In this document: positions 1-36,747 of the stretch, piece by piece | Layout: each line of letters starts with the position of its first letter | Numbering within the stretch: position 1 is the stretch's first letter | Source of the DNA: Thermoleophilia bacterium | GTDB lineage: Bacteria > Actinomycetota > Thermoleophilia > Gaiellales > F1-60-MAGs149 | DNA: 36,747 nucleotides | NCBI GenBank assembly: GCA_009694475.1 | Contig: SHUX01000009.1 | Location: 1-36,747 of the forward strand | Direction of reading: 5' to 3' | The notes under the pieces: generated by a model | What the model saw: only the letters and a program-made list of their open reading frames with translations | Told to the model about the DNA's origin: nothing | Databases searched by the model: none | Translations under genes and position numbers: made by a program

Positions 1-641
1 TAGGCAGATTCTGTGTACGGGATGACCGACAACGTTGCGGGTGCCCGCGCAGGGTCGGAGCCCGAGTACGTCGCATAGCGATCGAGGAGTTGGCGTAGGC
101 GCAGATCGCGAAAGTGACGAGCGCCATACCGCTCGAGCGTCGTATGGGCCAGGATGTCGCGTGGATCAATTGGACGCCCACTGCGTCGCGCGAGCTCGAT
201 CGGACCACTGATTGCTGCCGAGAGAAACAGCGGCAACGAGAGATCCCACGTGCGTTTACCTTGGGCCAGAAGAGCGTGCCACGACTGTCCGGCCCCATGC
301 TCCAGTGCCTCAAAGGCAGCTGCCGTGGCATCCGCATCAGCGTGTGTAGATAGGCTCGATCCGTCGTCCCAGTGGTACTGGCAGAGCGGATCGACGCGGA
401 GGAGGTCCAGCCGGTCGCTCAGTTCGACACCTGCCGTTGCGAGCGTCTCTGCGAGCGTAAACGGCATCGTCAAAAGCGACGGACCTGTATCGAACGTGTG
501 CCCTTCGGAGCGGGCAATCCCAAGCTTGCCACCAACCTGAGCGGCGGCCTCAAGGACGAGCACGTCGCAACCAGCAGCAGCAAGCCGTACGCCGGCCCCT
601 AGCCCGCCGACGCCAGCACCGACGATCACGACACGCGTCAT
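1..641 (-). CDS. Phytoene desaturase/CrtI-like FAD-dependent oxidoreductase, N-terminal part (truncated by window edge)
   Basis: Reverse-strand reading from ATG at 641 gives MTRVVIVGAGVGGLGAGVRLAAAGCDVLVLEAAAQVGGKLGIARSEGHTFDTGPSLLTMPFTL, an FAD-binding GxGxxG motif with the CrtI-type GGK...FDTGPSLLTMP segment. No stop before the left edge. The start overlaps the upstream gene's stop (ATGA). Confidence 0.85.
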   Translation of the reverse strand, partial: MTRVVIVGAGVGGLGAGVRLAAAGCDVLVLEAAAQVGGKLGIARSEGHTFDTGPSLLTMPFTLAETLATAGVELSDRLDLLRVDPLCQYHWDDGSSLSTHADADATAAAFEALEHGAGQSWHALLAQGKRTWDLSLPLFLSAAISGPIELARRSGRPIDPRDILAHTTLERYGARHFRDLRLRQLLDRYATYSGSDPARAPATLSVIPYTESA

Positions 642-1420
642 GCCGTTGTACTCCCAGTCCATTGGCGTAGCAACGCCGGTACCGTCAGCACGCCCATTGC
701 AAGGAACGAGGTGACGGCAACGGTCCAGCCGGCGAAGAAGAGCGCGTGTGCGACGGTCTCGCCGAGCCACGTCCAGGCGAACAGCAATGGTCCCAACAGG
801 TCGGTCAGACACCAACGGCTCGGGCGGCTCGGCGCCCGAGCGCCGATTGCCCACCAGCCAAAAAGCACTGCACCAACAGCAAACCAGCCAACGAAGTTGA
901 TCAAGGGAATCCCCGCATACTGACCAAGATTCGGCCAGACCCAAAAGCCTTGGCCGACCATCTGTGGATCAAGTGCAACATCCCATGCCGTCAGAGCTGC
1001 TGCTGCAAATAGGGCACGGGTGACCGGACGGTTTCCCAGCAACTCGCCGATGCGCCACGCCGGATAGGCCATCATCGCCCAGGCCAGCGGAATCAGGATG
1101 GGAACATCAAACAACTGTGGTTGCAGTGTGTCTGTGTACCAGTAGCTACTGAACGGGAAACCCGTGTGGACGCCAAGAATCTCGGAACACAGACCGACCA
1201 GAAAGGCCAAGCCGGCGAGTGAGAGCGCAAAACGCGGCCCCGATCGGTGCCACGCAGCTGCCACCGAGGCGCCGAGAAAGAGAAACACCGTCAGCGCCGT
1301 CAGTCGAACGCTCCAGGCCGCTGGGGACTGCGGGTAGAACAGTTGGCATACCACCAGCAATACAAACAAGTAGCACGCGACGCGGGCGGCTGTGGACGGA
1401 ATCCGATTCACCCCCCGCAT
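638..1420 (-). CDS. Carotenoid biosynthesis protein, CruF/DUF422-like integral membrane protein
   Basis: 260 aa polytopic protein with EILGVHTGFPFSSYWYTDTLQPQLFDVPILIPLAWAMMAYPAW and WDVALDPQMVGQGFWVW motifs typical of the CruF/DUF422 family; coupled to a CrtI-like gene. Confidence 0.8.
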   Translation of the reverse strand: MRGVNRIPSTAARVACYLFVLLVVCQLFYPQSPAAWSVRLTALTVFLFLGASVAAAWHRSGPRFALSLAGLAFLVGLCSEILGVHTGFPFSSYWYTDTLQPQLFDVPILIPLAWAMMAYPAWRIGELLGNRPVTRALFAAAALTAWDVALDPQMVGQGFWVWPNLGQYAGIPLINFVGWFAVGAVLFGWWAIGARAPSRPSRWCLTDLLGPLLFAWTWLGETVAHALFFAGWTVAVTSFLAMGVLTVPALLRQWTGSTTA

Positions 1421-1467
1421 CGTACGGCCGATCCTACGGACAGCTGCGATACATCGATCGGTATCCT

Positions 1468-2451
1468 ATGTGCATGACGGAACTCGAACTGATTCTCGCT
1501 GCGCCTCGTGGCTACTGTGCCGGCGTTGATCGAGCGGTTGAGACAGTCGAGCAGGCTCTCAAGTTGCAGGGCGCACCGGTGTACGTGCGCAAACAGATTG
1601 TGCACAACCTCCACGTCGTTGCCGATCTCGAGACACGTGGTGCGATCTTCGTCGATGACGTATCAGAGGTGCCGAAGGGTGCGACCGTCGTCTTCTCGGC
1701 GCATGGGGTTGCCCCAACCGTGCACACGGGCGCCGTGCAGCGCTCCCTTACCGTGATTGATGCGACGTGCCCGCTGGTGACCAAGGTACACAACGAAGCT
1801 AAGCGATACGACCAAGCCGGCTATCACATGCTGCTAATCGGCCATGCCGAGCATGAGGAGGTAGTCGGCACGATGGGCGAAGCACCAGATTCGATGACCC
1901 TCGTCGAACATGTGGACGACGTTGCGTCGCTGCCCGAGTATCCGGCCGACCAGCGACTCGCCTATCTCACACAGACCACGCTGTCGGTCGATGAGACCCG
2001 CAGCATCATTGAGGCGATCACGCAACGGTACCCGTGGATCGAGAGTCCAGAAAAGGGTGATATCTGTTACGCGACGTCAAATCGGCAGGCCGCCGTCAAA
2101 GAACTCGCGAAGCTAACCGAACTCGTGTTAGTGATTGGATCCGTGAACTCCTCGAATTCCTGTCGCCTCGTCGAGGTCGCCCGCGATGCTGGGGTCGATA
2201 GCTACTTGATCGAGGACGCCACCAAGATCGACCGAAACTGGATTGGCGACAGCACGAAGATCGGGATTACCTCCGGCGCATCAGCACCTGAGCGTCTCGT
2301 CCTGGGCGTAATCGAGTGGTTCCGTGAGCATTCTGACGGGATCACGGTCTCGGAACTCGAGACGGTGCATGAGGACGTCTCGTTCCACCTACCTCGGCCA
2401 ATTCGCCGTGCGCTTGCCGTGGTGGCGGTCGACCCTCCCGCTTCTAACTGA
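1468..2451 (+). CDS. ispH: 4-hydroxy-3-methylbut-2-enyl diphosphate reductase (IspH/LytB)
   Basis: APRGYCAGVDRAVETVE, RKQIVHNLHVV, FSAHGV, DATCPLVTKVH, IGHAEHEEVVGTMGE and TSGASAPE are IspH signatures. The ORF-track start (1219) is too long; ATG at 1468 or 1474 is the likely start. Confidence 0.97.
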   Translation: MCMTELELILAAPRGYCAGVDRAVETVEQALKLQGAPVYVRKQIVHNLHVVADLETRGAIFVDDVSEVPKGATVVFSAHGVAPTVHTGAVQRSLTVIDATCPLVTKVHNEAKRYDQAGYHMLLIGHAEHEEVVGTMGEAPDSMTLVEHVDDVASLPEYPADQRLAYLTQTTLSVDETRSIIEAITQRYPWIESPEKGDICYATSNRQAAVKELAKLTELVLVIGSVNSSNSCRLVEVARDAGVDSYLIEDATKIDRNWIGDSTKIGITSGASAPERLVLGVIEWFREHSDGITVSELETVHEDVSFHLPRPIRRALAVVAVDPPASN

Positions 2452-2633
2452 CGTCGCGGAGACTGGCGAGCGGCCTCAAAGTTAGTGACTACGGCAACTG
2501 GCGTCAACGGGGTGGCGTTCGCATGGGAAACAGATTCTGGCGGTAACGGTGGTAACGGCGAAGGTGGTGGTGGACGAGCAGCGCACCTCGCGCACCGTTG
2601 ATCTCAGCGTACGCTGATTCGAGCGAGCCGAGC

Positions 2634-2665
2634 TAGGCAACGCCGTCTGATTGGGTGTTGCCCTA
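2634..2665. terminator. Probable bidirectional terminator hairpin between convergent ispH and glycerate kinase
   Basis: TAGGCAACGCC ... GGTGTTGCCCTA forms a long imperfect stem (one wobble, one bulge) ending at the glycerate kinase stop codon in the convergent intergenic gap. No U-tract. Confidence 0.5.
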
Positions 2666-3766
2666 GCCGCGCAGGGTGCAGACCGCTCGGGAGGCGGCGC
2701 GCAGGTCAGCCCCACTCTCGCGAAGAGCCTGTCTAATCGGTCGTGCGCCCCGTCCGATTCCCAGCACAGCAGAGGCACCGGCGTCGTAGAGCGCCTCGAC
2801 GTCGTCATCTACACGCCCACCGAAGATGACGCAAGGGACGCCGGCGCTCCGTGCTGCCTCAGCGACTCGCGCCACCGTCTTGCCGGCAGCGGACTGCGCG
2901 TCGACAGCGCCCTCGGCCGTCAAGACCAGGTCGGCTTGAGCGAGACAAGCCGCGAAACCGGTCTCGCGCATCACAAGCTCGGCCCCCGGAATCGGTCTTG
3001 CCCCCAGCAGGAAGCAGGCTGCGCCGAGGCCACCCGCCGCTCCCGCGCCGGGGCGGCGTGCGCGCTCGCCGTAGAGTCCCGCAAGCCTTGCCAGTCCGGC
3101 GTCGAGAACTTCGATTTCGCTCGGCGAAGCTCCCTTCTGCGGTCCGAAGACAGGGGCCGCACCCAGCGGTCCTGCCAGCGGGCTGTCGACGTCTAAGGCG
3201 ACCGTCAGTTCGGTGTGGGCGAGGCGCGGATCAAGGCCAGTGGTATCGATACGAGCGACCATCGGCACGTCCATCCCACGGCCCCGCAACATATTGCCCT
3301 CCGCGTCATAGGCTTTCAGCCCAAGACCGATCAACAGTCCAAGTCCGCCATCGATTGACGCCGAACCACCGAGCCCGATCACGATCCGCGGCGCGTTCAT
3401 TCCGAGTGCAGCGAGCACCAGAGGAGCGATCCCCGCGCTGGTCGCCCGCATCACGTCGCGTCGCCCGCGAGGAATCTGCGCCAACCCGATTGCCTCGGCC
3501 GCCTCCACCACACAGGATCCGTCGGGCAGCACACCAAGCGTGGCCCTACGGGGCCGGCCGATCGCATCGCGCGTGCTGATCTGCTCGCGACGACCACCGC
3601 GGCCACGGACGATAGCGTCGCAGGTACCTTCACCACCATCTGCAAGAGGGTGCTCGATGGTATCCCAGCCAGCCTGGCGGCAGCCTTCGGCCATCGCCTG
3701 AGCGGCCTCGTGCGCGTCAAGAGCGCCGCGGAGTTTGTCGGGTGCACAGAGGGCAACAGGGGTCAT
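2663..3766 (-). CDS. Glycerate 2-kinase (GarK/GlxK family)
   Basis: 367 aa; MTPVALCAPDKLRGALDAHEAAQAMAEG, PLADGGEGTCDAI, GLGGSASIDGGLG, GAAGGLGAACF and EGAVDAQSAAGKTVARVA match the glycerate kinase family. Confidence 0.93.
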   Translation of the reverse strand: MTPVALCAPDKLRGALDAHEAAQAMAEGCRQAGWDTIEHPLADGGEGTCDAIVRGRGGRREQISTRDAIGRPRRATLGVLPDGSCVVEAAEAIGLAQIPRGRRDVMRATSAGIAPLVLAALGMNAPRIVIGLGGSASIDGGLGLLIGLGLKAYDAEGNMLRGRGMDVPMVARIDTTGLDPRLAHTELTVALDVDSPLAGPLGAAPVFGPQKGASPSEIEVLDAGLARLAGLYGERARRPGAGAAGGLGAACFLLGARPIPGAELVMRETGFAACLAQADLVLTAEGAVDAQSAAGKTVARVAEAARSAGVPCVIFGGRVDDDVEALYDAGASAVLGIGRGARPIRQALRESGADLRAASRAVCTLRG

Positions 3767-3768
3767 AA

Positions 3769-5445
3769 TCAGCCGAGCAGGTGGAGGGCAGAAAGGGGAA
3801 CGGTAGCGACCGGCGGAGTATCAACGATCACGCCGTCGACGGAGACGGCGTGCGTCGTGGGATCGACGCGGACGGCAGCCGTCATTGTATTGCGAACCAT
3901 GTCTGCCGCGCCAAGTGTGCGAGTGCCACGCACGGCGACACACTGCTTGGCGGTCGGTAACAGGGCAGCCGCTCCCCCGTCAACCGCAGCCTGGCTTGTG
4001 AATGCGAGGCTCAGGCGCGCTGGCGCAGTACCAAGTGCACCGATCTGAGCCGCGATACGAGTTGGTTCGGAGAAGGCCGTTGACGCGTTCGGATCGCCGC
4101 TCATTCCCCAGGTCGGAAAACCAGCCTTCAGCACGAGGAACGGTTTGACGGCGAACCACGCCGGACTCCACAGCACGATGTCGGCCAATTTGCCGACTTC
4201 GAGTGACCCAACGTGGTCGGCCATACCATGCGCAATTGCCGGATTGATTGTCGCCTTAGCCAGATAACGCAACACTCGCTCGTTGTCGTGGCCGCTTGCG
4301 TCGCCTCCGCGTGCGTCGCGCATAACCGACGCGAGTTGAAAGGTCCGTCGGAGGGTCTCACCGATGCGGCCCATGCCCTGACTATCCGATGACGTCATGT
4401 GGATCAGACCGAGATCGTGCAGTACGTCCTCGGCGGCCATGGTGGCTGGGCGCACGCGATCAAGTGCGAGCTGGTGGTCCCCGGGTAGATCGTCCTGCAG
4501 GACATGAACAGCCTCGATCATGGCGGTGTGTTCGGCAGCCGTATTGATACCAAAGGGAAACGTTGGGTTGGTCGACGACGTCAGGATGTTGGGTTGTCCT
4601 GCAAGACGCAGCACGTCGGGCGCGTGACCGCCGCCAGTGCCCTCGATGTGGTACGCGTGGAGCGTTCGGCCGGCAACCAAGGCCAACGTATCCTCGACCG
4701 ATAGACACTCGTTGAGCCCGTCGGTGTGGACGCAGAGCTGTACATCGTGGTGATCGGCAACGCGGAGTGCCATCTCGAGCGCTGACGCGTGCGCGCCGAC
4801 GTCCTCGTGGATCTTGAGACCACCGGCACCGGCGCGCAACATTCGCTCCAGTGGCTCGGGGCGGCTTGACGAACCGCGGGTCAGCATCAGGGTATTGATT
4901 GGCGACTGGTCAAGGGCTGCGTAGATGTGCTGGAGGGCCCAGATCGGGTTGGTGCCGAGGTTCCAGACGGGGCCGTAGTCCTGAATCACCAGCGTCGTAA
5001 AGCCGGCGGCCAGCGCCTGCGGGATAATCTGTGGCGACAACAGGTGGACATGACTGTCGATCGCGCCCGCCGTCGCAATCAGCCCCTCGCCGGACACGAT
5101 TGCCGTGTCGGTGCCAAGCACCACCTCGACGCCGTCCATGATGTCCGGGTTGCCGGCGCGCCCGAGCGCGACGATCCGCCCACCGCTGATGCCAATCGTC
5201 GTTTTACGGACGCCAAGGATCGGATCAACCACCACGACCTGCGTGATTGCGATCTCCACCGCGGCGGTCGTAGCCTGGGCCATCAGACCATCCCGCGCGG
5301 TCTTAGCGAACCCGGCGAGCACCTCGTTGCCGCGCTCTTGGTCGTCGTGTTCCACCTCAACCCAAAGGTGTGTATCGCCAAGACGAATGCGATCGCCAGT
5401 GGTCGGACCGTAGACCCGTGCGTAGACGTCGGCGGGGAGTGTCAT
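3769..5445 (-). CDS. ureC: Urease alpha subunit (UreC)-like, divergent active-site flap
   Basis: 558 aa; YGPTTGDRIRLGDT, GAIDSHVHLLSPQ (His ligands), GLKIHEDVGA (carbamylated Lys), CVHTDGLNE, YHIEGTGGGHAPD and SSDSQGMGRIGE. The flap reads EAVHVLQDD instead of the usual MVCHHLD. Confidence 0.92.
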   Translation of the reverse strand: MTLPADVYARVYGPTTGDRIRLGDTHLWVEVEHDDQERGNEVLAGFAKTARDGLMAQATTAAVEIAITQVVVVDPILGVRKTTIGISGGRIVALGRAGNPDIMDGVEVVLGTDTAIVSGEGLIATAGAIDSHVHLLSPQIIPQALAAGFTTLVIQDYGPVWNLGTNPIWALQHIYAALDQSPINTLMLTRGSSSRPEPLERMLRAGAGGLKIHEDVGAHASALEMALRVADHHDVQLCVHTDGLNECLSVEDTLALVAGRTLHAYHIEGTGGGHAPDVLRLAGQPNILTSSTNPTFPFGINTAAEHTAMIEAVHVLQDDLPGDHQLALDRVRPATMAAEDVLHDLGLIHMTSSDSQGMGRIGETLRRTFQLASVMRDARGGDASGHDNERVLRYLAKATINPAIAHGMADHVGSLEVGKLADIVLWSPAWFAVKPFLVLKAGFPTWGMSGDPNASTAFSEPTRIAAQIGALGTAPARLSLAFTSQAAVDGGAAALLPTAKQCVAVRGTRTLGAADMVRNTMTAAVRVDPTTHAVSVDGVIVDTPPVATVPLSALHLLG

Positions 5446-6122
5446 GCATCAACCCCTAGGTAGCCGCGTTCACGCGCCAGCGCAAGCGCGGCGGGTAAGG
5501 CCTCGTGGGCGTCGAGCGGACCATTAACAAGGCCCGCGAAGCCGTAGACAATCCGCCGGCCAGCGAACGGGCGCAACGTAACGGTTTGGGTCTGCCCGGG
5601 CTCCCAGCGAACCGTGCTCCCCGTCGGGACCATCAGCCGCCGACCCCAGGCTGCCGCCCGCTCGAAGTCAAGTTGCCGGTTAGCCTCGAAGAAGTGCCAG
5701 TGTGACGTGACCGCTATTGGTACTGCTGCCCGGTTCGTGACCACGAGAGTGCTGGTCTCTGGCACGGCGAGCGGCTGGGTCGGACGCGTGCTGACTGCGC
5801 CAGGACCCGCAACCTCAGCGGGCCCCAACGGACCTGAGATCACAAGCAGGCGTGTCCCGTCCGAGAACAACGCCTCGACCTCGATGTGCTGAACGAGCGA
5901 CGCCGTGCCGGGCAGCACCTGATGGGAACCAAGAGTGGCTCTCCCGATTGCCACCGCCTCGGCATGGGTCGCACCATCGCGGGCGGCTTCGCAAACAGCG
6001 TCGGCGATCACGGCAATCGCCTCCGGTGCGTTGAGAAGCAGGCCCCGGGCCAGACGGCTACGGGCGAGTTCGGCGGCTTGGAAGACAAGCAGACGATCGA
6101 GTTCACGGGGCGTCAACTGCAT
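5442..6122 (-). CDS. Fused urease gamma/beta subunit (UreAB)
   Basis: 226 aa; N-terminal MQLTPRELDRLLVFQAAELARSRLARGLLLNAPEAIAVI is UreA-like; C-terminal VPIAVTSHWHFFEANRQLDFERAAAWGRRLMVPTGSTVRWEPGQTQTVTLRPF is UreB-like. ATGA overlap with ureC. Confidence 0.93.
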   Translation of the reverse strand: MQLTPRELDRLLVFQAAELARSRLARGLLLNAPEAIAVIADAVCEAARDGATHAEAVAIGRATLGSHQVLPGTASLVQHIEVEALFSDGTRLLVISGPLGPAEVAGPGAVSTRPTQPLAVPETSTLVVTNRAAVPIAVTSHWHFFEANRQLDFERAAAWGRRLMVPTGSTVRWEPGQTQTVTLRPFAGRRIVYGFAGLVNGPLDAHEALPAALALARERGYLGVDA

Positions 6123-6126
6123 CGCG

Positions 6127-6693
6127 TCAGCGTAACCCGTACGCTTGTTGATAGATCAACCGCAGCGCTTCGACGCGCTGCACGTAGTCGCGGGTCTCAC
6201 GGAAGCGAATCCTGACGGGCTGGCCCACCGGTGTCGCGTCAACCCAGCGATCGACGTTGCCTTGCCCCGCGTTGTAGGCGGCGAGTGCCAGTTCGAGTGC
6301 TTGTGGATGGTCTGCATACTTGTCACGGAGCGTCGTCAGGTACCAGCAGCCATAACGCAGATTGAGTTCTGGATCGTAGAGATCGTTCGTCTGGAATTTA
6401 CCGCCACCGGTACGGTCTGCTATCCCCTGTGCTGTCTCGGGAAGTAACTGCATTAGCCCGACGGCACCAGCTGATGACTCAGCGTTCGGATCGAACCGTG
6501 ACTCCGTGTAGATGACCGCCGCAACGAGGGCCGGCTCGAGCCCGTAATTGACTGAATGCGCCTCAATAATCGTCCGATACTGCAATGGGTAGCGAGCCCG
6601 CAGGTACCAGTCTGGTTCGGTCCGCACGGCATAGACGGCAACAGCGCCGAGCACGAGCACGACGAGTAGAAGGGCTCCGAACAGTCGACGCAT
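6127..6693 (-). CDS. Membrane-anchored lytic transglycosylase (Slt/GH23 family)
   Basis: N-terminal hydrophobic anchor, then YTESRFDPNAESSAGAVGLMQLLPETA and ALAAYNAGQGNVDRW. Confidence 0.92.
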   Translation of the reverse strand: MRRLFGALLLVVLVLGAVAVYAVRTEPDWYLRARYPLQYRTIIEAHSVNYGLEPALVAAVIYTESRFDPNAESSAGAVGLMQLLPETAQGIADRTGGGKFQTNDLYDPELNLRYGCWYLTTLRDKYADHPQALELALAAYNAGQGNVDRWVDATPVGQPVRIRFRETRDYVQRVEALRLIYQQAYGLR

Positions 6694-7298
6694 TACGACC
6701 CAGCGTATCGCGCGATGTACGCGTCCACAGCCTCTTGCAACTGCTCGGGTGTCCCAGCGTTATCGAGGATGTCATCTGCGGCCGCCAGCCGCCGCGTGGA
6801 ATCCCATTGGCGTCCCTCCCGCTCAGCGAGCCGCTCGAGCCCTCCTCGTTCTGCCAAGCGACGCTGTCGAACGGCCTCGGGTGCAGTTACGACGAGCACG
6901 CGGTCGAAGCGGTCTGCCTGCCCGGCCTCAAACAGCAGTGGTGATTCGTAAACGCACAGGCCAGGCGCCTGTAGATCGACCGTCAGGCCTGCCAGCCAGA
7001 CCTCAAGTTGTGCCGCAACCAGCGGGTGCAGAACCTGCTCGAGCCACGTCAATGCATCAGCGTCGCCAAAGCAGCGCCGCGCAACGGCCGATCGGTCGAC
7101 CGTTGCGTCAGCACCAATCACACTAGGGCCAAACTCGGCAACGAGTTGTTCCCTCACGGCGGGTTGGAGATAGAGGCCATGCACGACCTCATCGGCGCTA
7201 AGAACAGGACAACCGCGCAGCGCGAACGCGGTCAGAGCCGAAGATTTACCGACGCCGATCGCGCCCGTTAGACCGATCAATAAAGGCCGGCGAGACAC
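6693..7298 (-). CDS. coaE: Dephospho-CoA kinase
   Basis: LIGLTGAIGVGKSSALTAFALRGCPVLSADEVVH P-loop, and PLLFEAGQADRFDRVLVVTAPEAVRQRRLAER. Confidence 0.95.
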   Translation of the reverse strand: MSRRPLLIGLTGAIGVGKSSALTAFALRGCPVLSADEVVHGLYLQPAVREQLVAEFGPSVIGADATVDRSAVARRCFGDADALTWLEQVLHPLVAAQLEVWLAGLTVDLQAPGLCVYESPLLFEAGQADRFDRVLVVTAPEAVRQRRLAERGGLERLAEREGRQWDSTRRLAAADDILDNAGTPEQLQEAVDAYIARYAGS

Positions 7299-7307
7299 CG
7301 GCCCAGC

Positions 7308-8774
7308 CTACGCCTCAGTGGCTTCTGCGTCAGCCTCGGTCACAGCGACTTCGGCAACGGCCGCTTCGACGATCGACTCGACCTCAGCCTCGACAACGGT
7401 CTCTTCGACGATCGACTCGACCTCAGCCTCGACAACGGTCTCTTCGGTAGCAGCAGCGGCAGCCAACTTGGCGGCATGCTCGGCCACGACGGCAGCGGCG
7501 ACCTCAGCAGCCATGCCGGGCGGCAGGAGACCTTCGAGGTCGTACTCACCTTCCTCGACATGATCGAGTTCGAGATCGGGGGCACCACCGGGCTCCGCAA
7601 TCGGCTCATCGGGATCGATAAACGGTCCGCCGCCGGGAATCAGGCTGATCGGCGCGAGTACGGGATCGCCCGGCAAGACCTGTTTCATCGAGAGTGACAG
7701 ACGTCGACGCTCGGCATCAATCTCGATGATGCGCACGAGCACATGGTCTGTCTGCGAGACGATCTCACGCGGGTTCTCGATGTGGCGCTCAGCCAATTCT
7801 GAGATGTGCACGAGGCCCTCAACGCCCTGCAAGATCTCAACGAAGGCGCCAAACGTGACCACCTTGGTCGCTCGACCGTGCACGACATCGCCCTGCTGGT
7901 AACTCTCCAGCACTCGCTGCCACGGATCTGCTTGCGTCTGCTTCAGGCCGAGCGAGATGCGCTGCCGGTCGCGGTCTACGTCGAGCACCTTGACCTCGAC
8001 CTCCTGGCCGATCTCAAGCAGTTCGGATGGATGGTTGACGTGACTCCACGACAGTTCGGAGATATGGATCAGGCCATCGATCCCGTCAAGATCGACGAAG
8101 GCACCGAAGTCGACGATGTTCGAGACGAGACCCTTGACGGTCTTGCCTGGCGCGAGATCATCGAGGATGCGTTGACGCACCTCACGGCGTTCCTCCTCGA
8201 GCATCGCACGGCGTGACAACACGACGTTGTTGCGCGAACGGTTGAGCTCGATCACCTTGCAGCGCAGCTCTTGGCCACGAAACTCCTCAAGATCCTGGAC
8301 TCGGCGAATATCGACCAGTGAGGCGGGCAGAAAGCCGCGCACGCCAAGATCGATAATCAGGCCGCCCTTAACGACCTCGATCACGGTACCGTCGACAGGC
8401 TCGCCACTCTCAGCGGCGGCCTCGATGCGCTTCCACGCTTTCTCAAAGCGGGCGCGCTTCTTGGACAGGATCAGACGTCCGTCTGCATCCTCCTTTGTCA
8501 TCACCAGCGCATCGACCTCTTCGCCAAGTTCGACCTCGTCAGACGGGTCGACGCTGCGCCGAATCGAAAGTTCCGCGACAGGAATCACGCCCTCGCTCTT
8601 GTAGCCGATGTCGATCAGGACCTCGTCCTTGTCGATGCGCACAACCTTGCCAGTGACAACGTCACCCTCGGAGAACTCCGAGATTGTTGCGTCGTAGTTC
8701 GGCACCATCTCGCCGTTAACTTCGATCCAAACGCTCGGATCGTCTGCGATCATCTCTTCTGTGGTCTGTGGCAT
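7308..8774 (-). CDS. rpsA: 30S ribosomal protein S1
   Basis: Four consecutive S1 domains (VVTGKVVRIDKDEVLIDIGYKSEGVIP; GTVIEVVKGGLIIDLGVRGFLPASL; GLVSNIVDFGAFVDLDGIDGLIHISELS; GRATKVVTFGAFVEILQGVEGLVHISEL). Likely start MPQTTEEMIADD at 8774 (ORF extends to 8831). Confidence 0.95.
   Translation of the reverse strand: MPQTTEEMIADDPSVWIEVNGEMVPNYDATISEFSEGDVVTGKVVRIDKDEVLIDIGYKSEGVIPVAELSIRRSVDPSDEVELGEEVDALVMTKEDADGRLILSKKRARFEKAWKRIEAAAESGEPVDGTVIEVVKGGLIIDLGVRGFLPASLVDIRRVQDLEEFRGQELRCKVIELNRSRNNVVLSRRAMLEEERREVRQRILDDLAPGKTVKGLVSNIVDFGAFVDLDGIDGLIHISELSWSHVNHPSELLEIGQEVEVKVLDVDRDRQRISLGLKQTQADPWQRVLESYQQGDVVHGRATKVVTFGAFVEILQGVEGLVHISELAERHIENPREIVSQTDHVLVRIIEIDAERRRLSLSMKQVLPGDPVLAPISLIPGGGPFIDPDEPIAEPGGAPDLELDHVEEGEYDLEGLLPPGMAAEVAAAVVAEHAAKLAAAAATEETVVEAEVESIVEETVVEAEVESIVEAAVAEVAVTEADAEATEA
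7364..7441 (-). repeat. Perfect 2 x 39-bp tandem repeat in the rpsA C-terminal tail
   Basis: cttcgacgatcgactcgacctcagcctcgacaacggtct occurs identically at 7364-7402 and 7403-7441, encoding a repeated 13-aa acidic/hydrophobic unit (VVEAEVESIVEET frame). Confidence 0.95.
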
Positions 8775-8861
8775 CGGTAGAGGACTGTCCTTATCGGGTG
8801 AGCGTGCGAGGTGAGCCGGTTGGCTCGACAACGGTGAAAACGATACCAGCGGCCCGAATCC

Positions 8862-8877
8862 GGGGCGACAGCGCCCC
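8862..8877 (-). terminator. Candidate terminator hairpin downstream of polA
   Basis: GGGGCG-ACAG-CGCCCC perfect 6-bp stem immediately after the polA stop codon; no adjacent U-tract. Confidence 0.4.
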
Positions 8878-8879
8878 TA

Positions 8880-11483
8880 CTACTCCTTGGCTGCGGCCCA
8901 CGTTGGACCAATCCCCGCGTCGGCAACCAGCGGCGGATCGAGGGTGTAGGCGCTCGTCATTTCCTCCACAACGAGGGCGCAGACCGTCTCTGCAGACGCG
9001 CTGGCAACCTCAAAGACGAGTTCATCGTGCACCTGCAGGACGAGCGCGGCATCGTGCCGCTCGTCGCGTAGCCGACGATCGCAGGCGATCATCGCCACCT
9101 TGATGATGTCTGCTGCACTGCCTTGGATCAGCGAATTGACCGCCAACCGCTCGCCCAACTGATGGATCTGACGATTTTGAGCCCGCAACTCGGGGATCGG
9201 TCGTTGACGGCCAAGCAGGGTTCGTACATAGCCACGCTCGGCCGTATCCGCAATCGTTGAGGCGATAAAGGCCTGCACTGCTGGATAGCGTCCCAAGTAT
9301 GTGTCGATGTACTGTTGGGCGACGTCGCGGTCGATCTCCAACTGCTCGGCCAGGCCGTAGGCTGAGATCCCGTAGATGATCCCGAAGTTGACGGCCTTGG
9401 CTCGGTCCCGTTCCTCTTTCGTGACATCGCCTGCTGGCTTACCGAGGACCTCTGCGGCCGTTGCGAGGTGGACATCCTCACCACGGCGAAACGCATCGAC
9501 GAGCCCCGGCTCTTGGCACAGGTGCGCGAGGATCCTCAACTCGACCTGTGAGTAGTCGCAGGCAATCAACTGACGTCCAGGCGCCGCGACGAAGGCGGCG
9601 CGAATCTCTTGACCGATTGGGGTTCGCACGGGAATCGCCTGCAGGTTTGGGCTGGTGCAGGAGAGGCGCCCCGTGGCTGCTGTGTGTTGCGAAAACGTGG
9701 TGTGGACCCGCCCATCGTCCGCCGCTGCCTCGGGTAGTGCACGCAGATACGTCGACAACAGCTTGGACAATTCGCGCCAGCGCTCGATGATCGGGATGAT
9801 CGGTGAGCGGGAGCGCAGTTTCGCCAGCACGGTGCGATCCGTTGAGGGTCCGGTCTTACCCGAACTCTGGACCGGAAGTTCGAGTCGACCAAACAGGATC
9901 TCTCCCAACTGTTTTGGCGAGCCTAGGGCAAACGGTCCACCCGCTAAACGGTGGGCCTCCGTTTCCAATTCCGCAAGCTCGATTGCACAGCGCTCGGCGA
10001 TGGCCTCCAGCGCAGGGCTGTCGACGGCAATTCCAACGCGTTCCATCTTGGCCAAGACGGGCACGAGTGGCAGTTCGAGATCGGCGAGTAGCCCGAGCAG
10101 ATGGCGATCGGCAAGACGCTCAGACAAGAGTGGGTAGAGCCTGCGCGCCCCGAGTGCCTGCCGCAGTGCCTCGCTGCCGTCGCCGTCGGTCTCGATCGCC
10201 AGCCCGTACTCGCGCAACAGGTCGTCAAAGGCATAGCCGCTGCGCCCTGGGTCGAGCAGGTACGCCGCTAAGGCCGTATCGAAGGCTGGGGCGATCCGTT
10301 CGGCGCCGAGTACACGCAACGTAACCTTGGCGTCATGAGCGATCAGGCCGGGTCCGTCCAGCGCGTCGGCGAGGCCCGCTTCGTCTGCGGCCACAACCCA
10401 GCTGCCGGCATCGCTCGCGACGGCGAGAAATCCGTCGACGATGGCGACGCCAGCCTCGCTACAGTCGGACAGTGCAACAGCCAAGTCGACGCCGGTTATG
10501 ACCTCACCTCGCAGCACTGGTCCGGTCGCCACAGGCGTGTTGAGCGTCAACGCCGGCAGCAGCGTCTCGAGGTCGTCGAGTCGGCGCAGCAACGCGTGCA
10601 TCTCCCACGTGCGAAACAACTCGGCGAGACGCGACCGATCGGGTGGGGAACCCATTTCGCCAGCAGGATTAAAGTCAGCCAATTCGGGGATGTCACGCAC
10701 GATCGTGCCTAATTCGCGTGATCGAAACGCATCCTCGCGGTGGTCGAGCAATGACTGCTTGCGTTTCGGACCACTGATCTCTTCAAGATGGTCGTAGACG
10801 CCCTCGAGAGAGCCAAATCGTTGCAACAGTTCGGCGGCGGTCTTCTCGCCAATCCCAGGCACCCCCGGGATGTCGTCGGACGTGTCACCTTTTAGGCCGA
10901 TCAGATCGGGTACCGCCGTGTGGGGCACGCCGAGCCGTTCGGCTACCCGGGCGGGCGTGTAGACGAGCACGTCGGTCATGCCACGCGGCGTCATCATCAG
11001 GCAAACGCGATCGGAGACGAGCTGAAAAGCGTCACGGTCTGTCGAGACGACACAGGTGGCGATGCCCTGTTCGTCGGCGATCCGCGTAAGCGTGCCGATC
11101 ACGTCATCGGCTTCGCGCGTCAGGACACTGAGGTTGCGATAGCCGAACGCCTCGACGAGTTCGGGAAAAAACGCGCGCTGTTGTTTAAGCAACTCTGGCG
11201 TCGGCTTACGTGTCGCCTTGTAGCCCGGGTGCAGCGCAAGTCGCTCGGTTGGCTTCTCGTCCCAGCAGACAATCACGCCGCTCGGTGTGTAGTCCTGCAG
11301 TAGCTTCAGCAGCATGCTCGCAAACCCGAACAGCGCCCCGGTCGGGAACCCCGTGCTGGTCGCAAAATCCTCGGGCAACGCGTAGTACGCTCGGTAGGCG
11401 AGCGAGTTGCCGTCGACGAGGAATAGGCGACTGGCGCGTGCCGGTCCATCGTTGAGGTCGAGTTCGGAGGCCTTCTTGGGCAT
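8880..11483 (-). CDS. polA: DNA polymerase I
   Basis: 867 aa; N-terminal 5'-3' exonuclease (FLVDGNSLAYRAYYALP, GLKGDTSDDIPGVPGIGEKTA), polymerase motifs DYSQVELRILAHL, RDRAKAVNFGIIYGISAYGL and LQVHDELVFEV. Confidence 0.97.
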   Translation of the reverse strand: MPKKASELDLNDGPARASRLFLVDGNSLAYRAYYALPEDFATSTGFPTGALFGFASMLLKLLQDYTPSGVIVCWDEKPTERLALHPGYKATRKPTPELLKQQRAFFPELVEAFGYRNLSVLTREADDVIGTLTRIADEQGIATCVVSTDRDAFQLVSDRVCLMMTPRGMTDVLVYTPARVAERLGVPHTAVPDLIGLKGDTSDDIPGVPGIGEKTAAELLQRFGSLEGVYDHLEEISGPKRKQSLLDHREDAFRSRELGTIVRDIPELADFNPAGEMGSPPDRSRLAELFRTWEMHALLRRLDDLETLLPALTLNTPVATGPVLRGEVITGVDLAVALSDCSEAGVAIVDGFLAVASDAGSWVVAADEAGLADALDGPGLIAHDAKVTLRVLGAERIAPAFDTALAAYLLDPGRSGYAFDDLLREYGLAIETDGDGSEALRQALGARRLYPLLSERLADRHLLGLLADLELPLVPVLAKMERVGIAVDSPALEAIAERCAIELAELETEAHRLAGGPFALGSPKQLGEILFGRLELPVQSSGKTGPSTDRTVLAKLRSRSPIIPIIERWRELSKLLSTYLRALPEAAADDGRVHTTFSQHTAATGRLSCTSPNLQAIPVRTPIGQEIRAAFVAAPGRQLIACDYSQVELRILAHLCQEPGLVDAFRRGEDVHLATAAEVLGKPAGDVTKEERDRAKAVNFGIIYGISAYGLAEQLEIDRDVAQQYIDTYLGRYPAVQAFIASTIADTAERGYVRTLLGRQRPIPELRAQNRQIHQLGERLAVNSLIQGSAADIIKVAMIACDRRLRDERHDAALVLQVHDELVFEVASASAETVCALVVEEMTSAYTLDPPLVADAGIGPTWAAAKE

Positions 11484-11523
11484 AGAGGGAGACTAGTCGC
11501 ACCGCAACCACGCTACGCTGCGA

Positions 11524-12963
11524 ATGATGGCTACGCACCACTCCGCGTCCTACAGTTTGACGATTCGCGCGGTGATTCCGCACGAACCTGGGCAGTTCGC
11601 TCGTGTTGCCGCTGTGATCGGCGAGGCCGATGCGGTCCTCGGTGCGATTGATCTCGTACGCGTCGATACAGGGTCGGTCGTGCGCGACATCAGCGTGCTG
11701 TGTGCGAATGAGGAGCACGGCTACCGCGTCGTCGATGCGATCCGCGCCATCGATGGCATCCGCGTCGTCAATGTCTCGGACCGCACGTTCTTGATGCACA
11801 CGGGCGGCAAGATCGAGATGGCTCCCAAGGTGTCGATTCGCACCCGCGACGATCTTTCGATGGCCTATACCCCCGGCGTGGCACGCGTCTGTCAGGCGAT
11901 TGTCGACGAGCCGGAGATGGTCTGGAATCTCACGTCCAAGGGCAACACGATCGCTGTTGTCACCGACGGCACAGCCGTGCTCGGTCTAGGCAATATTGGG
12001 CCCGAAGCTGCGATGCCGGTGATGGAGGGGAAGGCGATGTTGTTCAAAGAGTTTGGAGGCGTTGACGCCTGGCCGATCTGTCTCGATACAACGGATCCTG
12101 ACGAGATTGTCTTGTGTGTCAAAGCCCTCGCCCCCGCCTTCGGAGGCATCAACCTTGAGGATATCGCCGCGCCGCGCTGCTTTGAGATCGAACGTCGCCT
12201 CCAGGCGGCACTTGATATTCCCGTCTTCCACGACGACCAACACGGCACCGCGATCACGGTGTTCGCTGCCCTTCGTAACGCTCTCCGCGTGGTTGGGAAG
12301 GAACTCGAGGAGGTTCGAATTGCCATTATCGGAACCGGTGCAGCCGGCACTGCCGTCACGGAAATGCTGCTGACTGGCGGGGCGACCCACATTATTGGCT
12401 GTGATATCGATGGCATCGTTCATCGCGATCGCCCCGGCCTCGACAGCACGCTTCTGGCCTACGCCGAGCGCACGAATCCGCTCGGCCTGACGGGTCAAGC
12501 GGCTGGGGCGGTAGCTGACGCGGACGTCGTGATTGGGCTCTCTCGGCCCGGCACAATTACCGTGGAGATGGTGCGGTCGATGGCCGCAAAGCCGATCGTC
12601 TTCGCGATGGCGAACCCGACGCCAGAAGTGCTGCCCGGCGAGGTCGAAGGCATTGTCGCCGTGATGGCCACAGGGCGTAGTGACTATCCGAATCAGATCA
12701 ACAACGTGCTGGCCTTCCCCGGTATCTTCCGTGGCGCACTCGATGTTCGGGCCCGAGAGATTACGTCGGGCATGAAGATCGCCGCCGCGAAAGCGATTGC
12801 CGACGTGATCACGACCGACGAACTCGCACCCGACTACATCGTGCCAAGCGTCTTCAATCGCAAGGTCGTCGAGAACGTCGCCCAGGCCGTCGCGGCCGCA
12901 GCGCGTTTGGACGGCGTCGCACGACGGCACGATGGCGACGAAACCGACGCTCCTGTCGGCTAA
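11524..12963 (+). CDS. NAD-dependent malic enzyme with N-terminal ACT domain
   Basis: 479 aa; ACT-like N-terminus (YSLTIRAVIPHEPGQFARVAAVIGEADAVLGAIDLV), then AYTPGVARVCQAI, VTDGTAVLGLGNIGPEAAMPVMEGKAMLFKEF and HDDQHGTAITV. Confidence 0.94.
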   Translation: MMATHHSASYSLTIRAVIPHEPGQFARVAAVIGEADAVLGAIDLVRVDTGSVVRDISVLCANEEHGYRVVDAIRAIDGIRVVNVSDRTFLMHTGGKIEMAPKVSIRTRDDLSMAYTPGVARVCQAIVDEPEMVWNLTSKGNTIAVVTDGTAVLGLGNIGPEAAMPVMEGKAMLFKEFGGVDAWPICLDTTDPDEIVLCVKALAPAFGGINLEDIAAPRCFEIERRLQAALDIPVFHDDQHGTAITVFAALRNALRVVGKELEEVRIAIIGTGAAGTAVTEMLLTGGATHIIGCDIDGIVHRDRPGLDSTLLAYAERTNPLGLTGQAAGAVADADVVIGLSRPGTITVEMVRSMAAKPIVFAMANPTPEVLPGEVEGIVAVMATGRSDYPNQINNVLAFPGIFRGALDVRAREITSGMKIAAAKAIADVITTDELAPDYIVPSVFNRKVVENVAQAVAAAARLDGVARRHDGDETDAPVG

Positions 12964-14567
12964 GAGGCGATCACGAGTCCAGAGGTTGTCCGCCTGACGA
13001 TTCCACCCGGACCCGAGATGGTGACCCGGCAGGCAACGGTCCTTCCGGCATCGACGGTGCGAGGAACAAACGTTGCAGCCGTTTGGTCTGCCAGTGCCTG
13101 ATCGTCCCGCAGCCATTGGCGCACCACGACGAAGGGGCGCGTACCCGACCAGTGGCCTAGATCGCAATGTAGCGTGGTGCCGACGGCGGCCGTCCCGCGC
13201 AGGTGCGGACGTCGGATCGCCACCGGAGGCGTTGCCACGCTCAGTTCGATTCGCTCGGTGGTGCTCGTGATGGCGCCGTCGAAGGTGGCGATGCGGAACT
13301 CGAGTTGTCGACCACGGGGCACGCCACTACGAGCGAAGGAGATGATCGTCGGCTCGCTAGCGGCCGGCGCGACTTGCCAGGGGGCCGCCTTGAACTTCAG
13401 GTCAGAGCCGCCCTCGATCCGCCACTGCACGTCAGTCGCGTGCGGGGCGAGCACGAACGTCGTCGTGACCTGCCGATAGGCCGACCAAACGGCCTCCACT
13501 GCTGTGACGAGGTTCGGTCCGGGGGTGGCCGTCTTGCTGGCGGCCGGTCCCTCACCGTTGATATTGAGGGCGCTGACGAGCACCGTCAATGGTGCACCAT
13601 TGACTAGCCCCGCTAAATCGAGTCGGCGGACTGTTCCTCCAACGTCAATTTGGTGGCCGGTTTCGGCGATGCGGATCCGGAAACCCGTTGGGTCTGTTGC
13701 CTCCACGCACGGCTTACTCGACTCCCAGTTGACGACCAACGAACCATCGTCCGTTGCCAAGGCGACGTCGGGTGCGCCGGGCAGGCCGATCGTGCTCTCG
13801 ATCCAACAGCGATTGTGGGCGGCCAGCGAGTAGACGCCGGGATAGTCGTTGAGCGCGCAGCCTGTACCCCACGAGACGACGCCAACCAAGATGCCGCTCG
13901 CGCCAGCACCACTGACGAGTGGACCACCACTATCCCCCGCACACGCATCCTTGTCTGGTAACGCAGCGCAGAACATGGCCGCCGTTGCAAAAGCCTTCGT
14001 GCCGTACGCCGTTGCGCAGGTGTCCGCCGGACTGACACGCACGGCCGTTTGTCGCAGCAGAGTGACGCCTGGACCGTAGGTATCGTCGCGCGAGGAGTAT
14101 GCGGTTGAGCCCCAGCCGGCCACGTGCAGCAGCGTGCCGACCGCCGGGGCCTTCGTTCCGGTCGCGATCGGGATCACGGGGGCCGTCGTTGCTGAGGTGA
14201 GATGCACGAGCATGAGGTCCGCGCGTGGTGCGCCCTTCACTGGCTGTCTATAGAGCGGGTGGCGAAGTTGGCGATCGACCATCAGCACTTGGCGATTGGG
14301 CGCAGCGAGATCTGTCGCGCCGGCTACCACTTGGACGGCAGAGGCGGAGTAGAGGCGGCAGTGTCCGGCGGTCAAGACCCATTGGGGCGCCACGACCGCG
14401 CCGCCACAGAACGACGAGCCGTGCTTGGTCTCCAGAGCGGCGACAAAACCCCAATCGGCAGCGGTAGCCTCCTGCCCGCCGACGATGCGGGGCGTTGCCG
14501 CCAGCGCGCTGCCGGTCAGCGCTGCGACGTAGAGGCAGAGCGTGAGCACGAGTCCGAAGCGCATCAA
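12960..14567 (-). CDS. Secreted trypsin-like (S1 family) serine protease with C-terminal Fn3-/Ig-like domains
   Basis: Signal peptide, RIVGGQEATAADWGF activation site, TAGHC, ADLMLVHL, DACAGDSGGPL catalytic motifs; C-terminal Fn3-like region and PHLRGTAAVGTTLHCDLGHWSGTRP...QWLRDDQ Ig-like module. Confidence 0.92.
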   Translation of the reverse strand: MMRFGLVLTLCLYVAALTGSALAATPRIVGGQEATAADWGFVAALETKHGSSFCGGAVVAPQWVLTAGHCRLYSASAVQVVAGATDLAAPNRQVLMVDRQLRHPLYRQPVKGAPRADLMLVHLTSATTAPVIPIATGTKAPAVGTLLHVAGWGSTAYSSRDDTYGPGVTLLRQTAVRVSPADTCATAYGTKAFATAAMFCAALPDKDACAGDSGGPLVSGAGASGILVGVVSWGTGCALNDYPGVYSLAAHNRCWIESTIGLPGAPDVALATDDGSLVVNWESSKPCVEATDPTGFRIRIAETGHQIDVGGTVRRLDLAGLVNGAPLTVLVSALNINGEGPAASKTATPGPNLVTAVEAVWSAYRQVTTTFVLAPHATDVQWRIEGGSDLKFKAAPWQVAPAASEPTIISFARSGVPRGRQLEFRIATFDGAITSTTERIELSVATPPVAIRRPHLRGTAAVGTTLHCDLGHWSGTRPFVVVRQWLRDDQALADQTAATFVPRTVDAGRTVACRVTISGPGGIVRRTTSGLVIAS

Positions 14568-14574
14568 ATCAACC

Positions 14575-15522
14575 CTACCGTCGTTTCGTGGCCGTCACGA
14601 TACGTACGTCTGCCACATCACACCCGATTTGCGCGATGAGAGCATCAAGATCGTCGTAGACCTCTTGGCTGCGCAGCCGTTCGACGAACTCCAGACGGAT
14701 CGGTGCGCCATAGATCTCGGCGCCGTCGTAGTCGAGCAGATGGGCCTCGACCCGCACGTCGGCGACATCGCCGAAGTGCGGGTTACGACCGATGCTGATC
14801 GCCGCAGGAAAGCGCTGCTCGCCCGGCGAGAGCAAAGCCCAACCAGCGTAGACCCCTTCGGCAGGAATCTGTTGTCCTGGTACGAGCGAAACGTTGGCCG
14901 TCGGGAAGCCGATCTCCCGTCCACGGTGGTCGCCATGTACCACGGCGCCCTCAACCGAGACACGACGACCGAGTAGTCGTCCGGCGTGCACGACGTCTCC
15001 CTCCGCGACGAGGTGACGGATACGCGATGACGAGATCTTCTCGCGATCGGAGTCGACGAGCTGAATGGCGGCAACCTCGACGCCCCGCTCGGCACAGAGG
15101 CGCCGGAGAACGTCGACTGTGCCCGCTCGATCATGCCCGAACCGAAAATCCTCGCCGACGACGACGCCCACGGCCCCAAGCTGTTCAACGAGAATGTAAT
15201 CGACAAACTCCTCAGCACTGAGTGCCGCGATGACTGGCGTGAAGCGCAGCAGTACGACCTCCTCTACCCCGGCCTCACCCAGCAAGCGTACGCGTTGCGT
15301 GACCCCGGCGAGCGTATCGGCGGGTGTGCCTGGACGCAGCAGGGTGACGGGGCGTGGGTGGAAGGTTGCGGCACACGGCACAGACTCGAGTGCATGCGCC
15401 ATCTCGACTGCAGCAGCGATTACGGCCTGATGACCGAGGTGGACGCCATCGAAGGTTCCAAGTGCGACGCAGCGACGCCGCGGCGGCACCTCATTGAGGC
15501 TCTGATACAGCGTCAACGTCAT
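14575..15522 (-). CDS. ribF: Bifunctional riboflavin kinase/FAD synthetase
   Basis: ALGTFDGVHLGHQAVI, VGEDFRFGHDRAGTVDVL, SSSRIRHLVAEGDV and GFPTANVSL...GVYAGWA. Confidence 0.96.
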   Translation of the reverse strand: MTLTLYQSLNEVPPRRRCVALGTFDGVHLGHQAVIAAAVEMAHALESVPCAATFHPRPVTLLRPGTPADTLAGVTQRVRLLGEAGVEEVVLLRFTPVIAALSAEEFVDYILVEQLGAVGVVVGEDFRFGHDRAGTVDVLRRLCAERGVEVAAIQLVDSDREKISSSRIRHLVAEGDVVHAGRLLGRRVSVEGAVVHGDHRGREIGFPTANVSLVPGQQIPAEGVYAGWALLSPGEQRFPAAISIGRNPHFGDVADVRVEAHLLDYDGAEIYGAPIRLEFVERLRSQEVYDDLDALIAQIGCDVADVRIVTATKRR

Positions 15523-16397
15523 GCCGGAACCAGCACGATCTTCGGCACGGCAACGCCCGCCTCGACGCGAGCCACGGCTATCAGTTCTCCGGCCACGTCG
15601 AGCAGCGCAACATCATCGTCACCGCCGAGGTCGACGGCAATGCGGCCGCCGTGTCCCACGACAGCGCGTTCGTCAGACGTCAGCGTTCTCTGTTCGAGGC
15701 CGGCGACCGCGGCCCGAGAAGGAAGCCACGCCAGGGCACCAGCCGGCGCGGCTGCGATCAGATCCGGTGCGCTGGCGGCGCTGACAGAGAACGAACCGAC
15801 CTCTGTTCGTCGCAACTGAGTCAGATAGGCTCCCGTTTCAACGAGTTCGCCGAGGTCGCGGGCGAGGCTGCGGATGTAGGTGCCCGATCCGCAACGCACT
15901 GTCACTGTGGCCTGTTGAGAGTTAAAGTCGAAGTGCATCAGCGTGAAGGCGTTGACGGCAACGCGTCGTGTCGGCACGGTAACCGTCTCGCCACGCCGGA
16001 AACGCCGATAGGCACGCTCACCGTCAATGTGGATCGCGCTGGCCGCCGGTGGAATCTGATTGATCTCGCCTGTCAACTGTGGCAGCGCAGCACAGACGGC
16101 CTGCTCCGAGGTCTGTTTCCCGGTGGCCGTCAACTCGCCTTCCGGATCCTCTGTCGTGGAGTGCACGCCAAACTGGATGGTCGCCTCGTAGGTCTTGTCG
16201 GCACCGACAAGGTAGGGTGCAAGGCGTGTCGCACGACCCGTCAGGACCAACAGGAGACCCGTGGCGAACGGGTCGAGAGTGCCGGCGTGCCCTAACTTCT
16301 TGCCGTAGGTTGGCCGCAGTCGCGAGATAGCTCCGAAAGAACTGATACCGGCCGGCTTGTCAACCAATACAAGACCAGGGGGAATTCCCTCAGGCAC
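15519..16397 (-). CDS. truB: tRNA pseudouridine(55) synthase TruB
   Basis: LVDKPAGISSF, KLGHAGTLDPFATGLLLVLTGRATRLA, GSGTYIRSLARDLGE. Confidence 0.96.
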   Translation of the reverse strand: MPEGIPPGLVLVDKPAGISSFGAISRLRPTYGKKLGHAGTLDPFATGLLLVLTGRATRLAPYLVGADKTYEATIQFGVHSTTEDPEGELTATGKQTSEQAVCAALPQLTGEINQIPPAASAIHIDGERAYRRFRRGETVTVPTRRVAVNAFTLMHFDFNSQQATVTVRCGSGTYIRSLARDLGELVETGAYLTQLRRTEVGSFSVSAASAPDLIAAAPAGALAWLPSRAAVAGLEQRTLTSDERAVVGHGGRIAVDLGGDDDVALLDVAGELIAVARVEAGVAVPKIVLVPA

Positions 16398-17373
16398 CGC
16401 GCAGCTCCCGCTCGATCAACACAACTACGTCTGCGGCGGAACCTTCGACCGCGAAACCGGCGGCAAGCGTGTGACCGCCGCCGCCACCGGCGTGTGCGAT
16501 CCGGGCCACATCGACGTGTGGTTGCGCGCTCCGTAGCGAGCACTTGTGGACCCGACCCTCCCCCGAGCGTGGCGCACCAACTAAGGCTGCGACCTCGACA
16601 CCGGCAATCGACCGGAGTGCGTCGATCACGCCCTCCGCATCGGCTTCGCTGGCGTTCGTCGCATCGAGGTCGGCAAGCGTCACGTAGGCGACGGCGAGTC
16701 GCCCATCGAGGCGCAGTTCGAGCGAACTCAGGATGCGGGCTTGTAGCTGCACGCGTGAAGCCGGTTTTCCTTCGTAGAGGCGTCGAAAGATCTGAGCGGG
16801 GTCGACGCCCAGTTCGATCAGTTCGGCGGCCACCCGATGAGACTCCGCGGATGCGTTGGCGTACATAAAGCGTCCTGTGTCCGTGACGATGCCGACGTAG
16901 AGCGCCTCGGCAACCTCCAGGGTGATCGGCAGGTCGAGCGCGCGCAGGAGGTGCAGCACAAGGATCGTGGCGCACGGGGAGTTGGCATCGACCACGTTGA
17001 CGCCCGCAAAGCAGGTGTTGTCACCATGATGGTCGAGATTGATCGACGCCGAAGCCGTCGCGACGGTGGCCGGACCGTCGCTACCGAGCCGCTCGGCGGA
17101 TCCGCAATCGACAGTAACAAGCAACCGTTCTGAGGCATCCGCGGGCGGCAAGCGCTTCGCTTCGTCAAGACCAAGCCACCTGTAGTCGTCTGGAAGGGGG
17201 GAGTCACCGGGGGCCCAGAGAACCACGTCCCAGCCCGCGTTGCGGAGCGATAGACCCAGGCCGACCAACGAGCCGAGCGCATCGCCGTCAGGCGCCTCAT
17301 GGCAGGCAACCAGTACGCGCGCATGCGCGCGCAGCAGCGCGGCGGCTGCGGACAGATCGAGTGCGGTCGTCAT
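16390..17373 (-). CDS. DHH/DHHA1 phosphoesterase, NrnA-like (oligoribonuclease/pAp phosphatase)
   Basis: ACHEAPDGDALGSLVGL, NLDHHGDN, YVGIVTDTGRFMYANAS, GGGGGHTLAAGFAVEG; located between rbfA and truB. Confidence 0.92.
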   Translation of the reverse strand: MTTALDLSAAAALLRAHARVLVACHEAPDGDALGSLVGLGLSLRNAGWDVVLWAPGDSPLPDDYRWLGLDEAKRLPPADASERLLVTVDCGSAERLGSDGPATVATASASINLDHHGDNTCFAGVNVVDANSPCATILVLHLLRALDLPITLEVAEALYVGIVTDTGRFMYANASAESHRVAAELIELGVDPAQIFRRLYEGKPASRVQLQARILSSLELRLDGRLAVAYVTLADLDATNASEADAEGVIDALRSIAGVEVAALVGAPRSGEGRVHKCSLRSAQPHVDVARIAHAGGGGGHTLAAGFAVEGSAADVVVLIERELRGA

Positions 17374-17738
17374 ACGTTGTCACCGAGTTCGCTCGGTGCG
17401 TGTTCTTGCAAGAGTTTGTCAATCCGATTCGCACGATCGATCGACTGGTCGTTGATAAAGCGCAACACCGGTGTGTTGCGCAGCGACAGCTCGCTATTGA
17501 TGGCGCCTTGCAGCACAGGTCGGGCAGCCTCTAAACCGGCTAGCGCCTTGACTTTAACCTTCTCAACTCCGTGCAACTGGACGAACACGTCCGCCACAGC
17601 GGTGTCCCTCGAGGCTCGCACCTCGACGACCGTGACGCCCCGTAGACGCGGGTCGCTAAGCCGCGCGATCTTCTCGCTGATCACCTCGCGCAGCAGTCCA
17701 TCGATGCGGCGGCCTCGCTCTTTGCCACCGCGTTTCAT
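17370..17738 (-). CDS. rbfA: 30S ribosome-binding factor RbfA
   Basis: MKRGGKERGRRIDGLLREVISEKIARLSDPRLRGVTVVEVRASRDTAVADVFV. Start ATG at 17738 overlaps the DUF503 stop (ATGA); the ORF-track start is too long. Confidence 0.92.
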   Translation of the reverse strand: MKRGGKERGRRIDGLLREVISEKIARLSDPRLRGVTVVEVRASRDTAVADVFVQLHGVEKVKVKALAGLEAARPVLQGAINSELSLRNTPVLRFINDQSIDRANRIDKLLQEHAPSELGDNV

Positions 17739-18046
17739 GCCAGATCCTCCGGAGTGATCGTGCGAATCTGGGTGACAGTGACATCGAGGTCGCGCTCCTC
17801 GAGCCACCGCTCCAGTTCCGCGACCCGCTGGTCGCAGGCTTGGGCTGTCTGCTGTACGAGTGCTGCTGTCAACTGGGCGTGTGCGGGCGTGTCGAGACTG
17901 CCAACCTCGGCGATGGCGACGCCATACCGCTCCTGCAGTCCGTGCCTCAACTTGGCCAGCGCACTGCGTCGGTCCTTCAACGTCGCACTCACAGGTAGGC
18001 GCACGTCGAGGCTGATGATGCCGATAAATCCGGTACTCATAGACAC
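17735..18046 (-). CDS. DUF503 family protein (YlxP-like)
   Basis: GFIGIISLDVRLPVSATLKDRRSALAKLRHGLQERYGVAIAEVGSLDTPAHAQL matches the DUF503/YlxP pattern next to rbfA. Confidence 0.88.
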   Translation of the reverse strand: MSMSTGFIGIISLDVRLPVSATLKDRRSALAKLRHGLQERYGVAIAEVGSLDTPAHAQLTAALVQQTAQACDQRVAELERWLEERDLDVTVTQIRTITPEDLA

Positions 18047-18049
18047 AGG

Positions 18050-18544
18050 CTACCCCGCCGTCGGTGGGAGCCGTGCGCCACGCCGTAATCGCTGTAGCTC
18101 TCGAGGCGCGAGTGGTCGCCAGTCGCCTGGCTCGAGCCCGTCGAGGCCAATCCCACCAAGGCGAAGCCGGCGGTGTCTTGGACCAACCTGAGCCGCGAGT
18201 GGAAACAGTGGATCGGCAAGGCGCTGAGCCAGTCGTTGGTCCGAAAGCAGCAACTCGATGCCACTGGCATTGCCGTCGAGCGGCAAGACGGGGTACAGCG
18301 TGCCAGGGTGAACGATCGCCAGCCCCATCCCCACTTCGCGATGAAGGACAACGCCGGTGGGGCCTGCCGCTAGTGCTGTGTTGTCGAGCAACACGTCGTC
18401 ACCAAACTGGACACGGGTCGAAGGATCCTCGCAGCGAGAGCCGTTGATCGTAACACGCCCGGTGCGTATGAGACCCTCAACCTCGCGCCGTGTACCTAAA
18501 CCGGCTGCGGCGAGGTACCGGTTGATCCGGACGGCGCCGGCCAC
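18050..18544 (-). CDS. S4-domain / RsuA-RluB-like pseudouridine synthase homologue with an apparently deleted catalytic core
   Basis: S4 N-terminus (VRINRYLAAAGLGTRREVEGLIRTGRVTINGSRCEDPSTRV), residual LYPVLPLDGNASGIELLLSDQRLAQRLADP, then directly the C-terminal-type HRRLRLGGIGLDGLEPGDWRPLAPREL. Confidence 0.75.
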   Translation of the reverse strand: MAGAVRINRYLAAAGLGTRREVEGLIRTGRVTINGSRCEDPSTRVQFGDDVLLDNTALAAGPTGVVLHREVGMGLAIVHPGTLYPVLPLDGNASGIELLLSDQRLAQRLADPLFPLAAQVGPRHRRLRLGGIGLDGLEPGDWRPLAPRELQRLRRGARLPPTAG

Positions 18545-18550
18545 GACGGC

Positions 18551-19825
18551 CTACGCAGACTCTTCGGCCGGCTCGTCGATCGACGCGTGCCCGCCGGCCG
18601 TCACGAGTGTTGGCCGAGTACCGCGTTCGATCGTCTCGCGGGTGACGATGCAGCGCGCGATGTCCGTGCGGGACGGCAACTCGAACATCACGTCCGTGAG
18701 GGCGCTCTCGATGATCGAGCGCAGTCCGCGGGCACCGGTCTCGCGTTCGAGCGCCTTGTCGGCGATCGCCCAGAGCGCATCCTCGTGGAAGATGAGTTCG
18801 GCGCTGTCGTATTCGAAGAAGCGTTGGTACTGCTTGGTCAGCGCGTTCTTGGGCTCAACGAGGATCTGGACGAGGTCCTCACGACCCAACTGATGCACCG
18901 CGGTGATGATCGGCATACGACCGACGAACTCCGGGATCAGACCGAACTGCACGAGGTCTTCGGGCCGCACCTCTTGCAACAGTTCGGAGCGCTCGACGCG
19001 ACGGGGCTCAGGGTCTTCCCGACCGAAACCGATGCTGTTTTTGCTCACCCGGCGCTCGACGATGCGGTCAAGTCCAGCGAACGCGCCACCACAGATAAAG
19101 AGAATGTTGGTGGTGTCGATCGAGAGAAACTCTTGGTGAGGATGCTTGCGCCCACCCTGCGGCGGGACGGAGGCAATCGTGCCTTCGAGAATCTTTAGGA
19201 GTGCCTGCTGAACGCCCTCTCCCGAAACGTCGCGAGTAATCGAGGGGTTCTCCGATTTGCGGGCAACCTTGTCGACTTCGTCGATGTAGATGATCCCCGT
19301 CTCGGCCTTCTTGATGTCGAAGTCCGCTGCTTGGATCAGCTTGAGGAGGATGTTCTCGACGTCCTCACCGACGTAGCCGGCCTCAGTCAGGGCTGTGGCA
19401 TCGGCAATCGCAAAGGGCACGTCAACGATGCGCGCCAGCGTCTGGGCCAGCAGCGTCTTGCCGCAGCCCGTCGGACCGAGCATGAGAATGTTCGACTTGC
19501 CAAGTTCGACGTCTCCGTCCGACTCATTGACCATCCGGACGCGTTTGTAATGGTTGTAGACGGCGACGGCGAGCATCCGCTTCGACTCTTCCTGGCCGAT
19601 CACGTAGTCGTTGAGGACGCCATAGATCTCCTGGGGCGCGGGGAGTAAGCGGCCCTCGAGCGACGTCGGCGCCTTCAATTCCTCCTCGATGATCTCGTTA
19701 CAGAGATCGATGCACTCGTCGCAGATATAGACGCCCGGTCCCGCGATCAGCTTGCGTACCTGTCGCTGCGACTTACCGCAGAAGGAACACAGCAGCTGCT
19801 CGCTGGTGTCGGGCGCCCGGCTCAT
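18551..19825 (-). CDS. clpX: ATP-dependent Clp protease ATP-binding subunit ClpX
   Basis: N-terminal C4 zinc finger ([30 protein letters not shown]), [15 protein letters not shown] Walker [15 protein letters not shown]. Confidence 0.98.
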
Positions 19826-20409
19826 TAGCGGTGCTCGATAACCTGGTCGATAATTCCGTACTCCTTCGCCTCAAGCGGGCTCATGAAGTTGTCGCGCTCA
19901 GTGTCCTGCTTGATCTTCTCGACCGGCTGACCGGTGTGCAGCGAGAGCAGTCGATCCAGGTTCTGGCGCATGTCGATGATCTCGCGGGCGTGGATCTCGA
20001 TGTCGGTGGCCTGGCCTTGGAAACCAGCCGAGACCTGATGAATCAGGATCTTGCTGTTCGGCAGCGACATGCGTTTACCTTTCGCGCCGCCGGCCAAGAT
20101 GAAGGCACCCATCGACATCGCAATGCCGACGCAGATCGTTTGCACGTCCGGCTTGATAAATTGCATGGTGTCGTAGATCGCCATGCCGGCGTAGACGGAA
20201 CCGCCGGGCGAGTTGATGTAGAGCGAGATGTCCTTGTCCGGATCCTCGGACTCGAGGTGGATCAACTGCGCAACGATCAAGTTGGCGATCTGATCATCTA
20301 CCGGCGTACCGAGGAAGATGATGCGCTCGCTGAGAAGGCGCGAGTAGATGTCGAAGGCGCGTTCGCCGCGCGACGTCTGCTCGACGACCATGGGGACCAG
20401 TGGGCTCAC
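19825..20409 (-). CDS. clpP: ATP-dependent Clp protease proteolytic subunit ClpP
   Basis: [66 protein letters not shown] overlap with clpX. Confidence 0.98.
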
Positions 20410-20433
20410 GATGTGACCTTTCGGTACGGGTGT

Positions 20434-21837
20434 CTAGTTTTCCTGCTCGGAGGATGTGGATTCGTCATCCGACGTCCCCCCCTCCGCTTTCGCCGGTTCC
20501 ACGACCTTCGGCTCACGAGCGTTCGCTCGTGCTTCGGCCTGCTCCGGCGTAATCTCCTTCGCTGCGGCGACGGCCTGATCCAACGCGTCACGCAATTGGA
20601 GGTCCCTGCGCACGTCCTCCCGCATGGCGGCGTCGTTCATGATGCGCTCCACGACCTCCTCAGCCTCGTTCTCTTCGTTGGCCTGTTCAGTAATGAATGT
20701 GCGCAGTTTGTCGTCGTCGATGACAATCTTTTGTCGTTCTGCGTAGGCGTCGAGTGCGAGTTCTTCGCGCACCTCGCGTTCTGCTTCGGGCATCAGTTCC
20801 ATCGCGAGGCTGTTGAGGTCGCGACCCATCATTTGCATGTACTGCTCGAGTTGAATGCCCTGCTGGCCGAGCGAGCGCGCCATCGTCTGGAGGCGATCGT
20901 CGATACGGCGTCCGACCATCGCGGGCGGCACCTGGACGATTGCCTGGGCACCAAGATCCTGCAGCACGTTACGACGGAACTGTCCGTCGGCATCGCGCAG
21001 CGCCGTCTCCTCGCGCGCGGTCTTGATGTCGGCGCGGAGTTCCGCGAGTGTGTCGAACCCAGCCATCTCCTTCGAGAACGCGTCATCGAGGTCGGGCATA
21101 ACGCGGGCGCGAACCTCCTTGGCGGTGATCGTGAAGACCGCCTCGCGACCCGCGAGCTTCTTCGGCTTCTGCGCGGCTGGGAGCGTCATCGTTACCTCGC
21201 GCGACTCGTTCGCACGCATCCCGATGATCGCGTAGTCAAGTTCGTCGAGTAGACGCCCCGCGCCGGCCTCGACCAGCAGGTCGGTGGCCTGGGCATCCTT
21301 GATCAGATTGCCGTCGACCGCTCCGCTCATGTCGACCAAGACCTGATGGCCTGCCTCAACGGGCGAATCGATCGGCTGAAAGGTTGCTCCCGCAGTACGA
21401 ATGCGCTCGATCTCGGCGTCGATCACCTCGTCGGTGGCCTCCACGGTGGGACGCACGGCCTGCAATTCTAGTGTGGCAGGCAGCTCGGCCTTCGGTGGTA
21501 CCGAGACTATTCCGGTAAAATTGAACGACTGGCCTGGCACGGGCATCGTGGGCCAATTGATCTCAGGCTGATCGATACCATCGATCGCGGCAGCACTGCA
21601 GGCTCGTGTCCACCAGCCATTGATGTGCGAGCGTAGTGCCTCCTCTGCGAGTGCCTCCTCGCCCACGCGCTGGCGCACGACTGCGATCGGCGTCTTGCCC
21701 GGGCGAAAGCCCGGGACGCGGACGTCCTTGGCCATGTCGGCAAGGGCATGTTCGAACGCGTGATCAACGTCGTGTACGTCGATCTCTACGATGATTTTGA
21801 CCTTGTTCTCTTCGAGGTGCTCTACGGCAGTTTCCAT
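20434..21837 (-). CDS. tig: Trigger factor
   Basis: METAVEHLEENKVKIIVEIDVHDVDHAFEHALADMAKDVRVPGFRPGKTPIAVVRQRVGEEALAEEAL; directly upstream of clpP-clpX. Confidence 0.95.
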   Translation of the reverse strand: METAVEHLEENKVKIIVEIDVHDVDHAFEHALADMAKDVRVPGFRPGKTPIAVVRQRVGEEALAEEALRSHINGWWTRACSAAAIDGIDQPEINWPTMPVPGQSFNFTGIVSVPPKAELPATLELQAVRPTVEATDEVIDAEIERIRTAGATFQPIDSPVEAGHQVLVDMSGAVDGNLIKDAQATDLLVEAGAGRLLDELDYAIIGMRANESREVTMTLPAAQKPKKLAGREAVFTITAKEVRARVMPDLDDAFSKEMAGFDTLAELRADIKTAREETALRDADGQFRRNVLQDLGAQAIVQVPPAMVGRRIDDRLQTMARSLGQQGIQLEQYMQMMGRDLNSLAMELMPEAEREVREELALDAYAERQKIVIDDDKLRTFITEQANEENEAEEVVERIMNDAAMREDVRRDLQLRDALDQAVAAAKEITPEQAEARANAREPKVVEPAKAEGGTSDDESTSSEQEN

Positions 21838-21922
21838 GCGTATCTGTCTCCGACGAATCAGCCCTGTGCGGGGACGCGCATCCTAAAGGATGCGAGCCAA
21901 TGTTCGACCCAATCGAACACGA

Positions 21923-22005
21923 TGCGAGCGAGAGGACTTGAACCTCCACGGGGTTTCCCCCACCAGGACCTAAACCTGGCGCGTCTGCCATTTCGCCACG
22001 CTCGC
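21923..22005 (-). tRNA. tRNA-Leu (anticodon UAG)
   Basis: Reverse complement GCGAGCGTGGCGAAATGGCAGACGCGCCAGGTTTAGGTCCTGGTGGGGGAAACCCCGTGGAGGTTCAAGTCCTCTCGCTCGCA. 7-bp acceptor stem, CCAGG-TTTAGGT-CCTGG anticodon arm, long variable arm, GTTCAAGTC T-loop; CCA not encoded. Confidence 0.95.
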
Positions 22006-22190
22006 CTCCAGAAACGGTAGCGGAGTTCCTGGTAACGGTCTGCATGGGGCAACCTGCCGAGGGCGAGATCGCGGGCGTAGCGTCGCAGTTTTGGCGTGAC
22101 CGGCGTCTTGAGCAGGGTTCTTCCGCGACCAAGCACGGCGCCGAGCCGCGCACCAAGCCAGATTATCGTGCTGGCGCGTCGGCAGTACGC

Positions 22191-23060
22191 CTAGGTTTCG
22201 ACGTCGACGCTCTCGCCATACGTTCCGAAGCGGCCCCAAGTTCGCTCAGCGTCCTCGAGCCGCCGTCCAATCGAGGCGGGATTCCGTTCGAGTAGCGTGG
22301 CTGCCAAGAGTTCGACGAGGAAGATGCCGGTCACGGCGGTTGGGAATGGCGCGGGAGAATCGTCGGCGCAGATCAAGACCTCTGTCGCGAATTTGGCCGC
22401 CGGCGCGGCGGTCGAGTCGGTCACCAAAACGACCGGTGCGCCGGCTTCATGAAAGAAAGCGGCCACCTCGGTCGTCACCTTGGCGTAGCGCCGAAAGGTA
22501 AAGGCGAGCAGACGATCCTCCGGTCCGACGCCGATCAGGCGGTCGGCCAGAGCGGACTCTCCCGCCTCGACGCGCACGACGTTCGGCAGCATCGGGTTGA
22601 GTAGGAAGTAGGCGTACTCGGCGACAGCGGCACTGGCGCGCTGACCAAAGACATGGATCCAGCCCTCTCCCGATTCGAGCAGTGCAGCTGCTCGGTCCAA
22701 CGTGACGGCTGGCGTGTTGCCGGTGACCGTCCGCAGATTACGTTCGACCGCCTCCAGCCAGCGATCGACCAGCGTGCCCGAGCCCGACACCTCAGGGTCG
22801 AGGTCGCCGCCGAGGCGATCGCGGATGCCCGCCTGCAGCGCATCCTGCAACCCACTAAAGCCGCCATAGCCAAGCCGGGCGCCAAAGCGGACGACCGCTG
22901 CCTTTGAAACGCCAGCCGAGACCGCCAAGGCATCGGCCGAGCCAAACGCCACGCCCGTGGCATCGCGCAGCACCGCCTCAGCGACGCGTTGGTCGTTCGG
23001 CGAGAGTTCCTCGAGTCGATCGCGGATGCGATCCAGTGGATCCTTGCCCTGCTCGGTCAC
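22191..23060 (-). CDS. MurR/RpiR family transcriptional regulator with SIS domain
   Basis: DPLDRIRDRLEELSPNDQRVAEAVLRDATGVAFGSADALAVSAGVSKAAVVRFGARLGYGGFSGLQDAL (HTH_6), then a SIS domain with DRLLAFTFRRYAKVTTEVAAFFHEAGAPVVLVTDS. Likely GTG start at 23060, since the longer ORF would overlap trpS. Confidence 0.88.
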   Translation of the reverse strand: MTEQGKDPLDRIRDRLEELSPNDQRVAEAVLRDATGVAFGSADALAVSAGVSKAAVVRFGARLGYGGFSGLQDALQAGIRDRLGGDLDPEVSGSGTLVDRWLEAVERNLRTVTGNTPAVTLDRAAALLESGEGWIHVFGQRASAAVAEYAYFLLNPMLPNVVRVEAGESALADRLIGVGPEDRLLAFTFRRYAKVTTEVAAFFHEAGAPVVLVTDSTAAPAAKFATEVLICADDSPAPFPTAVTGIFLVELLAATLLERNPASIGRRLEDAERTWGRFGTYGESVDVET

Positions 23061-23117
23061 CAAGCGACCGTACCAGACGGCGACGCGTACCGGCAGGCCG
23101 GTCGGTACGGTTTGTGC

Positions 23118-24107
23118 ATGGCGCGTATCTTCTCCGGCATCCAGCCCACTGGCGACAAGCACATTGGCAACTACCTCGGTGCGATTCGCCACTGGGTGAC
23201 AAGCCAGAGCGACCACGAGTGTCTCTACAGCATCGTCGACCTGCATTCGATCACAGTGACTGTCGAGCCGACCGCTTTACGCGACGCGACGCTGTCACTC
23301 GCGACTCTGCTTTTTGCGGCCGGCCTCGATCCGAAGCAGTCGACGCTGTTTGCCCAGAGTCATGTCTCCGAACACATGGAGTTGGCCTGGTACCTAAACT
23401 GCACCGCCACGATGGGCGAACTCCGCCGGATGACGCAGTTCAAAGACAAGTCCGGTGGGCAAGAGTCCGTCTCCGTTGGACTATTTGACTACCCCGTTCT
23501 GCAGGCTGCTGATGTTCTGCTCTATCAGTCAGATCTGGTCCCGGTCGGCGAGGACCAGCGTCAGCACCTCGAACTGATGCGCGACATCGCGCTGCGCTTC
23601 AATGGTCGCTACGGCGAGACGTTCGTCGTGCCGCAGGCTCAGATCCCAACTGCCGGTGCGAGGATTGTGGATCTACAAGAGCCAACGAAAAAAATGTCGA
23701 CGACTGGCGGCACCGAACAGGGCACGCTGCTGCTGCTCGATACGCCTGCACGCCTGCGTAAGAAGGTGATGTCGGCCGTCACTGACTCCGACGGCATCGT
23801 GCGCGCCGACGCGGAAAACAAGCCCGGCATCACGGGCCTCTTGCTCCTGCTGTCGGCAATCGAGGACGTCCCTGTGCAAACGCTGGAAGCACGCTATGAC
23901 GGCAGGGGCTACGGCGACTTTAAGCAGGACGTCGCCGACGCCGTCGTGACACTACTCGAGCCATTGCAGACGCGCTACGCCGAGTTGGCCGCGGATCCGG
24001 GCGAAGTCGTGCGCCTCCTCAACGTCGGTGCTACCAGTGCGCGTTCGTTGGCGGTGCCGACGGTCGAGCTGGTGCGCGAACGCATCGGTTTCGCTCCGCG
24101 CGGCTAG
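23118..24107 (+). CDS. trpS: Tryptophanyl-tRNA synthetase
   Basis: MARIFSGIQPTGDKHIGNYLGAIRHWV (HIGH-like), DQRQHLELMRDIALRFN, and KKMSTTGGTEQGTLLLLD in the KMSKS region. Start ATG 23118. Confidence 0.96.
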   Translation: MARIFSGIQPTGDKHIGNYLGAIRHWVTSQSDHECLYSIVDLHSITVTVEPTALRDATLSLATLLFAAGLDPKQSTLFAQSHVSEHMELAWYLNCTATMGELRRMTQFKDKSGGQESVSVGLFDYPVLQAADVLLYQSDLVPVGEDQRQHLELMRDIALRFNGRYGETFVVPQAQIPTAGARIVDLQEPTKKMSTTGGTEQGTLLLLDTPARLRKKVMSAVTDSDGIVRADAENKPGITGLLLLLSAIEDVPVQTLEARYDGRGYGDFKQDVADAVVTLLEPLQTRYAELAADPGEVVRLLNVGATSARSLAVPTVELVRERIGFAPRG

Positions 24108-24862
24108 CCGAAGCGCTCGCGGGAGCGTCGTGCCAAGCGCGCCACCGTGCCCGGTGCTATCGCCTGAGCGATGCCCGCCACCCGCCACCACTCCGGCTGA
24201 AACGACTCCGAGCGCCGCCGCTCGAGCGCATGCAGAATCGACGCAGCACAGCGATCCTCGTCGATCACGGCATGCCGCAACCAGCGGTGCTGTCGCAAGC
24301 GGTCGTGCGGAAATGCAGAGGTGGCAACCGGACCCGGGTTCGCTGTCAAGACGTGCACGCCAACTGCCGCAGCCTCGACATGAAGCCCGCGTGACCAGGC
24401 AATCGCCGCATGCTTAGCCGCCGCGTAATGTGGAGCCGAACCCGTCGCCACGGTGCCCGCAACGCTGACGACGTTAACGACGGACCCGCCTGCCGCGAGT
24501 AGCCCGGGCCAGGCAACAGCGGTGACACGCACCATCGCGAGATAGAGCAGGTCGATCGCGCGCGCCGCCTCGTCCGAATCGTGCTCGATTAGTGGTGCGC
24601 GAAATGGACCGCCCGCATTGTTAACCACGAGTCCGATTCGACGCCAGTCCGACAGACGCTCTGCGAGCGCTGTTATCCCATCGGCAGACGCGAGATCGGC
24701 GACGAGTGTCTCACAGCCCAGTTCGCGACCCGCAGCCGCCAAGCGTTTCGGTCCGCGCGCCACGAGCAGCAGGTCGCCGTCCGGACGCACCAAACGACGG
24801 GCCAAAGCCAGACCGATGCCGGCCGAGCCGCCCGTTATCAACGTGAGGTCGCGTTCACTCAT
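24104..24862 (-). CDS. SDR family NAD(P)-dependent oxidoreductase
   Basis: LITGGSAGIGLALARRLV, LVVNNAGGPF, S-x(n)-HYAAAKHA (YxxxK) motifs; likely start MSERDLTLITGG at 24862. Confidence 0.9.
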   Translation of the reverse strand: MSERDLTLITGGSAGIGLALARRLVRPDGDLLLVARGPKRLAAAGRELGCETLVADLASADGITALAERLSDWRRIGLVVNNAGGPFRAPLIEHDSDEAARAIDLLYLAMVRVTAVAWPGLLAAGGSVVNVVSVAGTVATGSAPHYAAAKHAAIAWSRGLHVEAAAVGVHVLTANPGPVATSAFPHDRLRQHRWLRHAVIDEDRCAASILHALERRRSESFQPEWWRVAGIAQAIAPGTVARLARRSRERFG

Positions 24863-24901
24863 TGGTAGAGGAGCGTACCCCGCGCACGGTACACTCGGGG
24901 C

Positions 24902-26029
24902 GTGAGCCACGTTCCTAACCCAGAGAGCCGCGTCGAAATCACCGTTTCGACGCGTACCCTGCTGCGGATATTGCTGACGGCGAGCGCGTTTCTACTGATC
25001 ATCTACGTGTTCTGGCAGGTGCGTGCAATCGGCGAACTTGTCTTGATCTCTGCGTTTCTCGCGCTAGCGCTCAACCCACTGGTGACGCTGATCGAGCGTA
25101 AGCTCGGTAATCGCCGCGGGATTGCCTCGGTGATTGTCGTGCTTGGTTTGATCATCATCCTGATCGCCTTCCTCAGCGCCCTCTTGACTCCGCTTTACGA
25201 GGAGACCCGCTCGTTTGCAACCCGCGCACCCGGACTGCTCGACGAGTTGCGCAACTGGGGTCCGTTTCGCGAGTTCGATGCGCGCTACAACGTGATCGAG
25301 CACCTCAGCGATGGGGCCGCGCAGTACTCGAGCAAGTTACCCGCCCAGGCCGGCAGTCTGCTCGGTGTCGCGACGGCAGTTGTGACCGGCTTTGGCAAGA
25401 GCTTGACAGTGCTGTTCATGACGCTGTTTCTGTTGCTTGAGATTCCACGTTTCCTGCGCACCATCACGGAACTATTGCGACCAGGGCATGCCGATCGCTC
25501 GCTCGAGGTTTTCGATCAGGTCAATGGCACGATCGCCCGCTGGACCGCTGGGGTGCTCTTTATTGCCACCATTGCCGGCACCGTGACCGGCGTCACGGCC
25601 TGGATCCTGGGTGTTCCCTTTGCCCTCGCGCTAGGGCTGCTCGTCGCGTTGCTCGACATTGTTCCGCTCGTCGGCGCCACGATCGGCTCGCTTGTGGCCG
25701 TATTGGTGGCGCTGACGACGTCGCTGACGGCGGGCATCATCATGCTGGTGATGGCGGTTGTCTACCAGTTTGTCGAGAACCACATTATCCAGCCCATCGT
25801 GATGCGCAAGAGCATCGACGTCTCGCCGTTTATCGTCGTCGTGAGCGTGCTCGTCGGTGCCTCGCTGCTTGGTGTGATTGGTGCGCTGCTGGCGATTCCT
25901 GTCGCCGGTTCGGTCCAGATCGTGCTGCGCCGCGTGCTGGACGTCCGCCGTCAGCGGATCGCTGCGGAACGGCAACTGATGCTTGATCTTGAGGGTTTTC
26001 ATGATGACGCTCTGGGAGACAACCGATAA
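24902..26029 (+). CDS. AI-2E family transporter (PerM/YhhT-like)
   Basis: 375 aa polytopic membrane protein; FLALALNPLVTLIERKLGNRRGIASVIVVL, GVPFALALGLLVALLDIVPLVGATIGS, YQFVENHIIQPIVMRKSIDVSPFIVVVSVLVGASLLGVIGALLAIPVA. GTG start. Confidence 0.9.
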   Translation: MSHVPNPESRVEITVSTRTLLRILLTASAFLLIIYVFWQVRAIGELVLISAFLALALNPLVTLIERKLGNRRGIASVIVVLGLIIILIAFLSALLTPLYEETRSFATRAPGLLDELRNWGPFREFDARYNVIEHLSDGAAQYSSKLPAQAGSLLGVATAVVTGFGKSLTVLFMTLFLLLEIPRFLRTITELLRPGHADRSLEVFDQVNGTIARWTAGVLFIATIAGTVTGVTAWILGVPFALALGLLVALLDIVPLVGATIGSLVAVLVALTTSLTAGIIMLVMAVVYQFVENHIIQPIVMRKSIDVSPFIVVVSVLVGASLLGVIGALLAIPVAGSVQIVLRRVLDVRRQRIAAERQLMLDLEGFHDDALGDNR

Positions 26030-26043
26030 GCAAGCGCCTGCAG

Positions 26044-26658
26044 GTGCAGATCGTCTCGGACTTCCTCTGTCCATTCTGTAAGGTGGCGTGCGAACGTGCT
26101 GCCTGGCTTGAGCGCGAGTTTGCGGTCGAGGTCGAATGGCTACCGTGGGATCTCCATCCCGAGTATCCGGCCGAAGGCATCCCCCGCTCTGAGCTAGTAG
26201 CAAAATATGGTGCGGAGCATTTCGTAGATGTCGCGCAGATGTTCGAGGACTGCGGCTTCGCCTATGCACCGCATCCCGAGCGGGTACCGAATACGCACCT
26301 GGCCTTGGAGCTGGGTGAGCTTGCTCGCGCGGCTGGGCTCCATACGGAGTATCACAACGCCGTGATGGTTGGGATGTGGGAACAGGAGCTCGACGTTGCT
26401 GATCCAGCGGTTATCAGTGCTATTGCCGATGGTATCGGCCTCGATTCCGAGGCGGTTGCTGAGGCGATCGAGTCGAGGCGCTTCCGTGCACACGTGATCC
26501 AGTGCACGGAGGAAGCACACGCCGCAGGCATCACCGGAGTACCCGCCTTTATTTTCGCCGAGCGTTATCTGCTGATCGGCGCACAGCCGCGGGCCGCCTT
26601 TGAGAACGTAATCGCCCAAATACGGGCAGACGAAGCAGAGACTGCAGCCAACCGCTAG
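26044..26658 (+). CDS. DsbA/FrnE-like oxidoreductase
   Basis: QIVSDFLCPFCKVA (CPFC redox motif), WLPWDLHPEYPAEG, ITGVPAFIFAERYLLIGAQP. Confidence 0.87.
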   Translation: MQIVSDFLCPFCKVACERAAWLEREFAVEVEWLPWDLHPEYPAEGIPRSELVAKYGAEHFVDVAQMFEDCGFAYAPHPERVPNTHLALELGELARAAGLHTEYHNAVMVGMWEQELDVADPAVISAIADGIGLDSEAVAEAIESRRFRAHVIQCTEEAHAAGITGVPAFIFAERYLLIGAQPRAAFENVIAQIRADEAETAANR

Positions 26659-26663
26659 AAATA

Positions 26664-26675
26664 GAACATATGTTC
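26664..26675. promoter_or_regulatory. LexA-type SOS box upstream of imuB
   Basis: Perfect palindrome GAACATATGTTC (context tagaacatatgttcga) fits the Gram-positive/actinobacterial LexA consensus GAAC-N4-GTTC; 15 bp between box and imuB start. Confidence 0.85.
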
Positions 26676-26690
26676 GATTAGACTGCGGGC

Positions 26691-27872
26691 ATGCTGCTTG
26701 CCCTGCTTCTGCCTCGTCTCGCGCTGAGCGTTGCGCTCGCTGCACAGCCACAGCCGCAGGACGTGCCGGTTGCGGTCGGCCCTCAGCCCTTTGGCGAGCC
26801 CCGCATTGGTCTGCCCTCGGCAATTGCCGAGGCCAGCGGTGTCCGCAGTGGCATGCGGCTTGGCGTGGCACTCACGCTCTGCCCCGAACTCGTGCTCGTG
26901 CCGCCCGACCCGGTCGGGGTGCAGTTGCGGGCGGCTCAACTAATCCGCGAGATAGCCGCAATGGGTCTCCCGGTTGAGGAAATCGGAAGCGGTCGTGCGC
27001 TGGTTGCTGCCGAGCCCGGCCTGCGCCTCTATGGCGGACCCCAACGACTCCTCCAACGCCTGCACGATGTTGCCCCCGACGAGGCGCTCCAGATTGGCGC
27101 GGCACCCTCGCGGTTTTCCGCCCTGATGGCGGCCCGACTGGCGCGTCATCGACCACGCATCTTCGGGCACGACGATGTACAGGAGATGATCGCGCCATTG
27201 TCCGTTGTCCTGCTTCACGAGGATGGCGGTACACCGGCAGAGATCTGTGAGGCGCTGAACCTAGTTGGCATCGATCGGCTTGGTGGGCTGGCGTCGCTCA
27301 ATCGGCTGGCAGTCCGTGATCGCTTTGGCCCAGAGGGCGTACGTGCCTGGCAGATGGCGCGAGGTGAGGACGGTGATGCGATTACCCCAAACAAGCCCCC
27401 ACCACTGCTCCGCGCCGAGCTTGTTCCGGGCGAGCCGATCGCCACCGACCACGCCCTCGAACAGGCCATCGACCTGCTCCTGACGCGTCTCCTCAAAGAC
27501 CCTACGCGCGGGACGGCCGAGCCGCGCCTCCTGCGATTGCAGGCGTACCTAGTCACGGGCGAGTCCTGGATCTGTGAGGCACCCTTACGCGAGCCGTGCG
27601 GCAACCAGCAGCGGCTGTTCTTAGCGCTCTTACCGAAGGCGCGCCGGCTACCCGCCCCCGCCGAACGAATCGCGATCAGCTTTGCCGAGCTGGCCCCAGG
27701 TGCTCACCAGCTGGCACTACTCGACCCGGCTGGCGTCGAGCGCGAGCAGCGCCTTGACGGTGCAGCGGCACAGGTTCGCTCGGCGCTTGGCGCAGCCGCC
27801 CTACTCCGCGTCGTCACGCTCGATCCGACCAGCCGCCTGCCCGAGCGACGCTACGGGTTGACTGCCCGATGA
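26691..27872 (+). CDS. imuB: ImuB-like (catalytically degenerate) Y-family DNA polymerase protein
   Basis: 393 aa; RIGLPSAIAEASGVRSGMRLGVALTLCPELVLVPPDP, IGAAPSRFSALMAARLA, LNRLAVRDRFGPEGVRAWQMARGED; lacks Y-family metal-binding acidic residues at the N-terminus; followed by dnaE2. Confidence 0.85.
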   Translation: MLLALLLPRLALSVALAAQPQPQDVPVAVGPQPFGEPRIGLPSAIAEASGVRSGMRLGVALTLCPELVLVPPDPVGVQLRAAQLIREIAAMGLPVEEIGSGRALVAAEPGLRLYGGPQRLLQRLHDVAPDEALQIGAAPSRFSALMAARLARHRPRIFGHDDVQEMIAPLSVVLLHEDGGTPAEICEALNLVGIDRLGGLASLNRLAVRDRFGPEGVRAWQMARGEDGDAITPNKPPPLLRAELVPGEPIATDHALEQAIDLLLTRLLKDPTRGTAEPRLLRLQAYLVTGESWICEAPLREPCGNQQRLFLALLPKARRLPAPAERIAISFAELAPGAHQLALLDPAGVEREQRLDGAAAQVRSALGAAALLRVVTLDPTSRLPERRYGLTAR

Positions 27873-28123
27873 GCGAACTCCTACGGGGGCTCGCCTCACA
27901 GACACCGAAACGCTGTCGCGTCACACTCGACGAGCGGCAGTACCCGACCAGCGTGGATGGGCGAGAGGTCGTTTGCTTGCGCGAGGAGTGGCGGGTGGAA
28001 GAGGGCTGGTGGAGCACCCCCTACCGGCGACGCTACCTCTCTGTGACACTCGCTGACGGACAGCTGCAGACGATCTTCGAGGATCGCCGCCAGCCCGGCC
28101 AGTGGTGGCGCCATGGGCGCTAG
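27869..28123 (+). CDS. Small protein (84 aa) between imuB and dnaE2; possibly DUF6504-like
   Basis: MSELLRGLASQTPKRCRVTLDERQYPTSVDGREVVCLREEWRVEEGWWSTPYRRRYLSVTLADGQLQTIFEDRRQPGQWWRHGR; ATGA overlap with imuB and 11-bp overlap with dnaE2. Family name from memory, not searched. Confidence 0.75.
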   Translation: MSELLRGLASQTPKRCRVTLDERQYPTSVDGREVVCLREEWRVEEGWWSTPYRRRYLSVTLADGQLQTIFEDRRQPGQWWRHGR

Positions 28124-31100
28124 CACGGCGTACGTCGAACTGCACTGCCACTCAGCCTATTCCTTTCTTGACGGGGTCGCTCAGCCCGACGAGTTGGTCG
28201 ATCGCGCCTGTGCGCTTGGCTACGCCGCACTGGCTTTGACGGACCACGACAACCTCTGTGCTGCGCTGCCGTTCGCCCAGGCGGCACAGGCGGCGGGGCT
28301 ACAGGCCATCACCGGCTGCGAATTGACCGTTAAGGATGCCGGCCAGGTCTTCCACCTCGTGCTGCTTACCGAGACGCGGGCGGGCTACACGAACCTCTGT
28401 CGGTTGATCACCGCCGCCCACGCCGGCACGCGACGAGTAGACGGCACGACTGAACACCAGCCGAGCATCGCTCTACAGCACGTCTTGGAACACGCCGAGG
28501 GGCTCACCTGTCTGACCGGCTGTTCACGGCAGGGAGTATTGGCTGCAGGCGACGACTCGACTGTACGCCGTCGCCGCGACCTGCTGTTGGAGGCCTTCTC
28601 GACGCGGCTCGCAATCGAATTACAGCGTCCGTTTCATGAGGGTGCCGAGCCTGCGCTACGTCGCCTCTGTCGATTGGCGCACGAGCGTCAGATTCCCCTC
28701 GTTGCAACCAACAACGTGCACCTCCACCTGCGTCGACGCGGCCCGCTGCAAGACGTGCTGGTGGCAATCCGGCATCACCTCGCACTTGATGCCTGCAGGA
28801 GTGCTCTGCGCGGCAATCGTGAGCACGTGCTCAAGTCTCCGGCCGAGATGACACGACTCTTCGCCGAGCTACCCGAGGCAATAGTCGAGACCGGTCAGAT
28901 TGCCGAGCGCTGCCAATTTGACCTGACCGAGAGCCTTGGCTATCAGCCGCCAGTACGACCGGGCAACGCCGATCACGAGCTTGCTGACTTTTGTCGAACA
29001 CACCTCGACAGTCGCTACAACCGATCCTCGCCCTGGCGCCAGCAGGCAGAAGAGCGGCTGGAAACCGAGCTCGCACTGATTCGGCACCATCGGCTCGCAG
29101 GCTTCTTTCTACTGCATCAAGAGATTCTCGAGCTCGCACGCGACGTCGCCCTAGAACTGCGGGGAAGCGATGCCGCACGCAACGTCTTGCCACCTGGCCG
29201 CGGGCGCGGGTCGAGCGTTGGCTCAATCGTCTGCTACCTGACGGGTCTCTCGCATATTGATCCTGTCGCTGGCCGACTCTCACTCGGGCGGTTTCTCAAC
29301 GAAGAACTAGCCTCGACGCCCGATATTGATCTGGACTTTCCGCGTGATATCCGGGCCGAACTGATCCGTCGGATTCACCTGCGCTTTGGTCCACAGCAGG
29401 CGGCCTTGGTTGGTGCCTTCTCGACGTATCGCACACGTGGTGCAATCCGCGAGATCGGTAAGGCGCTGGCATTGCCAACAGGCGACATCGCCCGGCTCGC
29501 TGCCGCCTCCGATAGCTGGCGTGCCGAGTCGGTTGGTGACGAGCTGCGTCGCGTACCTAGTCTGCGCGATCGCGCTAACGACCCACGCCTACGACTGCTC
29601 GTAGCACTCTGTCGTCAAATCAATGGCCTGCCGCGCCATCTCTCGCAGCACCCCGGCGGCATGATTGTCTCGGACCGACCACTCAGTGAATTGGTGCCAT
29701 TGCAACCCGCGGCAATGGCGGGACGCACGATCTGCCAATGGGACAAGGACGCCTGTGCCGATGCCGGCTTTCTCAAGATCGACCTGCTCGGACTCGGCAT
29801 GCTCAGCGCCGTCGAACGCTGCGTCAGCGAGATCCACCGCAGCACCGGCAAGACGGTCGACCTCTCGCGCGTGCCCCTCGACGATGCCGAGGTCTATGCC
29901 GAGATCCAAGACGCAGATACAGTCGGGGTCTTCCAAATCGAATCACGCGCGCAGATGCAGACGTTACTGCGTGTCCAGCCGACCTGCCTTGACGACCTCG
30001 TCGTCGAGGTCGCACTCGTTCGACCAGGGCCGATTCAAGGTGGCGCAGTCAATCCCTACATTCAGCGACGACTGGCGCGGCGGGCTGACCCAACGGTGCC
30101 GATTCCCTACGAGCATCCCCTGCTCGAGGAAGCGCTGCATGAGACGCTCGGCGTAATCATCTTTCAAGACCAGGTGCTGACGGTCGCGCAGGCCTTGGCA
30201 GGCTTTACGCCAGGCCAGGCGGAGGCGTTGCGGCGCGCAATGAGTCGCCGTCGTAGTCGCGCGGCAATCGAGGCGCAATGGCTGGCCTTCGCTGAGGGAG
30301 CGTCCGAGCGTGGTGTGGCTGAGCACATTGCCCAACGTGTCTTCCAGCAGATTATTGCCTTCTCGGCCTTTGGCTTTCCAAAATCCCATGCCGCAGCCTT
30401 CGCTCTGCTCGCCTATCAGACTGCGTGGCTACGCCACCACTACCCCGCCGCTTTCCTCTGCGCCCTCCTGATGGAGCAGCCAATGGGCTTCTATCCACCC
30501 GCCACATTGATCCGCGACGCCGAGCACCGTGCAGTAACAGTGCGACAGGTCGACCTTGAGCATTCACGGGTAGAGGCCAGTTGTGAAGGCCCGTCGGCAG
30601 TGCGGCTGGGCTTTCGTCAGGTGATCGGGCTCGGTGCGAGGGATGCCGAGAAGCTCGTCGCAGAACGCCATGCGCGCGGACCTTTTCGCACGGTTGGCGA
30701 ACTCGCCAATCGTCTCGATCTGCCGACCACACAACTACAGCGACTAATTGCGGCGGGAGCCTGTGACCGCCTCGGCCCGCGCCGGCAATTGCTCTGGGAA
30801 CTCGGCCTGGCAACGCGACCACAGACCAGTTCTACTGGGCGACAGTTGGCTTTCGATCTGCAACTCGGTGAGGTACCACAGACGCTGCCCGTGCCGAATG
30901 CCTGGGAACTCTTGGTGGCCGACTACGCCACGACGGGTGTCTCGGTACGGGAGCACCCGATCGCCCAGCTTCGTCTGGGGCTCCACGACGTTATCAGCAG
31001 TGCACAACTTAAACAGTTGCCGGACGGAACGCCAATCACAATTCCCGGGTTGGCAGTGGCGCGCCAACGCCCCAGCAGCGCCAAAGGCATCGTGTTCCTC

Positions 31101-31364
31101 CTCGCCGAGGACGAGTACGGGCTCTTCAACCTGGTGATTATGCCCACTGTCTACGACAAGTACCGACTACTCGTGCGCAGTGAGCCCCTGCTACTGGTGG
31201 AAGGTACACTCGAGCAGCGCGATCGCCAACTCAACATTCGCGTCACGCACCTCAGCGCGCTCGGCACGCCCGAGCGCCAAGTGCTTCGCCAGCAGCAGGG
31301 CACGACGCTACGCGCTGTCGCGCCAGCACCGCAACACTTCTCACAGGGCCGCCGCCGTGCTTAG
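28113..31364 (+). CDS. dnaE2: Error-prone DNA polymerase III alpha subunit DnaE2
   Basis: 1083 aa; PHP domain VELHCHSAYSFLDGVAQPDELV, polymerase motif TPDIDLDFPRDIRAELI, GVFQIESRAQMQ, VEVALVRPGPIQGGAVNPYI; cassette with imuB. Confidence 0.94.
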   Translation: MGASTAYVELHCHSAYSFLDGVAQPDELVDRACALGYAALALTDHDNLCAALPFAQAAQAAGLQAITGCELTVKDAGQVFHLVLLTETRAGYTNLCRLITAAHAGTRRVDGTTEHQPSIALQHVLEHAEGLTCLTGCSRQGVLAAGDDSTVRRRRDLLLEAFSTRLAIELQRPFHEGAEPALRRLCRLAHERQIPLVATNNVHLHLRRRGPLQDVLVAIRHHLALDACRSALRGNREHVLKSPAEMTRLFAELPEAIVETGQIAERCQFDLTESLGYQPPVRPGNADHELADFCRTHLDSRYNRSSPWRQQAEERLETELALIRHHRLAGFFLLHQEILELARDVALELRGSDAARNVLPPGRGRGSSVGSIVCYLTGLSHIDPVAGRLSLGRFLNEELASTPDIDLDFPRDIRAELIRRIHLRFGPQQAALVGAFSTYRTRGAIREIGKALALPTGDIARLAAASDSWRAESVGDELRRVPSLRDRANDPRLRLLVALCRQINGLPRHLSQHPGGMIVSDRPLSELVPLQPAAMAGRTICQWDKDACADAGFLKIDLLGLGMLSAVERCVSEIHRSTGKTVDLSRVPLDDAEVYAEIQDADTVGVFQIESRAQMQTLLRVQPTCLDDLVVEVALVRPGPIQGGAVNPYIQRRLARRADPTVPIPYEHPLLEEALHETLGVIIFQDQVLTVAQALAGFTPGQAEALRRAMSRRRSRAAIEAQWLAFAEGASERGVAEHIAQRVFQQIIAFSAFGFPKSHAAAFALLAYQTAWLRHHYPAAFLCALLMEQPMGFYPPATLIRDAEHRAVTVRQVDLEHSRVEASCEGPSAVRLGFRQVIGLGARDAEKLVAERHARGPFRTVGELANRLDLPTTQLQRLIAAGACDRLGPRRQLLWELGLATRPQTSSTGRQLAFDLQLGEVPQTLPVPNAWELLVADYATTGVSVREHPIAQLRLGLHDVISSAQLKQLPDGTPITIPGLAVARQRPSSAKGIVFLLAEDEYGLFNLVIMPTVYDKYRLLVRSEPLLLVEGTLEQRDRQLNIRVTHLSALGTPERQVLRQQQGTTLRAVAPAPQHFSQGRRRA

Positions 31365-31376
31365 CGCTAGCGCGGG

Positions 31377-33041
31377 CTACGCACCGCGGTAGACCAAGAC
31401 CGGCATACCGATCTCGGTGAAGGCGTACACGACAGCCGCATCGACAGCCGGGACTCGGACGCAGCCGTGAGAGGCCGCATACTCGGGCACATATGGATAC
31501 TCGTGCAACGCAAAACCCTCAAAGAAATACGAGGCATAGGGCAAGAAGGCCTTGAAGGGCTTCGACCAACTCAGCAGCTCCTTGCGCTGCACCGTGAAAG
31601 CACCCGTTGGTGTGTTGCCGGTCGCGCCGCTGGAGATATGAATCACACGCTCTACAACACCCCCCTTCCGAACCAGCATGAGGACCTGTCGGTCGATGTC
31701 GATCTCGACGTGTGCAGGCAGGCCTGGCTGCCGGGCGACTGGTAGCTCGGCGCGCATCAGCAGCGCGAGCGTCTCTGCGCCAGTGACCCCGGAGCGCTCC
31801 GCGCCGAGCGCGCCCTGGAAACCGACGACTGCCTGCCACGTCGTGTCGTCGTACATACCGTTGACGAACTTCGGCTGCAGATAGTGGAGGCGGGCGAGCG
31901 TCGTCTGGAGGGCGCGTACTCCCGGACCCTGGTCACCGGGTTGGAAACCGCCGGGAAACTCCGACGCGGGGTTGCGACCGGCCTGGGCGCGGAACCCGAT
32001 CGCTAAATACCCCGTGGCGATCGAGCGACCCCACGGGGTCAGCTTTTTGCGACCCTCTGCCATGGCGTCGCGCGTCGGCGTATCCCACCCCGCGATGACC
32101 GCGCCGTCGCCGCCGTCAAGTACGGTCCAACCCGTCACCCAGTCCAGTAGCCCCTCCGCCCAGCGCATGGAGTCGGTCGTCGTGCGCGTCTCTCGGTATA
32201 ACCGTCCGAACGATGTCGGCCCTGATCGTTTAACACTGAACGTGGTCTGCACGCGCGCGACGTCGTCGAACACCACGGGTACCACGTCCGTCGCGGCAGC
32301 GAGCGACGTACGCAGGATCTTCTGATTCGTGCGCTTGAACCGGAATTGCCCGTCGGAACGAGGATGCACGCCATAGATGAGGTTGTCGTCTCCAAGCGCC
32401 GCCGTCCAATTGAGCGCGACGGAGCGCGAGCGCTCTGGCAGATTGATCATGATCGGCGTCGTAACTCCTGCCGCGCGCAACGCCGCGACGTTGAGCGACT
32501 GCGACCAGATCCAGGCCTCTGTGTCGCCGCATTTCAGGCTGGCGGTAAACCTGCCGCAGTCCGGATCCACCGCCGGCAGATACCAGACGTTGTCTTTGTC
32601 AGGGAACCAACCTGCGAGCGTCGTGAGCCATGGAGACTGATCTCCGACGGTGACCGGAACGTTGGCAAGAAGCAGAATCAAGCCGCGTGATTTTGCAACA
32701 CGCTGGAGTTTCTGAAACGCACGGCGATGCGCGTCGTCGTTCGCCGCGCTGGAAACGTTGACTCGAACGACGTTCGCACCGAGACGCGCAATCTGCTTGA
32801 ACGCATTGGGCGCCGAACTGATATCGGGAGCCCCTAGCGGAGTTACAGCGTCATTGGGCACGAAACGGGTCCCACCCCAGGCCACACCGCGCACCTTCAT
32901 CTCGTGATCCGTGGCATTGAGGATTCGATTACCCGAAACCTGCGCGGGCCGGGCCTGCGCAACAGCGACCATGCCCATCAGCGCGGTAAGCGCAAGCAGA
33001 ATGGTCGCCGTGGGTCTGACCAGCGAGGAAATCGCCAACAC
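31377..33041 (-). CDS. Secreted/anchored three-domain protein: GH5-like (probably non-catalytic) TIM-barrel + peptidoglycan-binding domain + YkuD L,D-transpeptidase
   Basis: 554 aa, N-terminal hydrophobic signal; KVRGVAWGGTRF...IARLGANVVRVNVS...LRAAGVTTPIMINLPE...DDNLIYGVHP (GH5-like layout); QPGDQGPGVRALQTTLARLHYL...FVNGMYDDTTWQAVVGFQ (PG-binding); VEIDIDRQVLMLV...SGATGNTPTGAFTV...FALHEYPYVPEYAASHGCVRVP (YkuD). Confidence 0.88.
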   Translation of the reverse strand: MLAISSLVRPTATILLALTALMGMVAVAQARPAQVSGNRILNATDHEMKVRGVAWGGTRFVPNDAVTPLGAPDISSAPNAFKQIARLGANVVRVNVSSAANDDAHRRAFQKLQRVAKSRGLILLLANVPVTVGDQSPWLTTLAGWFPDKDNVWYLPAVDPDCGRFTASLKCGDTEAWIWSQSLNVAALRAAGVTTPIMINLPERSRSVALNWTAALGDDNLIYGVHPRSDGQFRFKRTNQKILRTSLAAATDVVPVVFDDVARVQTTFSVKRSGPTSFGRLYRETRTTTDSMRWAEGLLDWVTGWTVLDGGDGAVIAGWDTPTRDAMAEGRKKLTPWGRSIATGYLAIGFRAQAGRNPASEFPGGFQPGDQGPGVRALQTTLARLHYLQPKFVNGMYDDTTWQAVVGFQGALGAERSGVTGAETLALLMRAELPVARQPGLPAHVEIDIDRQVLMLVRKGGVVERVIHISSGATGNTPTGAFTVQRKELLSWSKPFKAFLPYASYFFEGFALHEYPYVPEYAASHGCVRVPAVDAAVVYAFTEIGMPVLVYRGA

Positions 33042-33095
33042 GTCATGAGATTCGATCTCCGCATGCTGTCTCCTGCCTGAGGCTATTCTTTGCTG

Positions 33096-34196
33096 GTGAA
33101 AAGCTCTATCGCGATCCTTGCTGCCGTCTTAAGTTTGATCGGTGCTGTGGACGGTGCCGGCGCAGCTGCCCTCGGTGTGACCGCAGACGGCGGCCTTAGC
33201 GCGGGACAGGCCACAAGCAACGCCGCTGCAGCAACCGCACTCCATCTGACGTGGTCCCGCGTTGACGTCTCCTGGCCCGTCGTAGCACCGACACAACCCA
33301 ATAACGCGCGTCTCCCAACCAGCGGCGGGTACGTCTGGTCGAGCATCGACACTCAACTCGCGGCTGCAGCGTCGCTGGGTCCCGGCACACAGGTGCTTTT
33401 CTCAGTCAGCGGAACGCCGTACTGGGCGCGTGCGGACAACGGCGCAGGCGGTTTGCCGGACGACTCATCGTGGACTCCTAGGCGCACTGCGTGGCAGAAT
33501 TTTATTGCGGCTCTGGCGACGCGCTACAACGGAAGATTCGCCGCACTCGAGGTCTGGCCACAGCCGAACCTGCTGACGTCCTTGCGCCCGCAACGAATCG
33601 CAGGCCGCCTCGTGGCGCCCGGCTTTCTTAAGGTGTTGACAAAACGTGCGACGCTCGAAGTCCGCAAACTGTCTGCGACCGTACCGATCGTCACCGGCGG
33701 CCTCGCCCGTACAGATCCCACCAGCACCTCCGACACCCCGTCGCTGACGTTTTTGCGCGCGATGGGAAGAACGCGCATGGCGTTTGATGCGATCGGACTA
33801 CGTCTCGTTCCGCCGAACGGCCTCGAGGGACTGAGCGATCCCACGAATCTTTCGCTGACCGACTCAGCCGGCATTGTCGCCGCGGTCGATAGTTATTGGC
33901 CGAACGCGGGCACGAGAATTTGGCTGACCGGCTACGGCGTACTCTCGGGACCAGCAGAAGCCGGCTTGAGTTACGCCACACAGAGCGTTGGCATCACCAG
34001 TCTGCTGTCGGCCAGCGCGAACCCGCGCATCGACGTCGCGCTCTGGAATAGCCTCGCGAATACGACTGCCAATCCCTACGGCGGCATTTTGTTGGCGCCC
34101 ACGGTCAACCCCTTTGTTGCCCCAACCGCAGGCGCCGATCCTGCCTGGGATACCTGGACGACGATCGTGCCAGTTCCGGCAACGCCCCCGGCCTAG
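33096..34196 (+). CDS. Secreted glycoside-hydrolase-fold protein (GH5/GH39-like), predicted catalytically inactive
   Basis: Signal peptide; TWSRVDVSWPVVAPT, AALATRYNGRFAALEVWPQPNL (position of the NEP motif), GTRIWLTGYGVLSGP (position of the TE.G motif). GTG start 33096; the ORF track begins with TTG at 33090. Confidence 0.75.
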   Translation: MKSSIAILAAVLSLIGAVDGAGAAALGVTADGGLSAGQATSNAAAATALHLTWSRVDVSWPVVAPTQPNNARLPTSGGYVWSSIDTQLAAAASLGPGTQVLFSVSGTPYWARADNGAGGLPDDSSWTPRRTAWQNFIAALATRYNGRFAALEVWPQPNLLTSLRPQRIAGRLVAPGFLKVLTKRATLEVRKLSATVPIVTGGLARTDPTSTSDTPSLTFLRAMGRTRMAFDAIGLRLVPPNGLEGLSDPTNLSLTDSAGIVAAVDSYWPNAGTRIWLTGYGVLSGPAEAGLSYATQSVGITSLLSASANPRIDVALWNSLANTTANPYGGILLAPTVNPFVAPTAGADPAWDTWTTIVPVPATPPA

Positions 34197-34199
34197 GCC

Positions 34200-34643
34200 T
34201 TACTCGCGCTGAAGCGCTAACACCAGACAGTCGCCCTCAGGCATAAAGCCGAATGGTGCGGCCAATGCGCGCACCGCGGGGTCAGCAATGTTGCTGACAA
34301 GTGCAACGGCACGACATTCGCGTTGGCGGGCTGCGTCGATGGCACGCGCCAAGAGACCTGAGCCCAACCGCTCGCCTCGCCCGTCTGGGTGGACGTACAA
34401 CTCGAGGATCCGAAGTACGCGCCCCCCTGCAATCCCCGCGCTGGCCGCGCGCTGCCAGACCACGTAACTGTTGATCGTCCGATCCGCGGTCCCGACGCGG
34501 ACGTCCCCTGCGCTAATGCGCGGCAGGACCCAGTGACCCCAACTAGCTTGATCGCGAAACCGTGAATCGTCCGCCTCGATGCGGTAGCGCTCCCATAGGA
34601 GTCCCAGTGCGGCAAGATCGGCTCCTGCTGCGGGACGAATCAC
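34200..34643 (-). CDS. GNAT family N-acetyltransferase
   Basis: IRPAAGADLAALGLLWERY, RILELYVHPDGRGERLGSGLLARAIDAARQRECRAVALVSN. Confidence 0.85.
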   Translation of the reverse strand: MIRPAAGADLAALGLLWERYRIEADDSRFRDQASWGHWVLPRISAGDVRVGTADRTINSYVVWQRAASAGIAGGRVLRILELYVHPDGRGERLGSGLLARAIDAARQRECRAVALVSNIADPAVRALAAPFGFMPEGDCLVLALQRE

Positions 34644-35164
34644 GCCCCCTCGTACTCCACCAAGGAGAGCACCGGTAACGTTCCCAGTCGGTGACGGCCA
34701 TCCAAACCACGCAGCTCTGCCACAAAACAGGCACCCACAGGCAGCGCAGTCGCCTGCAAGGCTAGAGCGACGCTGGCCGCTGCGGTGCCACCCGTCGCCA
34801 ACAGATCGTCATGAATCAAGACGCGCATCCCAGGCTCAATCGCCGTGTGTGCGAGTTCGAGTGAGTTCTGCCCGTACTCGAGGGCGTAGGACTCGGTCCA
34901 GGCCTGGCCGGGCAGCTTGCCTGGCTTCCGTGCTGGCGCAAAACTACACCCAAGCGCATATGCCAATGTTGGTCCAAAGAGAAACCCGCGGGCCTCTGCG
35001 CCAAGAATGACATCCGGTTTTAATGGGGTCGCAAACGCTACAAAACGCTCGATGATCTCAGCGACGACGGTGGCGTCCGCAAGTAATGGAAGCAGGTCGC
35101 GAAACAAAATCCCAGGACTGGGGAAATCGGGGATCTCATCAATGCGTCGCTGGAGATCGATCAC
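34640..35164 (-). CDS. apt: Adenine phosphoribosyltransferase
   Basis: IDEIPDFPSPGILFRDLLPLLAD, ILGAEARGFLFGPTLAYALG, ARKPGKLPGQ, VLIHDDLLATGGTAAA. Probable GTG start 35164 (ORF extends to 35215). Confidence 0.94.
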   Translation of the reverse strand: MIDLQRRIDEIPDFPSPGILFRDLLPLLADATVVAEIIERFVAFATPLKPDVILGAEARGFLFGPTLAYALGCSFAPARKPGKLPGQAWTESYALEYGQNSLELAHTAIEPGMRVLIHDDLLATGGTAAASVALALQATALPVGACFVAELRGLDGRHRLGTLPVLSLVEYEGA

Positions 35165-35198
35165 ACCCGCACGGTAGCGATCATCGCGCGAGTGCGGC

Positions 35199-35876
35199 TC
35201 AGGTCTTGACATCACGCACGAGCAGGCGCTCGGTCAACTCGGCGCTGAGCCCGGCAAGCTGGGCCAACTCGTCGAGGCCTTGCTCACGACGCTCGGTGTT
35301 GCGGGAGCGCAGCGCAGGTGCGAGCACTTGATCCAGCAGTCCGGCAACGCGCTGAACACCCGTATAGAGCTGACGGACGTGGCGCGGTCCCAGTCCGAAC
35401 TCCGCCATCCGCTGGCAGATCTTGATGATTTCGACTTCGCTCTCTCCATACAGCCCATCCTGATCGGACGTGACGATGCCGTAGGACTGCAACTCGATAA
35501 AGGCAACATCGTCGAGGCCTGTCTCGCGCAGCAATTCGGAACGGTCGACACGACGGGCATCAACCGCAACTTCGGTGCGCATCGAACGGCGTGCTTTGCG
35601 CTCACGACTGCGGGCCACCGTACCGCTGCCTTCGATCTCCTGGCGGATCACCTTGAGTGGCAGAAACTCGTCACGCTGAAGCTGCAAGATGGTTCGCAGA
35701 CGCTCAATATCCTCGCGTCGATAGAGACGGTAGCCACCCTGTGTGCGGAGTGGGTTGAGGAGCTTCTGCTCTTCGAGATAGCGAATCTTCGAGATCGAGA
35801 CGTCATTGAACTCGGACTTCAGTTCCTTACAGACCGCACCAATCGTCAACGGCTTCTCTTCACTGCGGGTCGCCAT
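35199..35876 (-). CDS. MerR family transcriptional regulator, FtsR (Rv1828)-like
   Basis: TIGAVCKELKSEFNDVSISKIRYLEEQKLLNPLRTQGGYRLYRREDIERLRTILQLQRDEFLPLKVIRQEI; next to a GarA-like FHA gene, as in mycobacteria. Confidence 0.88.
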   Translation of the reverse strand: MATRSEEKPLTIGAVCKELKSEFNDVSISKIRYLEEQKLLNPLRTQGGYRLYRREDIERLRTILQLQRDEFLPLKVIRQEIEGSGTVARSRERKARRSMRTEVAVDARRVDRSELLRETGLDDVAFIELQSYGIVTSDQDGLYGESEVEIIKICQRMAEFGLGPRHVRQLYTGVQRVAGLLDQVLAPALRSRNTERREQGLDELAQLAGLSAELTERLLVRDVKT

Positions 35877-35882
35877 AGCCGT

Positions 35883-36320
35883 CTACTCGAGGTACGTCAG
35901 TTTGAATTTGCCGATCTGGACCTCATCGCCGTCGCGGAGCCGCGTCCGCTCAATGCGCCGGTGATTGACATACGTCCCGTTGAGACTGGCGAGATCAACC
36001 AAATAGTGCCCGTCGGCCTCTGCCTCAATCGCAGCATGACGGCGGGAGACCGTCACGTCATCAAGCAGAATCGAAGCCTCACCAGCGCGGCCAATTGTCT
36101 CACGCGGCTGCAAGAGCGGGATGTGTTCTCCCGCCCGGCCACCTGTGCGAATGACGACCGCCGGTAGCTGATGGCCTTGCGTCGCAGGAACCTCCTGCGT
36201 ATCGGTATCACCTGTATAGGTGGCCGTGTCATCCGCGGCGTCAGGGTCGTGCAGCGTGCCGCACTTCGCACAGTAGTGCGCAGTCGCTGCATTCCGATAT
36301 CCGCATTCCTGACAAAACAT
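35883..36320 (-). CDS. FHA domain protein, GarA/OdhI-like, with N-terminal zinc ribbon
   Basis: MFCQECGYRNAATAHYCAKCG zinc ribbon; FHA core GRAGEASILLDDVTVSRRHAAIEAEADGHYLVDLASLNGTYVNHRRI...DGDEVQIGKFKLTYLE. Confidence 0.92.
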   Translation of the reverse strand: MFCQECGYRNAATAHYCAKCGTLHDPDAADDTATYTGDTDTQEVPATQGHQLPAVVIRTGGRAGEHIPLLQPRETIGRAGEASILLDDVTVSRRHAAIEAEADGHYLVDLASLNGTYVNHRRIERTRLRDGDEVQIGKFKLTYLE

Positions 36321-36411
36321 ATTCCGGCAGCATACACCGGAAACGTCGGAAGGGTACAGCGCTGGTTGAGGGTTACCGATGGTTCGCGTTTAGCGACGGT
36401 TTCGCTGCATG

Positions 36412-36747
36412 CTATTTGCGTGGTTCGCACAACACTCGTCGGGCGTACACCACCGCTGCTGTCAGCAACAGCGCCACGCCACTCCAAAGCACAAGGCTCG
36501 CGGAAACGGTGCCACGAGGCGTCATGATTGTCAGCAGCAGGCCAATCATCATCAGCAACGTGCCAGCCTTCCCAATCACGTTGACACGGACTCCGTGGCC
36601 CCGTCCGGGACCAACGACGAGCGAGGCAAGCAAGAGGATGTCTCGCGCCACAACGACTACTACCAGCACAAGAGGCACCCGGTCCTCGTGCCAGAGCAAA
36701 ACGACCGCAACATCGATCAGTAGTCGATCGGCGATCGGGTCGAGTAC
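36412..36747 (-). CDS. CDP-alcohol phosphatidyltransferase (PgsA-like), C-terminal part (truncated by window edge)
   Basis: Reverse-strand reading begins VLDPIADRLLIDVAVVLLWHEDRVPLVLVVVVVARDILLL, carrying the end of the CDP-OH-P motif (DxxxD), then transmembrane helices. Confidence 0.85.
   Translation of the reverse strand, partial: VLDPIADRLLIDVAVVLLWHEDRVPLVLVVVVVARDILLLASLVVGPGRGHGVRVNVIGKAGTLLMMIGLLLTIMTPRGTVSASLVLWSGVALLLTAAVVYARRVLCEPRK

Follow-up and report, generated by a model that had tools for sequence, protein, structure and literature searches.

A putative wall L,D-transpeptidase with an N-terminal GH5-derived barrel that has lost its catalytic glutamates in freshwater Thermoleophilia

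One gene of the window analyzed here (the whole stretch of DNA, 36,747 nucleotides), denoted P0001, probably encodes a secreted wall L,D-transpeptidase that is positioned by a non-catalytic, glycan-binding GH5 barrel. The parts of this protein are known, and their combination (GH5–PGBD–YkuD) appears to be new. An earlier note on this DNA had proposed the joining of a barrel, a PG_binding_1 module, and a YkuD domain in one secreted protein, which is confirmed by Pfam and by profile and structure comparisons, and the open reading frame, its coordinates, and its motifs are all as given there, with NVWYLPAVDP at residues 151–160 (32562–32591), and VPVVFDDVA at residues 254–262 (32256–32282). The leader of P0001, read by eye, contains a hydrophobic stretch and an AxA-type site, with possible cleavage between VAQA and RPA, and this hydrophobic leader suggests that the protein is secreted.

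Table 1. Position of P0001, its predicted modules and key residues, and the divergent neighbor P0002 in the window.
Feature	Position	Strand	Basis
P0001, pseudo-GH5 / PG_binding_1 / YkuD L,D-transpeptidase (putative)	31377..33041	-	554-aa ORF
Probable Sec signal peptide and mature start, residues 1-33	32943..33041	-	Read from sequence
Predicted GH5-derived barrel, residues 34-356 (about)	31974..32942	-	hhalign, Foldseek, end-to-end alignment with L134/L135
PG_binding_1, residues 371-428	31758..31931	-	Pfam PF01471, 4e-9
YkuD, residues 443-551	31389..31715	-	Pfam PF03734 3.6e-14; PDB 4lpq_A 3e-20
D159-P160, acid/base Glu position of NEP	32562..32567	-	Alignment with L134/L135, residue counts
C162 to C171, invariant Cys pair past strand 4	32529..32558	-	13/13 orthologs
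D259-D260, strand-7 G-E position	32262..32267	-	hhalign, alignment, residue counts
L,D-transpeptidase active site H513...S524-H525-G526-C527-V-R529	31455..31505	-	Ortholog counts
Gap between the two divergent annotated starts, 48 bp	33042..33089	.	ORF coordinates
P0002, secreted GH39-like barrel, 368 aa, inactive by motif	33090..34196	+	Ortholog profile, motif counts

The two C-terminal modules are recognized by Pfam (PG_binding_1 at 37 bits, against a cut-off of 23, and YkuD at 54 bits over residues 443–550, against a cut-off of 23.4), and no Pfam domain is assigned to the N-terminal half. Single-sequence searches of this half against Pfam, NCBIfam, and the PDB gave nothing usable, the best matches being models of pyruvate kinase and GcpE/IspG, which were rejected at values of 0.006–0.3, far under the cut-offs. 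The relationship with GH5 is thus visible only when a profile of the orthologs is used. A profile of the 13 orthologous N-terminal halves matched the GH5 mannanase 1bqc among the PDB sequences (E 0.0015), and the hhalign comparison of the 13-ortholog barrel profile with ten GH5s of the class reached 98.5% (E 1.9e-14), in a match that spans the barrel. Foldseek searches with both AlphaFold models, of the full length and of the barrel, returned mostly GH5 entries (best E 1.2e-8 and 3.2e-10, respectively), with a probability of 1.00 and a TM of about 0.5, strand 8 being poorly modeled; the mean pLDDT was 52 for the full-length model and 63 for the barrel, with mostly good confidence in strands 1–7 and poor confidence in strand 8 and the YkuD half. 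In a barrel-only alignment, the region also aligns end to end with L134 and L135, two GH5s from this class in which both glutamates are retained. Together, the profile–profile comparison, the predicted structures, and the alignment indicate that the barrel of P0001 is derived from GH5, and is of the (beta/alpha)8 type. This bears out the GH5-like barrel of the earlier note, given that the profile comparison, which could have revealed an N-terminal region of some other kind, recovered a GH5 barrel without intact catalytic glutamates.

A class-wide search with the barrel profile recovered only five marginal matches outside the genus (E 0.002–0.009). Two of these are GH5 enzymes according to Pfam (L045 and L047), and two others look like GH5 by sequence (L048 and L049, the latter a fragment only), while the fifth (L046) was rejected as a GH5 relative, its matching ORF reading as a signaling protein. 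The placement of individual motifs depended on the alignment used. Strands 6–8 were misplaced both in the full-length alignment and when MAFFT aligned the barrel to more distant GH5s, a problem that was solved by the barrel-only alignment with L134 and L135. In the HMMER match to 1bqc, the NEP was shifted by a few residues, with MAFFT and hhalign concurring on D159.

In this alignment, the NVIFDLYNEP of the two GH5s is matched by NVWYLPAVDP, which places D159 at the acid/base glutamate and V158 at the asparagine of NEP, and PVVTGE is matched by PVVFDD, which places D260 at the nucleophile. Similarly, the pairing of FHLY with VHPR identifies H226 as the strand-6 histidine, with the loss of the strand-6 tyrosine, and no counterpart in the barrel was found in the same alignment for the strand-3 histidine (LDLH) of L134 and L135. 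Among the 13 orthologs, the acid/base motif is always V/T-D-P, with D159 invariant and position 158 occupied by V in nine and T in four, and the nucleophile position 260 is D in nine, N in three, and S in one. The reading that both GH5 catalytic glutamates are lost or changed to aspartate is therefore upheld, with an invariant aspartate at the acid/base and no conserved residue at the nucleophile. Sixteen GH5 proteins of the class, including L128 from the same genome, show both the NEP and the strand-7 glutamate; having been selected by demanding both motifs, they indicate that intact GH5s are common in the class, rather than that all are intact.

A barrel that is still catalytic through an altered mechanism, with D159 as the acid/base together with D259 or D260, for example, or substrate assistance, might trim a glycan before cross-linking. 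Both D159 and D259 are carboxylates found in every ortholog, lying at a catalytic position or beside one, and D259 (13/13 orthologs) occupies a site which is mostly Gly in the GH5s aligned. However, four of the 13 orthologs have N or S at the nucleophile position, and the asparagine before the acid/base, the strand-3 histidine, and the strand-6 tyrosine have also gone. In retaining glycosidases, the replacement of Glu by Asp usually eliminates most of the activity. Altered catalysis is thus considered improbable.

The residues that the barrel has kept point to a cleft that may still bind sugar. The barrel retains the Arg of strand 2 (R93, 12/12 orthologs), the His of strand 6 (H226, 13/13), and the Trp of strand 8 (W305, 13/13), and the cleft residues R93, W55, W153, Y154, N200, H226, and W305 are all invariant, including the aromatic W153–Y154 pair, which sits where strand 4 ends. 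Invariant residues are enriched only modestly at the predicted cleft rim, with 20 observed against 14 expected, and 26 of 323 circular shifts reaching as high a count, so the barrel may have been kept for its fold or for contacts with other proteins. It might then serve as a protein–protein or spacer module without any recognition of sugar, which either sets the distance of the transpeptidase or has P0002 or another envelope protein as its binding partner. By eye, the PGBD–YkuD relatives from the same order seem to bear Ig-like regions at this point, and such regions often act as spacers. The invariance of R93, H226, W305, and the W153–Y154 pair goes beyond the needs of a pure spacer, however, and this interpretation is judged unlikely, though it stays a serious rival, given the modest enrichment.

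Two further features of the barrel were observed. The invariant cysteine pair C162–C171 may possibly form a disulfide, and a beta-hairpin insertion is predicted just past strand 7, at residues 264–289 (about 32175–32252), which is not present in L134 or L135, and could act as a cover over the cleft.

Orthologs of P0001 are found in all 13 genomes of its genus, a group of freshwater Thermoleophilia MAGs (lake-dwelling actinobacteria), and are either full-length or cut by the contig in all 12 of the others, with identities of 51–71%, and two copies truncated by contig ends. The barrel, with pairwise dN/dS values of 0.12–0.29, is under purifying selection throughout the genus, and the mean pairwise identity is 62% in the barrel, 61% in the PGBD, and 66% in YkuD. 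These orthologs refute the notion of a decaying pseudogene, or of a sequencing or assembly error that fused two genes. All of the sequence comes from MAGs, but the same fusion recurs in separate assemblies, with intact reading frames, this level of divergence, and dN/dS well below 1, so that an artifact of this type is scarcely conceivable. A recognizable GH5 gene is present in just eight of the 13 genomes, in comparison with the fused inactive barrel in all 13, although the MAGs are incomplete. No homolog of the barrel was found at E<=0.001 in 386 other genomes of the class and 396 of the phylum (about 780 in all, in sampled sets that partly overlap), and a scan of a collection of 84,980 species, which was pattern-based and would miss distant homologs, recovered only loci of the P0001 kind, from lake and other actinobacterial MAGs.

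The gene order PgsA–FHA–MerR–Apt–GNAT–P0002<>P0001–DnaE–ImuB-like is common to the 13 loci, as far as the contigs reach. Three loci (L052, L053, and L063) come from public MAGs titled Bifidobacterium breve, and contain the genes of this genus with the gene order seen in the remaining MAGs, so these organism names look wrong. L052 and L053 belong to a single MAG (CAMAWJ01), in which the locus is present twice, in divergent versions, also visible as two matches in G005; this is probably due to mixed binning and not to duplication.

Elsewhere in the window, Pfam identifies an ImuB-like (IMS) gene and, after it, a gene for a DnaE-type polymerase (26691–31364, + strand), a pair that is convergent with P0001 and resembles a mycobacterial-style mutasome cassette. 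A single ORF fusing the urease gamma and beta subunits is followed by the alpha subunit (3769–6122, - strand; Pfam), and a reading by eye of the larger neighboring ORFs recognized no urease accessory genes. At 12960–14567 (- strand), a secreted serine protease of the trypsin type (Pfam Trypsin 3e-45) has a long additional region at its C-terminal end.

In the transpeptidase half, the active site that had been described as intact is indeed so, with the catalytic His and the (S/T)xGCxR motif present, and H513, S524, H525, C527, and R529 invariant, in the 12/12 orthologs that extend that far. The HG(S/T) of YkuD is replaced by HE(Y/F) in P0001, as in some relatives from the same order. With about four YkuD genes per genome, P0001 is one of several, and the bulk of the cross-linking may be conducted by the other three or so.

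The divergent neighbor, P0002, which the earlier note had overlooked, appears to encode a second inactive barrel of clan GH-A. Pfam found nothing above chance in this protein, and the ortholog-profile search recovered relatives in 176 of 249 genomes of the class. Of 11 relatives, ten keep WNEPN (WSEPN in the other), and eight keep the nucleophile motif WxTE, with WLTQ in one, and no WxTE-type motif matched by pattern in the other two. A paralog in the same genome (L107; match 7e-35) keeps WNEPN and WVTEFG. In P0002 itself, by contrast, these motifs are WPQPN and WLTGYG, and P0002 and its 11 orthologs all have WPxPN and WxTGY (WxTDY in one), without the GH39-type catalytic motifs in 12/12. The GH39-like proteins of the Thermoleophilia and PslG (4zn2, a marginal match at 0.05) share a barrel family with P0002, but in the 12 P0002 orthologs WNEPN has become WPxPN and WxTE has become WxT(G/D). 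With the motif losses in P0001 added, this makes two distinct clan GH-A barrels that have been disarmed in one divergent pair. The 48-bp gap may possibly be a shared promoter region, and a promoter scan found no sigma-70-like match in it. P0002 adjoins P0001 in every locus that spans the gap, although this is weak evidence of a functional link, given that the whole neighborhood is syntenic within the genus.

In the proposed role of P0001, the usual PG_binding_1–YkuD pair would have gained, on its N-terminal side, a GH5 barrel without cleaving activity, in which the sugar cleft would persist as a lectin-like binding site for a polysaccharide of the wall or capsule. The PG_binding_1 module would anchor the protein on the sacculus, the barrel would dock the transpeptidase at the bound polysaccharide, and Cys527 of YkuD would form an acyl-enzyme, leading to local cross-linking; YkuD may act either as a 3-3 cross-linker, or by joining a ligand that bears an amine to the stem peptide. 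P0002 may participate in the same envelope process, and possibly act on the same glycan. A tentative extension, which is possible but rather doubtful, is that the two genes form one envelope system, with two clan GH-A glycosidases, disarmed independently of each other, serving as glycan readers; one of them would be part of an L,D-transpeptidase, so that a particular polysaccharide would direct the cross-linking of the wall. If the proposed role is correct, the use of a former glycosidase as a docking module would tie cross-linking to a specific glycan, and would provide a testable case of a glycosidase turned lectin within a wall-building enzyme.

The accessory domains of the L,D-transpeptidases listed in a review include LysM, PG4, and endolysin-type domains, with LysM, PG4, and other peptidoglycan-binding domains tethering these enzymes to peptidoglycan in general, and no mention of glycoside hydrolases (PMC12729407). 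The architecture of P0001, which had been suspected to be uncharacterized, was found neither elsewhere in the genomes searched nor in the open literature searched, with the InterPro architectures and the subscription literature lying outside this search. The C-terminal half resembles the actinobacterial PG_binding_1–YkuD L,D-transpeptidases 4lpq and 5bmq (4lpq over residues 358–548), with the same kind of His ... SHGCVR motif, but these proteins have no GH barrel, and in the PGBD–YkuD relatives read from the same order, the extra N-terminal part either looks Ig-like by eye or is absent. The N-terminal half shares with the GH5 glycosidases (L134, L135; PDB 1ece, 8fc0, 1bqc, and 3jug) the predicted barrel fold, the N-terminal G-x-R-I-x-D...RGVxW entry, and the three conserved strand-2, strand-6, and strand-8 residues, and differs from them in the catalytic motifs and in the lost His and Tyr. 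The inactive GH18 chi-lectins (YKL-40 type) also have a sugar-binding glycosidase barrel whose catalytic acid is gone. While they belong to another GH family, occur in animals, and lack a transpeptidase, they may offer a lead to the mechanism by which the barrel of P0001 would act.

Follow-up and report, generated by a model that had tools for sequence, protein, structure and literature searches.

The closest solved relative of the protein described here is PslG of Pseudomonas aeruginosa, a hydrolase of clan GH-A that is usually filed in family GH39. Its key hydrolytic residues are E165 and E276, and an E165Q,E276Q double mutant fails to complement (PMC9075953). Glycosidase folds that lost catalysis have been described as well. 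GH5_30 and the Xanthomonas CelXoB subgroup are clan GH-A barrels with lineage-wide catalytic loss and long branches (Aspeborg et al., 2012; PMC3526467), while HPSE2 is a heparanase pseudoenzyme that arose by duplication of an active retaining glycosidase, coexists with the active enzyme and is proposed to counteract HPSE1 (PMC12406646). Given the GH5_30 and HPSE2 precedents, the protein encoded in the window (the whole stretch of 36,747 nt analyzed in this study) joins an already known kind, the non-catalytic proteins with a glycosidase fold, but its partner is unusual. It differs from GH5_30 and CelXoB, which belong to GH5 and have expansin and CBM63 as partner modules, and from HPSE2, which is an animal protein of a different family.

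The features of the locus are listed in Table 1. The ORF is intact in every orthologue of the disarmed protein (14 copies, 13 species), and all 14 aligned orthologue starts show, by inspection, a signal-peptide-like N-terminus. A TATTCT-type −10-like hexamer was likewise recognized by inspection before the GTG in most orthologues across the genus. The position of this box so near the GTG suggests a leaderless transcript of the pseudo-glycosidase gene.

Table 1. Positions in the window of the pseudo-glycosidase gene, its catalytic-site motifs and the divergent partner gene.
Feature	Position	Strand	Remarks
TATTCT, −10-like hexamer	33084..33089	+	6 nt 5' of GTG; by inspection
Secreted clan GH-A-like pseudo-glycosidase, CDS	33096..34196	+	366 aa + stop; GTG start; ORF intact
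Signal-peptide-like N-terminus	33096..33170	+	~25 aa; AxA-type site at end; by inspection
Strand-4 motif EVWPQPNL (acid/base site)	33549..33572	+	ETWNEPN in active paralogues
Gln156 codon CAG	33561..33563	+	Replaces acid/base Glu; Q/S/N/A across genus
Strand-6 motif GLRLVP	33795..33812	+	Replaces (S/A)xHPYN
Strand-7 motif IWLTGYGV	33918..33941	+	IWVTEFGW in active paralogues
Gly279 codon GGC	33930..33932	+	Replaces nucleophile Glu
Divergent partner gene	31377..33041	−	GH5-like domain, PG_binding_1, YkuD L,D-transpeptidase
YkuD L,D-transpeptidase domain of partner	31392-31715	−	HGCVR motif intact
PG_binding_1 domain of partner	31758-31931	−	
GH5-like N-terminal domain of transpeptidase	31962..32954	−	VDP for NEP, FDD for xEF; motif sites by inspection

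The AlphaFold2 model of the window protein (pTM 0.82, pLDDT 78.5) shows a TIM barrel whose eight strands are ordered. Foldseek ranked PslG as the best solved match (5bx9, E 1e-13) ahead of further barrels of clan GH-A, and the matches include barrels of GH39, GH1, GH10 and GH5; by model and search, the protein has the clan GH-A (beta/alpha)8 barrel fold. Taken alone, its sequence yielded no significant family in Pfam, NCBIfam and single-sequence PDB searches, and the single-sequence PDB match in which VWNEPNL of PslG aligns with VWPQPNL is weak (E 0.07). In sequence profiles, the route to PslG is an indirect one via the paralogues. When the 14 orthologues and 16 intact paralogues were compared profile to profile, 341 columns aligned (E 3e-36), and EVWPQPN fell on ETWNEPN, LRLVP on MHPYN and IWLTGYG on IWVTEFG; the paralogue profile reaches PslG at about E 2e-6 to 4e-6. 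In the joint alignment of orthologues and paralogues, 16 of 30 sequences match Glyco_hydro_cc (PF11790). The motif match to glycosidases on which an earlier note on this DNA relied is thus real. Of the two families in the note's GH5/GH39 type, GH39 is the one in which the nearest solved relative, PslG, is usually filed, whereas membership in GH5 was dropped in favor of a PslG-like protein on the profile and Foldseek evidence.

The window protein and PslG share the TIM barrel and the aligned VW(N/P)(E/Q)PNL and IW(S/L)T motifs. PslG, however, is an active hydrolase with both glutamates, which are replaced in the window protein together with the strand-6 motif; identity is only ~20%, and the genomic setting differs from psl. 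The intact Glyco_hydro_cc-like paralogues (on contig C92 in the window's own genome) resemble the window protein in full-length homology (~22-26% identity) and in their signal-peptide-like start, but they keep WNEPN, HPY and TE[FY]G.

In the profile alignment, Q156 and G279 line up with the two catalytic Glu residues, in agreement with the earlier reading of both motifs, their replaced codons and the intact ORF. The two residues that mark a retaining glycosidase of clan GH-A, the Glu of N-E on strand 4 and the nucleophile Glu on strand 7, are both absent from the window protein. Across the orthologue alignment, Glu was found at neither site (0/14 copies in 13/13 examined species of the genus), although orthologues that retain it had been envisaged as a refutation. 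Since the loss is common to all orthologues, a strain-specific lesion or a sequencing error is ruled out. The earlier note had also raised the conservation of the replacing residues, and this applies to Gly but not to Gln. The nucleophile position holds Gly in 13 of 14 copies, with four synonymous codons (GGC, GGT, GGA and GGG) in use for Gly279, and the acid/base position is variable (7 Q, 3 S, 3 N and 1 A). The Asn preceding the acid/base site is always Pro (P-[QSNA], 14/14 copies), and the strand-6 HPY of the enzymes reads RLxP in the orthologues, RLVP in the window protein. The remaining copy at the nucleophile position, from genome G004 (L059, 2246-3361, + strand), reads TDYG; it is the sole orthologue with an acid at this site and has Asn at the acid/base site.

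Because Asn is exchanged for Pro and HPY for RLxP in addition to the loss of both Glu, the whole catalytic apparatus has been exchanged and not two residues alone. The earlier description of two replaced glutamates is correct for these residues, but more than the two has changed. What stays constant across the clade is the lack of Glu, together with the Pro, the Arg and, with one exception, the Gly. In sequence terms, the window protein is a genuine pseudo-glycosidase, and it is presumably unable to act as a classical retaining glycosidase.

The disarmed orthologue is present in all 13 species of the genus that were examined, the window's own included, and intact WNEP/TEFG paralogues occur alongside it in 12 of these 13 genomes; none was found in G008, which is 85% complete. 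In G005, the entire syntenic segment occurs twice in diverged versions (L033 and L050 on contigs C10 and C69), which probably represent two strains mixed in one MAG. In the tree, which was rooted at the midpoint only, the disarmed sequences form one clade with a support of 100/100 and a stem branch of 1.67. No member of this clade was found outside the genus in overlapping samples of 129 order, 399 class and 398 phylum genomes, and a score gap from E 1e-160 to 1e-44 separates it from all other relatives. The relatives outside the genus that were read full-length keep both Glu, with a single exception. This distant protein from another family of the class (L140; G197, 1456-2694, − strand) keeps SEPN but has VTAVG as nucleophile motif, possibly an independent nucleophile loss.

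For the pseudo-glycosidase, dN/dS amounts to 0.14-0.17 in unsaturated pairs (dS < 0.6, window's subclade). Similar values were obtained for the neighboring transpeptidase (0.12-0.13 in unsaturated pairs) and the intact paralogues (0.09-0.20 in mostly saturated pairs); values with dS > 1 are saturated and were not relied on. The pseudo-glycosidase is thus retained under purifying selection, and sequence, tree and dN/dS together show a clade-wide loss of catalytic residues under such selection, as in a pseudoenzyme. The first proposal, that a secreted barrel lost catalysis under constraint, is supported by the dN/dS values as well as by genus-wide fixation, intact ORFs, signal-peptide-like starts and the intact paralogues.

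The pseudo-glycosidase and transpeptidase genes adjoin in divergent orientation, with their neighbors in identical order, in 13/13 species. The GH5 likeness of the N-terminal domain of the transpeptidase is based on a weak profile match to 1bqc and on a Foldseek match (E 6e-9) from an AlphaFold2 model that is weak overall (pLDDT 54) but better in its N-terminal blocks; of the full model, the N-terminal region alone was used. Both Asp of this domain (VDP, FDD) are invariant in the transpeptidase orthologues covering the site. Among 131 genomes, the full-length GH5-like/transpeptidase fusion is restricted to this genus, and no relevant publication on a fusion of a transpeptidase with a glycosidase turned up in a literature search. 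Other genera of the family have an FHA-MerR-APRT(-GNAT) block without the pseudo-glycosidase or transpeptidase gene.

Two further gene groups are found in the window. Genes for an ImuB-like and a DnaE2-like polymerase, with a small ORF between them, lie in a row (26691-31364, + strand), as in actinobacterial mutasome operons, and DnaE2 flanks the pseudo-glycosidase/transpeptidase pair in the orthologous loci wherever the contig reaches. A MerR regulator adjoins a zinc-ribbon FHA protein (35199-36320, − strand) and is conserved with it in the other genera read; the pair resembles the mycobacterial GarA/Rv1828 neighborhood.

Invariant positions make up 48 of 161 residues on the catalytic face versus 21 of the 140 residues that lie in helices or bottom loops (Fisher p 0.0025), a modest enrichment for a face that we labeled from DSSP as strand ends plus beta-alpha loops. 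Catalytic faces are usually conserved anyway. Enzymes and disarmed clade have D31, R55, W60, W110, W154, P157, N158, P165-Q166 and W317 in common. Newly invariant are R112, D114, G116, G118, G119, P155, R167, R171, R205-T206-D207, D213-T214, R236, P239, E244 and N251, a set that lines the catalytic face. Such a combination of kept and new residues speaks more for a re-tooled binding site than for a bare scaffold, although a new reaction could also fit. No surface aromatics of the kind that form lectin platforms were recognized in the window protein, which counts against binding.

On balance, we favor the explanation that the disarmed PslG-like barrel is a secreted, non-cutting carbohydrate binder, perhaps paired with the divergent transpeptidase. 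The loss of the cutting residues, the strong selection and the adjoining cell-wall cross-linking enzyme argue that the protein probably binds a sugar polymer rather than cutting it, and glycan binding appears to be its likeliest function. The glycan would be held by the groove residues W60, W110, W154, N158, W317, R55 and R164-P-Q, with help from a new set comprising R112, D114, the GxGG loop, R167, R171, R205-T-D207, D213-T214, R236, E244 and N251. A candidate ligand is a cell-surface polysaccharide or a peptidoglycan glycan strand, which would be held without hydrolysis. Together with the transpeptidase, the pseudo-glycosidase could act at the envelope as one of a pair, presenting or protecting glycan at cross-linking sites. 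Such joint work is the weaker inference, as divergent adjacency alone is no proof, and the partnership, the most interesting part of the explanation, is also the least proven. A genus-only two-gene envelope module is possible but doubtful; in it, the secreted pseudo-glycosidase and a transpeptidase whose GH5-like domain likewise lacks the Glu pair would, as two disarmed barrels, read wall or surface glycan and direct cross-linking.

The dead barrel might instead be a non-catalytic regulator that binds another protein, for example an active paralogue or the transpeptidase, and acts as an inhibitor or as a competitor for substrate. The intact paralogues that coexist with it in nearly all genomes, the constantly adjoining enzyme gene and the precedent of HPSE2 (PMC12406646) are in line with this, but the genome in which an intact paralogue is missing and the peak of conservation on the sugar-binding face make it unlikely. 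A somewhat poorer prospect is a different chemistry carried out by D114, D207, D213, E244, R112, R205 and R236. These newly invariant residues are charged and located in beta-alpha loops of the catalytic face, a relocated activity is conceivable because several of them are acidic (D114, D207, D213, E244), and alternate mechanisms were raised by the GH5 classification authors for such proteins (PMC3526467); nevertheless, this chemistry fits no known mechanism and the window protein matches no family model. Residual or rescued glycosidase activity, by substrate-assisted catalysis or through an Asp such as that in TDYG, is very unlikely: one orthologue has this Asp, but Gly occupies the nucleophile position in the other 13, an acid is found at the acid/base site in 0/14 copies, and the double E-to-Q PslG already fails to complement (PMC9075953). 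A decaying relic heading for loss, to which the Q/S/N/A drift at the acid/base position and the long stem branch (1.67) might point, is rejected as next to impossible, since dN/dS is well below 1 and the ORF is intact in 13/13 species, and the start and −10-like box are conserved as well.

With glycan binding as the favored function, the protein offers a clear natural example of an enzyme that has probably become a binder. Because there is one clade in 13 species, with co-resident intact paralogues and definable residue swaps, the path from cutting to binding is testable. The case is also a warning, as fold-based annotation would label the window protein a glycosidase. For the organisms themselves, the constant association with a transpeptidase that carries a second glycosidase-like domain hints at an unexplored means of placing cross-links in little-studied envelopes.
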